Source of the DNA: Candidatus Omnitrophota bacterium | GTDB taxonomy: Bacteria; Omnitrophota; Gorgyraeia; Zapsychrales; Fredricksoniimonadaceae | DNA: 53,127 bases | Direction: 5' to 3' | Assembly: GCA_028870995.1 (NCBI GenBank) | Contig: JAGWOI010000016.1 | Span: 1-53,127 of the forward strand | In this document: positions 1-53,127 of the stretch, piece after piece | How positions within the stretch are numbered: position 1 is the stretch's first letter | Layout of the letters: each line of letters opens with the position of its first letter | Program-made: the position numbers and the translations under genes | The notes under the pieces: model-generated | What the model saw: the letters and a program-made list of their open reading frames with translations, nothing else | The model's database searches: none | Told to the model about the DNA's origin: nothing

Positions 1-2
1 AC

Positions 3-329
3 GTTTTTGGAGAGATGCCCGATAAAATTCTTGTCGAGGTCAACTTGCTTAGTTCAAAATCTCTGATTGACCTTGAGTTTGAAGAGATCATTGATAAATG
101 TTTTGAAATTCTAAAATTTCAAGGAAGGCTTCCTGCTGTTAAGCCCCGTAGCCTCGAGTTGGAAAGAAATCTTGAAGTATATGATTATTTTAAAAAAACT
201 GCCTCTATAAAGAAAACTGCCGATAAATTCTTCAAGAGTGATGATGAAGAAAGTTCTATAAGCAGAACCAAAAAAGTCATAAAAAGAACGGAACAACTTA
301 TAAATAAAGGATATATGGAACTCATCTAG
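3..329 (+). CDS. Hypothetical protein with possible helix-turn-helix, 5' end cut by window
   Basis: The frame is open from the first bases of the window, so this is probably the C-terminal part of a longer protein. The ATG at 15 is a possible start, but the GGAG at 9-12 lies only two bases before it, too close for a ribosome binding site. The visible part is charged and helical; the stretch around TASIKKTADKF followed by SSISRTKKVIKR reads like a helix-turn-helix, so a DNA-binding role is possible but unproven. It lies in the AT-rich element and is followed by a terminator hairpin at 393-426. I do not recognise the family. Confidence 0.55.
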   Translation, partial: VFGEMPDKILVEVNLLSSKSLIDLEFEEIIDKCFEILKFQGRLPAVKPRSLELERNLEVYDYFKKTASIKKTADKFFKSDDEESSISRTKKVIKRTEQLINKGYMELI

Positions 330-392
330 AATTAAAAATCTAATGTAATAGGGGCCCCCATCAGTTCCCTGGATAAAACCTCTCCCCTTGCT

Positions 393-435
393 AAACTCGT
401 TACTAGCAGTTCACAGTAACGAGTTTTCTATTTTT
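393..435 (+). terminator. Rho-independent terminator
   Basis: AAACTCGTTACT (393-404) pairs perfectly with AGTAACGAGTTT (415-426) around a 10-base loop and runs into a T-rich tail to 435. It ends transcription of the partial gene at the left edge and separates it from the SpoVG-like gene that starts at 446. Confidence 0.8.
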
Positions 436-445
436 AGAGGTTTTT

Positions 446-748
446 ATGAATAAGTTAGAAATCAGCGAAATCCAGATTGTCCCAATCAGAGCTCAAAATG
501 GCCTAGTAGCTTTTGCCTCATGTGTCATTAACAAACAGTTCTATATCGGCAATATAGCCATTCATTCAACCTTTAGCGAAGATGAGTTTCGTTTAGTTTA
601 TCCTACCCGTGTCTTAGCCAACAATCGAGCAACTTCTTGTGTGCATCCCATCAACAAAGAAACTGGCGACGCCATGCGTTTTGCTATTTGTAAAGCATTC
701 AAAGAGCTCTTTATCAAATACTCTGATAAGCAATTAAATTTTATATGA
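446..748 (+). CDS. SpoVG-family protein, copy 1
   Basis: A 100-residue protein resembling septation protein SpoVG: an N-terminal beta-hairpin region (ISEIQIVPIRAQNGLVAFAS), the VINKQFYIGNIAIHS strand pair, and the family-typical HPIN motif followed by a C-terminal helix ending in an FKELFIKY-like segment. SpoVG proteins are small nucleic-acid-binding regulators; in phages and plasmids their role is unknown. The start is preceded by AGAGG at 436-440. The stop overlaps the next start by four bases (ATGA, 745-748), so the two are translationally coupled. A second SpoVG-like protein lies at 1148-1414, each paired with a copy of the same small protein. Confidence 0.72.
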   Translation: MNKLEISEIQIVPIRAQNGLVAFASCVINKQFYIGNIAIHSTFSEDEFRLVYPTRVLANNRATSCVHPINKETGDAMRFAICKAFKELFIKYSDKQLNFI

Positions 749-933
749 AAATCAGACCTGAATTTATTCAAGATACGATTAATACCTTCTCACCCTTATA
801 CGAAAGGCTCATAAGCCCTCAAGAAGCTGAAGAAATAATCTTTAATTGTCTCTCTCTTTTAGAAACCCTTGGTAAAAACAAAAAATGTGGAGAAATAAAC
901 TATGAAAACAAACCAACCCCTGTCTCGATGTAG
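745..933 (+). CDS. Small mobile-element protein, paralogue A
   Basis: A 62-residue protein whose first 40 residues align with the product of 985-1176: both read P-x-FI-x-DTI-x-TFSP-x-Y, then RLIS/RLSE, an EEA/EEI helix and a short L-E-x-L/I-GK stretch. Small proteins of this pattern occur in integrative elements of other bacteria, as far as I can recall, with no assigned function. It is coupled by an ATGA overlap to the upstream SpoVG-like gene. The C-terminal tail (KCGEINYENKPTPVSM) is not shared with the paralogue. Function unknown. Confidence 0.6.
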   Translation: MKIRPEFIQDTINTFSPLYERLISPQEAEEIIFNCLSLLETLGKNKKCGEINYENKPTPVSM

Positions 934-984
934 ATCTCCCACTCTTCTACTTAGACAATTAGATAAATTTCACAGGAGGTCATT

Positions 985-1176
985 ATGTCAATTAAACCAT
1001 CTCAAAAATTCATTAATGACACTATTAAAACCTTTAGCCCATATTATAAAAAACGGCTATCGGAAGAAGCAATAGAAATCATAAACAATATGGGACGCCT
1101 TATAGAGCACATAGGGAAAATGTCTCATTCTAAAAAAGGAAAATCAAATGCATCCAATAATAGTAATAAGGATTAA
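985..1176 (+). CDS. Small mobile-element protein, paralogue B
   Basis: A 63-residue paralogue of the 745-933 product, sharing FI-x-DTI-x-TFSP-x-Y and the following acidic helix; the tail is instead lysine- and asparagine-rich (SHSKKGKSNASNNSNKD). It has the best ribosome binding site of the element (AGGAGG at 974-979) and overlaps the start of the second SpoVG-like gene by 29 bases. The repeated pairing of this small protein with a SpoVG-like protein points to a duplicated two-gene unit, with the order inverted in the second copy. Function unknown. Confidence 0.62.
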   Translation: MSIKPSQKFINDTIKTFSPYYKKRLSEEAIEIINNMGRLIEHIGKMSHSKKGKSNASNNSNKD

Positions 1177-1414
1177 AAGAATTACAGACAATGAAAAACT
1201 AAAAGCATTCGTAGACATCGCTGTAGGTGAAATAACCATTAATGGAGTTCGCCTCATGTTTGATCCTGCCGGAGGAGGTTATTGGCCTGGATTGCCTCAG
1301 CAACCCTATAAGGACAAAAGCGGTAACCAGAAATTTGCTCCTATTGTTGAAGTATCAGAGGGGCTTAAGAAACAAATCAAAGAAGCAATAGTAAAAGAAT
1401 ACAATCAAAATTAA
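1148..1414 (+). CDS. SpoVG-family protein, copy 2
   Basis: An 88-residue protein closer to canonical SpoVG than copy 1: IIVIRIKRITDNEKLKAFVDI opens like the SpoVG N-terminal strands, GEITINGVRLMF corresponds to the D-x-F-V-V-x-x-I region, and the C-terminal half ends with ALKKQIKEAIVKEY-like helix typical of the family. The GGGYWPGLPQQPYKDKSGNQKF loop region replaces the usual P-S-K-x-x-x-DG segment. It overlaps the preceding small gene. Sequence-specific nucleic-acid binding is expected from the family; the actual target in the element is unknown. Confidence 0.72.
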   Translation: MHPIIVIRIKRITDNEKLKAFVDIAVGEITINGVRLMFDPAGGGYWPGLPQQPYKDKSGNQKFAPIVEVSEGLKKQIKEAIVKEYNQN

Positions 1415-1418
1415 TAAT

Positions 1419-1521
1419 CTTGAGGGGGAGTCGGAAGGTTCTCCCCTCAAGAGGCCAGACCACGGTCTGCCTCGCCTCCTGCGTTATCAGGGCCTGATCA
1501 ACCCTGACCGTGGGAGGCCTT
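1419..1521. other. Multi-hairpin region before rep, candidate replication origin
   Basis: The 139 bases between the SpoVG-like gene and rep contain three consecutive dyads: 1419-1451 (CTTGAGGGG against CTCCCCTCAAG with one bulge), 1451-1473 (GAGGC-AGACC against GGTCTGCCTC with one bulge) and 1487-1507 (TCAGGG against CCCTGA). CCACGGTC at 1460-1467 can also pair with GACCGTGG at 1506-1513. Such structure directly upstream of a HUH Rep gene fits a double-strand origin or nick site, but a regulatory RNA leader is equally possible. Confidence 0.4.
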
Positions 1522-1553
1522 AATAAAAACCTTCCTGAAAGGCTGGATAATAT

Positions 1554-2384
1554 ATGGACTTCAATGAGAAACGGTTTAGCTATATAGCTAATAAAGATAA
1601 AAAAGCTGAAAGCTTAACTTCACTTGACAAAGATGGGAATAATCGAAACAAACTCAAATGCGCTTGCAGGCCAATGAGCCTCATTGGAGCTAGAGAGTCC
1701 GAGGAACGCTGGCTACATCTTCGGGTATATTGCAAAAGATGGGTTTGCCCCAAATGCGGCCCCCAAAAAGCAAGTAAGCTTAGAAAAGCAATTATTAAAA
1801 AGGCTTCTGAGAAAGATTTAAGACGCCTATTAACCCTTACACTTGATCCGTCAAAGTGTAAGGCTGAAGAGTCAATCCCATATATCAAAAAATGCTGGAA
1901 TAAAATGCGGACTTACCTAAAACGGAAGTTTGGTAAAAATATCTCTTTTATTGCAGTTTTAGAGCTTCAAAAAAGCGGCTATGCTCATTTGCACATATTG
2001 ATCGATAGATATGTTGATCAAGCCTGGGCCTCTGAAGCTTGGCAAGCCATTGGAGGCGGACGGATTGTTCATCTAAGATCTGTGGATATCCACAGGGTAA
2101 CCCATTACCTTTCAAAATACCTCACCAAATCCATGTTCCTTGAGCATTATGGAAAAAACCGCCGTTATACAACCTCAAGAGACCTCACTCTAAAAGATGA
2201 GGATTTAAAGCCAAAAATTAAGACAACTTGGAGACTCTTAAACTGCTCCATAGAAAGCCTCCTTAAAATGGGCGAATTCGAAGCCCTTAATAAGGAAGAA
2301 GATTTTTCAGGGAATTTAAGGAGCTTTGAAACCTTTTTTTCTTTAATTGAAAGATTTGATTTAAAAGATTTTGTTTTGAAATAA
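1554..2384 (+). CDS. Rolling-circle type HUH replication initiator
   Basis: A 276-residue protein with the three motifs of HUH Rep nucleases in order: TLTLDPS near residues 94-100 (motif 1), HLHIL at 145-149 (the metal-binding HUH motif 2) and YLSKYLTK at 185-192 (motif 3, with Tyr185 or Tyr189 as the nicking tyrosine). A cysteine cluster before motif 1 (C36, C38, C60, C65, C68, in CKRWVCPKCG) suggests a zinc-bound N-terminal domain, as seen in Rep proteins of plasmids and ssDNA phages. It would nick an origin and prime rolling-circle synthesis, possibly at the structured region just upstream. The start lacks a strong ribosome binding site. It sits in an integrated element with a serine recombinase, so the element may replicate after excision. 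Confidence 0.8.
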   Translation: MDFNEKRFSYIANKDKKAESLTSLDKDGNNRNKLKCACRPMSLIGARESEERWLHLRVYCKRWVCPKCGPQKASKLRKAIIKKASEKDLRRLLTLTLDPSKCKAEESIPYIKKCWNKMRTYLKRKFGKNISFIAVLELQKSGYAHLHILIDRYVDQAWASEAWQAIGGGRIVHLRSVDIHRVTHYLSKYLTKSMFLEHYGKNRRYTTSRDLTLKDEDLKPKIKTTWRLLNCSIESLLKMGEFEALNKEEDFSGNLRSFETFFSLIERFDLKDFVLK

Positions 2385-2557
2385 ATTCAATTTTTAAAGA
2401 ATTCTGATGATTGCAACATATATGTAACGTTAGGATTTCTTTAAAAATTAAAATATATTTTTGTGTTTTTATTTATTTAAGAATTATTTTTTGTATATTT
2501 TTTATTAATTTTATAAAAATTTATTAACGTAACAAAATATTACGAAAGGAACAAAAA
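2385..2557. other. Extremely AT-rich intergenic region
   Basis: The 173 bases between rep and the zinc-ribbon gene are almost pure A/T in long runs, framed by two short TAACGT words (2424-2430 and 2525-2531). No gene is visible. It must hold the promoter for the zinc-ribbon and recombinase genes and could serve as an unwinding or single-strand origin region; nothing in the sequence decides between these. A ribosome binding site (GAAAGGAA) precedes the ATG at 2558. Confidence 0.4.
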
Positions 2558-2749
2558 ATGGAAAACTATTCTGATTTATTTAGAAATAAAAACTTTCCTT
2601 GCCCTATTTGTAAAAATACAAAAGACATTAGAATTTCAGACAAAGGAAAGCCATATATTATTTGTGATGATTGTGGAATGCAATTATTTGTAAGAAAATC
2701 CACAGGAATTAATCGTATGATAGAATATATTAATTCTTGGTGGAAATAG
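2558..2749 (+). CDS. Small zinc-ribbon protein
   Basis: A 63-residue protein with two CxxC knuckles (CPICKNTKDIRISDKGKPYIICDDCG): Cys15/18 and Cys36/39 can bind one zinc ion in a ribbon fold. The C-terminal part (RMIEYINSWWK) is a short amphipathic helix. Similar short ribbons occur beside recombinases and Rep genes in mobile elements; whether it binds DNA, or acts as a directionality factor for the recombinase, cannot be told. It is preceded by AAAGGAA and ends 29 bases before the recombinase start, so both are likely co-transcribed. Confidence 0.65.
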   Translation: MENYSDLFRNKNFPCPICKNTKDIRISDKGKPYIICDDCGMQLFVRKSTGINRMIEYINSWWK

Positions 2750-2778
2750 CCTTTTATTTTAAAAACGGAGAAAATATA

Positions 2779-4323
2779 ATGAATAAAGCCGTCATATACT
2801 CCCGTGTTTCAAGTAAAGAACAAGACCAAGATGGATTTTCCATCCCTTCTCAAATAAAACTGCTTAAAGATTACGCCTCTAAAAATCAGCTTGAAATTGT
2901 TCGAGAATTTATAGATGTAGAAAGCGCTAAAAAAGCAGGGCGCGAAAATTTTAATTTAATGCTTCAATTTCTTAAGAAAAATCCTCATGTAAAAACCATC
3001 CTTTGTGAGAAGACGGATCGCTTATCCAGAAACTTTAGGGATATTGCTACTTTGGATGACCTCGTAAATCAAACTGGTTTAAACATCATTTTAGTCAAAG
3101 AAAATACCACTATTAATCAGTACTCTAAATCACATGAAAAACTAGTCTTTGGATTTAAAGCCTTAATAGCTAAGAATTATGTTGATAATCTTTCTGAGGA
3201 AACTCGTAAAGGAATGTTGGAAAAGGCCGAGCAAGGTATTTATCCTAGCGGCTCTCCTATTGGCTATAAAATTGACCCTACAAGCCGTCAGCATGTATTT
3301 GATCCTGTAAAGGCACCTTATGTTAAAAAAGCTTTTGAAATGCTCGCTTCCGGCTCCTATTCAATGGAAATGACTTGTGATGTCCTTTATAAGGATGGTT
3401 TAAGGTCTAAAAAAAATACAAGAATGGGTACAGGCGCATTAGACAAGTTTATTCACAATCCTTTTTACTATGGAGCCTTCCGCTTTAAAGAGAAACTTTA
3501 TGCAGGAACTCATCAGCCTCTGATTAGTAAAGAACTCTTTGATCAGACCCATAATACTTTGTCTGCAAAGTATCGTCCCCATATTACCCGAAAGGGCTTC
3601 GCTTTTAATAATCTACTTATTTGCGGAATTTGTGATTGTAGAGTATTAGGAGAGCAAAAGAAAGGTAGATATAACTACTACCATTGCACATTCTCTAAAG
3701 GCCGTCATGCAGAAGTTGGTTATATTCCTGAAAATCGTTTATCGGGTATGTTTGAAGATCATGTCTCTAAAGCCACTATTATTGATCCTATGTATCATTG
3801 GCTCAAGAGGTTGGTTTGGGAAGCTTCTCAGGATAGGGCTAAATTTCAAGATAACAGGCTATCTGCGCTCCAATCTAAATTGAAGCAAGCTGATGAACGT
3901 TTAAGCAAATTAATTGATTTAAGAGTCGATGATAAGATTAATGATGAAATATTTAAAATTAAGAATAATGAACTAACTGAATCCATTGTCGGCCTTAAAG
4001 CACAAATACACGAAGCAGAGAACATTGATCCCAATTTTTATGAAAAAGGAATAAAAACCCTCGAACTCTCTAAATCCTTATATCCTGAATATCTTACGAG
4101 AAATTACGATGGGAAGGCTGAAATTCTAAAAAAGATAGCTTCGAACTACATCATAAATGACGTAACTATATGCCCCACATGGAAAAAGCCCTTCGACCTA
4201 ATGGCCAAAGGGCTCTCTCACTCTATATGGCTCCCCCGCGAGGACTCGAACCTCGGACCCAGTGGTTACGATCTGACTCCGATTACTCGGAGAGTCGGAC
4301 TTTCTCTTCGCCCGGTCGATTAG
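2779..4323 (+). CDS. Large serine recombinase, C-terminus running into tRNA-Asn
   Basis: The start is set at 2779 (MNKAVIYSRVSS), with GGAG at 2767-2770; a frame start at 2737 lies inside the preceding gene and lacks one. The N-terminal resolvase domain holds the catalytic serine in YSRVSS (Ser11) and the KTDRLSRNFRD arginines; the recombinase domain follows, then a zinc ribbon (CGICDCRV...YYHC, about residues 280-305) and a long coiled coil (about 350-415). This is the domain order of phage/ICE large serine integrases. The last ~45 codons are the antisense of a tRNA terminator, tRNA-Asn exon 2 and the end of its intron (WLPREDSNLGPSG), so the stop codon is supplied by the chromosome and would change on excision. 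The element therefore integrates at tRNA-Asn. Confidence 0.88.
   Translation: MNKAVIYSRVSSKEQDQDGFSIPSQIKLLKDYASKNQLEIVREFIDVESAKKAGRENFNLMLQFLKKNPHVKTILCEKTDRLSRNFRDIATLDDLVNQTGLNIILVKENTTINQYSKSHEKLVFGFKALIAKNYVDNLSEETRKGMLEKAEQGIYPSGSPIGYKIDPTSRQHVFDPVKAPYVKKAFEMLASGSYSMEMTCDVLYKDGLRSKKNTRMGTGALDKFIHNPFYYGAFRFKEKLYAGTHQPLISKELFDQTHNTLSAKYRPHITRKGFAFNNLLICGICDCRVLGEQKKGRYNYYHCTFSKGRHAEVGYIPENRLSGMFEDHVSKATIIDPMYHWLKRLVWEASQDRAKFQDNRLSALQSKLKQADERLSKLIDLRVDDKINDEIFKIKNNELTESIVGLKAQIHEAENIDPNFYEKGIKTLELSKSLYPEYLTRNYDGKAEILKKIASNYIINDVTICPTWKKPFDLMAKGLSHSIWLPREDSNLGPSGYDLTPITRRVGLSLRPVD
4183..4214 (-). terminator. Rho-independent terminator of tRNA-Asn
   Basis: On the minus strand AGCCCTTTGGCC pairs over 12 positions (two G-T) with GGTCGAAGGGCT around an ATTA loop (4187-4214) and is followed by TTTTT. 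It lies 14 bases after the tRNA CCA and inside the recombinase frame of the opposite strand, so the mobile element appears to carry the replacement 3' end and terminator for the tRNA. Confidence 0.8.
4228..4268. other. Probable attachment site of the left mobile element (tRNA-Asn 3' end)
   Basis: The AT-rich element with its serine recombinase ends exactly at the 3' half of tRNA-Asn, and base composition changes across this point. tRNA 3' ends are common attachment sites. The crossover cannot be placed precisely because the other junction, which should repeat part of this sequence, lies outside the window. Confidence 0.55.
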
Positions 4324-4476
4324 ACTTAGGGCGGCGGGTGTAAAGTCTCTGCACTTGCCCTCCTCTACCTTACGGTGAGAATGCTAGCTCAGGATTGTCC
4401 GCCATACTTTGTGGCGGATTTCCCTGACTTAGCCCGCTTGTCACTCCAGCGTTTCCGCTAGAGGCTGCTAACTTTA
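4269..4476 (-). ncRNA. Group I self-splicing intron (IC3-like), 208 nt, no ORF
   Basis: The insert breaks the anticodon loop between bases 35 and 36. The core words resemble those of cyanobacterial/plastid tRNA-Leu introns: GTCAGGGAAATCC (P), GGACAATCCTGAGC (Q), AAGTGCAGAGACTT (R) and GAAAGTCCGACTCT (S). The 5' exon end GGCTGT pairs with intron GCAGCC with the expected U-G at the splice site (P1), the adjacent intron GTTA pairs with exon 2 TAAC (P10), and the intron ends in G. These pairings fix both splice sites. It encodes no endonuclease, so if it was mobile the enzyme came from elsewhere. Confidence 0.9.
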
Positions 4477-4503
4477 ACAGCCACTTGCTCTACCTACTGA
4501 GCT

Positions 4504-4517
4504 ACAGGGGAATAAAT
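4504..4517. repeat. 14-bp direct repeat, tRNA-side copy
   Basis: ACAGGGGAATAAAT, identical to 4834-4847. Its first eight bases are the (complement of the) tRNA-Asn 5' end. Confidence 0.8.
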
Positions 4518-4530
4518 CTATATAAAGAGC

Positions 4531-4779
4531 CTAAACTTCTAAAAACATTCTATTCAAATATGCCCGGCCATGACCGGTTTTAAAATAACGTTCTCGCTTC
4601 CTGGCAAACTCTTCGCTTTCGTGTTGTTCAAAATAAATCAGATCGTATGGTCTATTAGACCTGGTAGATTGATTCTTCCCCTCATTGTGTTCTAACAATC
4701 TTTGATCGGGGCTTTTACCAGTAAACCCTACATAACGTTTGCCATTCCCCTTACTTCTTAAAACATAAACATAGTACAT
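4531..4779 (-). CDS. GIY-YIG superfamily nuclease, UPF0213/YhbQ-like
   Basis: An 82-residue single-domain protein. It begins MYYVYVLRSKGNGKRYVGFTG, giving the GIY and YIG equivalents (YVYVLRS...RYVGFT), then RLLEHN with the catalytic arginine and histidine region, YDLIYFEQHES with the metal-binding glutamate in EE(F)A, and the ARKRERYFKTGHGR tail typical of the family. Stand-alone enzymes of this size have poorly known DNA targets. GGGAG in the upstream hairpin is the ribosome binding site. The gene sits between a 14-bp direct repeat at the 5' end of tRNA-Asn, in the same orientation and probably in the same transcript, which suggests a mobile cassette. Confidence 0.85.
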   Translation of the reverse strand: MYYVYVLRSKGNGKRYVGFTGKSPDQRLLEHNEGKNQSTRSNRPYDLIYFEQHESEEFARKRERYFKTGHGRAYLNRMFLEV

Positions 4780-4793
4780 ATTTTAACTGAGCT

Positions 4794-4833
4794 CCCGCCA
4801 AAATGCTTGGCGGGCCCAACACTTCGTGTTGGG
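4794..4833. repeat. Two adjacent perfect palindromes upstream of the GIY-YIG gene
   Basis: 4794-4814 is an 8-bp inverted repeat (CCCGCCAA/TTGGCGGG, five-base loop) and 4815-4833 an 8-bp one (CCCAACAC/GTGTTGGG, three-base loop). They abut with no gap and lie between the direct repeat and the GIY-YIG start, so they belong to the inserted cassette. The first contains the ribosome binding site of the GIY-YIG gene in its stem. They may be recognition structures for insertion or simply a translational control hairpin. Confidence 0.7.
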
Positions 4834-4847
4834 ACAGGGGAATAAAT
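4834..4847. repeat. 14-bp direct repeat, promoter-side copy
   Basis: ACAGGGGAATAAAT, identical to 4504-4517; on the minus strand it contains the sequence of tRNA-Asn bases 1-8, now detached from the rest of the tRNA. Confidence 0.8.
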
Positions 4848-4886
4848 GGTACAAATTGTAAAGAACGAGTCGAAATTGATTTGTTA

Positions 4887-4914
4887 ATTATACTGTAAAA
4901 GTCTCAGAAGTCAA
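4887..4914 (-). promoter_or_regulatory. Sigma70-type promoter for GIY-YIG/tRNA-Asn
   Basis: On the minus strand TTGACT (4909-4914), a 16-base spacer and TATAAT (4887-4892). Transcription would start near 4880. Before the cassette insertion it would have given tRNA-Asn with a leader of about 40 bases. The -35 box lies in the last codons of recR. Confidence 0.7.
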
Positions 4915-5503
4915 CCAATCTGCGGGAGTTCATGGACATGGTCAGCGTTGAGATGTCCACGTACTCCACCGAGGAGCCGACTGGGATGCCTAAGCCAATG
5001 CGGCTGGTTTTGACCCCTAACTTCTTGAGTTCCTTGCCTATATACAGGGCCGTCATCTCGCCTTCGGCATCGGGGTCGGTGGCGATCACGACCTCCGCAA
5101 TCCCCTCATCCTTGATGCGGTCCATGAGCTTGGGCAGATTCAGATCATCCGGCCCCCGGCCTTCTGCGGGCGAAATGTGGCCCAGCAGCACATAATAAAG
5201 ACCGCGGTAACTGCCGGTGCGCTCAATGGCGAGCAAATCCTTGGGGCTTTCCACCACACAAATGATCTTTTTATCGCGGCTGCCATCGGCGCAGATAAGA
5301 CAGAGTTCCTGCTCGCTTAGATGATTGCACCGCTTGCAAAAACGCAAGCCTTCCTTTAACTGCTGAATATTGTCGGCCAGGGCCTTGACCTCCTGCGCGT
5401 CCTGGGCCAGCATCCAATAGATGATGCGCTCGGCGCTGCGGCGGCCGATGCCGGGAAGCTTACTCAACCTCTCAATTAAGTTCTCGATGAGTTTTGGGTA
5501 CAT
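4904..5503 (-). CDS. recR: Recombination mediator RecR
   Basis: A 199-residue RecR of normal length, which with RecF/RecO loads RecA at gaps in damaged DNA. Visible in order: the helix-hairpin-helix LPGIGRRSA (16-24), a four-cysteine zinc finger (C56, C59, C68, C71 in CKRCNHLSEQELCLIC), a Toprim domain with VVESPKDLLAIE and the ATDPDAEGE acidic motif near residue 141, and the C-terminal IGLGIPVGSSVEYVDISTL segment. It begins seven bases after dnaX. The usual ybaB gene between dnaX and recR is missing. No Shine-Dalgarno is visible, so translation is probably coupled to dnaX. Confidence 0.95.
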   Translation of the reverse strand: MYPKLIENLIERLSKLPGIGRRSAERIIYWMLAQDAQEVKALADNIQQLKEGLRFCKRCNHLSEQELCLICADGSRDKKIICVVESPKDLLAIERTGSYRGLYYVLLGHISPAEGRGPDDLNLPKLMDRIKDEGIAEVVIATDPDAEGEMTALYIGKELKKLGVKTSRIGLGIPVGSSVEYVDISTLTMSMNSRRLVDF

Positions 5504-5509
5504 GGCTTA

Positions 5510-7105
5510 TTAGGCATTAGGCCATTCTTTGACGACCTTGCCGCCGAACATTTCCAAAGCGGTCTTGACCAGCGGCTCTTCCTGCTTGGGAGCAATGGCA
5601 GCCTTCTCTGCGGTTTTGAGACTGATGCCGACAGGAGCATTCAACTTTTCGGTAAAAATATCTTCAAGGAACCTGATGTTATCCTTGGTATTCAGGAAAT
5701 CCTTGGCATAGGTATTTTCTTTGGCGAAGGTAATAACGAGCTTGCCTGCCTTGAATTCGCTGGGCGTGCCCTCCTGTAAATAGGTGGCCACAGAAATCTT
5801 GCGGCGGGAAACCTCGTGCGTCAGCTCGTTCCAATGAGCCTTGATCGCTTCCAGGGTTTCAGCCTTAATAGTGACCATCTTCTGCGGCGCTGCTGCGGTT
5901 GCCTGCGGCTTGGCGGGTGCAGATGCCATGGCCGGTCTTGGCGCGGCCGGAGCAGGCTTAGTGGCTGTTGGCGCGGCCGCGGCCGCTTGCGGTGCCGATG
6001 GAATGACGCCGGAGGCGCCGCCATAGGTCAATTTGGCAAAGGCCACTTCCAGCGGCATGCGCAAATTTTCCATGATGCGGGCGGTTTCCTGGGATTCGAT
6101 AAACAGTTCAATGGCCCTTAAGATACCGGCGATGGTGATCTTCTCAGCCTGGGCTGCCAAGCGCTGTTTGATCGCGGCCGGGTAATCAATAAGCCCGTTG
6201 AGACTGACACCGCCCACCTTGATGATCATCAAATGCCGGAAATGCTCGGTCAAATCCTTGGCTAACTGCTTGATATCCTTGCCGCGGTCAATGATCTGGT
6301 TAAACACCTCCAGAGCCTTCAGGCAGTTGCGGGCGATCAGGGCATCGGTCAGGTCGAATAAAAATTCGGTCTCCACCATGCCCAGCATGGAGAACACATC
6401 CGCCACCTCAATGCCCTTGTCGCTCAAGGCGCTCAATTGGTCCAGGATGCCCAGCGCATCGCGCATGCTGCCTTGGGATGCCTTGGCAATGGCAAACAAG
6501 GCCTCATCATTGACCTTAAGCTTTTCGTGGGTGCAGACGCCTTTGAGATTGTCCATGATGACGTCATTGGCGATCCGCTTGAAATCAAAACGCTGGCAGC
6601 GCGATAAAATAGTGGCCGGCACCTTCTGCACTTCGGTGGTGGCAAAGATGAATTTGACGTGCTCCGGCGGCTCTTCCAAAGTCTTTAGAAGCGCGTTGAA
6701 GGCGTCAGACGTAAGCATATGGACTTCGTCGATGATATAAACCTTGTACCGGGCGTAGCTGGGCGCGAATTTGACGTTCTCGCGCAAGGTGCGGATCTCG
6801 TCGATGCCGCGGTTGGAAGCGCCGTCGATCTCGATGACATCAAAGCTGTTGCTGCCCGCGATTTCCATACAGGCCGGGCACTCGCCGCAGGGTTTCAAGG
6901 TCGGACCCTTGGCGCAATTAAGCGACTTAGCCAGGATGCGGGCCGTTGAGGTCTTGCCGATGCCGCGGGGACCGCAGAACAAAAACGCATGGGCAATGCG
7001 ACCTGATTCGATGGACTTTCTTAAAAGCTCGGTGATGTGGGCCTGGCCCACCAGCTGATCGAAATTTTGGGGACGGTATTTACGTGCTAAGACAAGATAA
7101 GACAT
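5510..7105 (-). CDS. dnaX: DNA polymerase III subunit gamma/tau
   Basis: A 531-residue clamp-loader ATPase. Seen: Walker A GPRGIGKT (45-52), the zinc module with C64, C73, C76 and C79, Walker B DEVH (126-129), sensor 1 ATTE (155-158) and the SRC arginine-finger motif (168-170). Domain III follows, then an alanine/proline-rich linker (about 375-415, AAAAPTATKPAPAAPRPA) and a tau-like C-terminal domain from KAETLEAIKAHWNELTHEV, which resembles the domain V region contacting the polymerase. I see no obvious A-rich slippery site deciding a short gamma form. Its start lies within the last 26 bases of the epimerase gene, so the two are coupled. Confidence 0.95.
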   Translation of the reverse strand: MSYLVLARKYRPQNFDQLVGQAHITELLRKSIESGRIAHAFLFCGPRGIGKTSTARILAKSLNCAKGPTLKPCGECPACMEIAGSNSFDVIEIDGASNRGIDEIRTLRENVKFAPSYARYKVYIIDEVHMLTSDAFNALLKTLEEPPEHVKFIFATTEVQKVPATILSRCQRFDFKRIANDVIMDNLKGVCTHEKLKVNDEALFAIAKASQGSMRDALGILDQLSALSDKGIEVADVFSMLGMVETEFLFDLTDALIARNCLKALEVFNQIIDRGKDIKQLAKDLTEHFRHLMIIKVGGVSLNGLIDYPAAIKQRLAAQAEKITIAGILRAIELFIESQETARIMENLRMPLEVAFAKLTYGGASGVIPSAPQAAAAAPTATKPAPAAPRPAMASAPAKPQATAAAPQKMVTIKAETLEAIKAHWNELTHEVSRRKISVATYLQEGTPSEFKAGKLVITFAKENTYAKDFLNTKDNIRFLEDIFTEKLNAPVGISLKTAEKAAIAPKQEEPLVKTALEMFGGKVVKEWPNA

Positions 7106-7982
7106 ATTTTAAATCTGGATAATGAAATTGATAACCGCTCTCTTGCAGGCGCTTAGGATTTACCTTCGCACCTTCCAACAACAGGCTTTGGCCCATTTCT
7201 CCAAAAAGGAGATTAACGGCAAAAGCCGGGACAGGCAATACAGCCGGACGATGCAGCGCCTGGCCCAACATACGGGTAAATTCAGCGTTACTGACAGATT
7301 GCGGGGAACAGACGTTCACCGCACCGTCTATTTTCTCATTTCTTATCAAATGTTCAACCACAAAAGGAATTTCGTCTAAAGACACCCAGCTGACGGCCTG
7401 CTGCCCGTCGCCGAGTGGGCCGCCCAGGCCCCACCGGAACACCGGCAGCATCTGTGCCAGGGCCCCTCCTGTTTGGCTTAGGACCAGCCCAAACCGGGCA
7501 TGCACGACACGGATGCCTGCCTTGACCGCAGGCGCGACCGCCTGTTCCCAGGCCCGGCAAACATCAGCCAGGAAACCCGTGCCTGAAGGGCTTGCCTCAT
7601 CCAGGGTTTCCCGGGGCGAATGAGGCCCATAAAAACCCACTGCCGAAGCACAGATCAAGACCTTGGGTTTTACAGCAACCTTTGAAAGAGCCTCGCACAA
7701 AAGTGTCGTGGACTGCACCCGGCTGTCTAAAATTTCCTTCTTGTATTCAGGGGTCCACCGGCGGCCGATCGAACTGCCGGACAAATGAATGACTGCATCA
7801 AAACCGTTAAGCTCCTCCTCTTTGAGGAAACTTAAGGACGGGTCCCAATGGATCATGTTTGTCTGGAAAGAACGATGCGAAGACTGCCGGGTAATCACCG
7901 CAACCTGGTGCTTTGAGCCCAAGAAAAACTGCGTCAATTTTTTGCCAATCATTCCGGTGGCGCCGGTAATACATATACGCAT
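7080..7982 (-). CDS. TIGR01777/YfcH-type NAD(P)-dependent epimerase
   Basis: A 300-residue extended short-chain dehydrogenase. The Rossmann motif GATGMIGKKL is at residues 7-16, and the family-specific stretches HLSGSSIGRRWTPEYKKEILDSRV, CASAVGFYG and the C-terminal GEMGQSLLLEGAKVNPKRLQESGYQFHYPDL (which marks the DUF1731-type tail) are all present. The physiological substrate of this family is not established. The start has no Shine-Dalgarno but an extended -10 (TGGTATACT) ends ten bases before the ATG, so a nearly leaderless transcript is possible. Downstream dnaX overlaps its end; upstream tex ends at a palindrome at 8003-8026. Confidence 0.88.
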   Translation of the reverse strand: MRICITGATGMIGKKLTQFFLGSKHQVAVITRQSSHRSFQTNMIHWDPSLSFLKEEELNGFDAVIHLSGSSIGRRWTPEYKKEILDSRVQSTTLLCEALSKVAVKPKVLICASAVGFYGPHSPRETLDEASPSGTGFLADVCRAWEQAVAPAVKAGIRVVHARFGLVLSQTGGALAQMLPVFRWGLGGPLGDGQQAVSWVSLDEIPFVVEHLIRNEKIDGAVNVCSPQSVSNAEFTRMLGQALHRPAVLPVPAFAVNLLFGEMGQSLLLEGAKVNPKRLQESGYQFHYPDLKYVLSCLST

Positions 7983-8002
7983 GACGGTGTTCAGTATACC
8001 AG

Positions 8003-8026
8003 AAAAAGGGGACTGTCCCCTTTTTT
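8003..8026 (-). terminator. Palindromic terminator after tex
   Basis: AAAAAGGGG and CCCCTTTTT flank a five-base loop, giving a nine-pair hairpin with a T-run on either strand; it follows the tex stop codon by two bases. The same GGGGACAG-YCCCC core appears twice inside tex at 9481-9524, so it may also belong to a dispersed palindromic repeat family. Confidence 0.75.
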
Positions 8027-8027
8027 A

Positions 8028-10301
8028 TTACCAGCGGTAGAGTTGTTTACGGGCCGGCTGAGGAGGTTCTTGCGGCTGTTGGGGCTTGAAGGAGCCTTTG
8101 GGCTTGTCGCCCCCTCTTGTGGGCGTAAACCCTTTACGCATGGTCAAAGAGATGCGCTTACGGGGAATATCCACTTCAACCACCCAGACCTTGACCTTCT
8201 GGCCGACCTTGAGGATATCGGCGGGGTTTTTCACATAGGTTTCCGAAATGGCGCTGATATGCACGAGGCCGTCCTGGTGCACGCCCACATCCACGAAAGC
8301 GCCGAAATTGGTGATATTGGTGACAACCCCGTTTAATTCCATGTTTGGCGTTAAGTCTTCCAGCCGCTCGACGCCTTCTTTGAATTGCACCGCCTCAAAG
8401 ACAGCGCGCGGGTCGCGGCCGGGTTTGGCCAATTCGTCTTTGATATCCAGCAGGGTCGGCAAACCTACCGCAGGGCTGACGTATTTGCGCACATCCAGGT
8501 TCTTCTGCAGGGCTTCGTTCTTCATTAGATCAGCGACGCTGACCCCTAAGTCACGGGCCATGGTTTCAACAACACCGTAACTTTCCGGGTGGACGCCCGA
8601 GGCATCCAGGGGATTCTTGGCCCCGCGTATCCGCAAGAACCCGGCCGCCTGCTCAAAGGCTTTGTCGCCCAGTTTGGGCACCTTCCTTAATCCCTCACGG
8701 GAGCTGAAAGCGCCGTTGGTATTGCGGTACTCGACGATGGCACCGGCCAAGGCGGGCCCTAGGCCGGAAACGTACATCAAAAGCTGTTTGCTGGCGGAAT
8801 TGACTTCAACGCCCACCTGGTTGACGCAGCTGATGACCACATCATCCAGGCTTTTCTTGAGCTTGGGCTGGTCCACATCATGCTGGTACTGGCCCACCCC
8901 GATACTTTTAGGATCGATCTTGACGAGCTCCGCCAGCGGGTCCTGCAGCCGGCGGCCGATGGACACCGAGCCGCGCACGGTAACATCGTAATTGGCGAAT
9001 TCCTCGCGGGCCACCTCCGAGGCGGAATAAATGGAAGCTCCGCTCTCGTTGACCATCACAACCAGGATCTTTTCCAGTTTCAAAGAGCGGACAAAAGTTT
9101 CCGTCTCGCGCCCGGCAGTGCCGTTGCCAACTGCGATACATTCCACATGGTAGGCCTTGCAAAGGTCTTTGACGGTTTTAGCCGCCATCTCCCTTTCAGC
9201 ATCGGACTGGCTAATGTAAATGGCCGTATGATGAAGCAATTTACCCTGGGCATCGAGGCAGACCACCTTACAGCCGGTGCGCAGGCCCGGATCGATGGCC
9301 AACACATTTTTCTGGCCTAAAGGCGAGGCCATCAATAACTGGCGCAAATTTTCAGCAAAGACCTTGATGGCCTCATCGTCGGCAGAGTCCTTGGTGAGCA
9401 AACGGATCTCCGTTTCCATGGACAAGGAGAGCAGGCGTTTAAAACAATCATCAATGGCCATTTCCACCTGGGAGGCGCACGGAAGGGGACAGCCCCCTTG
9501 AGAAACAGGGGACAGCCCCCTTCCATCCTCTGTCTTAAGAAATATCTTTCGTAAAATATCCAAGGCATCTTCCTGCGGCACCAGGATGCGCAGCATCAAA
9601 AATTCTTCCTTTTCACCCCGGCGCATGGCCAGCACCCGGTGAGAGGGCGCTGTCTTGACCGCCTCCTGCCAATCATAATAATCCTTAAACTTAACACCCT
9701 CCTGCTCCTTACCCTTGATGACCTTGGAATCAAAAGTGCCTTTTTCCATATATAACTGGCGCATGGCCGCACGGGCCTCGGAGTTTTCATTGATCCATTC
9801 GGCAATGATGTCGCGGGCACCGGCCAGGGCTTCATCGATCGAAGCCACCTTTAACTCTTCATTAATGAACTTTGCCGCCTCTTCCTTGGGATTAACCCCG
9901 GGCTTCTGATCAAAGATCAGCTGGGCCAGCGGCTCCAGGCCCTTTTCGCGGGCCATGGTGGCACGGGTGCGGCGCTTGGGCTTATACGGCAGATACAAGT
10001 CTTCCAGCACCGCCATGGTCTCGGCTTCATTAATTTTGTCTTTAAGTTCGTCGCTAAGCTTGCCCTGCTTGCCGATGGATTCGAGGATCGCGGCGCGGCG
10101 CTCGTCGAGCTGCTGCAGCTGGATCAGCCGGTCGCGGATGGCGGTGATGGCCACCTCATCCAAGGCTCCGGTGGCTTCCTTCCTGTAACGGGCGATAAAG
10201 GGAACAGTCGAGCCTTCAGCAAGAAGCTTGCCCGTCACGGCCACTTGCGCCTCGCGCAGCTTCAATTCTTGCGCAACTTTTGTAAAGTATTGGAGATCCA
10301 T
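8028..10301 (-). CDS. tex: Transcription accessory protein Tex
   Basis: A 757-residue Tex/S1-domain protein, a nucleic-acid-binding factor related to eukaryotic Spt6. Order: helical N-terminus (FIARYRKEATGALDEV), the YqgF-like domain beginning NVLAIDPGLRTGCKVVCLD near residue 330, the helix-hairpin-helix region (YVSGLGPALAGAIVEYRNTNGAF), and a C-terminal S1 domain (ELNGVVTNITNFGAFVDVGVHQDGLVHIS, about 655-725), ending in a basic proline/glutamine-rich tail. Between residues ~258 and 275 the protein carries an extra DGRGLSPVSQGGCPLPCASQ segment encoded by two GGGGACAGCCCCC palindromes; this is where other Tex proteins go directly to the VEMAIDDC-like helix. The frame is intact. Upstream of the start there is a TATAAT but no Shine-Dalgarno. 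Confidence 0.95.
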   Translation of the reverse strand: MDLQYFTKVAQELKLREAQVAVTGKLLAEGSTVPFIARYRKEATGALDEVAITAIRDRLIQLQQLDERRAAILESIGKQGKLSDELKDKINEAETMAVLEDLYLPYKPKRRTRATMAREKGLEPLAQLIFDQKPGVNPKEEAAKFINEELKVASIDEALAGARDIIAEWINENSEARAAMRQLYMEKGTFDSKVIKGKEQEGVKFKDYYDWQEAVKTAPSHRVLAMRRGEKEEFLMLRILVPQEDALDILRKIFLKTEDGRGLSPVSQGGCPLPCASQVEMAIDDCFKRLLSLSMETEIRLLTKDSADDEAIKVFAENLRQLLMASPLGQKNVLAIDPGLRTGCKVVCLDAQGKLLHHTAIYISQSDAEREMAAKTVKDLCKAYHVECIAVGNGTAGRETETFVRSLKLEKILVVMVNESGASIYSASEVAREEFANYDVTVRGSVSIGRRLQDPLAELVKIDPKSIGVGQYQHDVDQPKLKKSLDDVVISCVNQVGVEVNSASKQLLMYVSGLGPALAGAIVEYRNTNGAFSSREGLRKVPKLGDKAFEQAAGFLRIRGAKNPLDASGVHPESYGVVETMARDLGVSVADLMKNEALQKNLDVRKYVSPAVGLPTLLDIKDELAKPGRDPRAVFEAVQFKEGVERLEDLTPNMELNGVVTNITNFGAFVDVGVHQDGLVHISAISETYVKNPADILKVGQKVKVWVVEVDIPRKRISLTMRKGFTPTRGGDKPKGSFKPQQPQEPPQPARKQLYRW
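9481..9524. repeat. Paired GGGGACAGCCCCC palindrome inside tex
   Basis: Two copies of GGGGACAGCCCCCTT (from 9485 and 9508) sit 10 bases apart, and the outer ends GGAAGGGG (9481-9488) and CCCCCTTCC (9516-9524) are themselves inverted, giving a REPIN-like layout. The insert is in frame and codes for the extra segment of Tex. The related GGGGACAGTCCCC occurs in the terminator after tex. Confidence 0.7.
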
Positions 10302-10375
10302 GGGTTAGCTCGTTGGCAAAGACAAATATTATATGTTACACTTCAGTTGTGTGGCGACACACATTGCTCTTTAAA

Positions 10376-10466
10376 AAGCGAAAAAGGTAAACTACCTCGA
10401 AAGAGTAGGACGCAAAGCCGTGAGCCTAAACTTTATCTGGGGATGAAGCAAGGTTGTCTGGTTGCC
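10376..10466 (+). ncRNA. Cyclic-di-GMP-I (GEMM-I) riboswitch
   Basis: The sequence follows the GEMM-I aptamer: AAAGGTAAACTACC, the GAAA-capped P2 hairpin CTAC-CTCGAAAGAG-TAG, the near-invariant GGACGCAAAGCC, then CCTAAACTTTATC...GATGAAG forming P3 (CTTTATC with GATGAAG) and the closing AAGGTTGTCTGGTTGCC strand that corresponds to the tetraloop receptor and ligand-binding region. It lies about 105 bases before a small secreted pilin-like protein on the same strand. It senses cyclic di-GMP and should tie that gene to surface-attachment signalling. Confidence 0.92.
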
Positions 10467-10481
10467 GTGTTATTATACGTT

Positions 10482-10567
10482 CACCTAATTCCTCTGTTTA
10501 GGTGTTTCAGCTGTACGGTAGCATGCATCTCGTCCTCTCTTTCGGGGAGCTTTCTCCCCGAGGAGGG
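10482..10567 (+). promoter_or_regulatory. Expression platform between riboswitch and start codon
   Basis: Two hairpins lie between the aptamer and the gene: CACCTAA/TTAGGTG (10482-10504, followed by only three T) and TCGGGGAG/CTCCCCGA (10542-10561) directly in front of the GGAGGG ribosome binding site. TCCTC at 10533-10537 can pair with GAGGA at 10560-10564 and so mask the ribosome binding site. Control at translation is therefore more likely than termination, but the direction (on or off) cannot be read from the sequence. Confidence 0.5.
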
Positions 10568-10571
10568 CGAA

Positions 10572-10808
10572 ATGTTTAAACTTCTTCCCCTGCTGGCCCT
10601 GTCGATCCTGATCTTCGTTCAAACCGTTCCAGCCTATTGCGCGGTGTCCCGGACCGTTACTTTTCAGGTGTCCGTCACGATACCGCCGCATGTCATGCTC
10701 AATCCCAGCGGCGGTACTTTTGGGAATAATCCATATCAAATGGTCCAAACACAGACTTTAATAAGGAACAATCAGACCATCCGCATGACGACCATCGTCG
10801 TGCCGTAA
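10572..10808 (+). CDS. Small secreted pilin-like protein under c-di-GMP control
   Basis: A 78-residue protein with a clear signal peptide (MFKLLPLLALSILIFVQTVPAYCA, cleavage after the AYCA). The start at 10572 is fixed by AGGAGG at 10561-10566; longer frames upstream run through the riboswitch and are not genes. The mature 54 residues open with VSRTVTFQVSVTIPPHVML, which resembles the start of the mature 211-residue pilin-like protein at 14801-15436 (FNFTVSATVPAATGV). It may be a short fibre subunit, a terminator subunit or a regulator of the convergent surface operon. No known family is evident. Confidence 0.75.
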   Translation: MFKLLPLLALSILIFVQTVPAYCAVSRTVTFQVSVTIPPHVMLNPSGGTFGNNPYQMVQTQTLIRNNQTIRMTTIVVP

Positions 10809-10853
10809 CGATATCTCTTTAACTCGCCTTTGAAAGTCTCGTCAAAATCTCAA

Positions 10854-13800
10854 TTACTCCTGCTGTACCGCCTTCTTAATCACCACGGGAATATTAAATA
10901 CGTAATTCGTGCCTTCGACAACATCTATTTTACTTTTTAATTTCACCTTAGGCAGCATGTCCAGGGCCAGGCTGTTGATGTCGATGGTGATGGTGTGCTC
11001 ACCGGGCGCAACATTGCGGAAATAAAAGGAGCCGTGCGGGTCGCTTAGCTCAACGTTCTTGCCGTCAAGAACGATCCGCACCTTGCCGATAAACTTATCC
11101 CGGTCGTTAGGAACACCGGTGCCGGTTTTGTCCACGAAGACGATGCCGTAAATGCCGGTCTGGGTGGTCAGGCCGAAATCGGCCCGGACCGTACGCCCCT
11201 GGACAATATCGATTTCCAGCGCCTGGGGCGATGAAAAGATATACCCGCCGGGAATGGTGTCCAGCTCCGGCGCCACATGCACCCCCTTGGCGCGTATCCG
11301 GATGCGGTAGCGGCCGTTCTTGTCGGTGGTGACTTCCTTGTCGCCCACCCTGATCTTGATGTCCGGCACGCCTTGGTCGCCTTTGGAAAATTTACCTGTC
11401 CCCAGCCTGTCCTTGAAGACGATGCCGGTGACCGTCCCCAGCGGGTCCCAATAGGTGGCGCCGCCGAAGGTGATCCGCATGCCGGCATGGACTTCGAAAT
11501 CGTCATACGGCAGGCTGCCGGTATGGTACAGGACACGGCTGGCATTACCGTCGAGGAAAATACTGAAATCAGGCGTGGGATTATAGTTGACGCTTGACGA
11601 AAGAATAATGCTTTCCTGGCCTGAAAGAATGCTCTCCTGGTTGTTGACGCCAAGCTCGTTGCGGTAAACCGCCTGGGAGGTGACCGAAAACTTAGGCGTG
11701 AACTGCTTTTGAAATTCAAGGCCGGCATTGATGATGTCCGGGTTGGAATGACCGATCGACTGCTGGTTGAGCCAGTCATATTCGTTATTGATGAAGGTGG
11801 ACCAATGGTTGGTCAACGGCAGCTGGACGCCGGCAATGACATCCTCTTTATCGTAATTGGCGAAATCAGATCCCGAGGCGTGGCTGTATTGATAACCCGC
11901 ACCGCCGAACACAACCGCTTTCATCCCCTTCCAGATGCGAAAGCCCCTCGAGAGGCGCTGGTTGAGATTGACGTTGCGTATCGGTGAGACCTGGCCCGGC
12001 GTGTCCATGAAATTGAAATCCGAATCGCTCCAGACATTTGGGCTTAAGTCCGAACGCAAATGCGCGTTTCCGTCGTAATTAAAGGCCCGCGGATTGTCGG
12101 GATTGGCGAACAAATGCTCCTGATAGGCCTCGATAAAGGAGTTGAACGAATACTTATCCGTGTCGCCCTGCACCACCCAGGTGGCCCCGGTCTCGCCTTG
12201 GTCCGCCGGCAAGGTGGACACCGTCGAATAATTCTTGTCGACGTTGCGGAAATTAAGCGATGTCAGAAAACTTCCCTTTTCCCAGGCCAGGGATGCCAGC
12301 TGGGAATCATGCCGGGTATCGTTGCCCTCCTCGGCGTTCAGGGTCAGGAAGTCATTAAAACGGTGCATCCCCTGCACGGAATACACGTGATTGGTCAAAA
12401 ACGGCTGCAGCACCCTGTCCGTGCCGTAGCCTGTGGCGAAATTAAAGGAATACTGATCATTATGGCTTTGAGGAAAAAGGGTCAACTTGACGGCATCAAT
12501 ATACGCGTGAAGATACGGGGATGAAAGTGACGCATTGGTAAAAAAACCCGGCGGCAGTTCTTCCTGCCCGTGGCTGACCGACAAGCCCAGCATGTCATCC
12601 ATCAGATCCACATCGGCAAAAACGCCCCTCAAATGCGTGCCCGGCAGGGTCAGCGGCGACATATACCGGAAGGCATCGAAGCCGCGTAAACTGAAATTGC
12701 TGGTGCCCGGCAGCGGAATCTGGCTTAAGCCCACGGTGTAGGTGTTGAAACGGGAAAAATTATTAAAATCTTCGTAGGTGCCGGACGCGTCCAGAAATCC
12801 GTAGGGCGTCTCCCCTGTTATCCCCAGCGTCTGGTTAAAATCATAGCTCTGGCGCTTCAACTGAGAAAAATTCTTGCCTTGATAATAGGTGCTCCAGTCA
12901 TTGGCGTAGGTCACCACAAAAGGCTGGGCATGCCGGACCGGACTGACACCCACCACCACAGCCCTGCTGATGGATTTGGGGAAGACGACCTCGACATAAA
13001 GCGTGTGCAGGCCGAAGGCATCCCAGATATGAAGAAAGGTCTGACCGATCCTGATGGCATGCACCTCAAGGCGGTTGGGCCCCAGGGTCTTGATCTGGAT
13101 GAAGCCTTCCGACGTGACTAAATGCCGCTGGATACCGGCGCCTTCGATGATGACACCGGAATGGATGTCAATGGCCAGCCGGCCTTTGATCTGGCCGTTA
13201 TTGGTCAATTGCGCCAGGGACAAAACCGGCGGCGGTTCTTTAGGATTTAAAGGAACAATGGCCACCTGGGCCGGTGTCGGCACGTATTGCGGCGCGGAAG
13301 GCACGGATACGGACGCCGGATGAGGGGCCGTACCCGCAGGCGACACAACCGCGGGCTTGGGCGCCGGCGGTTGAATTTTTACAACTTGAGGCTGCGGCTG
13401 TGCAACGGGAGCTGGAGCCGGGGCTGGTGCCGGTGCTGGCGTCGGAGCTGGCGCCGGAGCCGGGGCCGCCGTCGGAGCCGAGGCCTGAGGCGCCGGACGT
13501 ACCGCAGCTTTCGACTGCGGCGTTAACGGCTGAGAAATTAAAATATTAAGGTAAAGCTTGGCTTCCTTGGACTGGGGCCAGTATATTTGAGCGATCTTAA
13601 AATAACGGATGGCATCCTTATCATCCTGCGCCTTAAAGGCCTTGATACCGGCAGCCATGTAGAATGTGTAGCCTTCGGACTCCGCAGGCTTTCCATGGAA
13701 AACCGCGGGCTGCAGCACCACTCCCCTGCGTTTTAAAACCGCCAAATAGTCCTCGAGTTCAGGTGCGTAAGGGTCATAAACCTGGGCGATCTTAAAGAAA

Positions 13801-13949
13801 CGAAGGGCGCGCTGGTCGTCGTGGGCGTTAAAAGCCTTGACGCCTTTCTGGAAATATTCCTGATAACCTATGGATTGGTCAGCAAGGGCGGGAATGGACA
13901 AGGCCGCTGCACAAGCCAGACCACAGACCCATATGACTGATTTCTTCAT
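10854..13949 (-). CDS. Usher-like outer-membrane protein: TPR, pil_N and beta-barrel
   Basis: A 1031-residue secreted protein with a signal peptide (cut near LADQS), two TPR-like repeats of one type (AFNAHDDQRALRFFKIAQVY and AFKAQDDKDAIRYFKIAQIY), a proline/alanine-rich linker (about 150-215), a secretin-like pilus-formation N domain (SGVIIEGAGIQRHLVTSEGF...LHIWDAFGLHTLYVEV, about 250-315), a long region rich in aromatic alternating strands that looks like a beta-barrel (about 340-830), and two C-terminal carboxypeptidase-regulatory/SdrD-like beta domains (LGTVTGIVFKDRLGTG and TGIYGIVFVDKTGTG). It closes an operon with chaperone and pilin-like genes, where a usher would be expected, yet it lacks the recognisable FimD layout. 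I propose it exports and anchors the fibre; this is inference. Confidence 0.75.
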   Translation of the reverse strand: MKKSVIWVCGLACAAALSIPALADQSIGYQEYFQKGVKAFNAHDDQRALRFFKIAQVYDPYAPELEDYLAVLKRRGVVLQPAVFHGKPAESEGYTFYMAAGIKAFKAQDDKDAIRYFKIAQIYWPQSKEAKLYLNILISQPLTPQSKAAVRPAPQASAPTAAPAPAPAPTPAPAPAPAPAPVAQPQPQVVKIQPPAPKPAVVSPAGTAPHPASVSVPSAPQYVPTPAQVAIVPLNPKEPPPVLSLAQLTNNGQIKGRLAIDIHSGVIIEGAGIQRHLVTSEGFIQIKTLGPNRLEVHAIRIGQTFLHIWDAFGLHTLYVEVVFPKSISRAVVVGVSPVRHAQPFVVTYANDWSTYYQGKNFSQLKRQSYDFNQTLGITGETPYGFLDASGTYEDFNNFSRFNTYTVGLSQIPLPGTSNFSLRGFDAFRYMSPLTLPGTHLRGVFADVDLMDDMLGLSVSHGQEELPPGFFTNASLSSPYLHAYIDAVKLTLFPQSHNDQYSFNFATGYGTDRVLQPFLTNHVYSVQGMHRFNDFLTLNAEEGNDTRHDSQLASLAWEKGSFLTSLNFRNVDKNYSTVSTLPADQGETGATWVVQGDTDKYSFNSFIEAYQEHLFANPDNPRAFNYDGNAHLRSDLSPNVWSDSDFNFMDTPGQVSPIRNVNLNQRLSRGFRIWKGMKAVVFGGAGYQYSHASGSDFANYDKEDVIAGVQLPLTNHWSTFINNEYDWLNQQSIGHSNPDIINAGLEFQKQFTPKFSVTSQAVYRNELGVNNQESILSGQESIILSSSVNYNPTPDFSIFLDGNASRVLYHTGSLPYDDFEVHAGMRITFGGATYWDPLGTVTGIVFKDRLGTGKFSKGDQGVPDIKIRVGDKEVTTDKNGRYRIRIRAKGVHVAPELDTIPGGYIFSSPQALEIDIVQGRTVRADFGLTTQTGIYGIVFVDKTGTGVPNDRDKFIGKVRIVLDGKNVELSDPHGSFYFRNVAPGEHTITIDINSLALDMLPKVKLKSKIDVVEGTNYVFNIPVVIKKAVQQE

Positions 13950-14004
13950 ACAATACCATTTTGATCAGCGTTATGGGGGTCCGCATGATTGATGACCTTT
14001 CGCC

Positions 14005-14811
14005 TTACTGGGGGGTTGCCGTTATCTGCCCGGAAGGATCCACCGCCAAGCCCACTTGCTTGACGACCACATCTCCCTCTCCCAGGTCAGCATTGATAAC
14101 GAGAGAATAATCGCCTTGCTTCAAGTCCTTTAACGGGATCACCAGCTGCGCCGATGCCCCGGGCGGCACATACAGTTTATTGGCATCGCCCCTGAGCAGC
14201 ACCGTGCCGTCGCTTTGCATGATGTAGTACGTGGTATGAGGAATGAGAATGACGTTGCCCTGATTCACAAAATCCGCGGTAAGATCCATGTCCTTGGTGC
14301 CGATATTCTGCAAGGAAGCGTTCTTGTTCTTTGTCTTAGGCTCTACAAAAAATAAGCAGCCCACCCTGGTGACAAGGGAAAGACCGCCTTCGCCTTCGAG
14401 CGTGGTCGCGCTGCGTTCAAAAAACAATACGCCGTAATGCCCTTGCTTGATCTGGCCGGGGACATGAAGAATGTAATCAACCTTTTGCTGGCCGAATGGC
14501 GGTATATCGAATTCTTGAGGGGAGAATGTGACCCACTGGCCGGCCGAATTTGGTGCTGTGCCGGCAGGCAAAAATTTCTTGGAACCGTCGTAAGGCGGGA
14601 TGTACTCGAAATCTTCCCAATAAACCTTAAGGTGAGCAGGGTCCTTGGAGGTGTTGTGGATCAATAAAAAGCCGTTACGGTGCTCCCCTGCGGAGACAGT
14701 GAAGACCTTCTTGCCCTCTTCGAGGAACAATTGGGCCCTCGCCTCCCCGCAGGAGAACATCGCCAACCATAATAACAGGATGATCCGAAGAACCATTTGC
14801 TTAGGCCACAA
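14005..14811 (-). CDS. Periplasmic pilus-chaperone-like protein
   Basis: A 268-residue protein with a signal peptide (cut near ARAQ) and an immunoglobulin-like build: an N-terminal domain in which a positively charged strand (KKVFTVSAGEHRNGFLLIHN) resembles the G1/A1 strands of chaperones, followed by VTFSPQEFDIPPFGQQKVDYILHVP, the pattern seen in PapD-like and DUF916-type chaperones where the F1-G1 region caps subunits. The C-terminal domain ends SLVINADLGEGDVVVKQVGLAV. It overlaps the pilin-like gene upstream by 11 bases and precedes the usher-like gene. A subunit-chaperone role is inferred from fold and context. Confidence 0.72.
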   Translation of the reverse strand: MWPKQMVLRIILLLWLAMFSCGEARAQLFLEEGKKVFTVSAGEHRNGFLLIHNTSKDPAHLKVYWEDFEYIPPYDGSKKFLPAGTAPNSAGQWVTFSPQEFDIPPFGQQKVDYILHVPGQIKQGHYGVLFFERSATTLEGEGGLSLVTRVGCLFFVEPKTKNKNASLQNIGTKDMDLTADFVNQGNVILIPHTTYYIMQSDGTVLLRGDANKLYVPPGASAQLVIPLKDLKQGDYSLVINADLGEGDVVVKQVGLAVDPSGQITATPQ

Positions 14812-15436
14812 CAGCCGTGATCACCAAAGAACCAGTATAGGTACCAGCGGCATCCGCGTTGGAAAACGGCTTGCCGTTGGAAGGATCGGCCGGTGCGGTG
14901 GTGCTGCCGGTCCAAACGCCCAAATAGACCCTTGGCCAGCCGCCGGTGACTTCGGAAGCGGCAATGTGGGTCGAGCTTAAATCAATAAGCCTCATCTTGC
15001 CCTGTGGCAAAAGGGTCTCGGTTGTCGAACCGCCCGTGCCCAGCACTTCCTTGGCAAAGGTGGCCGTGGTCTTGGTGCCCAAACCATTGCTGGTCCCGTT
15101 GGGATTGGTCCCTTCGGTGTAGGTCAGCGTCAGATCCGGAGTACCGGCGCCGCCTGTGGCCCCGAAATCAAGGGCAAAATAATGGTTCGGTAAATAGATG
15201 CCGAGGGTGGGATTGAAGGTCATGGGGTCGAAACTCAATGCCGTGGTCCCTGCCGGCATGGTGGTAAACGCGTTGGTGCTCGAATTGACGCTGGAGACCG
15301 TCACGCTGACACCCGTGGCCGCCGGCACGGTGGCCGACACTGTAAAGTTAAATTGGGTGGCGTCTCCCGCGACAGGAGCCAAGACCACCAGGCCTAAAAC
15401 CGCAAGGGCCGTCATTAATGCTGTTTTTTTGTTCAT
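14801..15436 (-). CDS. Secreted pilin-like subunit
   Basis: A 211-residue exported protein: signal peptide MNKKTALMTALAVLGLVVLAPVAGDA, then a glycine/serine/threonine-rich beta domain that starts QFNFTVSATVPAATGVSVTV and ends GTYTGSLVITAVVA. The end resembles the terminal strands of spore-coat-U/CsuA-type fimbrial subunits, where a G-x-Y-x-G-x-x-x-V-T pattern precedes the C-terminus. No cysteines are present in the mature part. AAGGACAA lies upstream of the start. Position between a three-repeat secreted protein and a chaperone supports a role as the main fibre subunit. Confidence 0.72.
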   Translation of the reverse strand: MNKKTALMTALAVLGLVVLAPVAGDATQFNFTVSATVPAATGVSVTVSSVNSSTNAFTTMPAGTTALSFDPMTFNPTLGIYLPNHYFALDFGATGGAGTPDLTLTYTEGTNPNGTSNGLGTKTTATFAKEVLGTGGSTTETLLPQGKMRLIDLSSTHIAASEVTGGWPRVYLGVWTGSTTAPADPSNGKPFSNADAAGTYTGSLVITAVVA

Positions 15437-15482
15437 ACACTTGTCCTTTCTATTGATACAACTGGCTTTTAAGTTATTTCTC

Positions 15483-16844
15483 TTATTTCTGGTCCAACGA
15501 AAACCGGATCGGCGCCATGAAGCTGCCGGGCGTCATCTGCGAATAGCCCTGAAGGCGGTACAACACTTTAAAGGTGGCCCCGCTGCCGCCGGCATCCGAC
15601 GAGAAGACCGGGTATTCCCCCGTCTTCACCGGTGAAAATTCCGTATAATCCGAATGGCCCTTCTGGCCTTCCGGGATCTGCACTTGAAGCGTGAAATATT
15701 TGTTGTTGAACTCCTTTCCTTGGGGGTTGGTCATATTGGCTTCCATCTCCTGGACCACCTGGTAAGGCTTGTGGAGATTGGAAGTCACGGTGATCACCAC
15801 CTCCTGGTCCTGGGGCGGCGCGCCGGCCAGCACGCGGGGAAAATTCACCCCTCCGGCCGACGGTGTCGTGACATTCATGGTGAACACCGGCGGAACATCG
15901 AACTGCACATTGATGGGAAACTCCTGCTGTCCCGCGCCGCTTTCCACCACATAGGTGACCCGGCCGCGGTAGGTGCCCGCATCCTGCTGCTGGGCCTTGG
16001 CGGCGTCAGCCAGGAAATAAACGGTAAAGCTGTCCTCGGATCTATTGCTGGAATAAATAAGCGTGCGCCCGGGCTTCAAGGTGCTTATCCCTGCAGCGCG
16101 CAGGCCGTCGGTCTGGCCTTCGGCATCCAGCTGTAAAACACCGGCTCCCAGATCCTGACCCGCCTCATTCTGCGGCATGCCGTCGGCCTGTTGAAAGATG
16201 CGTATCGTCTGACCCGCATTCCCGGAAAAAGAAATGTTCACCGCGTCCGCCGTGCTTTCGGAGGTGTCGGAACTGCGCGCATGGACGAAATTAGGGCTGT
16301 GCCTGCCCTGCACCGAGATCTTAAACGAGGTGGGGTTTTCCACAAAAAGATTGATCACGGCCTGGTCATTGGAGCCGCTGCTTAACGAACGTACCGTAAA
16401 GACCAGCCGGCCGGTGAAGGTGCCGCTGCCCGCAATCAGGCTGCGGTCCAGGGAATAACCGATCACAAAGGAATCGCTTTGACCGCTGGGATTGGAGGAA
16501 TAGATAAGCTGGTCCCCCATATTCACATGGTCCGTATTCTGCAAATACAGCGTCCCGGCAATGTTGGAATTGGGCACAGTCTGGGTTTGGATGGCCTGCA
16601 GGTTCAAGGCCTCGCCCTTTTCGTTAATGACCGGCTCAAGCACCCTTTGAAAGATCTGGTAACGCTCGCCATTGGTTGAAGTGACACGGATATGAACTTC
16701 CTTCATATTTTCACCGGCCGCATAGGTGCTCTGAAACCGCAGGCTGTTACTGCCGTCAACCGGACTGACACTAAGGCTAAGGGCGGCCCAGCAAGGTGCC
16801 CAAGTGCATAAGGTAAAAAAGATTAAAGCTATAAATTTCTTCAT
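15483..16844 (-). CDS. Three-repeat secreted beta protein, possible tip adhesin
   Basis: A 453-residue exported protein (signal peptide ends CWA-A). The mature part is three repeats of about 145 residues, each starting with a beta strand (LSLSVSP, FKISVQG, FTMNVTT), holding a Y/I-Q-I-F/V-Q motif (RYQIFQRVLEP, TIRIFQQADG, PYQVVQEMEA) and ending G-T/S-F/Y-x-G-R/A-x-x-x-T/F-V/L (GTFTGRLVFTV, GTYRGRVTYVV, GSFMAPIRFSL). The same ending appears in the downstream pilin-like subunit. Being first gene of the operon and multi-domain, it could be the tip or anchor of the fibre. The start lacks a clear Shine-Dalgarno. A 130-base leader separates it from the promoter at 16981-17008. Confidence 0.72.
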   Translation of the reverse strand: MKKFIALIFFTLCTWAPCWAALSLSVSPVDGSNSLRFQSTYAAGENMKEVHIRVTSTNGERYQIFQRVLEPVINEKGEALNLQAIQTQTVPNSNIAGTLYLQNTDHVNMGDQLIYSSNPSGQSDSFVIGYSLDRSLIAGSGTFTGRLVFTVRSLSSGSNDQAVINLFVENPTSFKISVQGRHSPNFVHARSSDTSESTADAVNISFSGNAGQTIRIFQQADGMPQNEAGQDLGAGVLQLDAEGQTDGLRAAGISTLKPGRTLIYSSNRSEDSFTVYFLADAAKAQQQDAGTYRGRVTYVVESGAGQQEFPINVQFDVPPVFTMNVTTPSAGGVNFPRVLAGAPPQDQEVVITVTSNLHKPYQVVQEMEANMTNPQGKEFNNKYFTLQVQIPEGQKGHSDYTEFSPVKTGEYPVFSSDAGGSGATFKVLYRLQGYSQMTPGSFMAPIRFSLDQK

Positions 16845-16980
16845 CGTCCAATGTTTATACTTTACAGGTAATATGGAAAAAGTAAACAGGCGCTTTCGCG
16901 TTATTACTGACTTTTCTCTACTTTTTATTCTTGGTCTGGGGAATTTGCTACGGTAGAAACTGATAAATTAGGACAACAGA

Positions 16981-17008
16981 ATTATAACAAATATTTCATT
17001 TTTGACAA
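16981..17008 (-). promoter_or_regulatory. Promoter of the surface-fibre operon
   Basis: On the minus strand TTGTCA (17003-17008), 16 bases and TATAAT (16981-16986). Start would be near 16974, leaving a 130-base leader that includes CGCGAAAGCG and a TTTCTAC/GTAGAGAAA dyad; I do not recognise a riboswitch in it. Its -35 box overlaps that of the divergent recN promoter. Confidence 0.75.
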
Positions 17009-17030
17009 GGATTCTTTGCTTTGTTAAGAT
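17002..17030 (+). promoter_or_regulatory. Promoter of recN, leaderless geometry
   Basis: TTGACA (17002-17007), a 17-base spacer and TAAGAT (17025-17030). The recN ATG begins seven bases after the -10 box, where the transcript would start, and no Shine-Dalgarno fits between. Confidence 0.78.
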
Positions 17031-17036
17031 GGCTGC

Positions 17037-18704
17037 ATGTTGTCCCAGCTGACTGTCCGCAATTTTGGCCTGATCGACGAAGTTTCCATTGAATTTACCC
17101 ATATGCTCAATATCCTTACCGGTGAAACCGGGGCCGGCAAGTCCATCCTCATCGATGCCCTGCGCAGCGTCCTGGGTGAACGGCTCGATGCCGCCTCCAT
17201 CCGCGACCCTAAAAACCCCTGTGTCATTGAAGCGGTCTTCGAGATCACCGATAAAAAATTGCTGGAATCGGACGTTATTAAGGAGTTTTTAAGCGATGGC
17301 GGCCAAGAGATCATCGTGCAGCGCACCTTAAACGCGGATGGCAGAAACAGGATCAAAATCAACGGTCTCTCCGCCACCGTCGGCCAGTTAAAGAATTTGG
17401 GCAATCACCTTATCGATTTCCACGGGCCGCATGACCACCAGATGCTCCTCAGTGAAGACCAGCACCTGCTGATGCTCGACCAGCTGGTCAATTTCAAGAG
17501 CCTTAAAGAGGATTATGCCAAGGCCTTCCAGGCCTGGGAACACACGCGCAAAGATCTGGAATCGTTGAACAGCCTGGCCCAAAGCCGCCAGCGTGACCTC
17601 GACCTTTTGACCCACCAGGTCAAGGAGCTGGAGGCCGTGCCGCTGTCCGACGAAAAATATGCGGAATTGCTCCAGGAAGAGACCAAATTAAACAATGCCG
17701 AAAAGCTCCACGAGCACATCCAAAATTTGCTGGGACTCTTGGACGACGAAGAGACCGGGGCCAACGCCCTGCTGCGCAAGAGCTTCTCCCCCTTAAAGTC
17801 CCTGACCCAGATCGATGAAAGATCTTCTGCAATGCTGGAGCAAATGTCGGGCATTCAGGACCAAACCAATGACCTGGTCAGCCAGTTGAACGATTACGCC
17901 TCCGGCCTGAAATTCGACGAACAGACCGCCCAGCGGATTCACGCGCAAAGCGATGCCTACGACGACATCAAACGCAAGTACGGCCCGGACCTGAATGACG
18001 CCCGGAAATTCTATGACGAGGCCAAAGGCAAACTGGACCTTATCAAGAATTTTGAGCACAATGACCACCAGCTGCGCGAGGCCCTGAGATCGCAGGAAAA
18101 GGAATTGGACCTGCTGGCCTCAAAGATGACCAAGCTGCGGCAAAAAGCGGCGGAAGACCTGAAAACCACGATCGAAAAGGAATTAAAGGAGCTCGGCATC
18201 CTGCACGTCAAATTCGAGGCGCGTTTTAAAAAAATACCCTTTGACCGCAACGGAGAGGATAAGATCGTTTTCTACATCAGCCCCAACGCCGGCGAGGACG
18301 TCAAGCCCTTGGCCCAGATCATTTCTTCCGGTGAAGCCGCCCGCGTGATGCTCGCCCTCAAAAAGGCCCTGATCGCGGTGGACCCCATCCCCGTGCTGAT
18401 CTTCGACGAGATCGACGCCCAGATCGGCGGACGCCTGGGCACCATCACCGGCACCAAGCTCAAGGAACTCAGCCGCAAACGGCAGGTCATCCTCATCACC
18501 CACCTGCCCCAGATCGCCTCGTTCGCCGACCGGCATTTCAAGGTGTCCAAAACCGTCAAGACCGGACGCGCCATCACCGGCGTTGCCCCGCTGGAAGGCG
18601 CCCAACGCGTCGAAGAGATCGCCCAGATGATGAGCGGCGCCAACACCACCAAGATCTCCCTGTCCCATGCCCAGGACATGCTCGCCTTGGGGCAAAAAAA
18701 TTAG
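17037..18704 (+). CDS. recN: DNA repair protein RecN
   Basis: A 555-residue SMC-like ATPase of normal length that binds double-strand-break ends. It has Walker A GETGAGKS (29-36), the Q-loop region HGPHDHQMLL, a coiled coil of roughly 155-380 with many heptad leucines, the ABC signature SSGEAARVMLALK (about 430) and Walker B LIFDEIDAQIGG (about 454), followed by the switch histidine in LITHLPQIASFAD. Its start codon coincides with the predicted transcription start. The last four bases overlap the convergent glycosyltransferase gene. RecN is usually DNA-damage induced, but no LexA-type palindrome is evident here. Confidence 0.95.
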   Translation: MLSQLTVRNFGLIDEVSIEFTHMLNILTGETGAGKSILIDALRSVLGERLDAASIRDPKNPCVIEAVFEITDKKLLESDVIKEFLSDGGQEIIVQRTLNADGRNRIKINGLSATVGQLKNLGNHLIDFHGPHDHQMLLSEDQHLLMLDQLVNFKSLKEDYAKAFQAWEHTRKDLESLNSLAQSRQRDLDLLTHQVKELEAVPLSDEKYAELLQEETKLNNAEKLHEHIQNLLGLLDDEETGANALLRKSFSPLKSLTQIDERSSAMLEQMSGIQDQTNDLVSQLNDYASGLKFDEQTAQRIHAQSDAYDDIKRKYGPDLNDARKFYDEAKGKLDLIKNFEHNDHQLREALRSQEKELDLLASKMTKLRQKAAEDLKTTIEKELKELGILHVKFEARFKKIPFDRNGEDKIVFYISPNAGEDVKPLAQIISSGEAARVMLALKKALIAVDPIPVLIFDEIDAQIGGRLGTITGTKLKELSRKRQVILITHLPQIASFADRHFKVSKTVKTGRAITGVAPLEGAQRVEEIAQMMSGANTTKISLSHAQDMLALGQKN

Positions 18705-20233
18705 ACCCTGTCCTTTCGGACATAAAAATCATCGCCGCCGATCTTTTCAGGGACATAATTTTGCTTCAGGAAGGGCTTTAATCTTTTCTCATAATCTTGT
18801 TTCGAAATGATATGGTGTTTGATGAGGTCCTTGAACACCGCCCTGCCTTCATAGGACCTCTGAATGACTTGAGGCCTTTGGGCCAAAATCCGCCCAACCA
18901 TCCCCCCGCCGCTGTTCAAATCCCTTTTTATCTCTTTTGAACTCATGAATTTCCTGTATTCGCAGCTGGAATATAACCTGACGGCGTCCCTGACAAATAC
19001 AGGATGATCGGGGATGATAAGAAAACAACTCCCGCTTTGGGCAATTTTCAGGATCTGCGCTAAACTCCTCTCGCAATCATCAAAATCACGGTGATTGCTG
19101 TTCATCACACTGATATTAGGCATGACGAATACCATGCCAAAGCCCGCCATGACAACGGCCTTGCCCCAAGCGGACTTGATTTTCCCAAAGATTTCCTCAA
19201 GCCTATACCCACTGATAATAATCGCGCATAAAAGAAGCCATAACTGAAGATAATAATTTTCTTTATAGACAATCGTGGCGATGGAATTAAAAGTGCTGAA
19301 ATAGAATGCCAGGGACAGGATCACAAATGCCTTGGTGCGGGGCCCCTTCGCCGCTGTTCTTATAAGCAGCACGGCACTTAATAAAAATATGGCCCCAGGA
19401 AAAGAAACTTTGATGGTAAGAAATTTCCAGTTAAAGCGAAACAGCCAGAATAAGAAGTCCGGCACGATATGTTCCTTGAATAAATAAACAGCCAGCGGCA
19501 GGCAACCGGCCAAAACCCCTGCCGTATACACGGCCAACAAACGCAGCTTCTTATTGCCCGGCGTGAATAAAATAACGATCGGAGGCAAGAACAACATAAG
19601 ATACTGCTTAAACATAAACGCAAGGCCCATGGAAAAACAGAACCCCGAGGCCAAAATAGTCCAATACCCCCCTTCCGGGATCATCAGAACCAGCCGGATC
19701 CCCAACAACGAAAAAAAGAGCATGAAAAGATCCGGCCTTATTTGAAAGAATAAACCGTAGAAAAATAACCCTGTCAGGACCAGGAGGTATAAAGAAAAAT
19801 TTGGCCTTCTCCAAACCGCCTTCGCTATCTGCCAGCCGATCCAGGCCGAAAGCAAAAAAACCGCGAAAGAAAGAATTCTGCTGTATTCGAAGACCTCGAC
19901 AGAAGGCTTCAACAGACCCATGATCGGCGCCAGGACCACCCACAACAGCGGTGAGTGGTGCTGCCAAAAATCTCTGAACGGAATAAGGCCTTGGGCGACC
20001 AACCAGCTGCAATGGAGATGTTCAATTTCATCCTCATCGATAGGAAGAGCCCTCCAATAAATCAAAATCAGAAGGATATTAAGAACGGCAAAAATAAGGG
20101 GAACTCTAGCTTCGGAAAGGCCTTTTTGGAGCCAAAAATAGGTACAAACAAGAGACACCAAAGCCAAAAGGTAAAAACATAGTACCTGCCATGAAAAAGG
20201 ATAAGATGTCGATACGATATTAAATTCAATCAT
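18701..20233 (-). CDS. GT-C fold membrane glycosyltransferase, PMT-2/ArnT type
   Basis: A 510-residue protein with about 11 predicted membrane helices. The first periplasmic loop carries the acidic motif of GT-C enzymes (LPIDEDEIEHLHCSWLVAQG) and the HHSPLLWVVLAP stretch typical of the glycosyltransferase-39/83 family, which transfer sugars from polyprenyl-phosphate carriers. The C-terminal ~150 residues form a soluble domain (SCFLIIPDHPVFVRDAVRLYSS). Donor and acceptor are unknown. A TATAGT with extended TG lies ten bases before the ATG, with no Shine-Dalgarno. It is convergent with recN and divergent from pfk. Confidence 0.82.
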   Translation of the reverse strand: MIEFNIVSTSYPFSWQVLCFYLLALVSLVCTYFWLQKGLSEARVPLIFAVLNILLILIYWRALPIDEDEIEHLHCSWLVAQGLIPFRDFWQHHSPLLWVVLAPIMGLLKPSVEVFEYSRILSFAVFLLSAWIGWQIAKAVWRRPNFSLYLLVLTGLFFYGLFFQIRPDLFMLFFSLLGIRLVLMIPEGGYWTILASGFCFSMGLAFMFKQYLMLFLPPIVILFTPGNKKLRLLAVYTAGVLAGCLPLAVYLFKEHIVPDFLFWLFRFNWKFLTIKVSFPGAIFLLSAVLLIRTAAKGPRTKAFVILSLAFYFSTFNSIATIVYKENYYLQLWLLLCAIIISGYRLEEIFGKIKSAWGKAVVMAGFGMVFVMPNISVMNSNHRDFDDCERSLAQILKIAQSGSCFLIIPDHPVFVRDAVRLYSSCEYRKFMSSKEIKRDLNSGGGMVGRILAQRPQVIQRSYEGRAVFKDLIKHHIISKQDYEKRLKPFLKQNYVPEKIGGDDFYVRKDRV

Positions 20234-20332
20234 GGACGCTTCAACTATACCATAGTTTGATTTGATTTTGATTTTTCTTTATGGTAACGTATATTTTTCT
20301 TCTCAAACCTCAACAATGTTAGGAGCGGTTCG

Positions 20333-21538
20333 ATGAAACGCATTGGCATTATTACTTCGGGCGGTGATTGCGGCGGGCTTAACGGGGTCATCAAAGGCGC
20401 TGCCGGGATGGCCCTTTCCCACGGTGTCTCTTGTTTTATCATTCCCAGCGGCTACGCGGGATTATATAACCTGGTTGATTTCAACAAGCTCACGGAACTT
20501 ACACCGGAGCGCATTGACAGGATCAATGCCAACATGGCGGGTTCCGAAGCCGGCCATTCGCGCGTGAAGATCAAGAAGATCGAAGACCCCAACAAGTACG
20601 AACGCATCAAAAAGGGCCTGGAGAAATTCAAACTCGATGGGCTCATCATCTCCGGCGGGGATGATTCCGGCAGCGTCTTGGTCGACCTGACCGAACACGG
20701 CATCAAGTGTGTGCACGCCCCTAAAACCATGGACATGGACCTGCAAACCTATTCGGTAGGTGCTGATTCGAGCATCAACCGCATTGCCGGCTTTATCGAA
20801 GATTTAAAAACCACCGCCGCCACCCATCAGCGCATCCTGGTCATGGAAGTGTTCGGCCGTTACGTGGGCCATACCGCCTTCCGCGGCGGTATCGCGGCGG
20901 ACGCGGATGCCATCATCATCCCCGAGATCCCTTGCGATTTCGACATCCTTTACCAGCACATGAAGGAACGCTATTTTGCGCGCATTCTGCAGACCGATGT
21001 GCGCTCCGGCACCTATTTGATCGTCGTGGCCGAGGGCATCAAGAACGCCTCCGGTGCTGAGATCGTGGATGAGAACGCGCCCGTTGACGCCTTCGGGCAC
21101 AAGCGCCTGGCCGGCGCCGGCAACTATGTCTGCCAGCAGCTCATCAAACGCCTGAAAACCGATCCCGCCGTCCCGGACCTCATGAAAAAGACCGGCGTGT
21201 ACGTCAAAGGCATCAACGAGATCCCCGAAGTCCGCGCCGTGGCACCCGGCCACCTGGTGCGCTGCGGCCATTCCAGCGCCTATGACGTCAGCTTCGGCAA
21301 GGAGGCCGGTGCGGCCGCCTTCCTGCTCTTGAACCAGGGCATCTCCGGCGTGACGATCGCGGGCATCAACAACGGCAAGATCCGTTACATCGACACCAAG
21401 GAGGCCATCAAGCAGCGGCTGGTGGACACCAAACAGGTGGCGATCTACGAATCGTTGGGTGTTTGTTTCGGACGTAATCCTGCCAAACTGGCGGCGGAAG
21501 CCGTCAAATTGACCCAGCCTCCCGAACGGCATTGGTAA
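20333..21538 (+). CDS. 6-phosphofructokinase, predicted PPi-dependent
   Basis: A 401-residue phosphofructokinase A-family enzyme. It starts MKRIGIITSGGDCGGLN (nucleotide/PPi loop) with AGGAG just upstream. The donor-specificity positions read GGDDS (about residue 107) and PKTMDMD (about 128): Asp and Lys here are the PPi-type residues, in place of the two glycines of ATP-dependent enzymes. The catalytic aspartate in T-x-D is kept, although the usual TIDND is TMDMD. MEVFGRYVGH and the arginine-bearing PGHLVRCGHSSAYD sugar-binding segments are present. It would catalyse fructose-6-phosphate/fructose-1,6-bisphosphate interconversion reversibly. Confidence 0.9.
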   Translation: MKRIGIITSGGDCGGLNGVIKGAAGMALSHGVSCFIIPSGYAGLYNLVDFNKLTELTPERIDRINANMAGSEAGHSRVKIKKIEDPNKYERIKKGLEKFKLDGLIISGGDDSGSVLVDLTEHGIKCVHAPKTMDMDLQTYSVGADSSINRIAGFIEDLKTTAATHQRILVMEVFGRYVGHTAFRGGIAADADAIIIPEIPCDFDILYQHMKERYFARILQTDVRSGTYLIVVAEGIKNASGAEIVDENAPVDAFGHKRLAGAGNYVCQQLIKRLKTDPAVPDLMKKTGVYVKGINEIPEVRAVAPGHLVRCGHSSAYDVSFGKEAGAAAFLLLNQGISGVTIAGINNGKIRYIDTKEAIKQRLVDTKQVAIYESLGVCFGRNPAKLAAEAVKLTQPPERHW

Positions 21539-21539
21539 G

Positions 21540-22361
21540 CTAATACTTGACGTATTGGCCGACACACTCCTCAAGGACGTCCGTGATTGGGCGTACCTTG
21601 AATCCCGTCTTTTCCAGTTTACTCACCGACAGGACCATATTGGTGCGGTCAAGCTTGAGGTTCTTAAGCGGCAGAATGGTGTACTTGAATTCCGGGACGA
21701 ACTTCCGGTAGACATCCATGAGTTGAGGATACCTTAAGCCCCCCTTGTTCGTGCAATTAAATATTCCCCTGGCATCGACCCTGATAAGATGCTCCAGCAT
21801 CTCGATGAAATCCGGGATATAGGTGATGGAATTGGGGACATCGATGAGCGCTTTGTACTTGATGAGCTTGTTAAGGATGTTGCGCGGGTTCGGTATGAAG
21901 TCCAGGGGCACCCGGATCCTGGCGATCAGAATATTACACCGGCGGGACAGAGGCTCCAGCACGGCTTCCGAATAGATCTTGGTACGGCTGTAATAAAGAT
22001 GATAGTAGTCCGGTACCAGGCTTTCCGTGATGGGCTTTTGCTTTTTGTAATCGTAATGGTAAATGCATCCGCTGCTGATATGCGCAAGCTTAACGGGCCG
22101 GCGAAAGGCCAGCTCACCCAGCCAGATCGGCACCATGGTGTTGGCCAGCATCGTCCTGTCCAGGTCGAGCTCACAGTCATCCACATTGCGCTTGCCTGTG
22201 TGGCCGATGCCGTTGATGATGACGGCGGGCTTGTATTTCTTATAAATCCGTTCCACATCCTTGTAGCTGCGGATCTTCCCGCCCTCGAGCCGGCAGCCCC
22301 AGGCCTTGTGCAGGCGCTGCGCAATATACCCTTTGCCTAGGATCAAAATCTTATTGTTCAC
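21540..22361 (-). CDS. RmlD-like sugar-nucleotide reductase/epimerase
   Basis: A 273-residue extended short-chain dehydrogenase. The N-terminal dinucleotide motif is GKGYIA (9-14), an unusual form of GxxGxxG; ISSGCIYHYD supplies the catalytic serine region and Y124-S-R-T-K128 the YxxxK pair. The size and the NxMVPIWLGELA segment resemble RmlD-type dTDP-4-keto-sugar reductases, but the exact reaction cannot be assigned. It overlaps rmlA by four bases (ATGA-type), so both are made together, probably for a deoxy-sugar that the neighbouring glycosyltransferases use. Convergent with pfk, two bases apart. Confidence 0.8.
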   Translation of the reverse strand: MNNKILILGKGYIAQRLHKAWGCRLEGGKIRSYKDVERIYKKYKPAVIINGIGHTGKRNVDDCELDLDRTMLANTMVPIWLGELAFRRPVKLAHISSGCIYHYDYKKQKPITESLVPDYYHLYYSRTKIYSEAVLEPLSRRCNILIARIRVPLDFIPNPRNILNKLIKYKALIDVPNSITYIPDFIEMLEHLIRVDARGIFNCTNKGGLRYPQLMDVYRKFVPEFKYTILPLKNLKLDRTNMVLSVSKLEKTGFKVRPITDVLEECVGQYVKY

Positions 22362-23221
22362 GTGGCCGCAATCCTTTCCAAATAACCCCCATACGGGGTA
22401 TGCATGGCCTTGCCTAAAGCCAGTAATTGTTTTTTGTTGATCAACTTCATCCGGAAGGCCGCCTCTTCGATGCAGCCGATCTTCAGGCCCTGACGCTCCT
22501 CGACGATCCTTATGAACACCGACGCATCCAGAAGCGAATCCGGGGTGCCTGTATCCAGCCAGGCAAACCCGCGGCTTAACAGCTGGACGTGCAATTTTTT
22601 CTTTTTAAGATAGAGGCGGTTAACATCGGTGATTTCCAGTTCGCCCCGCCGGGAGGGCTTTAGATTTTTGGCGATATCCACGACTTCATGGTCGTAGAAA
22701 TACAAACCCGTCACGGCCCAGTCGGATAAAGGCACCTGCGGTTTCTCAACGATCGCCTTGGGGACGCCGTTCTTATCGAAGCTGACCACCCCGTAACGCT
22801 GCGGGTCCCTGACCTTATAACCGAAAATGGTGGCGCCTTGACGGTTGGCAGCGGCCTGGCTTAATACATGGCCCAACTTGTCGCCGAAGAAGATGTTGTC
22901 GCCCAGGATAAGGGCCACGCGCTGGTTGGCGATAAATTCTTCAGCGATCAGAAAGGCCTGGGCTATGCCCTGCGCTTGCGGCTGCACGGCATAGGAAATA
23001 TTTAACCCCAAATGCCTGCCGTCTTCAAATATCTTTTGGAAAGACCCGATGTCCGAAGGTGTGGAAATGATCAAGACCTCCTTTATACCGGCCAGGATCA
23101 AGACCGACAAGGGATAGTATATCAAAGGTTTGTCGTAAACAGGGAGCAGCTGCTTGCAAACGCTTTTCGTCACCGGATACAACCTGGTCGCCCTGCCTCC
23201 CGCCAGAATTATCCCTTTCAT
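22358..23221 (-). CDS. rmlA: Glucose-1-phosphate thymidylyltransferase
   Basis: A 287-residue nucleotidyltransferase that makes dTDP-glucose from dTTP and glucose-1-phosphate. It shows the signature GGRATRLYPVTKSVCKQLLP (8-27; the usual GSGTRL is GRATRL), KPLIYYPLSVLILAGI, the VQPQAQGIAQAF uracil/thymine-binding segment, LGDNIFFG with the metal-binding aspartate, and VEKPQ plus GLYFYD near the sugar site. AAGGAGGG precedes the start. It is part of the run from ftsH onwards and overlaps the RmlD-like gene; rmlB and rmlC are not in the window. Confidence 0.93.
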   Translation of the reverse strand: MKGIILAGGRATRLYPVTKSVCKQLLPVYDKPLIYYPLSVLILAGIKEVLIISTPSDIGSFQKIFEDGRHLGLNISYAVQPQAQGIAQAFLIAEEFIANQRVALILGDNIFFGDKLGHVLSQAAANRQGATIFGYKVRDPQRYGVVSFDKNGVPKAIVEKPQVPLSDWAVTGLYFYDHEVVDIAKNLKPSRRGELEITDVNRLYLKKKKLHVQLLSRGFAWLDTGTPDSLLDASVFIRIVEERQGLKIGCIEEAAFRMKLINKKQLLALGKAMHTPYGGYLERIAAT

Positions 23222-23302
23222 CCCGGTCCCTCCTTAAATTTACAAATTCGCTTCGAGAACTGTACCGCTACCTTAGTTTTTATAGAAAATGCGGCCTTCC
23301 CT

Positions 23303-24916
23303 TTATTCAAACTGTTTGATGCGCACACCCCATTTGTACAAAAAGAATTTAAAGAGGGTCTTTAAAATGTTCATACCGTACACAATGGACGGCCATAGTT
23401 TAATGGAGGAGGCCTCATCGAAGTAGCGGGTGCGGATAGGGATCTCCTCAAATTTCATGTATTTCACCACCCCTTGGACGATGATCTCCGTGTCAAAGAC
23501 AAAGCCATCGGAGTTGGCCTCATAATTGACGTTCTTAAGGTATTTGGCGCTGTAGGCCCTGAAACCGGAGTGGTATTCCGTCAAATAAATACCTAAGCAG
23601 ACATTTTCCAGGGCGGTCAGCAGAATATTGGCATTATGTTTCCATAACGGCATCCCGCCCTCCAATGCCCCGCCCTTCATCATCCTGGAGCCGAAGACCG
23701 CATCCGCCCGCCCTGCCAGGATGGGCTCGATCAATTGAGGGATCGAGGTCGGATCATACTGATAGTCTGGATGGACCATAACTACGATATCGGCCCCATC
23801 CGCCAAGGCATTCTTATAGCAGGTTTTTTGATTTCCTCCGTAGCCCCTGTTTTTTTCATGGACAAAAACCTTTAGGCCAAGGCTGCGCGCCAATTCGGCG
23901 GTATTGTCCTTACTGCAGTCATCAACCAGGATGATCTGGTCGATATCCGGCGGGATGTCCGCCACCGTCCGTTTCAAGGTTGAAGCCGCGTTGTAGGCCG
24001 GAAGGACGACGCATACCTTCATCGACTTTTGTTCCTGGGCCTCCGGCGGCAATTCCAACTCGTGAAGATACTTTAATTCCCGCGCTTTGCGGGCATATAT
24101 TTCTATCTGGTCACCCACGTTGATGCGCAATAGGCGATTGGCCCAGGCAGGCTTCTTATCCAACCAAGAACGAAGGAATCCAAAGCCTTGCTTGTAAGCC
24201 AATATTTTATAAATCCAATGATTCAAAGTAAAGGTCCTGCCGTGAGAGCGCGTCTTCAAAGGGACAAAACCGGTGGCTTTAAACAAGGCATTTAAGCTTT
24301 GGCTGTTAAAATAGAACAGGTGCGACTGGCTTATCCCCCACCATTTCGACCCAAAAACCTTGGCCACCAGGCTGTCCACATCAGGCGTATTGCAACAAAT
24401 GACCCCTGACGGTTTTAACAGGTGCCTGATCTGCTCTAAAGCCTGTTTGGGATCGGGCAGATGCTCAATGACATCCTTGAAGATGATGACATCAAAAAAA
24501 TTAGCGGGATAATCAGCGTCCTTTAGGGCGCCGGGGGTGATATTAGGAAGATCCAACTTCTTAACCGCATAATCAACCGCCCATGACGAAGGCTCCACCC
24601 CGTAAACTTCCCACCCAAGTTTCTTTGCCTCGTGCAAAAACAACCCATTGGCGCAGCCCACGTCCAATATCCGCCCTGTTTTATCCAGTTTCTTTAAAAA
24701 ATTCAAAATGGACTTGGCCGATTGCCGCAGCCCCGCCTCTTGCTGCAGGTAAAAATCAACCATTGCTGCGCGGTCTATCGGCATAGAGCCGGGATCCGGC
24801 TGGGGGTTCACATACACCAACCCGCACTTGCAGCACTTGACGATCCTGACATCAATGTCATAGACCACCGTATAATGGTCGGCGCCGCAGAGATTGCACA
24901 ACACTTTGACGGACAT
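23303..24916 (-). CDS. Fusion of SAM methyltransferase and GT2 glycosyltransferase
   Basis: A 537-residue two-domain protein. The N-terminus has a zinc-binding pair (C7/C10 and C28/C31) as in methyltransferase_13-type C-methyltransferases, then a class I SAM domain with ILDVGCANGLFLHEA (about 80-94) and IIFKDVIEHLPDP. From about residue 297 a family 2 glycosyltransferase begins: VCVVLPAYNAASTLKRTV, ILVDDCSKDNT, and the HPDYQYDP variant of the DxD motif, closest to dolichyl/undecaprenyl-phosphate sugar transferases. The two domains normally occur as separate proteins. The frame is uninterrupted and AGGAG precedes the start. Likely role: making a methylated or lipid-linked sugar for surface polysaccharide. 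Confidence 0.85.
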   Translation of the reverse strand: MSVKVLCNLCGADHYTVVYDIDVRIVKCCKCGLVYVNPQPDPGSMPIDRAAMVDFYLQQEAGLRQSAKSILNFLKKLDKTGRILDVGCANGLFLHEAKKLGWEVYGVEPSSWAVDYAVKKLDLPNITPGALKDADYPANFFDVIIFKDVIEHLPDPKQALEQIRHLLKPSGVICCNTPDVDSLVAKVFGSKWWGISQSHLFYFNSQSLNALFKATGFVPLKTRSHGRTFTLNHWIYKILAYKQGFGFLRSWLDKKPAWANRLLRINVGDQIEIYARKARELKYLHELELPPEAQEQKSMKVCVVLPAYNAASTLKRTVADIPPDIDQIILVDDCSKDNTAELARSLGLKVFVHEKNRGYGGNQKTCYKNALADGADIVVMVHPDYQYDPTSIPQLIEPILAGRADAVFGSRMMKGGALEGGMPLWKHNANILLTALENVCLGIYLTEYHSGFRAYSAKYLKNVNYEANSDGFVFDTEIIVQGVVKYMKFEEIPIRTRYFDEASSIKLWPSIVYGMNILKTLFKFFLYKWGVRIKQFE

Positions 24917-24923
24917 TGTTCTC

Positions 24924-27900
24924 CTATTTGCCCAAAGTATCGATCATGACCGTTCCCCAAATCCCTTTAGAATCCGTAGGAAGCGCCCTTCGCGGATAGA
25001 AATCAAAGAAACCTATGCGCAAAGACTTTAAACGCGCCCTGAGAAGGGGCGAAAGAGTGATGTATTGATGTTCCTCGATATACTGTCCCTTGATCCAGGC
25101 CTGCGTAGGCCATATTCTATAACAGACGGGCCTAAGCTGCCTGACGATGACACGGCCATTTTTATCCATAAAATCAATAAATAGGTTAACATCTTTTGTC
25201 TCGGGCCGCAAAGATTTCCAATAAAGATCGAGGCGCAAACGGCCCTCTTGGCGCTTCAGGCCATAGCCCAATAATTCGACGCTGTTATCCACAGTCACAT
25301 CCAACCGGTGAGGGACAACGGTCTTCGCATCGATGAAGTCAAACAAAGGGTATCTGCTCTTGACGCCTTTTTGGAATAAGACCATGGTGTCCTGCACCGC
25401 CACTGCCCCCCATGGCCCCTGGTTCAAAAACTCGTCGATGTTGCGGTAATTTTCAGGGCCGTAAAAACCCACGAAGGTCAAGAAATCATCAAAATCGATC
25501 AACGCGTACTTGATATTGTCCGGCAAATGGAAGCGCTTGGAGGACAATGTATAAAATCCTGAATACACATAATGGAAAGAATAAAGGTCCTTGCGATGTG
25601 TCAAATGCGGCAGGAATTTAAAAGTGGCGACGACCGGCGCGCCGGGAGGGATCTTTTCTATCAGGTATTCCTTCTGGCCGACGCTGTTATCCGACAGGAT
25701 GCGCCGGGTATCAGCGGCGAAATAGAAATGGGGGCCTAGAGCAAGATTGACCCGCACCGCATTGGCGAGCAGCACAACCCCAAGAATAAGCACCCAATAG
25801 TTGATTTTCGGCATCCAGCCGGAGAGTCTTTTGAGTCCAAACACAAAAGCGACGAAAATAAAAGGGATCAACTCGGCGGTATAATGATAATGCAAACTCA
25901 CCTCGTGGATCCTGTTGGACAAAAGGTGCTGGACAAAAATCAGCAGGGCCGGCAGCAGGGCCAGAGGGCTCAGGAAGGGAATAAAAGAAACGCTTTCAAA
26001 AAGCAGGTACAGGTAATGTAATTTATGCGGCTCAAACATGATGGCCATGGTCTTGAGCGGGTGCGCCAGGCAAAAAACCGCTATCTGCCCCACGGAATTC
26101 CCCAGGGGCGCATAAATGCTGTAGAAATCAAAAATATTCCTGTTGAAATAAGGCAGGACGACCTTAACACAGAACAAAAAATAAGCCAGCCCAACCCCGG
26201 AGGTCCACAACGACCACTTCAAAGGACGCCTCAACAAGAATGCGTATACCCCCCACATCACAAAGATCAACGGCATGTTCTCCTGGCAGATCAAGGTCAG
26301 GAACATAAAAACATTAAAACGGAAAAAATCCTCTTTGTAAAAATAATAGGCCGAGCATAAAAGGAAGAACGTCGCAAAACACGGAGGGTGGAACTCAAAC
26401 AGGTTAATGAAGCCCAATCCCGGATAAAGGAGATAGATAAGCCCCACCGCCAGGCTCAAGCGGTCATCAAGGTAACGCCTGGCCAGCGCATAAAGGGGGA
26501 ACACGCCCGCCGCCAGGAACAATGTTTGCAACAAAAGCAGGAACAGCGGATGCGGAAAGAGCCAATATAAAGGCGCCGCCAAAAAGGAAATAAAATGAAC
26601 ATGGTTGCCCAAAAAAGGGATCCCCAGCACCGAGTTAAAAATCCTGCCGTGTAGGATGTTCCAGATGATCTGGTCGTGCTGGGCCAGATCAAAATCATTA
26701 TAGTCGAATCCATAATACTTCAGGCAGCACCAGGAAAAGAATACCAGCACATAAACCGCCGCACTTATGGAAAGGATCCTGAAAGCGGAATTTCCGGTCA
26801 GCATCCGCGCTGTTTTATCTGCCGCAAAGGCAGGCTTTCCCCTCACTAGGGCATAAAAGAACATAAAGACGGCCGTCGGCAGCAACAAATACAACGTGCG
26901 TTCAAAAGCGACATCCAGCAGCCATTTGATGCCCAGGGCGCTGACGGCAAAAATAAGAAGATAAAAAATGACATAGGCTGCCATGAATGGGATCAAAAAA
27001 CCTATTCCGGAACGGCGCCACCCCCTTGCCCTCATGACAAAAACGGCCGGCACCAATATCCAGAATCCGCCCCATACGGGAGAGGCCAGATCAAAAAAAG
27101 CAAACTGACCCATAAAACCCCACTTATGCCAGTCCCATAATCCCGGCCAAAATGTCATGTAAGAATCAAAAAGAGGGTTGTAAACTTCAAAACACCTCAT
27201 CAAGGCCGCGGCCAGCCCTGTCGCGACAAAACCCCAGCACAGAGGCTTCACCGCCCTGCCGCTGCCGCTCTTTAACAGGCGGACTATAAGCACCGTCAGC
27301 AGCAATAAAGCCGCAACAGTGCCGTTGTCCTTCGTACACGCCGTGATGCCCAAACACACCCCGGTCAGCGCCGCCGCCCCAGGGCGTACCGCTCCCGTCA
27401 ATCCCACGGACAAAACCGACGATAACAGGATAAAAAAGGCAGCTTCGATATCTGCGTATTGACTGGTGCCGTGCGGGATAAAGATCGGCACGGAGACCAG
27501 GAAAACCCCGGCCAGGACCGCCCACCCGAAAGGTATATATTTCTTCAAAGCGCTTATCAAAAGGCCGGCCGTGGCTGCGGTAAAAATAAGCCCCACGCTC
27601 ATGGGAACGATCTGTTTGACGGCCCCATAAAAACTCCAGCCCCAAATATTAAGGAGCGGCAAGGCCCACGGGTGGTGGGCCTGGACATTGTATTCAAAAA
27701 TACGGCGCCAGCCATAACCGGCCTGAAACAAGAACTTGGCATGAAAATTCCAGTACGCCCACCCGTCCCAATCCCCCCACGGCCTGACCAGCGCAGGAAC
27801 AGCCGCCCAAAAGAGCACCAAGAATAAAATAACAACCAGGACCAGCAGCTGATTCAAAGACGCGCGGTGAAAATGGAAACGTCCCAGCCCCCGGCGATGG

Positions 27901-28130
27901 AAATAGATCAGCGCCCCTAAACACAACAAATGAACGCGGATGATGAATGCAGGATCAACGTGATTAAGAAGCAACAGGGAATAAAAAACGATCTGGGCGC
28001 TTAAGCCCGCGCCCAAACCGAAGCAAAGAAATACATCCATGAATTCAAAGGCCGCATTTTTCGGTTTGAAGCATTTTAAAACAAAATATCCGGTCAAGCA
28101 GGAGACCAGAACAGCGCAGATTCCTATCAC
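24924..28130 (-). CDS. Large membrane protein: GT-C-like half fused to DUF2079-like half
   Basis: A 1068-residue protein with about 20 membrane helices. The first ~430 residues form a polytopic GT-C-like unit with RPWGDWDGWAYWNFHAKFL in the first loop, the acidic motif expected at the active site. The second half opens with YYGFDYNDFDLAQHDQIIWN, NHVHFISFLAAPLYW and FEFHPPCFATFF, hallmarks of the DUF2079 membrane family, and ends in a soluble domain of about 200 residues. DUF2079 proteins are also thought to be glycosyltransferase-like. The two units usually are separate genes. It overlaps the following 154-residue gene's stop by four bases on its 5' side. Substrates unknown. Confidence 0.75.
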   Translation of the reverse strand: MIGICAVLVSCLTGYFVLKCFKPKNAAFEFMDVFLCFGLGAGLSAQIVFYSLLLLNHVDPAFIIRVHLLCLGALIYFHRRGLGRFHFHRASLNQLLVLVVILFLVLFWAAVPALVRPWGDWDGWAYWNFHAKFLFQAGYGWRRIFEYNVQAHHPWALPLLNIWGWSFYGAVKQIVPMSVGLIFTAATAGLLISALKKYIPFGWAVLAGVFLVSVPIFIPHGTSQYADIEAAFFILLSSVLSVGLTGAVRPGAAALTGVCLGITACTKDNGTVAALLLLTVLIVRLLKSGSGRAVKPLCWGFVATGLAAALMRCFEVYNPLFDSYMTFWPGLWDWHKWGFMGQFAFFDLASPVWGGFWILVPAVFVMRARGWRRSGIGFLIPFMAAYVIFYLLIFAVSALGIKWLLDVAFERTLYLLLPTAVFMFFYALVRGKPAFAADKTARMLTGNSAFRILSISAAVYVLVFFSWCCLKYYGFDYNDFDLAQHDQIIWNILHGRIFNSVLGIPFLGNHVHFISFLAAPLYWLFPHPLFLLLLQTLFLAAGVFPLYALARRYLDDRLSLAVGLIYLLYPGLGFINLFEFHPPCFATFFLLCSAYYFYKEDFFRFNVFMFLTLICQENMPLIFVMWGVYAFLLRRPLKWSLWTSGVGLAYFLFCVKVVLPYFNRNIFDFYSIYAPLGNSVGQIAVFCLAHPLKTMAIMFEPHKLHYLYLLFESVSFIPFLSPLALLPALLIFVQHLLSNRIHEVSLHYHYTAELIPFIFVAFVFGLKRLSGWMPKINYWVLILGVVLLANAVRVNLALGPHFYFAADTRRILSDNSVGQKEYLIEKIPPGAPVVATFKFLPHLTHRKDLYSFHYVYSGFYTLSSKRFHLPDNIKYALIDFDDFLTFVGFYGPENYRNIDEFLNQGPWGAVAVQDTMVLFQKGVKSRYPLFDFIDAKTVVPHRLDVTVDNSVELLGYGLKRQEGRLRLDLYWKSLRPETKDVNLFIDFMDKNGRVIVRQLRPVCYRIWPTQAWIKGQYIEEHQYITLSPLLRARLKSLRIGFFDFYPRRALPTDSKGIWGTVMIDTLGK

Positions 28131-28591
28131 TGGGCACCTTTCTTTCTATACAACAAGGAGACTCTCTTGGTATGTTTCAAGACAATATAATGCGACAAAT
28201 GCCTTTCAATGTGCTTTTGAAGGGCGACTGAAGGACATTGAAAAACAACATACGGATAGTCCAAGGGCCGGATATAATCCAATATCGTCGGAGAAAGCAC
28301 GAATTGGGCTTGTTGATACGGCCCCATGACAGCCACGTCCGTGGCCGGATGGGAAGACTCGACACAGGTGGCAAAGCCGGCCCAGTCCACATTTTTTAAA
28401 TATGGCGCCAGCACCGCAAATTCCGTCCCGATTTGATCCGCCTGGTGCTTGCGGATCATAAGAATATCAGATTTAAAATTCGGCCACTGAGCATAAAAAT
28501 TGCAACAGATCACAAAAAGAATGACCAGCAAGAACAGGACATGGCCGGGGGAAAGGTCAACTGTTTTTAAGGACATAGGGCATATTTTCAA
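28127..28591 (-). CDS. Membrane-anchored hypothetical protein
   Basis: A 154-residue protein with one N-terminal membrane helix (VLFLLVILFVICCNFYAQW) and a periplasmic domain that resembles the soluble tail of GT-C transferases (AVLAPYLKNVDWAGFATCVES, VLKHTKRVSLLYRKKGA). It could be an accessory or a detached C-terminal domain for the fused 1068-residue protein, whose start overlaps its end by four bases. Its start overlaps the end of nnrD by 35 bases; an internal Met at 28576 is an alternative. No known family assigned. Confidence 0.6.
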   Translation of the reverse strand: MKICPMSLKTVDLSPGHVLFLLVILFVICCNFYAQWPNFKSDILMIRKHQADQIGTEFAVLAPYLKNVDWAGFATCVESSHPATDVAVMGPYQQAQFVLSPTILDYIRPLDYPYVVFQCPSVALQKHIERHLSHYIVLKHTKRVSLLYRKKGAQ

Positions 28592-29408
28592 TGATGTCAG
28601 AGGCGATCATACCCGCCCTGGATTTAACGGCCGCGGCCCTGTCCCCGGCCTTGCCGTGGAGATAGGCGGCCCAACGCGCGGCTTCAGGCGCGCCTAAACC
28701 CTGCGCCAGGAAGGCGGCGATCATGCCGGTCAGAACATCGCCGCTGCCGGCCGTGGCCATGCCGGGATTCCCCGTGCGGTTGACAAACACTCTGCCCTGT
28801 TCAGAGGCCACAACGGTGCGGTGCCCTTTTAATAACAGGACGCAATGATGGGTAACGGCAAAGTCCCTGGCGGCTGTGAGGCGGTTGTCTTCGATCTGGG
28901 CGGCGGACTTGCCTGTCAGGCGGGCCATCTCCCCGGTGTGCGGGGTCAAAATGCGTAAAGCCTTGGAGCGGCGGAGAATTTCGGTATGGCCGGCCAGAGC
29001 AAACAACGCATCGGCATCGACCACCAGCGGTTTAGGGCATTGGAGGATCACCTGGCGGGCCAAGGTTGAAGCGGCCTTGGCACGGCCGAGTCCCGGCCCG
29101 ATGGCCAAAGCGTCAAACCTATCCCAGACTTTCTTAAGTTCAAGTAAAGCCTTGCCGGAAAAGACCCCTGCCTTGGTCTCAGGCAGGGGCATGGTCATGA
29201 CACAAGAGGAAATTTTCTTTTGGAGGGTCAAATTCAGGCTGCGTCCGACGGCGGCGGTCACCAGGCCGGCGCCGCTGCGCAAGGCGGCCAGGGAACTGAG
29301 GGCTGCAGCACCCAGCATCGAGGGAGAACCGGCAATGATAAGCACGGAGCCGAAGTCTCTCTTGGAAGCACGGGGATCACTCCTCAACAATGGCGCTGGC
29401 AACGGCAT
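28557..29408 (-). CDS. nnrD: ADP-dependent NAD(P)H-hydrate dehydratase
   Basis: A 283-residue YjeF C-terminal-type (ribokinase fold) enzyme that repairs hydrated NAD(P)H. Typical segments: GSVLIIAGSPSMLGAAALSSLAALRSGAGLVT, the ALAIGPGLGR region, LVVDADALF, ILTPHTGEMARL and the signature NPGMATAGSGDVLTGMIAAFLAQG with the catalytic aspartate. The epimerase half (NnrE) that is often fused in front is absent and not elsewhere in the window. The gene starts within the last 32 bases of acpS, matching the frequent acpS-nnrD pairing. Confidence 0.92.
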   Translation of the reverse strand: MPLPAPLLRSDPRASKRDFGSVLIIAGSPSMLGAAALSSLAALRSGAGLVTAAVGRSLNLTLQKKISSCVMTMPLPETKAGVFSGKALLELKKVWDRFDALAIGPGLGRAKAASTLARQVILQCPKPLVVDADALFALAGHTEILRRSKALRILTPHTGEMARLTGKSAAQIEDNRLTAARDFAVTHHCVLLLKGHRTVVASEQGRVFVNRTGNPGMATAGSGDVLTGMIAAFLAQGLGAPEAARWAAYLHGKAGDRAAAVKSRAGMIASDIIENMPYVLKNS

Positions 29409-29724
29409 AATCTCGACTGTGGGAAATGGAGATGGATATCCTCTTTTTAAAATCTATCCGATGAAACCGGCAAACAGGCTTGCCGCTGGGGTCATTGATG
29501 ATGCTGACGCTTTGCCAGGTCAAATCCGGCAGGCCCATGGCCTTAAAAATAGCTTCCTTGGCCGCGAAACGGCCGGCGTAGTGACGGAAGGGAAATTTGA
29601 ATCTTTTGGCGTGCTTGATCTCGATGGGCGTAAAGACATATTTTAAAAAGTCCTCACCCCAGCGCTCGACCGCCCTCTGAATGCGTTCGACTTCAATAAT
29701 ATCTATGCCTGTTCCGATAATCAT
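29377..29724 (-). CDS. acpS: Holo-[acyl-carrier-protein] synthase
   Basis: A 115-residue AcpS-type phosphopantetheinyl transferase that activates acyl carrier protein using coenzyme A. The magnesium ligands are in GTGIDIIEVERI (Asp8) and GRFAAKEAIFKAMG (Glu of the AAKEA motif), and the C-terminal SISISHSRDYAVASAIV strand is typical. It overlaps pdxJ by four bases and nnrD by 32, so the three are translated as a coupled unit. Confidence 0.95.
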   Translation of the reverse strand: MIIGTGIDIIEVERIQRAVERWGEDFLKYVFTPIEIKHAKRFKFPFRHYAGRFAAKEAIFKAMGLPDLTWQSVSIINDPSGKPVCRFHRIDFKKRISISISHSRDYAVASAIVEE

Positions 29725-30458
29725 TTACGGACCTTCTGCCCGGCACCCTTGATGATCAAAAGCATTTCTTCAACCGCCTTTTCCAAACCCGTGAATACAG
29801 CCCGGCTGACGATGGCATGGCCGATATTCAATTCATGCATCCCTTTGATACGGGCAATGGGGTAGGTATTGTCATAATTAAGACCGTGCCCCGCATTGAC
29901 GGTGATGCCTTTGTTGAGGGCGTAAAGCGTCATGTCTTTGATCTCGGAAAATTCTTCGACGGCCAGGCGGTCGGCAAAGGCATGGGCATAGGCCCCGGTA
30001 TGCAGTTCGATGGCCCTGACCCCCATGTCATGGGCGGCGTCGATCTGCTTTTTATCAGGGGCGATAAAAAGGCTCACCTCGATGCCTTCGTTCAGGAGGG
30101 CGCGGCTGACCGCCTTGATCCGTTTAAAATGGCGCACGGCATCCAAACCGCCTTCGGTGGTGAGTTCCTGCCGGCGTTCAGGCACCAGGGTCGCCTGGTG
30201 GGGCCGCACGGCCAGCGCCACCTTCACGACCCCGGGATCAACGGACATTTCCAGGTTCAAGCGCGTCTTCACCGCTTTACGCAGCAGCACCACGTCCCGG
30301 TCCTGAATGTGCCTACGGTCCTCGCGCAGATGGGCCACGATGCTCTGACAGCCGGCCTCTTCGCACAAACGGGCGGCCATCACCGGATCAGGATCGGATT
30401 CTCCCCTGGCCTGGCGGATGGTGGCCACGTGATCGATATTGACGCCAAGCTTTACCAT
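29721..30458 (-). CDS. pdxJ: Pyridoxine 5'-phosphate synthase
   Basis: A 245-residue TIM-barrel enzyme that condenses 1-deoxyxylulose-5-phosphate with aminoacetone-3-phosphate in vitamin B6 synthesis. The start at 30458 is chosen because MVKLGVNIDHVATIRQARG is the conserved N-terminus and because its ATG overlaps the stop of the 30-codon gene in front (TGATG). HLREDRRHIQD, LNLEMSV and NAGHGLNYDN are family motifs around the active site. A longer upstream frame exists but would run through that small gene. Confidence 0.94.
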   Translation of the reverse strand: MVKLGVNIDHVATIRQARGESDPDPVMAARLCEEAGCQSIVAHLREDRRHIQDRDVVLLRKAVKTRLNLEMSVDPGVVKVALAVRPHQATLVPERRQELTTEGGLDAVRHFKRIKAVSRALLNEGIEVSLFIAPDKKQIDAAHDMGVRAIELHTGAYAHAFADRLAVEEFSEIKDMTLYALNKGITVNAGHGLNYDNTYPIARIKGMHELNIGHAIVSRAVFTGLEKAVEEMLLIIKGAGQKVRK

Positions 30459-30550
30459 CAGCGCATCCCCTGGACATAAAACCAGGTGGCGACGGCAAGG
30501 ATCAGCGCCACCAATTTCAACACCCAATTCGAACGCAGCCAGTCTTTCAT
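30458..30550 (-). CDS. 30-residue membrane peptide, CdaR/YbbR N-terminal remnant
   Basis: A tiny frame, MKDWLRSNWVLKLVAL then ILAVATWFYVQGMR, that fills the gap between cdaA and pdxJ. Its ATG overlaps the cdaA stop (ATGA, 30547-30550) and its stop overlaps the pdxJ start (TGATG), so it is translationally coupled on both sides and is very likely translated. The sequence matches the N-terminal anchor of YbbR/CdaR proteins, the usual partner encoded directly after cdaA, in which a W-L-x-x-N-W-x-x-K segment precedes one membrane helix ending WFYV. The extracytoplasmic YbbR repeats are entirely missing. It could still bind CdaA through the membrane helix. Confidence 0.72.
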   Translation of the reverse strand: MKDWLRSNWVLKLVALILAVATWFYVQGMR

Positions 30551-31326
30551 GTCCTTACCTTTTTACGCCCCAGGATCTGGTTAAAGATTTTCATGGCATG
30601 CTCTTGATTATGTACGGGCATGAAATGTCCTTCGTAGGCCATGCTGATCTCCCCGGTCTCCTCGGACACAAGCACGACCAGGGCGTCCGTGTGCTCGCTG
30701 AGCCCCAAGGCGGCGCGGTGGCGGGTGCCCACGGTCTTGCCGACGCTGGGATTGTCGGAAAGCGGGAACAGGCAGGAACTGGCCACCACACGGTCGCCCC
30801 TGATCACCACTCCGCCGTCATGCAAAGGCGTTCCCGGCACAAAAATGCTTTGTAAAAGCTCCGAAGAGACCTTTCCATCGATGAGGATGCCGCTTTCGAT
30901 AAAAGAATCGAGCTTGGTATCGCGCTCGATGGCGATCAAACACCCGTGCCGGCGCCTGGAGAGGCGGGAGATGGTATCATAGATCTTTTCGGTCAGGGCC
31001 TTGATCTCCGTCTCGCCCAAAGAGATCGTGAACAAATGCTGCTGGCCCAAACGTGCCAGGCCTGAACGTATCTCATTCTGGAAAATGACGACGATGACAA
31101 TGATCCAGATGGAGAAAAAGTTGCGCAGCAGCCAGTCCAGGACCTCAAAATGCAGCAAATGGGACAACAAAAGGGCGATAATGAGATAGGCGATGCCGCG
31201 TAAGACCTGGAAGGCGCGGGTGCCTTCAAAAAACAATAAAATGCGGTAAAAGACGATCCACAAGATGATCATCTCAATGGCCGCTCTGACCGCCGTTATC
31301 ACGAACTCAGGCCTTAAGTAGGACAT
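30547..31326 (-). CDS. cdaA: Diadenylate cyclase CdaA
   Basis: A 259-residue CdaA-type enzyme making cyclic di-AMP from two ATP. Three N-terminal membrane helices (about 10-80) are followed by the DAC domain: FQNEIRSGLARLG, GTPLHDGGVVI (Asp170; the usual DGA is DGG here) and TRHRAALGLSE (Arg202-His203-Arg204), then VSEETGEIS. The alanine-to-glycine change in the DGA motif is conservative. It lies between folP, which it overlaps by 20 bases, and a CdaR remnant. Usual partner glmM is not in the window. Confidence 0.94.
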   Translation of the reverse strand: MSYLRPEFVITAVRAAIEMIILWIVFYRILLFFEGTRAFQVLRGIAYLIIALLLSHLLHFEVLDWLLRNFFSIWIIVIVVIFQNEIRSGLARLGQQHLFTISLGETEIKALTEKIYDTISRLSRRRHGCLIAIERDTKLDSFIESGILIDGKVSSELLQSIFVPGTPLHDGGVVIRGDRVVASSCLFPLSDNPSVGKTVGTRHRAALGLSEHTDALVVLVSEETGEISMAYEGHFMPVHNQEHAMKIFNQILGRKKVRT

Positions 31327-32176
31327 CCGTTACCTTCGCTGTTTCCTTCATGGCTTTTACGTCATGGACCCGGAGGATGTGCGCCCCCCGCATGATCCCC
31401 GCGGCCACCGTGGCCGCCGTGCCCATCAAGCGGCCGTCCGCTTCCTTTTCTAAAATTTGACCTATGAACGACTTGCGGGATGTCCCCAACAAGATGGGAC
31501 AACGCAGCACATTTAAGGCATTTAAATGATTGATGAGTGTCAGGCTATGGGCCATGTCCTTGGCAAAACCGATGCCGGGATCAATAATAATCCTATTCCT
31601 TTTTATACCAATCTCCAAACATTTTTCAATCGATATTTGCAATTCCTCCAGCACTTCCTTGACCACGTCCTTGTAGCGTGCATAAGCCTTCATGGTGGCC
31701 GGGGTGCCGCGCATGTGCATCAGCACGATGGCGGCCTGATAATCCCTCACCATTCGAAGAAAGCCCTTGGTTATCCTCGTTCCTTTAATATTGTTGATGA
31801 TAACGGCACCGGCGTCAAGCGCGCGGCGCGCCACCTCCATTTTGGAGGTATCCACCGAGATGGGAATTGCCGTACGGCGCGCCAGGGCATCGATCACCGG
31901 TATCACCCGTTTGATCTCCTCTTGCAAGGGCACCGGGGAAGCTTCCGGGCGGGTGGATTCCCCGCCGATATCAAGGATATCGGCCCCCTCGTGGATGATT
32001 TTATCGGCAAAAAAAAGGCAGGCACCGGTATCTACGGTGCCTGCCTTGTTGATCTTTATTTTTCCGTCCCCGCTGAAGGAATCCGGCGTGCAATTAAGGA
32101 TGCCCATGATCTTTGTTTCATGCCCCAGGGGCAATATCATGCCTCGGGCATTAAGATCAAGGACCGATCGCTTCAT
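31307..32176 (-). CDS. folP: Dihydropteroate synthase
   Basis: A 289-residue TIM-barrel enzyme of folate synthesis joining p-aminobenzoate to the pterin diphosphate. The two family signatures are present: IMGILNCTPDSFSGDGK (pterin/diphosphate loop) and GADILDIGGESTRPEA; IIIDPGIGFAKD and the C-terminal LRVHDVKAMKET segment complete the active site. A 15-residue N-terminal extension precedes the barrel. It overlaps ftsH by four bases and cdaA by 20, continuing the ftsH-led transcript. Confidence 0.95.
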   Translation of the reverse strand: MKRSVLDLNARGMILPLGHETKIMGILNCTPDSFSGDGKIKINKAGTVDTGACLFFADKIIHEGADILDIGGESTRPEASPVPLQEEIKRVIPVIDALARRTAIPISVDTSKMEVARRALDAGAVIINNIKGTRITKGFLRMVRDYQAAIVLMHMRGTPATMKAYARYKDVVKEVLEELQISIEKCLEIGIKRNRIIIDPGIGFAKDMAHSLTLINHLNALNVLRCPILLGTSRKSFIGQILEKEADGRLMGTAATVAAGIMRGAHILRVHDVKAMKETAKVTDVLLKA

Positions 32177-34086
32177 GACGGAGTCTGGGGCGGATCTGTA
32201 TGAAGATTGAGTTTATGCTCCGGTATCATCAACAGGACCCTGGCTTCCTCGATGTCAATGGTCTCTTTTTCAATGAGACGCTTGGCCAGAAGGTCGAGCT
32301 TATCGTGGTTATCGCTCAACAGCCTCTTGGCCTTGTCATGGGCTTCATGCACCAGCCCCTGGATCGCCCCATCGATCCGGCGTGCGGTCGATTCGCTGTA
32401 ATCCTTCTCGTCGAAAAGATCGCGGCCCAAGAACATCTGCTGTCCCGGTTTGCCGAAGGCCAATTTATCCAGGTCATCGCTCATGCCGTACTGGCAGACC
32501 ATGGCGCGGGCGATCTGAGCCACCTTCTGCAGGTCATTGGAAACGCCGGTGGTGGTATCGTTCATATAGATCTCTTCGCCCACCATGCCGCCCAAAAGAA
32601 CGACCATCTGCCCTTTCAATTCCTTGCGGGACATATAATGCTTGTCTTCCTTCGGAGGCGTCAAGGTATATCCCCCGGCCATGCCGCGCGGGATGATGGA
32701 GACCTTGGTGAAGGTATCCACTTCATCGACGAGCATGGACAACAGCGCATGGCCCGCCTCATGATAGGCCGTCATTTCCTTTTCCTTCTTGGAGGTGACA
32801 TGGCTTTTCTTTTCAGGCCCCATGGTCACACGTTCTACGGCGGCCAGCATTTCATCCATGGTGACTTTTTCTTTGTTGCGGCGGGCGGCAAGCAGAGCGG
32901 CCTCGTTGCAGACATTGGCCAGATCAGCACCCGAAAAATACACCGTCAATTGGGCGATGCGGCGCAGATTCACGTCATCCCCCAGCTTAATATTCTTCAC
33001 ATGCACCTTTAAGATGCCCTCACGGCCATTGATATCAGGCAGGCCGACCACGATCTGGCGGTCGAAGCGTCCGGGACGCAGCAGCGCCGGATCAAGGGTG
33101 TCAGGGCGATTGGTGGCTGCGATGAGGATCAAACCGCTGACCGTGTTGAAGCCGTCCATTTCCACGAGCAGCGCATTAAGGGTCTGTTCGCGTTCATCGT
33201 TGCCGCCGCCGATACCGGCAAAACGCTGGCGGCCGACCGCGTCGATCTCATCAATGAAGATGATGCCGCCCTTGCCCGACATCTTGGAAGCCTTGCGGCC
33301 CTGCTCGAACAGGTCGCGCACGCGTGAAGCACCCACGCCCACAAACATTTCCACGAAGTCCGAACCGCTTAATGAAAAGAAAGGCACTCCGGCTTCTCCG
33401 GCCACGGCCTTGGCCAGCAGGGTTTTCCCGGTCCCCGGAGGCCCCACCAGCAAGACGCCTTTGGGGATCTTACCGCCGAGCCTCTCAAATTTTTTAGGAT
33501 CTTTAAGAAAGTCGATGACCTCCTGCAATTCTTCCTTGGCTTCATCCACCCCGGCCACATCGGCAAAGGTGACCTTGCCTCCTCCACCCGTCACCTGGGC
33601 GCGGGATTTGCCGAAAGCAAAGATCCTGTTGCCCATCTGCGAACCGCGGTAGGAGACAAACCAGATCAGGGCAAAGATGCCCAAAAACGGTATCAACTGG
33701 AAGAACAGCTGGCTCCAGAACAACTCCGGGGGAACAACGTTAAAGTCAGAGACATTGTCGCGGATCATCTTGATCAGATCCTCATCGCGCTGAGGGATGT
33801 CGAGCTTGAAGACCAGGCCATTGGCAAAGGTGCCTTTTAAAGTGTTGGACGGCCCCTCGGTCAACTGCACGGATTTGATCTGATGCGTTTGAGGATTATC
33901 CTTTAACATGCTATAGAACTGAGAATAGGTAAGCTGCTTCTCCGTATTTAAATTAGTCCCGTTTTGATAGGACATGATCAAAAGAAACCCCACGCCCAGG
34001 ATCACCCAGATCCAAAAATTCCCGTTAGGGTTACGGATAGGACGAGTGCCCTTTTTTGGGGGGGTACTTGTATTAGGTTGTGCCAT
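32173..34086 (-). CDS. ftsH: ATP-dependent zinc metalloprotease FtsH
   Basis: A 637-residue membrane protease of normal length that degrades misfolded membrane and regulatory proteins. Two membrane helices (about 25-45 and 120-140) flank a periplasmic domain; then AAA motifs GPPGTGKT (about 219), the pore loop [15 protein letters not shown], Walker [12 protein letters not shown] and the second-region [19 protein letters not shown]; and the zinc site HEAGH (about 442) with the distal aspartate in the DLDK region. Good ribosome binding site (TGGAGG) and a sigma70-type promoter upstream make it the first gene of the long run to rmlA. Confidence 0.97.
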
Positions 34087-34130
34087 TCCAAAAGCCTCCA
34101 GAATTAATTAACTAATTAATGCGAATCGTT

Positions 34131-34159
34131 ATTATAATAGGAGAGAAAAATTAAATCAA
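34131..34159 (-). promoter_or_regulatory. Promoter of ftsH and the downstream run
   Basis: On the minus strand TTGATT (34154-34159), a 17-base spacer and TATAAT (34131-34136). Start would be near 34124, about 38 bases before the ftsH ATG. It lies in the short gap after tilS, so ftsH can be expressed independently of tilS. Confidence 0.75.
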
Positions 34160-34162
34160 GAT

Positions 34163-35143
34163 TTAATAGCGCTCCAGGACCAAAAATTTTGCTGTTTTGA
34201 AAGCTCTCAAACCTCCCGGCAACTCAAGAGTCCCCCGGTCCTTCCCGTCCGCTAAATCATGAAGGGCCTGGACATGGCCGAAACCAAGCGCTGAGGGGTT
34301 GCCGGTCAATCCTTCCACCATCCGGCGCAACAACAAACGGGCAACCGCAGGATGCTGGCGGCCGATGACCTTCAAGTCCATCCTCGCCTTATTGCCGGCA
34401 TGGGCCGCCCCCTGATCCCAGGCCCGTTGGGCATGGATGGAAAGAAATTCATAATCTTCGCCCGCGGTGGCAGCCAGATCACACAGGACCGAGGCGATCT
34501 GGGGATTGTAATCATGGGCCAGCAGCGGCAGCAATTGCCGGCGGATCTTATTGCGTTGATAAAATTCCTGATGGTTGGTTGTGTCAGTGCGGAAAGGCAT
34601 TCTTTTTAGCTTCAAATAGGCTTCCACATCCCGGCGGTCGATGCCGATCAGGGGCCGGACAAAAACAACGCTTTCAATGCTGCGCTGGGGCAGGATGGCC
34701 CTTAACCCATAAAGGCCGCTTCCGCGCAGCAGGCGCATCAGCACCGTTTCAGCCAAGTCATTGCGGGTATGGGCCAGGGCGAAACGCTGGGCATGGAGTT
34801 CTCCGGCGGTTTTAATGAAGAATTCAAACCGCATCTGCCTGGCCTTGTCTTCGGAAAGCCGCTTAAGCGCCCTGCCCTGCCGCCGGCCTATCGTCAAAGG
34901 GACGTTCAGGCGCCGGCACCAGGCGGCCACGAATTTTTCGTCGGCATCAGCCGCCGCACCCCGAAGGCGGTGATTAAAATGTGCGGCCTGCAGCCGCAGG
35001 CCCAGCCTGTGGCGCAGCGACGCCAGGGCCGACAACAAACTCATGGAATCAGCTCCGCCGGAGACCCCGATCAATACCAGGTCCCGGGGTGCCATCAATT
35101 TATTCTTGCTGATAAATTGATATACACGCTCTTCGAAATTCAT
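34163..35143 (-). CDS. tilS: tRNA(Ile)-lysidine synthetase
   Basis: A 326-residue N-type ATP pyrophosphatase that converts the wobble cytidine of tRNA-Ile(CAU) to lysidine. The PP-loop GVSGGADS is at 26-33; further family segments are AAHFNHRLRG, ALAHTRNDLAETVLMRLLRG, VRPLIGIDRRDVEAYL and RNKIRRQLLPLL. The C-terminal part is short compared with the E. coli enzyme (432 residues), as in thermophile-like and candidate-phylum versions. It follows the nuclease-fold gene by ten bases. Confidence 0.93.
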   Translation of the reverse strand: MNFEERVYQFISKNKLMAPRDLVLIGVSGGADSMSLLSALASLRHRLGLRLQAAHFNHRLRGAAADADEKFVAAWCRRLNVPLTIGRRQGRALKRLSEDKARQMRFEFFIKTAGELHAQRFALAHTRNDLAETVLMRLLRGSGLYGLRAILPQRSIESVVFVRPLIGIDRRDVEAYLKLKRMPFRTDTTNHQEFYQRNKIRRQLLPLLAHDYNPQIASVLCDLAATAGEDYEFLSIHAQRAWDQGAAHAGNKARMDLKVIGRQHPAVARLLLRRMVEGLTGNPSALGFGHVQALHDLADGKDRGTLELPGGLRAFKTAKFLVLERY

Positions 35144-35153
35144 GCGATTTCGG

Positions 35154-35708
35154 CTAAAAGTCTTCGATGCCGCGTTTTTCTCTTCTTGCTTCCTGGTAAG
35201 CCTGCTGCAGCTTATCCTCGTATTTGATGTTGGGCGGGATGATCCTTAACTTCACAAATCCATAACGCAGCAATTCGGCGTTGGCCATGCGGCCGTCGGG
35301 CAAAAAAACATAGGCATAGGTATACCCGTGGGTATCGCCGGGGTCGACGTCATATTCCAGCCGGACCTTCTTATTCTCCAGGAGGTCCTGCGCAAAGTCA
35401 ATGGCCTGCTCCTGCAAGGAGATTGTCGGCGGCTGCGGCTCTTCGATCACGCGGCCTTTTGAATCATATTTGACAGGCACCACCGGCGGCGGCCCCAGAG
35501 ATTCAATGCCGATCAATTTGACCCGCCGCCCGTCCTCCAAAACGATCAGGTCAGAGGCGATCACCTTGACGACTAGGGCCTCTTGCTGCCTCTGGGAATA
35601 ATGGATAAGATCATCATTGCTGTCCGCCCAGCAGGCGCTGGAGAGCACCAGCACCAGCAGCATCAACAATACCCTAATGGTCAACATTCCCTGTTCCCTG
35701 GTCTTCAT
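35154..35708 (-). CDS. Exported staphylococcal-nuclease-fold protein, catalytic residues lost
   Basis: The start at 35708 overlaps the stop of the upstream transferase (ATGA). The 184-residue protein has a signal peptide or lipoprotein signal (LLMLLVLVLSSACWA) and one SNase domain: VVKVIASDLIVLEDGRRVKLIGIES, LLENKKVRLEYD, YTYAYVFLPDGRMANAELLRYGF. The catalytic positions appear replaced: the DGDT aspartate is ASDL, the GIDTPE acidic pair is GIESLG, and the second arginine (normally YGRTLAY) is GYTYAY. A proline-rich loop (PPVVPVKYDSKGRVIEEPQPP) is inserted. It is thus probably a non-enzymatic, binding-only member. Confidence 0.75.
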   Translation of the reverse strand: MKTREQGMLTIRVLLMLLVLVLSSACWADSNDDLIHYSQRQQEALVVKVIASDLIVLEDGRRVKLIGIESLGPPPVVPVKYDSKGRVIEEPQPPTISLQEQAIDFAQDLLENKKVRLEYDVDPGDTHGYTYAYVFLPDGRMANAELLRYGFVKLRIIPPNIKYEDKLQQAYQEARREKRGIEDF

Positions 35709-37342
35709 AAGGCTTTCACCCTGACGACATAATCGGCCCCCAGGACACTGAGCAATTTCACCTGGTAATGCCCGGCGCAATACTTAACCAGCTGCCTGTA
35801 ATAACCTTTGCGCACCACACCGTAGGTCACCTTTTGGCTGGCCAGCAAGTGCATTATTTTCTTCTCGGTGTCCAATATGGGGATCGGGTGAGGACTAAAA
35901 AAAGGCTGTGGAGAATCATTGAGCACCGCCACCTTCTGGCCCGTATAATAATGGATCCCGCGGGCATTATATTTGGAAACCAGCACCGTCGTGCTTCCCG
36001 ATGATCGAGGCGGAATGTATGCGGAAGCTTCATGCGATGAAACATATTTTTCGATATAGGTATGCACCATAAAAAGCGTTGCCAGGATGGGCGCCAGGCT
36101 TAAGGCCAGCACGTAAAGGGCGCCCTGGAGGCGCCCCCGGATGGTCAGGGCAACGCCTATCCCGGCCACCGTGATCAAGGCCCCCGAAAGGAAGAACGAC
36201 GGAAGCATGGTTGGGACATAACGCCCGTAAAGCTTATGCAAGGCCAGCACCAGGATGCCCAGCAGCGCAGGCATGACAAAGGAAGCATAGAGCAATTTTT
36301 CCATTTTGGGACGCTGCTGGATCTGAGACAAGGCATCGCCCAAAAAATTGCCGGTCATGAGCGCCAGGGCCGGAAATAAAGGAAGGATGTAACTGGCCAG
36401 CTTGGAATGCGCCGGTTGAAACACCACCAGCACCGCCACAAGCCAGCTGATACTGAAATGGTCCATCAGGCTGCCTGGGCCTTTCCTAAATAACTCGAAG
36501 CAGGCTGTGCCCAAGAACAGGCTCCAGGGGAACATCCCGGCAAGCATGGTGACCGGATAAAAAAACCAATGGTCGTTGCCGTGATGCTCGGCCTCCATAA
36601 AGCGGCGCCAATGATCGTTAAAAAAGAATTCATGAGTAAAGGCATGGCCGTAATGGGTGTACATGGCGGCGTACCAGGGCAAGGAAACGGCCAGAAAAAC
36701 CATCAGGCCAACGGGCACCCACACGCTCCGCATGAAATTCAGCCGGCGCTGATACAACAGGAAAAGCAGGACGGCCATGTGTAGGATCACAAAACCTAAA
36801 GGCGTCTTTGTCAGGGCGCTTAAGCCGCCGCAGGCATAAAATCCCAGCAGCCCGACGGCCTGCCGGCGGGGATCGGTGTAGGCCAGCAAAAAGAAGGCAA
36901 AAGCATATAAAATAAAGACCGAAAAGATCATGTCGGTAAAGACGGTCTTGCCCATACCGATATAAAAGGCGCTGGTGGCCAGGGCCAACGCCGACAAGAA
37001 AGCCTTGCGCTCGTCTTTAAAGCCCATAAGCCCGATAAAATACAGCCCCAAAACTCCCAGCACCGAGAACAACGCCGGATAAAGGCGGGCTGTAAACGGG
37101 GATTCCCCCCAGGTTTTAAAGGCCGCGGCGATCAGCCAATAGGTCAAGGGCGGTTTTTCAAATTGCGGCTGCCCGAAGATCAAAGGCGTCATCCACTCGT
37201 GGTGGGCGACCATCTCGTGGGCGGTCAGGGAATAAAAAGCTTCATCGGGATCGGTAATACTGACAAGGTTGTTGCCGGCCAGGAATAAGGCGCAGGAGAC
37301 CAAAAAAAGGATGGCAAGCCGCTTGAGGATGAATGTCCGCAT
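35705..37342 (-). CDS. ArnT-like (GT83) membrane glycosyltransferase
   Basis: A 545-residue enzyme with about 12 membrane helices. The first periplasmic loop has ITDPDEAFYSLTAHEMVAHHEWMTP and QPQFEKPPLTYWL, the acidic and lysine motifs of ArnT, which transfers aminoarabinose from undecaprenyl phosphate to lipid A. A C-terminal soluble domain follows (KYNARGIHYYTGQKVAVLND). The donor sugar is not known here, since no arn pathway genes are near. It lies after tRNA-Met and is coupled to the nuclease-fold gene. Confidence 0.87.
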   Translation of the reverse strand: MRTFILKRLAILFLVSCALFLAGNNLVSITDPDEAFYSLTAHEMVAHHEWMTPLIFGQPQFEKPPLTYWLIAAAFKTWGESPFTARLYPALFSVLGVLGLYFIGLMGFKDERKAFLSALALATSAFYIGMGKTVFTDMIFSVFILYAFAFFLLAYTDPRRQAVGLLGFYACGGLSALTKTPLGFVILHMAVLLFLLYQRRLNFMRSVWVPVGLMVFLAVSLPWYAAMYTHYGHAFTHEFFFNDHWRRFMEAEHHGNDHWFFYPVTMLAGMFPWSLFLGTACFELFRKGPGSLMDHFSISWLVAVLVVFQPAHSKLASYILPLFPALALMTGNFLGDALSQIQQRPKMEKLLYASFVMPALLGILVLALHKLYGRYVPTMLPSFFLSGALITVAGIGVALTIRGRLQGALYVLALSLAPILATLFMVHTYIEKYVSSHEASAYIPPRSSGSTTVLVSKYNARGIHYYTGQKVAVLNDSPQPFFSPHPIPILDTEKKIMHLLASQKVTYGVVRKGYYRQLVKYCAGHYQVKLLSVLGADYVVRVKAL

Positions 37343-37350
37343 AAAAGAAA

Positions 37351-37427
37351 TGGTGGCGGGGAGTGGATTTAAACCACCGACCTGTCGGGTATGAACCGAT
37401 TGCTCTATCAGGCTGAGCTACCCCGCC
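37351..37427 (-). tRNA. tRNA-Met(CAU), elongator type
   Basis: The minus strand folds as acceptor GGCGGGG/CCCCGCC, D-arm GCTC...GAGC, anticodon stem ATCGG/CCGAC (first pair A-C mismatched) with loop TTCATAC, T-arm GGTGG-TTTAAAT-CCACT and an encoded CCA. The fully paired first acceptor base pair argues against an initiator tRNA; the loop context GGTTCATACCCG resembles Bacillus elongator tRNA-Met. A tRNA-Ile2 read as lysidine cannot be fully excluded, but is less likely. Confidence 0.92.
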
Positions 37428-37511
37428 ATTGATATCCGGTTGAAAACCAGCTGTAAAAAGAAAGATGATTTTAGAGGAGAAAAAACAGATTAGCAAGAGG
37501 AAAATATTCCA

Positions 37512-38879
37512 TCACCGCTGCTTTTCCAGAAGGATATGATAAATGTCGTCAAAATGGATGAGGCCGCTTTTGACCTTTTCCATGGCGTCGATGGACAAGG
37601 ATTGGAACCCCTTCTTGACGGCCAGCGCTTCGATCTCAGCAGAAGGGGCATTGCTGGCAATGGCCTCCCGGACGTCTTCGGTGAACTGGACGATCTCAAA
37701 GATGCCGATCATGCCCAAATACCCGCTGCCTTTGCAGATCTCGCAGCCGGCCCCCTTGTAAAAAGTGATCGCCTCCTCCTTGGGAGCTTCATCGGTCTTG
37801 GAAACGTGCGATAAATGCAAAGCGTCCTTGTCCGCCGGAGAAGCGGACTCCATGAACAAATGCGCGGGGATGCCGAATTGAGCGCATAAGGACAGGAACT
37901 TTTCCCTGGGCACAACATAAGGAGTGCGGCATTTCTCGCAGATACGCGGCACCAGGTGCTGGTAAATGGCGCCGGCCAGCGCGTAGGCAATAATATGCCT
38001 TTCAATCCCCATATTCGCCAGGCGCATGACGGTCCCGATGGCGCTGTTGGCATGGATGCTGGTCAACACAAAATGCCCGGTGATGGAGGCGCGCAGCGCT
38101 ATCTCCGCACTCTCGGAGTCGCGTACCTCCCCTATTAAAATAATGTCGGGGTCCTGCCTCAAGGTCGCCCGCAGGGCCGAAGTGAAATCCTCGCTCACCT
38201 TTTTGTTGATATCACACTGATTGAGACCATCAATATGATACTCCACGGGATTTTCCAGGGTCACAATGTTGACCGTAGGTGAATTCAGGTGTTTCAAAAT
38301 GGAATAAAGGGTGGTGGTTTTGCCCCCTCCTGTCGGCCCGCTGACGATCAGAAGACCGCTCTTGCGCTGGATGATCTGCTCCAGGAGCGCGTAAGGCTGC
38401 GGCCGCAGGCCGATTTTCTTCAGATCGACCTGGGAGGCGTTCTTGTTCAGGATACGGATGGCCATTTTCTCGCCCATCAGCACCGGGAAGGTGGAGATAC
38501 GAAAATCATATTCCTGACCTAAGAGCACCATGGAAAAACGGGCGTCCCAGGACTTACGGCTGCTGACACTGTCCGTGGGGATATTCGCCAGGATCTTGAT
38601 CCTGGCCAAGAGATGGATTTCCTGGTTTTCCGCCATGTCCAGCACGATATATAACTTGCCGTCAATACGGAAACGCACCCGGATCAAATTCTTGCCGGGC
38701 TCGATGTGAATGTCGCTGGCCCTGTTGGTCACCGCTTCGGTCAAGATAAGCTTCACCAAGTCGGTAGTCAACGGCGATTCCTGGGATCCCGGCGCTGCAG
38801 GTTTGCCGCCCCAGGCGGGTTTAGCCGTATCTTTAGGGCGGGTGATAAGCTGGTTATATTTTTCCTGTAAGGTGAACAT
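37512..38879 (-). CDS. GspE/PilB-type secretion ATPase
   Basis: A 455-residue hexameric ATPase for type II secretion or type IV pilus assembly, lacking the long N-terminal MshE/GspE-N domain. Motifs: SDIHIEPG, the Walker A GPTGGGKTTT (about 187), the Asp box region VNIVTLENPVEYHIDG, Walker B RQDPDIILIGEVRDSE, and HANSAIGTVMRL. The zinc motif is present as two CxxC pairs (CEKC about 315, CEIC about 378) but with an insertion of about 60 residues between them. No other secretion genes are adjacent, so whether it serves T2SS or pili is open. Confidence 0.9.
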   Translation of the reverse strand: MFTLQEKYNQLITRPKDTAKPAWGGKPAAPGSQESPLTTDLVKLILTEAVTNRASDIHIEPGKNLIRVRFRIDGKLYIVLDMAENQEIHLLARIKILANIPTDSVSSRKSWDARFSMVLLGQEYDFRISTFPVLMGEKMAIRILNKNASQVDLKKIGLRPQPYALLEQIIQRKSGLLIVSGPTGGGKTTTLYSILKHLNSPTVNIVTLENPVEYHIDGLNQCDINKKVSEDFTSALRATLRQDPDIILIGEVRDSESAEIALRASITGHFVLTSIHANSAIGTVMRLANMGIERHIIAYALAGAIYQHLVPRICEKCRTPYVVPREKFLSLCAQFGIPAHLFMESASPADKDALHLSHVSKTDEAPKEEAITFYKGAGCEICKGSGYLGMIGIFEIVQFTEDVREAIASNAPSAEIEALAVKKGFQSLSIDAMEKVKSGLIHFDDIYHILLEKQR

Positions 38880-38992
38880 TATGCTGTGTAAAAGAAATGC
38901 CCCAAAATTGTCTCAAAATGCAGTCAGATTGTCATTCTAAAAAATAAATGCAGGATTAGCAAGGAATTTCTATACAAAAAAAAGAGTGCCGC

Positions 38993-38998
38993 TAGAAT
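38993..38998 (+). promoter_or_regulatory. -10 box of the symporter gene
   Basis: TAGAAT ends seven bases before the GTG start at 39005, the same spacing as in recN. No convincing -35 box is seen. The AGGAG at 38998-39002 is too close to the start to act as a ribosome binding site. Confidence 0.4.
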
Positions 38999-39004
38999 AG
39001 GAGC

Positions 39005-40171
39005 GTGATCGTTTCGCTCAACACGCAAATCTTCGCGGGCGCCTTATTGGGCGCGGTCTTTGGGCTCGTTCTGGGACATACCGGACTTTCGCCCGCCGCC
39101 TCCCCGCTCCTTTCCGGACTGGACCTCCTGGGCAAAATTTTTATCGGCCTGCTGAAGCTGCTCATGGTACCGCTGGTGTTCACTTCCATTGCCGCAGGCA
39201 TCGCCAATCTCAAGCATTCCGGCCGCTCACGGCGCGTCTGGCCGGCCCTGATCCTCTATTCGCTGACGACAACCTCCCTGGCGGCAGCCACCGGATTGAC
39301 CACCATGAACCTCATAAAGCCGGGAGAAGGTCTGGATATCCATCTTTTTAAGGCAAGCGCGCCCCACGCAGGTACGGCGCAGCCCCTGTCGGCTGACAAC
39401 ATTTTCGTGATCATCGTGCTGGCTGCCCTGACAGGCATCATTCTCATTGTGCTGGGCAAAAAAGGCGAGCCTCTTTTAAAGATCGTCAATAAGGTTTTTG
39501 AGTTCATCATGAGATTCATCAGTATCGTCATGCGCCTGGCGCCATTGGGCATCATGGGGCTTTTAGCAGGACTGATCGCCCAGGCCAAGCTGTCCCTGCT
39601 CTATGTATTGGGAAAATATATCCTGGTGGTCATGGGATCAACCATTTTTCACGGCCTGGTGACCCTGCCGCTCATTTTATGGCTGGCCGCCAAAATTTCG
39701 CCTCGGCTTTTCTTTAAGGCCATGAAGGAAGCTTTGATCACCGCCTTTGCCACCAGCTCCTCCACCGCCACCCTTCCTGTCAGCCTGCGCTGCCTGACGC
39801 AAAATGTGGGTATCGACAAATACATCGCCCGTTTTGTCCTGCCCATCGGTGCCGTGCTGAATATGGACGGGACTGTCATGTATGAGGCCATGGCAGCCCT
39901 GTTCGTGGCGAATCTCTGCCAGGTCCATCTTTCCCTGCCGGCCCAAATGGTGGTGATGCTCACCGCCATGGCGGTCTCCATCGGAGCACCAGGCATTCCC
40001 AGCGCCGGCATGGTGACCCTGATGGTGGTTTTGCAGTCCGTGGGCCTGCCGCTTGCGGCCCTGGGGCTTTTGATCGCCATTGACCGTCCGCTGGACACCG
40101 TGCGCACCATGGTTAATGTGGAAGGCGATTGTATCGGCGCCTGTGTGGTACAGCGTGCGGCGGGGAACTAA
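39005..40171 (+). CDS. Dicarboxylate/amino acid:cation symporter
   Basis: A 388-residue DAACS (GltPh/DctA-like) transporter of normal length minus a short N-terminus. It has eight membrane helices and the two re-entrant hairpins: the serine-rich HP1 motif TAFATSSSTATLPVS, the NMDGT sodium/substrate motif in GAVLNMDGTVMYEAM, and the HP2 region SIGAPGIPSAGMVTLM. The TM8 aspartate/arginine segment reads AIDRPLDTVRTMVNVEGD. It takes up glutamate, aspartate or C4-dicarboxylates with sodium or protons. Start codon is GTG; no other in-frame start lies upstream. Confidence 0.93.
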   Translation: MIVSLNTQIFAGALLGAVFGLVLGHTGLSPAASPLLSGLDLLGKIFIGLLKLLMVPLVFTSIAAGIANLKHSGRSRRVWPALILYSLTTTSLAAATGLTTMNLIKPGEGLDIHLFKASAPHAGTAQPLSADNIFVIIVLAALTGIILIVLGKKGEPLLKIVNKVFEFIMRFISIVMRLAPLGIMGLLAGLIAQAKLSLLYVLGKYILVVMGSTIFHGLVTLPLILWLAAKISPRLFFKAMKEALITAFATSSSTATLPVSLRCLTQNVGIDKYIARFVLPIGAVLNMDGTVMYEAMAALFVANLCQVHLSLPAQMVVMLTAMAVSIGAPGIPSAGMVTLMVVLQSVGLPLAALGLLIAIDRPLDTVRTMVNVEGDCIGACVVQRAAGN

Positions 40172-41019
40172 TCAAAAACAACCGTCTTGTTGCCGTAACA
40201 AAGGATCTTTCTTTCCAGGTGCCAGCGCACCGCCCGGCTCAAAACGATCTTCTCCAGGTCTTCGCCTTTTCTTTTAAGGTCTTCCAGGGAATCCCGGTGG
40301 CTTACGGCCGCGGTATCCTGGGCGATGATGGGGCCTTCATCCAGGCCTTCGGTCACGTAATGGGAAGTGGCGCCGATGACCTTGACCCCTTTTTGGTAGG
40401 CCTGCAGGTAGGGATTACTGCCGGCAAAGGCCGGCAAGAATGAGTGGTGGATATTGATGATCTGCGCCGGATAACAGTCCACAAACTGCCTGGTTAAGAT
40501 TTGATGATACCGGGCCAGCACGATCAGGTCGATCTGATTGGCCCTCAAAAGCTCCAGCTGCTTTTGTTCCTGGGCGATCTTGTTTTGGTGCTCGACGCAA
40601 AACTCAAAGAACGGAATGCCAAAATCCTGCGCCAGCTTGGCCGCGTCAGGATGGTTGCTTACGACCAGCGGTATCTCGCAAAAAAGCTGCCCTGCCTTAT
40701 GGCGGTATAAAAGATCGTAAAGGCAATGCAGGTGCCTGCTGACAAAGACCGCCGCGCGGGTCTTCCGGCTGGTAAACGAAAGCTGCCATTGCATCTTAAA
40801 AGGCCCGGCGATGCCTGCAAAGGAGCGTTGGATGTCTTCCCTCTTTAACATGAAACCATCCAGCGACCATTCGACGCGCATGAAAAAGGTATTGCTTTGC
40901 TCGTCGATGTGCTGGTCCGCGTGGACGATATTGCCCTGGTGCTGGAAGATGAAATTGGTAACGGCGGCGGTGATGCCCTTTTGATCGGGGCAGGAGATCA
41001 GCAAAATGGCGTGATTCAT
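40168..41019 (-). CDS. purU: Formyltetrahydrofolate deformylase
   Basis: A 283-residue PurU that hydrolyses 10-formyl-THF to formate and THF. An N-terminal ACT domain (LLISCPDQKGITAAVTNFIFQHQGNIV) is followed by the formyltransferase-like domain: AVFVSRHLHCLYDLL, EIPLVVSNH, LARYHQILTRQFV, NIHHSFLPAFAGSNPYLQAYQKGVKVIGATSHYV with the catalytic asparagine, histidine and later aspartate (LDEGPIIAQD). A TATAGT lies six bases before the ATG and no Shine-Dalgarno is seen. Convergent four-base overlap with the symporter. Confidence 0.94.
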   Translation of the reverse strand: MNHAILLISCPDQKGITAAVTNFIFQHQGNIVHADQHIDEQSNTFFMRVEWSLDGFMLKREDIQRSFAGIAGPFKMQWQLSFTSRKTRAAVFVSRHLHCLYDLLYRHKAGQLFCEIPLVVSNHPDAAKLAQDFGIPFFEFCVEHQNKIAQEQKQLELLRANQIDLIVLARYHQILTRQFVDCYPAQIINIHHSFLPAFAGSNPYLQAYQKGVKVIGATSHYVTEGLDEGPIIAQDTAAVSHRDSLEDLKRKGEDLEKIVLSRAVRWHLERKILCYGNKTVVFD

Positions 41020-41089
41020 GTTTTTACTATAACAAAAAACCGGGACACATTGACTTTTTTATCTAAAAAATCAAAAGGTCTGAGGTTTT

Positions 41090-42088
41090 TTACTTGCCGA
41101 ATCCCTGCAGGGCCTTCATGTAATTGGCACGCTCGAAGGCCTTGGGATTGGCGCAGGATTTCTGGCTCATGCTGCCGCGTAGCTGGGCCACAGAGACGTA
41201 TTCGTGTTCCTTAAGCCATTGCTCCATGCCCTGCAAGACTTCGGTGACCTGGCCAACGCCTTTTTGAAGCAGGGCCGAGCATAGCATGGTCACATCCGCA
41301 CCGGCCATCAGCATCTTGATCACATCCTGGGAGCTGTGAATGCCGCCGGTGGCGGCGAGGCTGGCCTTAAGATGGCCGTATAAAATAGCCACCCAGCGCA
41401 GGGGCAGGCGCATGGCCTGGGGCGTACTCAACAGCACATGGGGCACCACGGCCAAATTTTCAAGGTCAATATCCGGCTGGTAAAAACGGTTGAACAGGAC
41501 CAAGGCATCGGCTCCCGCATTATCCAGCCGCTTGGCCATATTGGCCATGGAGCTGAAAAACGGGCTTATTTTGACAGCCACGGGGATCGCCAGATTGGAC
41601 TTGACCGATTTGAGGATCTCCACATAGGTGTCCTCCACCGCTTGACCGGAAATATCAGGGTCCGTGGCCAAAAAATAAATATTCAATTCAAGCGCGCTGG
41701 CGCCGGCCTGCTGGATATGCTTGGCATAGGTCACCCACCCGCCCTCGGAATGCGCGTTGAGGCTGGCGATGATGGGAATATCCACCGTCCTGCGGGCTTT
41801 ATAAATATGTTCCAGGTAATCATCAGGGTCGATGTCATGCTGCAGCGGCTTGGGGAAGTAGGTCAGCGCTTCGGCAAAGCTTTCCGTACCCGCCGTCAAA
41901 TAGTGGTCCAGCTCATAGGTTTCGTGGGTGATCTCTTCTTCGAACAAGGAATAACTGACGATGGCCGCAGCCCCGGCATCTTCCAGCTTCTTGATATTGT
42001 CCAGGCTTTTGGAGATGGGGGAAGCGGAAGCCACAATAGGATTTTTTAAGTCCATCCCCATGTAGGTCGTCGATAAGTCGATGCTCAT
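41090..42088 (-). CDS. Dihydroorotate dehydrogenase-like flavoprotein
   Basis: A 332-residue TIM-barrel protein of the DHOD superfamily (NPIVASASPISKSLDNIKKLEDAGAAAIV, PIIASLNAHSEGGW, ALELNIYFLATDPDISG, VKISPFFSSMANMA, ATGGIHSSQDVIKMLMAGADVTML for FMN phosphate binding). Such stand-alone versions are frequent beside pyruvate:ferredoxin oxidoreductase genes and are thought not to be true pyrimidine enzymes; the natural substrate is unknown. It lies 13 bases after nifJ in the same transcript, suggesting an electron-transfer or fermentation role. Confidence 0.85.
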   Translation of the reverse strand: MSIDLSTTYMGMDLKNPIVASASPISKSLDNIKKLEDAGAAAIVSYSLFEEEITHETYELDHYLTAGTESFAEALTYFPKPLQHDIDPDDYLEHIYKARRTVDIPIIASLNAHSEGGWVTYAKHIQQAGASALELNIYFLATDPDISGQAVEDTYVEILKSVKSNLAIPVAVKISPFFSSMANMAKRLDNAGADALVLFNRFYQPDIDLENLAVVPHVLLSTPQAMRLPLRWVAILYGHLKASLAATGGIHSSQDVIKMLMAGADVTMLCSALLQKGVGQVTEVLQGMEQWLKEHEYVSVAQLRGSMSQKSCANPKAFERANYMKALQGFGK

Positions 42089-42101
42089 ACATTCCCCCTT
42101 T

Positions 42102-45100
42102 TTAAGGCGTCGGTGGGTTGGAAGCCAGGGCGCTGTAAATTTTCCAGCGCTCGTTGACGTCCTGCTGGGCCAGGCCTGCCAATTTTTTAGCGGCCTCAGG
42201 GTCCGTCTTGCTTAACATCTTGAAACGGTTCTCCATGTTCAGGAATTCCTGCAAGAATCCTTTAGGGGCGCTGGAATCAAGAGTCAACGGGTTCTTGCCT
42301 TCCTTAAGAAGGCCCGGGTTGTACCTGAACAGCGGCCAATACCCGGTGGCAACGGCGGTCTTCTGGTTCTGCATGGCTGTGGTCATATTGATGCCGTGGG
42401 CGATGCAGTGGCTGTAGGCGATGATGAGCGAAGGGCCGTCATACGCCTCAGCCTCCAGGAAGGTCTTGAGGGTGTGCTCATCCTTGCCGCCCATGGAGAC
42501 CGCCGCTACATACACATACCCGTAGGTCATGGCCATCCGGGCCAAGTCCTTTTTGGGCATGGATTTCCCTGCCGCCGCGAATTTGGCCACTGCGGAGCGC
42601 GAGGTGGATTTGGATGCCTGGCCGCCGGTATTGGAATAAACTTCCGTGTCCAGCACCAGGATATTGACGTTACGGCCCGACGAGATGACATGGTCCAGGC
42701 CGCCGTAGCCGATATCATAAGCCCAACCGTCGCCGCCGATGATCCAAACGCTTTTCTTGACCAGCATGTCGGCGATGGTCAACAACAGCTTGGCCTCTGG
42801 AGAGGATTCATCCTTTAATTTCTCCTTCAGGACGGCCACCCGCTGGCGCTGCTGGAAGATCTCGGCTTCATCTTTTTGCGAAGCATTCACGATCTCTTCA
42901 ACCAACTGGGTGCCAAGCTGGGCTTCAAATTTCCTGACGTACTCGCCTGCCAATTCCTTTTGCTTATCAATGGAAAGCCTGAAACCAAGGCCGAATTCGG
43001 CGTTATCTTCGAAGAGCGAATTGGCCCAGGCCGGTCCCCGGCCCTCCTTATTCTTGGTATAGGGCGTTGTAGGCAGATTGCCGCCGTAGATCGAGGAACA
43101 GCCGGTGGCATTGGCAATGACCATACGGTCGCCGAATAATTGGGTGGCCAGCTTGATGTAAGGCGTCTCCCCGCAGCCGGCACAGGCACCGGAGAATTCA
43201 AACAATGGCTGTAACGCCTGGGCCGAGCGGATGGCGCTTTTCTTGACCAAATTGCGGTCAACTTCCGGGATGTTCAGGAAGAATTCCCAATTCTTCTTTT
43301 CTTCCTCGCGCAGCGGCTGCTGGGCCTTCATATTGATCGCCTTGAACTTGGTTTCCGTTTTATTCTTAACAGGACAGACGTCCACACAGATGCCGCAGCC
43401 GGTGCAATCTTCCGGGGCCACTTGAATGGAATATTTCATGCCTGCCCACTCGCGGTCCTTGGCCTCCATGCTCTTGAAGGTGGACGGCGCGCCCTGCAAA
43501 TATTTTTGATCGTAAGCTTTGATACGGATAACCGCATGAGGACAAACAAAAGCGCATTTGCCGCACTGGATGCAAAGTCCAAAATCCCACACGGGGATCT
43601 CCTGGGCGATGTTACGCTTTTCCCATTGGGTGGTGCCCACCGGATAGGTCCCGTCGCAGGGCAAGGCGCTGACGGGCAGGCTTTCACCGTGGCCCTTGAT
43701 CATCCGGCAGGTGACCTTGCGGACAAATTCCGGAGCATCATCAGGTATGCGATGGTTCATTTCAATGCAGCTGGTGACCAGTGCCGGGATCTTGACTTCA
43801 TGCAAATGCGCCAGGGTATTGTCCACCGCCTCATAATTCTTCTTTAGGATCTCCTCGCCTTTCTTGCCGTAGGCCTTCTTGATGGATTCCTTGATGGCGG
43901 CAATGGCCTCATCCTTGGGAAGCACGCCGGAGATGGCAAAAAAGCAGGTTTGCATGATGGTGTTGATCCTTGCGCCCAATCCTAATTTACCGGCGACACT
44001 ATAGGCATCAATCACAAAGAAACGCAATTTTTTGTCCTTGATGGTCTGGGCCAAAGGACGGGGAATGTGGTCCCAAATTTCACCGGCGTCATGATGGGTA
44101 TTCAGCAGGAAGGTGCCCCCCTCCTGAATGACGTTCAGGACATCGATGGATTCCAGGAATTGCGACTGATGGCAGGCCACAAAATTGGCCCTGTTGACCA
44201 GGTAAGAAGAATGGATCGGTTTAGGCCCGAAGCGCAGGTGGGACACCGTCATGGAACCGGACTTTTTGGAATCGTAAACAAAGTATCCCTGCGCAAAAAG
44301 CGTCGTGTTCTCGCCGATGATCTTGATGGAATTCTTGTTGGCGCTGACCGTGCCGTCGGCCCCAAGGCCGAAGAATAGGGCCCTGACACCCGCCTGGCTT
44401 TCGATAATAAAATTTTCATCATAATCCAGGCTGGTATGCGCCACATCATCATTGATGCCGACGGTGAAATGGTTCTTCGGATTCGGCTTGGCCAGTTCAT
44501 CGAAGACGCCCTTGACCATGGCCGGCGTGAATTCCTTGGATGAGATCCCGTAACGGCCGCCGATGACCTTGGGCAGGCGGTCAAAACGGCTTTGCCCGCA
44601 TTCCACCAGGGCATTGATCACATCCAGGTACAAAGGTTCGCTGGCTCCCGGCTCCTTGGTCCTGTCCAGCACCGCAATGGAGGTGACCGTCTTGGGCAGA
44701 GCCTCCACAAAAACTTCCTTGGCAAAAGGCCGGTACAAACGCACCTTTAAGACCCCGACTTTCTGGCCGATCAAATAATCCACGGTATCCTGGCAGGTCT
44801 CGGCGCCGGAGCCCATGATGACGATGACCCTTTTGGCATCCGGCTCGCCGTAATACTGGAAAAGCTTATATTGACGGCCGGTCAATCGCGCAAATTTATC
44901 CATGGCTTTCTGCACAATACTCGGGCAGTCCTGGTAAAAGGGATTGACCGTCTCGCGGCACTGGAAATGGACATCGGGGTTCTGGGCCGTGCCACGGATC
45001 ACCGGATTATCCGGGGTCAGGCGGCGCTGCCGGTGGGCCAACACCAGGTTTTCATCGATCATGGCCCTTATATCGTCCTGGGAAAGCTGCTCGATCTTGG

Positions 45101-45644
45101 CCACTTCATGGGAGGTGCGGAAACCATCGAAAAAATGCACAAAAGGAAGGCGTGATTCCAGGGTTGCCGCGTGGGCGATGAGCGCCATATCCATGACTTC
45201 CTGGACCGAGGCCGAATTGAGCATGGCAAAACCGGTCATGCGCGCAGCCATCACGTCCTGATGGTCGCCGAAAATGGAAAGACCCTGGGTGGCGATGGAA
45301 CGGGCCGCGACATGAAAAACCGTCGGGGTAAGCTCCCCTGCGATCTTGTACATGTTGGGAAGCATTAACAACAGGCCCTGGGAACAGGTAAAGGTGGTGG
45401 TGAGAGCCCCGGTTTGCAGCGCGCCATGGACGGCGCCGGCCACACCGGCCTCGCTTTGCATTTCCTGCACCAGCGGGATACTGCCCCAGATATTCTTTCT
45501 ATTGGCGCTTTGCCATTCATCGGCCCATTCCCCCATCGGCGAAGACGGGGTGATCGGGTAAATGGCGATCACCTCATTGACGGCGAATGCCACATACGCC
45601 GCAGCCTCGTTCCCATCGATCGTCACCTGCCTGCGTTCTACCAT
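42102..45644 (-). CDS. nifJ: Pyruvate:ferredoxin (flavodoxin) oxidoreductase
   Basis: A 1180-residue single-chain enzyme that oxidises pyruvate to acetyl-CoA and CO2 and reduces ferredoxin. Order: pyrimidine-binding domain I (AVNEVIAIYPITPSSPMGEWADEW), domain II, gamma domain (GLGADGTVSANKNSIKIIGE), two 4Fe-4S motifs (CIQCGKCAFVCP about 690; CTGCGICVDVCP about 748), and the thiamine diphosphate domain with proximal cluster cysteines (CAGCGETPYIKLA) and GDGWAYDIGYGGLDH near 971. Length and motifs indicate an active enzyme and anaerobic metabolism. AGAGG precedes the start. Confidence 0.97.
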   Translation of the reverse strand: MVERRQVTIDGNEAAAYVAFAVNEVIAIYPITPSSPMGEWADEWQSANRKNIWGSIPLVQEMQSEAGVAGAVHGALQTGALTTTFTCSQGLLLMLPNMYKIAGELTPTVFHVAARSIATQGLSIFGDHQDVMAARMTGFAMLNSASVQEVMDMALIAHAATLESRLPFVHFFDGFRTSHEVAKIEQLSQDDIRAMIDENLVLAHRQRRLTPDNPVIRGTAQNPDVHFQCRETVNPFYQDCPSIVQKAMDKFARLTGRQYKLFQYYGEPDAKRVIVIMGSGAETCQDTVDYLIGQKVGVLKVRLYRPFAKEVFVEALPKTVTSIAVLDRTKEPGASEPLYLDVINALVECGQSRFDRLPKVIGGRYGISSKEFTPAMVKGVFDELAKPNPKNHFTVGINDDVAHTSLDYDENFIIESQAGVRALFFGLGADGTVSANKNSIKIIGENTTLFAQGYFVYDSKKSGSMTVSHLRFGPKPIHSSYLVNRANFVACHQSQFLESIDVLNVIQEGGTFLLNTHHDAGEIWDHIPRPLAQTIKDKKLRFFVIDAYSVAGKLGLGARINTIMQTCFFAISGVLPKDEAIAAIKESIKKAYGKKGEEILKKNYEAVDNTLAHLHEVKIPALVTSCIEMNHRIPDDAPEFVRKVTCRMIKGHGESLPVSALPCDGTYPVGTTQWEKRNIAQEIPVWDFGLCIQCGKCAFVCPHAVIRIKAYDQKYLQGAPSTFKSMEAKDREWAGMKYSIQVAPEDCTGCGICVDVCPVKNKTETKFKAINMKAQQPLREEEKKNWEFFLNIPEVDRNLVKKSAIRSAQALQPLFEFSGACAGCGETPYIKLATQLFGDRMVIANATGCSSIYGGNLPTTPYTKNKEGRGPAWANSLFEDNAEFGLGFRLSIDKQKELAGEYVRKFEAQLGTQLVEEIVNASQKDEAEIFQQRQRVAVLKEKLKDESSPEAKLLLTIADMLVKKSVWIIGGDGWAYDIGYGGLDHVISSGRNVNILVLDTEVYSNTGGQASKSTSRSAVAKFAAAGKSMPKKDLARMAMTYGYVYVAAVSMGGKDEHTLKTFLEAEAYDGPSLIIAYSHCIAHGINMTTAMQNQKTAVATGYWPLFRYNPGLLKEGKNPLTLDSSAPKGFLQEFLNMENRFKMLSKTDPEAAKKLAGLAQQDVNERWKIYSALASNPPTP

Positions 45645-45783
45645 AGGACCTCTTTTTTAAATTAAGGTAAGCAAAAAAATAGCGCACTACCGTTTCAAGT
45701 ATAAAGGCAGGCGCTGTTCTTTTAAATTAGTACTTCCTGGGAGAGGGCTACGTAGTATTACTTAAAGAAAAGAAAATCGATTC

Positions 45784-46488
45784 TTACCAGGTCACCTCTT
45801 TGCGGTCGAGGAAGATTTTGCCTGTGGGACCTCCGTCAGGCAGGGTCGCCAGCCATACGGCCGTATCCGCCCCCTGCTCCACCGGACGGGGGGCATTGGG
45901 GCCTCCCATGCGGGTCTTGACCCAACCGGGACACATGCTATTGACCAGGATATTGGTGCCTGCCAGTTCGGAGGACAGCACACGGGTGATGGCATTGATG
46001 GCGGTCTTGGACATGCGATAGGCGGGATAATTGGCACCCATCTCGCTTAATCGTCCCAGGCCGCTGGACATGTTGACGATGCGGCCGTAATTATTCTTTC
46101 TCATGAGCGGCACCAGGGCTTGGGTCAGCAAATAGGGGCCGTAGACATTGGTTTCCATGGTCTCGCGGACGGTCGTCAGATCCGTGTTAAAAAAATTCCC
46201 GCCCTGGTTGTCCAGGAAAATGCCGGCATTATTGACCAGGCCGTCGCAGCGGCCGAACTCCTTGGAAAGAAAATCCGTTAAGCCTAAGATCTGGGTGGGT
46301 TTGGTCACATCCAATTGATGATAACGCACGGGCAACTCTTGTTTATTTAGATCCTCGACGGCCTCAAGACCGTCCTTTTCATCGCGGGACGTCAGGAGGA
46401 CAACAGCATCCGTCCTGGCCAATTGGCGGCAGATCTCACGGCCTATCCCGCGGTTACCTCCGGTCACAACGATCACTCGCTCTTTCAT
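45784..46488 (-). CDS. Short-chain dehydrogenase/reductase
   Basis: A 234-residue classical SDR. The start at 46488 is set by GGGAGG five bases upstream. TGGNRGIG binds the dinucleotide, NNAGIF follows, MSSGLGRL provides the catalytic serine and Y-R-M-S-K the catalytic pair; NSMCPGWVKTRMGG and PVEQGADTAVWLATLP are typical of carbonyl-reductase-like members. Substrate unknown. It stands alone between nifJ and a secreted protein. Confidence 0.88.
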   Translation of the reverse strand: MKERVIVVTGGNRGIGREICRQLARTDAVVLLTSRDEKDGLEAVEDLNKQELPVRYHQLDVTKPTQILGLTDFLSKEFGRCDGLVNNAGIFLDNQGGNFFNTDLTTVRETMETNVYGPYLLTQALVPLMRKNNYGRIVNMSSGLGRLSEMGANYPAYRMSKTAINAITRVLSSELAGTNILVNSMCPGWVKTRMGGPNAPRPVEQGADTAVWLATLPDGGPTGKIFLDRKEVTW

Positions 46489-46541
46489 AAACACCTCCCA
46501 TCTCTATTCTTTCTACCACAATCCGATTCAAGCAGCAACGG

Positions 46542-47231
46542 TTAATCTTGACGGGCAGCGGCCGGCATGGCGTCCGGCGACTTGACGGTGAGAGCAAAGA
46601 CATCGCAGAAAGGCAGGTCTTCGATCCAGCTGTCCGCCACGAGGATATCCTTGACGGGCCTGGCCGGCATCGGATTGGCAAAACTGATATGGTACATAGT
46701 GCATTTGGGGCGCACCGGATTAATGCCGACAGGCCTGGACGCCACACCGTCCTTGGCCCAAGTGATGGAAGGCAGATGGAACCAGTCCCAAAACACCGGT
46801 GCCGAGCGTATCCGGTAAGTCCCATCCTGATAAACAAAGGTCACGGTCAGTGTGGCGTAGTAATAATTCTCTCCGTAAAGATGGAGCAAATGGTCATGTT
46901 CATAGCTGTTGCCGTAATTACCCGAGGCCAGGAAATCGATCCTATCGATTTTCATGCCATGGCGGATAGGGACCTCAAAGAGCTTGTTGTCGCCGATATC
47001 AAGCCTTCCGTAATCGGTCCAGTTCCGGGGGCCTTTCACCAGAAAGTCGACCCCGTCAAAGGTAAGGTATTTATGTGGAAGCTGGTTGGAACCGGCGCCG
47101 CTGGCGGCAAAATTCTGCTTATTCTTGGAAAGGAAATATGCATCTCCCTGGGATTCCCATGTTGCGGCTGTAGCCAAGCTGTTGGCGAGGAATAAAAAAG
47201 CGAGTAAAACAAGACCCCGGAACTTTATCAT
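46542..47231 (-). CDS. Secreted hypothetical protein
   Basis: A 229-residue exported protein (signal peptide MIKFRGLVLLAFLFLANSLATA). The mature part is beta-rich with many aromatic residues (YDG-like NWTDYGRLDIGDNKLFEVPIRHGMKIDRIDF, HDHLLHLYGENYYYATLTVTF, APVFWDWFHLP); the pattern of strands and a central HDH-type motif suggests a carbohydrate-binding or jelly-roll fold, but I do not recognise a family. The start is chosen for the signal peptide; it lies seven bases after a strong promoter (47239-47267) with no Shine-Dalgarno, so the mRNA is probably leaderless. Confidence 0.65.
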   Translation of the reverse strand: MIKFRGLVLLAFLFLANSLATAATWESQGDAYFLSKNKQNFAASGAGSNQLPHKYLTFDGVDFLVKGPRNWTDYGRLDIGDNKLFEVPIRHGMKIDRIDFLASGNYGNSYEHDHLLHLYGENYYYATLTVTFVYQDGTYRIRSAPVFWDWFHLPSITWAKDGVASRPVGINPVRPKCTMYHISFANPMPARPVKDILVADSWIEDLPFCDVFALTVKSPDAMPAAARQD

Positions 47232-47238
47232 TGCTAGT

Positions 47239-47267
47239 AATCTAGGCTGCCTTGGGGGGTCTGTCAA
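47239..47267 (-). promoter_or_regulatory. Promoter of secreted protein, leaderless geometry
   Basis: On the minus strand TTGACA (47262-47267), a 17-base spacer and TAGATT (47239-47244), then seven bases to the ATG at 47231. It overlaps the end of the small Cys-rich gene upstream. Confidence 0.68.
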
Positions 47268-47421
47268 GCTTACGTTTCTTAATTAGAGGGTCTTCCAGCC
47301 CCTCCCTTAAAGGAAAATTGAATTTATCCTTCAAAACACAGGCCATGCCTCCCGGAAAACATGTTGTTTTACGGCGGCGGCAAAAATCATCATCGGCTCT
47401 TCTGTATCGGCAGTCCCACAT
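47242..47421 (-). CDS. Small four-cysteine protein in NsrR-type operon
   Basis: A 59-residue frame (MWDCRYRRADDDFCRRRKTT... ending IKKRKLDRPPKAA) with cysteines at 4, 14, 21 and 28, evenly spaced around a basic CRRR segment and a CFPGGMACVL stretch. AAGG lies seven bases before the ATG. It begins nine bases after the stop of the 94-residue cysteine protein and reads in the same direction, so it is probably the third gene of the hemerythrin operon. A small metal- or iron-sulphur-binding role is plausible. Short length makes it easy to miss. Confidence 0.6.
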   Translation of the reverse strand: MWDCRYRRADDDFCRRRKTTCFPGGMACVLKDKFNFPLREGLEDPLIKKRKLDRPPKAA

Positions 47422-47430
47422 ATGAATACC

Positions 47431-47715
47431 TTAACGCGCAGCTGTTGTTTCGTGAATAAGTCCTTGTTTGATTAATATAGCATAAACGTCTTTGCAATTA
47501 CTGCCTAAAACATGCAGCTCCCCCAGGGTGGGAATATCGCCTTTTTTGAGGCGATATTCCCAATTGGCCAGGTCCATATCCAGGTATTCGAGCAATTTAT
47601 AGGGACACTCTTCGCAGCGGCCCTCGCAATTACCTGAGAAAGACAGGTTGAAGGGTATTGTCTGGCGCGCCTGCCTGATCAGGTTTTCCATTGCTGTTTT
47701 GACATCTGGTTTCAT
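47431..47715 (-). CDS. Small conserved cysteine protein of the hemerythrin operon
   Basis: A 94-residue cytoplasmic protein. Its core is GNCEGRCEECPYKLLEYLDMDLANWEYRLKKGDIPTLGEL, with Cys30, Cys34 and Cys37 plus a later cysteine (GSNCKDVY), followed by a C-terminal helix (YAILIKQGL). The C-x3-C-x2-CP arrangement suggests metal or iron-sulphur binding. Proteins with the CPxKLLE-x-LD pattern exist in other bacteria, as far as I recall, but have no established function. Lying after hemerythrin and divergent from nsrR, it is likely part of the nitric-oxide response. Confidence 0.7.
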   Translation of the reverse strand: MKPDVKTAMENLIRQARQTIPFNLSFSGNCEGRCEECPYKLLEYLDMDLANWEYRLKKGDIPTLGELHVLGSNCKDVYAILIKQGLIHETTAAR

Positions 47716-47730
47716 AAAGCACCGCCTGGA

Positions 47731-48207
47731 TTAGTGATGATGGCAGCAGGTCCTATACCTGTCTTCGGGGAGAGTCTTCATGGAATGAAAAACCTTCTCC
47801 TGCTCCTGTCCTGAAAGCTGATGATCAATTGCCGGATAAAGGATATTCTCTTCCTTATTATTGTGCTGTTTAAGGCAATCCCATAAGAGTCTTTCTTCCC
47901 GGTCGCTTTCCGGATCACCGCGCTGGACCTTTTTGTGCAGCTCTTCCAAATGGCCCCCGATTTGCCGGTGTTCGGCGCGCATGACCATGGTGGGGCCGCC
48001 TGATGTCATCCCGGTCTTTTCTTCAAACAACGGGAAAAGGATCTCCTCTTCCCAAATGATATGACGCTGCAGGCCGAATTTGAACTTCTTGAAGTATTCT
48101 TTGGCCTCAGGATAGTTTTTCCTTTTTAACTCCTGAAATTTCAAAAAATAACCGTCCAGCTGATCGTGGTCATCCGTGTAGAAAGGCGTGATTCTCTTTT
48201 CTTCCAT
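47731..48207 (-). CDS. Hemerythrin HHE-domain protein
   Basis: A 158-residue four-helix-bundle protein; the start at 48207 is set by GGGGAGG seven bases upstream. Putative di-iron ligands are spread in the usual order: H in YTDDHDQLDGYF, HIIWEEEILFPLFE (H-x3-E), EHRQIGGHLEELH, and HNNKEENILYPAID (H-x4-E). Members bind oxygen or nitric oxide and include RIC/YtfE-type iron-sulphur repair proteins. The C-terminal CCHHH may bind a further metal. It is divergent from nsrR around a long palindrome, so nitrosative stress probably induces it. Confidence 0.87.
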   Translation of the reverse strand: MEEKRITPFYTDDHDQLDGYFLKFQELKRKNYPEAKEYFKKFKFGLQRHIIWEEEILFPLFEEKTGMTSGGPTMVMRAEHRQIGGHLEELHKKVQRGDPESDREERLLWDCLKQHNNKEENILYPAIDHQLSGQEQEKVFHSMKTLPEDRYRTCCHHH

Positions 48208-48253
48208 GGCAATCCTCCCCATAAAGCTTTAAGATTAGTAGAATTCTCCAATA

Positions 48254-48290
48254 AAAGTATAACATGTATTCGTAATACATGTTATACTTT
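48254..48290. promoter_or_regulatory. 37-bp palindromic operator, NsrR-like
   Basis: A perfect inverted repeat with 17-base arms (AAAGTATAACATGTATT and its complement) and a CGT centre. The inner part AACATGTATT-n3-AATACATGTT matches the known NsrR site pattern. Each arm contains a TATACT that can serve as -10 box for one of the divergent promoters, so binding would block both nsrR and the hemerythrin operon. Confidence 0.82.
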
Positions 48291-48325
48291 AACATGAAGA
48301 TAACGCTAACGCAAGGAGAAAATAA

Positions 48326-48760
48326 ATGAGATTAACAAACTTCTGCGATTATTCCCTGCGGGTATTGATCTACCTCGGCGGCAAGAACGAAAAATCGTCG
48401 ATCGGTGAGATCGCCCAAGCTTACAGGATCTCCAAAAACCACATTGTCAAGGTGGTCCATAACCTCGTCAAGCTGGGCTATGTCCATTCCCTTCAAGGTA
48501 AGAACGGCGGCATCAGACTGGCCCTTTTGCCGTCGGAGATCAATTTAGGAAAACTTGTCGAACAGGTGGAACCGGATTTTGATCTGGTGGAATGCTTTAT
48601 CGAAAAGGAGAATCAATGCCGCATCGCGCCGGCCTGCCGGTTAAAAGGGCTGCTGGGGGAGGCCCGCAAGGCCTTTCTTGACACCTTAAAAAGGTATACG
48701 CTTGCGGACATACTGAAAAACAGATCCTCTCTCCTTTCCCTGGTCGGTCAACAGGCATAG
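48326..48760 (+). CDS. nsrR: Rrf2-family nitric-oxide-responsive repressor
   Basis: A 144-residue Rrf2 regulator. The winged helix reads FCDYSLRVLIYLG, IGEIAQAYRISKNHIVKVVHNLVKLGYV and GKNGGIRLA; three cysteines at 90, 98 and 104 (C-x7-C-x5-C) match the iron-sulphur ligand spacing of Bacillus NsrR rather than IscR. AAGGAGA precedes the start. Together with the operator and the divergent hemerythrin gene this supports a nitric-oxide sensor that represses itself and the operon. Confidence 0.87.
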   Translation: MRLTNFCDYSLRVLIYLGGKNEKSSIGEIAQAYRISKNHIVKVVHNLVKLGYVHSLQGKNGGIRLALLPSEINLGKLVEQVEPDFDLVECFIEKENQCRIAPACRLKGLLGEARKAFLDTLKRYTLADILKNRSSLLSLVGQQA

Positions 48761-48762
48761 AA

Positions 48763-48801
48763 AATCCCCGCCATCAGCCTTTCCAGACCGACGCGGGGAT
48801 T
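48763..48801. terminator. Bidirectional terminator between nsrR and histidine kinase
   Basis: AATCCCCGC (48763-48771) pairs with GCGGGGATT (48793-48801) around a 21-base loop, between two convergent genes; the second arm overlaps the kinase stop codon. Confidence 0.6.
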
Positions 48802-49876
48802 ACCTTTGCAAAGGAAGGCTGATACGAAAGAGCGTTCCTTCCCCCTTCTTGCTCTGCACTTCTATTTTCCCATGGTGAAGATTGATGAGCTCTTTGCAAA
48901 TGGCCAATCCAAGCCCGGTGCCTGTCGCCTTGCTGGTATAGAAGGGCGTGAAAATCTTATCCAAATTCTTCGCATCTATCCCCGTCCCGTTATCCTTGAA
49001 ATCGACATGCACGTTCCCGTCTTTGCGCAAGATGCTGATCTCAACCCTCCCTTTCTTGCCGGCAACGGCCTGGCAGGCATTATTAAAAATGTTACTAAAC
49101 ACCTGCTTCATTTGATAGGGGTCCGCATCAAGGAAGACCTCTCCGGCAGGGTAGTTCTTATCAACGACGATTTCAGCCGCCTGTGAACCGGCCGGAAGGA
49201 CGCCGGTGCATTCCTCGATAAGGGCAATAAGATCGCATCTTTCATATTGAGGGATCTTGATGCGGGAGTAATTGAGCAGGTTATCGATGATCTTTTCGCT
49301 TTCCCATAATTTCTTGTGGATGTGGTCAAGTAATTTGGCTTTACCGGAGGGATTATCTTTTTCAAGGCGGATGGCGGACAATTTGATGACTTCCAGGGGA
49401 TTGCGCAGCTCATGGGCTACGCTCGTGACAAGGGTACCTAAATCGGAAAGCCGGTTGGCCTTATCGATCTCCCTTTGCGAAGCCAATTCCTGGGCCTTTT
49501 TGCGGTCTGTAATGTTCCTGCATATGCCGACCAGGCCATAGACCTTGCCGTCACTGTCTTTTAAAGGAATTTTACTTGTCGAATAATACCCGAGCTCGCC
49601 GTATTCATTGGGAGCAATTTCTTCCATGTCCAGCTTAGGCTCTCCCGTACGGAAAATCTCGCAATCATCGGCATAATACTTGAGGGCGAATTTTTCAGGA
49701 TAAAAATCGAAATCTGTCTTGCCGATGCAGTCTTCCAGGGATTGGCATCTCATGATGCGCAGGGTCGCCTTGTTGGCATCGGTATACCGTCCCCGATCAT
49801 CTTTAAAAAAAATGTAATCGGGCAGCAGGTCGATCACGGCACGCAAATCATAACCAGGTATCGTATGCGGCTCCAT
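48800..49876 (-). CDS. PAS-domain sensor histidine kinase
   Basis: A 358-residue soluble kinase with no membrane helix. A PAS domain (about 10-130, LLPDYIFFKDDRGRYTDANKATLRI...GKTDFDFYPE, ending VGICRNITDRK) is followed by the H-box SVAHELRNPLE (His about 155), N-box NIFNNACQA, G1 DNGTGID, F-box FTPFYTSK and G2 GTGLGLAI. AAGGGGG precedes the start. No response regulator is adjacent, so it is an orphan whose signal and target are unknown; heme or redox sensing by PAS would fit the nearby NO regulon but is speculation. Confidence 0.93.
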   Translation of the reverse strand: MEPHTIPGYDLRAVIDLLPDYIFFKDDRGRYTDANKATLRIMRCQSLEDCIGKTDFDFYPEKFALKYYADDCEIFRTGEPKLDMEEIAPNEYGELGYYSTSKIPLKDSDGKVYGLVGICRNITDRKKAQELASQREIDKANRLSDLGTLVTSVAHELRNPLEVIKLSAIRLEKDNPSGKAKLLDHIHKKLWESEKIIDNLLNYSRIKIPQYERCDLIALIEECTGVLPAGSQAAEIVVDKNYPAGEVFLDADPYQMKQVFSNIFNNACQAVAGKKGRVEISILRKDGNVHVDFKDNGTGIDAKNLDKIFTPFYTSKATGTGLGLAICKELINLHHGKIEVQSKKGEGTLFRISLPLQR

Positions 49877-49943
49877 AAAGCCCCCTTGGAACTGGCATTA
49901 TAAGACCGGAACCCTGATCTTTCAAGCTTTCCCTGCAGCAGCC

Positions 49944-50351
49944 CTATGCCAGCATCCGGTTAACTTCGAGCTGATAGCCGTACTGCTTGAGTTGAGTTTG
50001 ATAGGCAGAAAAGACGGAGTAAATGATCCAAAATCCCACCCCCAGAAGCGGGATCGTCAATATCCCGAAGATGATTGTAACGATGTTTAGGGCAGGTTTC
50101 ACTTCGGGCATCGCGTGCGTGACCCCGGTCGTTTCATTGCGCACGGCCAACACCGCCAGCTCCTGGGGCTTGTCCTCAGCAACGGCCGTGACCTGGTCCC
50201 CTTCCGTCAGGTTGATATTTAAGGTGGTGGACAGCGGGCGGTTATTGATCCGGAAAGTGGTGGTGGTATTGATATAACAGTTGTTAGGTAAGACCGTGGT
50301 GGTGATCTGTTTGACCGATGCTGCTTTTCCGGAAAGCTTAATGAGGGACAT
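49944..50351 (-). CDS. Small membrane protein with OB-like N-terminal domain
   Basis: A 135-residue protein; the start at 50351 is preferred because GGAG lies upstream and the longer frame begins inside a terminator hairpin. The first ~85 residues are strands (VKQITTTVLPNNCYINTTTTFRINNRPLSTTLNINLTEGDQVTAVAEDKPQELAVLAVRNETTG) resembling a small OB or beta-sandwich fold, followed by one or two membrane helices (IVTIIFGILTIPLLGVGFWIIYSVFSAY). I do not recognise the function. Confidence 0.6.
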   Translation of the reverse strand: MSLIKLSGKAASVKQITTTVLPNNCYINTTTTFRINNRPLSTTLNINLTEGDQVTAVAEDKPQELAVLAVRNETTGVTHAMPEVKPALNIVTIIFGILTIPLLGVGFWIIYSVFSAYQTQLKQYGYQLEVNRMLA

Positions 50352-50437
50352 GGGAAGGTTCTCCGGGATTTTAAGGAAATAAAAAACTGGCGGAGAAGGC
50401 GAGAGTCCTTCCGACGGTATTTTCAACTTTTTGCAAC

Positions 50438-50464
50438 AAAACGAGTTATGTCGCAACTCGTTTT
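50438..50464. terminator. Hairpin terminator
   Basis: AAAACGAGTT (50438-50447) and AACTCGTTTT (50455-50464) with a seven-base loop; T-runs on both strands make it work in both directions. Confidence 0.7.
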
Positions 50465-50656
50465 ATCAGAAGAAATTACCGTTCTTTGACTTACTTCGCC
50501 TTTCCCTCCGTTACCCCCGTTTTTGTTTGCTCATGGGCTCAATTTGGGCACTAAAAGTCTTGAGAAGCTCCCTTCTCAAGCCAATTTCTCGTCGGAAAAA
50601 ATCAATTTCAATAAAAGCAATTATAGCACTAAATCATGGCGGGATAAATCTAAATT
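50465..50656. other. Non-coding spacer with a perfect hairpin
   Basis: No gene is supported here. A nine-pair hairpin (CTTGAGAAG/CTTCTCAAG, 50559-50580) is visible, and a TATAAT on the minus strand near 50625 could start transcription of the membrane-protein gene. The minus strand also holds short frames (for example MSKQKRG) that look like decayed coding sequence. Confidence 0.4.
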
Positions 50657-50866
50657 TTAAAAACTGCCTATGCGATTACTATTTTGTTTTCTACATTGCA
50701 ACCACTTCTCCAAATCCGATTGTCTAAACCGGATGACGCCGGCCGCACCCCGTTGCCGGTAAACTTTAAAATACGGAATGCTCCCGCAATGCACCCAATG
50801 ATAAATTGTCTTAGGGCTCATCTGCAACATTTCACTGACTTCATTGATCTTGAGCAATCTTTCCAT
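50657..50866 (-). CDS. Excisionase-type helix-turn-helix protein
   Basis: A 69-residue DNA-binding protein of the MerR-like/excisionase HTH family: LLKINEVSEMLQMSPKTIYHWVHCGSIPYFKV forms the winged helix-turn-helix, GVIRFRQSDLEKWL the wing and third helix. Such proteins act as recombination directionality factors or small regulators in mobile DNA. It is read from a good promoter at 50949-50976 and marks the beginning of the AT-rich right end. No integrase is seen within the window on this side. Confidence 0.82.
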   Translation of the reverse strand: MERLLKINEVSEMLQMSPKTIYHWVHCGSIPYFKVYRQRGAAGVIRFRQSDLEKWLQCRKQNSNRIGSF

Positions 50867-50948
50867 GACTTCCCCCTGTTTGGCAGCAATGGTGTAGGAT
50901 TTGGGATAAGGATCACTAGGGGGATTTTGAGGACCTTAAACAAAAGAA

Positions 50949-50976
50949 ATTATACCACGAATTGACGGAAAATCAA
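50949..50976 (-). promoter_or_regulatory. Promoter of the HTH gene
   Basis: On the minus strand TTGATT (50971-50976), a 16-base spacer and an extended -10 TGG-TATAAT (50949-50954). The transcript would have a leader of about 75 bases. Confidence 0.72.
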
Positions 50977-51064
50977 GAGATCAGCGATGAGAAAATGAAA
51001 ATAGGCCGTTCAAAACGCCTTCAAGCGGGGCCCTCTTTCCAAAAACATCTTAGAAATACAATGA

Positions 51065-51130
51065 GTTACAAAAACAAAAAATTACAGATTCATTACAAGG
51101 TTGTAATAAATCTGTAATAAAAATGTAATG
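51065..51130. repeat. Structured repeat, copy 1, after the AbiEii remnant
   Basis: Starts GTTACAAAAACAAAAAATTACA and ends TGTAATG; its centre is an 18-pair hairpin (51081-51098 against 51101-51118, one mismatch). It aligns base by base with 52595-52662, with compensatory changes in the stem. It lies eight bases after the stop of the AbiEii remnant and its T-run on the minus strand could terminate transcription. Confidence 0.7.
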
Positions 51131-51138
51131 ACTGTTAC

Positions 51139-51769
51139 TTAAAAAGTTGCCAAGTGCTTTGAAATTAACTCCAGAATCTTTTCAAAGGACGGTTGTCCTT
51201 GATAGTACAAGGCCGAAGTTCTTTGATATTCCTTTGCAAATTTTTTTCTTGTTTCATCATTGCTTAATAGAAAAGCTTCTTGATAGGCCAGAGGAACCTC
51301 TTGGTCTTTAGCTGGAAATCTCTTCTTTTTATGCGCTTCATAGGCCGGGATTCCGATAAAACTCTTCACTTCATCGTTTTGTAGCAGACAATAAACATCA
51401 TAATAATGCCTTAAGAAATTCGTAGGCAGAGTTCCTCTCTCCTGATAATTGCGGAATTTAGTAACAATGGTTTGAAGCTTCTCAACAAAGGTATAGCGGG
51501 GGTCATAACACTGAACACCATATGCCTTGTTGTCTTTAACCTCCATTCCTTTTTCATTCGCAAAAGCGAGCGCCCATGAACTGATGTCTTTAGGTTTATT
51601 AGGCGTAACCTCATCAAAACCAACCTCAAGCAGGACCCCTTCTCTGACTCCTGCAATGCATAATCCAATAGTCTTTCTCAACCAGGCTACACTCTATCTT
51701 CTTTTCACGTTCTACAACTCGAAGCAATTCTTTAAATTCGGGATGATTATGAAGATAATTGAGAGGCAT
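51139..51769 (-). pseudogene. AbiEii nucleotidyltransferase toxin, internally deleted and frameshifted
   Basis: The N-terminus starts at 51769 (MPLNYLHNHPEFKELL..., then SLVEKDYWIMHC), as in AbiEii toxins, overlapping the antitoxin by 23 bases. At about 51645-51660 the frame is lost and the rest continues in another frame as CIAGVREGVLLEVGFDEVTPN, the middle of the toxin, through FVEKLQTIVTKFRNYQ and FLRHYYDVYCLL to the C-terminus. The segment that should hold GGTSLSK and the SEDID catalytic aspartates is absent. The toxin is therefore broken. A remnant protein could start at 51681 in the second frame, but it lacks the active site. Confidence 0.78.
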
Positions 51770-52352
51770 ATTCTCTTGTATCTTGCTTTAACCAATTACT
51801 AAAAAGCTTTTTTGTTCTTTCTCCCCCATAAGAATTGATAAATTTCTTCATAGAGGTAAACTTTTTCAATGTCTTTTCTCTGGCATATTGCAAAACTTCT
51901 TGTTTGTCTTCAGCGAGTTCATCTAAATTATTCAATAAATCAACAAAGAGAAATTCTTTAGACAGTCTGTTTGGGAATTTATGTTTGAGACGAAAATCAA
52001 AAACCTTACCCCCAAGCAGAAACTCTCCATGGCGCTTATGATTATAAACAACTCGTTTATTATATAACTGTGTAGTTCCGACCCCTAAAGAATTATAGAG
52101 ATTAGGTGAAGTTAAAAGAAAATCGTTATCTTTTAAGAACGCGCGAACAAGCTCTTCATCTTCTGGCGGAACATCACCAAAAGAGGCCTTTTGAGGACAA
52201 TAATATAGGCCACCAGACATTTTTTGCAAAAAGCCTTCCTTAACCAGTTGGTGAAGATGCCGATCAACAGCATTTGACCACTGTTGAAGATCAGCCCTTC
52301 TATAAACCTGGCCTGTTTTAAGATGTTTTTTCAAGCTCTCTAATGCTTTCAT
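51747..52352 (-). CDS. AbiEi-family antitoxin
   Basis: A ~201-residue protein (MKALESLKKHLKTGQVYRRADL at the start) with an N-terminal winged helix (RHLHQLVKEGFLQKMSGGLYYCP) and a C-terminal domain typical of AbiEi/DUF6088 antitoxins of type IV toxin-antitoxin systems. The start at 52352 has GGGAGG nine bases upstream; an ATG two codons earlier has only three bases of spacing. A frame start at 52391 lies inside the promoter and is rejected. It represses its own operon in characterised cases. Its partner toxin is inactive here. Confidence 0.82.
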   Translation of the reverse strand: MKALESLKKHLKTGQVYRRADLQQWSNAVDRHLHQLVKEGFLQKMSGGLYYCPQKASFGDVPPEDEELVRAFLKDNDFLLTSPNLYNSLGVGTTQLYNKRVVYNHKRHGEFLLGGKVFDFRLKHKFPNRLSKEFLFVDLLNNLDELAEDKQEVLQYAREKTLKKFTSMKKFINSYGGERTKKLFSNWLKQDTREYASQLSS

Positions 52353-52373
52353 TACCATAATCCTCCCATTACA

Positions 52374-52401
52374 AGTATAGATCATTTTCACAAGATTGCA
52401 A
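52374..52401 (-). promoter_or_regulatory. Promoter of the AbiE module
   Basis: On the minus strand TTGCAA (52396-52401), a 16-base spacer and TATACT (52374-52379). Start would be near 52367, a few bases before the GGGAGG. Confidence 0.6.
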
Positions 52402-52479
52402 GTTTTCTAATTTAAAATCCATGCATATTAAATACCCAAGCGCCCTTCTTTAGACTCAACTCCCTCCTTAAAAGCACTT

Positions 52480-52593
52480 CTCCCATTGGCGAGGGGTAGC
52501 GGCAGACCACTATCCCCCTCGCTTTATGGTTGGGGGAGAGTGGTCTGGCGCGGTTCCGGGAGCTTTTCCCCGGAAACCCCTTGCCAATGGGAG
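52480..52593. other. 114-base branched palindrome (three-way-junction fold)
   Basis: A 17-base inverted repeat (52480-52496 against 52577-52593, one mismatch) encloses two hairpins: CAGACCACT/AGTGGTCTG (52503-52547, with an inner CCCCC/GGGGG) and TTCCGGG/CCCGGAA (52554-52575). It is GC-rich in AT-rich surroundings and contains no gene. It lies between the AbiE promoter and the repeat behind the reverse transcriptase. Possible roles: recombination site, single-strand origin, or structured RNA. Confidence 0.65.
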
Positions 52594-52594
52594 G

Positions 52595-52662
52595 GTTACA
52601 AAAATAAAAAATTACAACTTCGTTACAAACAGTTGTAATGAAGTTGTAATTTTTCTGTAATG
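52595..52662. repeat. Structured repeat, copy 2, after the reverse transcriptase
   Basis: Aligns along its whole length with 51065-51130 (GTTACAAAAATAAAAAATTACA... to TGTAATG). The central hairpin (ATTACAACTTCGTTACAA against its near-complement) has different bases from copy 1 at two pairs, both compensated. On the minus strand it starts nine bases after the RT stop codon and would form a terminator-like stem with T-run. Confidence 0.7.
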
Positions 52663-52671
52663 AAAAACCGA

Positions 52672-53127
52672 CTAACTATTCCAATTAATTTGATTGTACC
52701 TTCGCCTAAGATTCTGGCCGAACTTTTTGTGTAAGATTGAAACGTTCTTTATCATTCCTGATAATCGTTCTTGAAACTTAGCTTTTGACTTCTCCCGACT
52801 TTTCACCTCACCAAAGACCTCCCAATATTTATTAATTTGAGTACTTGGCCCTTGTACCACGCAGTTGTTTATAATGGATTTAATTAGCTCCCTTCGTTCG
52901 ATTGGCAATGACACCCTTTCATTAACCACATTACCCGTAACTTTCTGCCTTTTATAATTGCCTAAATATTTTTTCTTGTCTTTTTTAACCTTAAACCCTT
53001 CCTGTTTGATCATTTTATAAATCAATGCCTCAAAACCAACTATTTCCCTATTCGCAGAAATTGTAATGTCATCGGAATAAAAAGTGTAGTCAAAATCATA
53101 CCCCTCAAAAGCTTTTTGAAATCTACG
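52672..53127 (-). CDS. Retron-like reverse transcriptase, N-terminus beyond window
   Basis: The frame is open to the window edge, giving 151 C-terminal residues. FDYTFYSDDITIS contains the YxDD-type catalytic motif of reverse transcriptases (YSDD), followed by EALIYKMIKQEGFKVKKDKKKYL (motif 6-7 region) and VTGNVVNERVSLP, which carries the VTG triplet diagnostic of retron RTs. The C-terminal GMIKNVSILHKKFGQNL resembles the retron thumb. msr/msd DNA is normally upstream of the RT and thus outside the window. Retrons act in phage defence, fitting the AbiE neighbour. Confidence 0.85.
   Translation of the reverse strand, partial: RRFQKAFEGYDFDYTFYSDDITISANREIVGFEALIYKMIKQEGFKVKKDKKKYLGNYKRQKVTGNVVNERVSLPIERRELIKSIINNCVVQGPSTQINKYWEVFGEVKSREKSKAKFQERLSGMIKNVSILHKKFGQNLRRRYNQINWNS

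What the first reader, a model, noticed from the sequence alone, without database searches (positions are those of the whole stretch)
4269..4476. Group I intron in the anticodon of tRNA-Asn(GUU)
A 208-nt intron splits the anticodon between bases 35 and 36. P1 with a U-G pair at the splice site, P10, the terminal G and P/Q/R/S-like core words are all visible. Known bacterial tRNA introns that I can name are in Leu(UAA), Arg, Ile(CAU) and fMet; an asparagine host with this position is one I do not recall.
Basis: partly seen in the sequence, partly recalled or inferred. Interest (0 to 1): 0.78.

Follow-up and report, generated by a model that had tools for sequence, protein, structure and literature searches.

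The report
Self-splicing intron in asparagine tRNA gene
The only asparagine tRNA gene found in this Omnitrophota bacterium is split inside its anticodon by a small self-splicing RNA (a group I intron); it belongs to a known kind, but the same tRNA site carries such introns in many bacterial phyla, in two archaeal contigs and in some probable phages.

Summary
On the minus strand, 208 nt (4476..4269) split tRNA-Asn(GUU) between U35 and U36. Rfam RF00028 (group I intron) matches at 68.1 bits, E 3e-15. P1 has six pairs including the U·G at the splice site, P10 has four, the last base is G, and the core helices covary across 37 relatives. Removing the 208 nt gives a perfect tRNA-Asn. No uninterrupted tRNA-Asn was found in the 94.6%-complete genome, so splicing is very probably required.

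The host is not a one-off. In the class, 22 genomes are sequence-verified and about 34 of 92 are split at this exact site; intron-free tRNA-Asn sits beside recR in relatives, even in the same genus. The site is also occupied in Nitrospirota, Patescibacteria, Clostridia, Burkholderiaceae, Planctomycetota, cyanobacteria, two Pacearchaeota contigs and probable phage contigs. About 20 members carry an HNH-like ORF in loop L1; the window's copy has none.

Best reading: an ORF-less member of a site-specific, homing group I intron lineage; a new member of a known kind. Papers I could reach name no tRNA-Asn host, but a 2025 preprint on Patescibacteria tRNA introns could not be read. Splicing is untested.

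The parts
4477..4511 (-). 5' half of tRNA-Asn(GUU), positions 1-35, ending ...CUGU (anticodon bases 34 and 35)
   Evidence: joined exons fold as tRNA-Asn(gtt)
4269..4476 (-). 208-nt group I intron (ORF-less), first base U, last base G
   Evidence: RF00028 68.1 bits E 3.1e-15; covariation; z -5.5
4228..4268 (-). 3' half of tRNA-Asn(GUU), positions 36-76, with encoded CCA
4463..4468 (-). internal guide sequence GCAGCC, pairs with exon 4482..4477 GGCUGU to form P1 with U·G at the 5' splice site
   Evidence: U·G kept in 67 of 67 tRNA-Asn introns compared
4469..4472 (-). GUUA, pairs with 3' exon UAAC (4268..4265) to form P10
4445..4462 (-). P2 hairpin, 7 pairs, GAAA tetraloop (4455..4452)
   Evidence: L2 fits GNRA in 36 of 37 relatives
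4433..4437 (-). P3 5' strand GCGGG, pairs with 4338..4334 CCCGC
   Evidence: 100% of cells paired, 5 of 5 pairs covary
4389..4427 (-). P4 (4427..4422 with 4394..4389) enclosing P5 (4418..4412 with 4404..4398)
   Evidence: P4 100% paired, 4 of 6 pairs covary
4298..4347 (-). P7 (4347..4343 GACUU with 4302..4298 AAGUC), the guanosine-site helix, pseudoknotted with P3; P8 (4333..4329 with 4313..4309) lies inside
   Evidence: P7 98.9% paired, its variable pair covaries A-U/U-A
4275..4296 (-). P9 hairpin with GUAA tetraloop (4286..4283)
   Evidence: L9 fits GNRA in 37 of 37
4904..5503 (-). recR, conserved upstream neighbour of tRNA-Asn, used to identify the orthologous empty site
   Evidence: tblastn

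Best explanation
[quoted passage not shown] The precursor tRNA would fold the intron core. P1 places the 5' splice site U35|U at a U·G pair, exogenous guanosine bound in P7 attacks it, and the freed 3'-OH of U35 attacks after the terminal G, guided by P10, to give mature tRNA-Asn. The copy is an ORF-less member of a site-specific mobile lineage: other members carry an HNH-like homing endonuclease ORF in loop L1, which presumably cut intron-free tRNA-Asn genes so that the intron was copied in. Shown by sequence: exon and intron anatomy, covariation, sole copy found, same-site relatives, orthologous empty sites, ORF-bearing siblings. Inferred: self-splicing, guanosine use, cutting by the HNH proteins, and ORF loss in this copy.
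For: RF00028 full-length match 68.1 bits, E 3.1e-15. Exact P1, P10 and terminal G. Covariation of P2, P3, P4, P8 and the last P7 pair over 37 same-site introns, 0 of 500 shuffles and far above slid controls. Compared with the same-genus intron L045 (80% identical): 8 pairs changed on both sides with pairing kept, 0 broken. No other tRNA-Asn found in the genome. 22 genomes, the window's included, sequence-verified at the same site. Intron-free tRNA-Asn beside recR in the same genus (L266) and in other families (L267-L271, L273). About 20 same-site introns carry a roughly 100-140 aa ORF with an HNH-like motif between the 5' splice site and the guide sequence; Pfam HNH E 4e-4 and 7e-4, just under the curated cut-off, while the third ORF tested had no Pfam match. 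ORF presence changes at least 14 times on the intron tree.
Against: No splicing data. The genome is 94.6% complete and in 59 contigs, so a second, intact tRNA-Asn in a missing stretch cannot be fully excluded. The HNH assignment is weak by Pfam score and has no NCBIfam match. The window's own intron holds no endonuclease, so its mobility is only inferred from relatives. IC3 subtype was judged from architecture, not with subtype models. The core tree rests on about 210 columns and several deep forks are open.
Confidence: 0.93

Rival explanations
1. A decayed intron in a dead tRNA copy: the tRNA-Asn used by the cell lies elsewhere.
For: The genome is a 59-contig assembly, 94.6% complete, and some other expected tRNAs are also missing from it (Cys, Ile(GAT), Leu(UAA)), so missing stretches exist. 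Two relatives (G009, G026) show both a split and an intact tRNA-Asn match.
Against: All exon stems are intact. All core helices are intact, with compensated changes relative to the same-genus copy. No other tRNA-Asn was found in the genome. The neighbouring gene is the conserved recR, so this is the ancestral locus.
Confidence: 0.04
3. The intron is purely vertically inherited and no longer part of any mobile lineage; similarity of site across phyla reflects convergent targeting of the conserved anticodon stem-loop.
For: The window intron has no ORF and falls in a clade of Omnitrophota introns (85/85 support). The five fMet introns also form their own clade (98/92), as stable site-bound lineages would.
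Against: Presence and absence differ within one genus (intron in G000, G002, G004 and G006; intact gene in G005). ORF-bearing and ORF-less forms interleave (at least 14 changes). Some intron groups join different phyla: Pacearchaeota with Omnitrophota 96/91, Planctomycetales with a member of the window's class 96/95.
Confidence: 0.2

Closest known systems
Azoarcus tRNA-Ile(CAU) and Agrobacterium tRNA-Arg(CCU) group I introns (IC3)
   Same: About 200-nt ORF-less group I intron in a bacterial tRNA anticodon loop; P2 with a GNRA loop, no large P5 extension, P9 with a GNRA loop. Recalled from own knowledge; hosts and phyla as cited in PMC4033280.
   Different: Host is tRNA-Asn(GUU), insertion 35/36; relatives carry an HNH-like ORF in L1.
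[quoted passage not shown]
   Same: Group I intron inside a tRNA anticodon loop, usually ORF-less (PMC4033280; ORF state from own knowledge)
   Different: Different tRNA and position; described as old and stably placed, whereas the Asn site is patchily occupied within a genus.
Cyanobacterial tRNA-fMet intron (Synechocystis 6803 and others)
   Same: Mobile tRNA group I intron, some with an ORF for an anticodon-region endonuclease (Bonocora and Shub 2001, cited in PMC3984707)
   Different: Different host tRNA; the Asn-site ORFs look like HNH, whereas the fMet enzyme is of another fold (own knowledge).
[quoted passage not shown]
   Same: tRNA genes missed by annotation because of group I introns
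   Different: Different hosts; no Asn.
Patescibacteria tRNA group I introns (Nakagawa et al. 2025 preprint, cited in PMC12641178)
   Same: [quoted passage not shown] Patescibacteria are among the phyla with the Asn insertion here
   Different: Text not held: whether it covers tRNA-Asn 35/36 is unknown to me.

Membership tests
Group I catalytic intron (RF00028) | Conserved core P3-P8 with the P3/P7 pseudoknot | tested here: met
   RF00028 68.1 bits, E 3.1e-15; P3 100%, P4 100%, P7 98.9% and P8 92.9% of cells paired with covariation
Group I catalytic intron (RF00028) | P1 with U·G at the 5' splice site and terminal G at the 3' splice site | tested here: met
   window and 67 of 67 same-site introns
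Group I catalytic intron (RF00028) | Guanosine-initiated self-splicing | not testable with these tools
   Needs RNA; anatomy compatible
Subgroup IC3 (bacterial tRNA type) | Short P5 without P5abc, GNRA loops on P2 and P9, no long P7.1/P7.2 insert | tested here: inconclusive
   Window architecture fits and L2 fits GNRA in 36 of 37, L9 in 37 of 37, but no subtype model was available
tRNA-Asn(GUU) gene | Cloverleaf after joining exons, anticodon GUU | tested here: met
   ARAGORN on joined exons; U1-A72 and G73 seen in the sequence
Homing intron (encodes its own endonuclease) | Endonuclease ORF inside the intron | tested here: not met
   Window intron has none: L1 is only UAAA before the P10/guide stretch; the HNH query hits only core sequence shared with ORF C-termini. 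About 20 siblings have the ORF.
Homing intron (encodes its own endonuclease) | Cleavage of the intron-free allele | not testable with these tools
   Needs protein assay

The most novel reading that the evidence does not exclude
tRNA-Asn(GUU) position 35/36 is an undescribed, cross-domain hot spot for mobile group I introns with their own HNH endonuclease family in L1. It reaches archaeal tRNA genes (Pacearchaeota) and phage tRNA genes, neither of which was listed as a group I tRNA host in the surveys I could read, and the window holds an ORF-less stage of that homing cycle.
Probability: 0.5. Interest if true: 0.62.

Novelty: new member of a known kind. Interest (0 to 1): 0.42.

Why it matters
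Standard tRNA finders miss these genes, so genomes of uncultured phyla look as if they lack tRNA-Asn. One tRNA site occupied from Omnitrophota to Pacearchaeota and phage-like contigs, with and without an endonuclease ORF and with exact empty sites, gives a natural series for testing how group I introns home, lose their endonuclease and persist in an essential single-copy tRNA.

Tried and rejected
BLAST of the locus against plasmids and isolate phages gave nothing. I considered the adjacent GIY-YIG ORF (4531-4779) as the intron's endonuclease: rejected, because it sits outside the intron and also flanks intron-free tRNA-Asn (L267, L269). A direct repeat of the tRNA 3' end elsewhere in the contig, which would bound the integrated element, was not found. 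A subtype test for IC3 and reading the 2025 preprint were not possible. Kinship of named genomes is not reported by the tool; the phylum was read from matching loci: L084 (Ca. Omnitrophota) and the same-order relative G078 share identical coordinates.

Full report
Observation. On the minus strand of the window a tRNA gene runs from 4511 to 4228 and is interrupted by 208 nt (4476..4269) between U35 and U36 of the anticodon GUU. Rfam's group I intron model matches at full length, 68.1 bits, E 3.1e-15, the best of three gathering-level hits in 53 kb. ARAGORN without introns does not see the gene. Joining the exons gives tRNA-Asn(gtt) with every stem paired and CCA encoded.

Anatomy. P1 is GGCUGU/GCAGCC with the U·G pair at the 5' splice site; P10 is GUUA/UAAC; the last intron base is G. 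P2 is a 7-pair hairpin with GAAA, P9 ends in GUAA, and P3, P4, P5, P7 and P8 are complete. RNA folding energy is 5.5 standard deviations below shuffles. Over 37 ORF-less same-site introns the named structure, pseudoknot included, pairs in 86.4% of cells against 65.6% in shuffles; 389 cells are changed on both sides against 127 shuffled, and slid controls fall to 33-45% paired. L2 fits GNRA in 36 of 37 and L9 in 37 of 37. Against the same-genus copy L045, 20% of bases differ, eight pairs changed on both sides with pairing kept, and none is broken: the core is under selection.

Is it needed? The genome (2.34 Mb, 59 contigs, 94.6% complete) has 37 uninterrupted tRNA matches. All those outside the window were fetched and typed, the one within it (37351-37427) is tRNA-Met, and none is Asn. 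A search with the joined tRNA finds only the two halves in the window plus weaker hits to other tRNAs. AAU and AAC codons are read by GUU (established knowledge), so splicing is very probably required. Some other isoacceptors are also absent from the assembly, so a missed copy cannot be fully excluded.

Who else has it. 45 of the 92 genomes searched (the window's own and its relatives) have a group I intron match. Twenty-two genomes, the window's included, are sequence-verified at the same tRNA-Asn site, and exon halves flanking RF00028 hits bring the total to about 34 (my count). About 31 carry an uninterrupted copy, eleven of them checked with ARAGORN. Intact and interrupted genes both sit just downstream of recR, including in the same genus (L266 against L045, L050 and L063), so the empty site is orthologous. 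Of 24 genomes behind such loci all have an RF00028 match, 21 above the cut-off, though not every match in those genomes is at the Asn site. Viral contigs show it too.

Mobility. About 20 same-site introns are 530-690 nt long because a roughly 100-140 aa ORF lies between the 5' splice site and the guide sequence, that is in L1. These ORFs share a zinc-knuckle/HNH-like motif (CxxCGY...LEFHH...LCANCHREIHA). Pfam HNH scores are just under the curated cut-off for two of three tested and NCBIfam has no match, so 'HNH homing endonuclease' is a good but unproven reading. On the intron tree ORF presence changes at least 14 times. L045, ORF-less, is nested among ORF-bearing introns of its own and other families (99/97). 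The window intron falls in an Omnitrophota clade of mixed ORF state (85/85). Its L1 is a few bases, and the HNH query hits it only through core sequence that the ORF C-terminus overlaps. I therefore read it as an ORF-less stage of a homing lineage; direct loss in this copy is inferred, not shown.

Literature. Surveys name Leu(UAA), fMet, Ile(CAU) and Arg hosts, Arg(TCT) and Leu(TAA) in Beggiatoaceae, and some short cyanobacterial insertions. Full-text searches for group I intron with tRNA-Asn found no bacterial case. Hausner 2014 states that all phage introns known then were in protein genes, and Nawrocki 2018 found all 39 archaeal group I introns in rRNA. [quoted passage not shown] it may already describe this site. 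Hence 'new member of a known kind', with the breadth of the Asn site as the more interesting part.

Noticed in passing
window 2776-4323 (+) and 1554-2384 (+): Serine recombinase (Pfam Resolvase, Recombinase) whose frame runs on into the tRNA-Asn 3' end and stops inside the intron, next to a G2P-like rolling-circle replication initiator: probably an element integrated at the 3' end of the same tRNA gene. Recombinases also follow intron-free tRNA-Asn in relatives (L267, L268, L270, L273).
   Followed up: partly
window 4531-4779 (-): Small GIY-YIG ORF just upstream of the tRNA; also beside intron-free tRNA-Asn (L267, L269), so apparently not linked to the intron.
   Followed up: partly
L069 1909-2184 and L070 (Pacearchaeota contigs): Group I introns in archaeal tRNA-Asn genes, same 35/36 site; L069 lies among archaeal-looking genes (an aIF2-beta-like ORF by eye) and scores 83.1 bits; L070 keeps part of the HNH-like ORF. 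They join Omnitrophota introns on the tree (96/91).
   Followed up: partly
L185, L194, L203, L221, L239, L246, L213 (IMG/VR contigs): tRNA-Asn group I introns on viral contigs, several within long tRNA arrays (RF00028 62.5 bits in L194, 66.9 in L239); L213 carries a LAGLIDADG ORF, and L239 has a free-standing HNH-like ORF beside the tRNA.
   Followed up: partly
L053, L054 (relatives G050, G055): Group I introns that appear to split the T arm of tmRNA, forming their own clade.
   Followed up: no
L041, L047, L051, L059, L061; L035: Group I introns in tRNA-fMet (five relatives) and tRNA-Tyr (one): this phylum is rich in tRNA introns.
   Followed up: partly
window 10376-10469 (+): c-di-GMP-I riboswitch, 62.9 bits.
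   Followed up: no

Follow-up and report, generated by a model that had tools for sequence, protein, structure and literature searches.

An insert found at the tRNA-Asn gene of a Candidatus Omnitrophota bacterium (assembly GCA_028870995.1, contig JAGWOI010000016.1) is probably a minimal mobile cassette of a homing-like kind, one that resides in tRNA genes and is made up of one single-domain GIY-YIG nuclease gene and a copy of the 5′ portion of the tRNA it targets. The window, by which we mean the whole stretch of DNA analyzed, is 53,127 nucleotides long. The evidence lies in the structure of the locus, its recurrence at other tRNA genes, empty sites in relatives, the match between each upstream copy and its own tRNA, and nucleases that cluster by isotype and are under purifying selection; scars and tandem copies add to it. 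With less assurance, we also lean toward a broader view, in which isotype-specific, single-gene GIY-YIG cassettes form a widespread and undescribed class that resides in essential tRNA genes and is tolerated via a rebuilt 5′ end and RNase P, in effect introns without splicing.

Read on the minus strand, the locus runs from recR through a promoter, a leader, the left repeat, two palindromes, the GIY-YIG open reading frame (ORF), and the right repeat to tRNA-Asn, with the following features:

4904–5503, minus strand: recR, the end of which is overlapped by the promoter
4887–4914, minus strand: sigma-70-like promoter TTGACT-16-TATAAT (11/12 matches), native to tRNA-Asn and kept at four empty sites (L003, L004, L005, L007)
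4834–4847, minus strand: left repeat copy, ATTTATTCCCCTGT, leader plus tRNA-Asn bases 1–8, between the insert and the promoter
4815–4833, no strand: palindrome 1, CCCAACACTTCGTGTTGGG, placed by alignment behind base 8 of the truncated tRNA copy, which it interrupts
4794–4814, no strand: palindrome 2, CCCGCCAAAATGCTTGGCGGG
4785–4793, minus strand: truncated tRNA copy resumed, AGCTCAGT (tRNA bases 9–16), then T
4531–4779, minus strand: GIY-YIG nuclease gene, 82 aa, single domain (PF01541, E 2e-15)
4504–4517, minus strand: right repeat copy, end of the leader plus bases 1–8 of the intact tRNA-Asn
4477–4511, minus strand: tRNA-Asn(GUU) 5′ exon, spliced in silico
4269–4476, minus strand: group I intron in the anticodon, without an ORF (RF00028, 68 bits; boundaries from exon joining)
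4228–4268, minus strand: tRNA-Asn(GUU) 3′ exon

As the first-pass annotation had claimed, a 14-bp direct repeat (ACAGGGGAATAAAT, exact at both 4504–4517 and 4834–4847) brackets the GIY-YIG gene and two palindromes, with one copy containing tRNA bases 1–8 and the other standing between the insert and a strong promoter. Across 2000 mononucleotide shuffles of this region, distant direct repeats were at most 12 bp long and never reached 14 bp. The 14 bp are exact but do not make up the whole repeat: since the left copy picks up with AGCTCAGT beyond the palindromes, it is a 22-nt copy (tRNA positions −6 to 16) that is split after base 8 by the palindromes. In a comparison of native and carried copies, the two copies in the window were closely alike, their similarity being too high to tell them apart. 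The pattern CCCGCCAA-N0-14-TTGGCGGG has one occurrence in the window genome. Between the repeats, the GIY-YIG ORF is the sole ORF of at least 60 aa, no site-specific integrase is present among ORFs of that size, and the ends of the unit carry no inverted repeats.

Two further claims of the annotation hold in amended form. The proposal of a mobile nuclease unit at a tRNA 5′ end agrees with the empty sites and the recurrence described below, but the unit sits inside the tRNA gene rather than at its edge, and with the 5′ part present twice, an intact tRNA remains. The tRNA had also been described as cut from its promoter. It has indeed been moved away; however, no terminator-like site was found between the promoter and the tRNA on the tRNA strand, so the gene is displaced rather than cut off, and read-through followed by 5′ trimming can still yield tRNA-Asn.

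A group I intron of 208 nt (RF00028, 68 bits) splits the anticodon of the tRNA-Asn gene. The sole Rfam intron match covers 4276–4486, which is within the tRNA and outside the GIY-YIG cassette, and no ribozyme core surrounds the GIY-YIG ORF; the intron and the cassette are separate elements. A reading of the GIY-YIG gene as an intron ORF was accordingly rejected, the group I intron being separate and devoid of an ORF in the window. ARAGORN overlooks the unspliced gene because of the anticodon intron and calls the form spliced in silico as tRNA-Asn(GUU). No second full-length tRNA-Asn gene was found in the window genome, which is 95% complete, and the interrupted gene is therefore probably essential. 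Among related loci, five show by eye a longer interruption of tRNA-Asn, possibly a group I intron that encloses a small ORF of the HNH type (L003, L007, L009, L012, L013), and at five others tRNA-Asn has no intron (L005, L008, L010, L011, L016). On the 3′ side, a Rep-like gene and a serine recombinase gene (window positions 1554–4323) abut the end of tRNA-Asn and appear to form an integrated element; a second copy of the tRNA-Asn 3′ end was not found within the window. A serine recombinase gene likewise abuts the 3′ side of a GIY-YIG-occupied tRNA-Arg gene in Zunongwangia atlantica (L242, 3715–5190).

The protein encoded by the cassette displays the GIY-YIG catalytic motifs, with Y5, Y16, G18, R27, and E63 falling in invariant columns of an alignment of 20 sequences. 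The match to PF01541 spans residues 1–72 of the 82 aa, and a second domain or separate DNA-binding region is absent. Among relatives of solved structure, UPF0213 proteins and the structure-specific endonuclease SLX1 come closest to it. Close nuclease pairs in which dS could be estimated gave dN/dS values of 0.06–0.17; the nuclease is under purifying selection.

The neighborhood of recR and tRNA-Asn is conserved among relatives. An insert-free arrangement of recR, promoter, leader, and tRNA-Asn, the empty site for which the annotation had suggested looking, is present in four genomes of the same genus (L003, L004, L005, L007) as well as in others. Different GIY-YIG genes, accompanied by 24-bp exact repeats, lie at the same tRNA-Asn site in genomes G027 and G022, where the site has been occupied independently, and G047 has a decayed GIY-YIG gene there that is 58% identical to that of the window. 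A second site, pyrG-tRNA-Leu(GAG), is empty in most relatives, the window genome included, and is occupied in G027, G023, and G021; in G001 and G006 a short tRNA 5′ scar is found with the gene absent. Extra TATTCCC(CTG) fragments and hairpins upstream of tRNA-Asn, unaccompanied by a GIY-YIG gene, were also seen at L006 and L013 and are possible scars of lost cassettes.

Other GIY-YIG genes with the same borders, also proposed as a check, proved to be numerous and to be accompanied by a tRNA 5′ copy and palindromes. The recurring layout comprises a leader, a truncated tRNA 5′ part that in most cases contains a palindrome, the GIY-YIG ORF, and an intact tRNA. Genome contigs were searched with a profile from a 4-row GIY-YIG alignment, and HMM matches to this nuclease group, in 201 distinct places, have a nearby tRNA on the same strand in 119 cases and on the opposite strand only in 1; for approximately 40% of the GIY-YIG genes, no tRNA was called in the vicinity. 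For 88 GIY-YIG genes, the stretch ahead of the ORF was compared by alignment with the downstream same-strand tRNA; the mean score was 45.6 with the gene's own downstream tRNA, whereas other-isotype tRNAs averaged 16.6 and shuffled sequence 14.8. The upstream copy scored higher with its own tRNA than with any other-isotype tRNA of the set in 65 of the 88, and higher than with all shuffles in 75. All three cut-offs were passed by 58 of the 88, which span 16 isotypes and reside in Omnitrophota, several Patescibacteria lineages, Bacteroidota, Chlorobiota, Verrucomicrobiota, and Myxococcota. The Bacteroidota cases include the named isolates Zunongwangia, Mesonia, and Joostella, which makes a binning or assembly artifact unlikely.

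The first set of genes had been picked in part by means of an alignment whose members are tRNA-linked. For this reason, the matches of another query in further genomes supplied a second set, chosen by rank. In this set, which is new yet not wholly neutral because the query is itself a tRNA-linked member, 27 of 42 genes precede a tRNA, none is antisense-only, and a matched copy occurs in 18 of the 27. Within the same collection, a copy score of at least 30 was reached by 80 of 122 tRNAs with an upstream GIY-YIG gene versus 19 of 97 without one, many of these 19 control positives being scars or loci that had been picked for a cassette elsewhere. Searches of phage and plasmid records came back nearly empty of cassettes, with no phage match, one relative on a viral contig, and one on a plasmid.

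The anatomy of the cassettes is variable within this common layout. The truncated copy starts a few bases before the tRNA; its end falls in most cases within about tRNA bases 12 to 60, commonly within about 30 to 60. Of 62 truncated copies, 43 are broken up by an insert of 10 nt or more, as a rule a palindrome, with a median stem of 7 compared with 4.1 in shuffles; the commonest insert positions are tRNA bases 12–14, 20–22, 26–32, and 35–37. The GIY-YIG stop codon lies within the tRNA gene in 29 of the 58 cases. A mirror form also exists, in which the intact tRNA is followed by the GIY-YIG gene and then by a palindrome-marked 3′ piece. Tandem arrays are represented by four 316-bp units before one tRNA-Arg gene in Zunongwangia atlantica and by two units before a tRNA-Gln gene, and pseudogenes occur among the cassettes in addition to the scars and arrays.

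These inserts bear on the best surviving alternative, which we nonetheless consider unlikely: that the palindromes are the mobile unit, the GIY-YIG enzyme acts in a structure-specific manner to aid their insertion into hairpin loops (the D and anticodon loops of tRNAs and the loops of terminators, comparable to RAYT for REP), and the tRNA duplication arises during subsequent repair. The frequency, stem length, and positions of the inserts fit this explanation, as does the place of SLX1 among the solved relatives of the nuclease. It is also favored by a 20-bp palindrome, CCTGCCTGCCGGCAGGCAGG, that is common to Omnitrophota and Bacteroidota cassettes and is dispersed as a repeat elsewhere in some genomes, sometimes between hairpin arms. 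However, palindrome sequences vary from cassette to cassette, other palindrome copies that were inspected have no GIY-YIG gene nearby, and the window genome lacks the common 20-bp palindrome and carries its own palindrome only once. The 20-bp palindrome was rejected as a cassette-only mark, given its dispersal elsewhere and its absence from the window genome. The explanation moreover leaves unaccounted for the way in which nuclease lineages track tRNA isotype. On a tree of 110 nucleases, based on 80 columns and with many weak forks, tRNA isotype changes 49 times versus 83.3 times with shuffled labels. For the 5′ form only, 34 changes compare with 58.7 (minimum 52), and the signal persists in Omnitrophota alone (18 versus 28.3). 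Single-isotype clades cross phyla, as in a Ser clade that includes Verrucomicrobiota, Lentisphaerota, and Omnitrophota. Host group is clustered on the tree as well (13 changes versus 24.6), so vertical descent contributes.

For the homing-like cassette, a route of spread and tolerance can be proposed. The cassette would insert inside a tRNA gene, here tRNA-Asn, leaving a truncated, palindrome-interrupted tRNA 5′ piece upstream, and the intact tRNA downstream would use the second copy as its 5′ part. Close to the junction, the nuclease probably cuts a tRNA gene that is still empty, and repair of the break from an occupied copy would then introduce the palindrome together with the nuclease gene and a fresh 5′ part for the tRNA. 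The intact tRNA copy of an occupied allele retains the presumed target, which weighs against this reading, as do the lack of a separate DNA-binding region, the kinship with UPF0213 proteins and SLX1, the near absence from phage and plasmid records, the GIY-YIG genes with no tRNA nearby, the mirror form, and the likeness of the two window copies. A single promoter would read the truncated piece, the nuclease ORF, and the tRNA, which RNase P would release by cutting at the usual 5′ end. The tRNA would thus survive insertion because its intact copy lies downstream on the same transcript and is released by the 5′ cut of RNase P, with 5′ trimming taking the place of intron-type splicing.

Two other explanations are, in our estimation, very improbable. 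A stable host GIY-YIG gene that is cotranscribed with the tRNA and flanked by incidental repeats would agree with the orientation of the gene on the strand of the tRNA, the shared promoter, and the purifying selection on the nuclease. It is at odds with the empty sites in close relatives, the occupation of many different tRNA genes, the scars, and the tandem arrays, and a stable host operon was rejected given the empty sites and the many isotypes. We give equally little credence to a remnant of an integrase-borne element with the tRNA as its attachment site, to which the serine recombinase genes abutting the 3′ side of the tRNA in the window and at the Zunongwangia tRNA-Arg lend some support. 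The window repeats enclose only a GIY-YIG ORF, with no integrase between them, the duplicated part is the 5′ part and has variable end points, and single-gene cassettes recur in many phyla; this candidate was likewise rejected. The unit also does not fit a transposon or insertion sequence: there are no terminal inverted repeats, and the end of the copy varies (about tRNA base 12 to 60 in most cases), with no target duplication of fixed length.

Several known systems resemble the tRNA-gene cassettes in part. REP/RAYT systems associate palindromic repeats with a small nuclease gene, as do the cassettes, which differ in encoding a GIY-YIG enzyme instead of a Y1 transposase and in inserting into tRNA genes. 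With free-standing GIY-YIG homing genes, the cassettes share catalytic motifs and residues and the existence of gene-free alleles at the same site. Enzymes of the I-TevI type, however, have a DNA-binding region apart from the catalytic domain, and because the 82-aa protein of the window has none, the cassettes are classed apart from the usual GIY-YIG homing enzymes. The closest such gene in setting is SegB of T-even phages, a free-standing GIY-YIG homing endonuclease gene located in a tRNA cluster, in T4 between tRNA-Arg and tRNA-Ile (PMC2988022). A recent report credits SegB with driving the amplification of tRNA-Tyr segments, in which the tRNA 5′ region probably recombines with the 3′ region of segB (PMC13096335). 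The likeness extends to a stand-alone GIY-YIG gene among tRNA genes, to intron-free homing (for the cassettes, a proposal), and to the tandem units, which resemble the amplified tRNA-Tyr segments. Unlike SegB, the cassettes are chromosomal, occur in many bacterial phyla, encode only ∼80 aa without an extra domain, and are located within the tRNA gene, next to a truncated tRNA copy and palindrome, at no fewer than 16 isotypes.

In the mORFs of fungal mitochondria, an endonuclease ORF enters a gene and carries the part that restores it, the displaced native part becoming an orphan; examples are known from atp6 of Allomyces and from atp6, atp9, cox2, and nad3 of Glomus (PMC3630166). The cassette, too, combines an endonuclease ORF with a second copy of the target part that restores the gene. 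While mORFs replace the 3′ end of a protein gene, the cassettes target a tRNA and mostly restore its 5′ part, their orphan copy is marked by a palindrome, and the product is proposed to arise through RNA processing rather than translation. Group I introns with a homing endonuclease also invade tRNA genes (PMC3984707), but the cassette has no ribozyme and would be tolerated by duplication and 5′ trimming rather than by splicing. Taken together, these comparisons suggest that the cassettes may combine SegB-like and mORF-like behavior, with the tRNA genes of bacteria as targets and RNA processing as the means. A search limited to open-access literature turned up no account of bacterial GIY-YIG cassettes inserted in tRNA genes, in line with the initial impression that such single-gene cassettes are undescribed.

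If the preferred reading is correct, a selfish gene of ∼300 bp enters essential tRNA genes by relying on the host's tRNA 5′ processing, without a ribozyme, integrase, or transposase. Many unexplained small GIY-YIG genes in Omnitrophota, Patescibacteria, and Bacteroidota would then acquire a role, and partial tRNA fragments near tRNA genes would be explained. The cassettes would also provide a set of very small nucleases, maybe specific for individual tRNA genes.

Two observations concern palindromes and GIY-YIG genes outside this setting. At L287, L290, L294, and L296, the dispersed CCTGCCTGCCGGCAGGCAGG seems to be placed in the loops of other hairpins, as if inserting there. A second class of small GIY-YIG genes (∼94 aa), situated away from tRNA genes, was seen at L095 and L110, bordered by direct repeats that hold REP-like palindromes such as TGTCATTCCCGCGAAAGCGGGAATCCAG.
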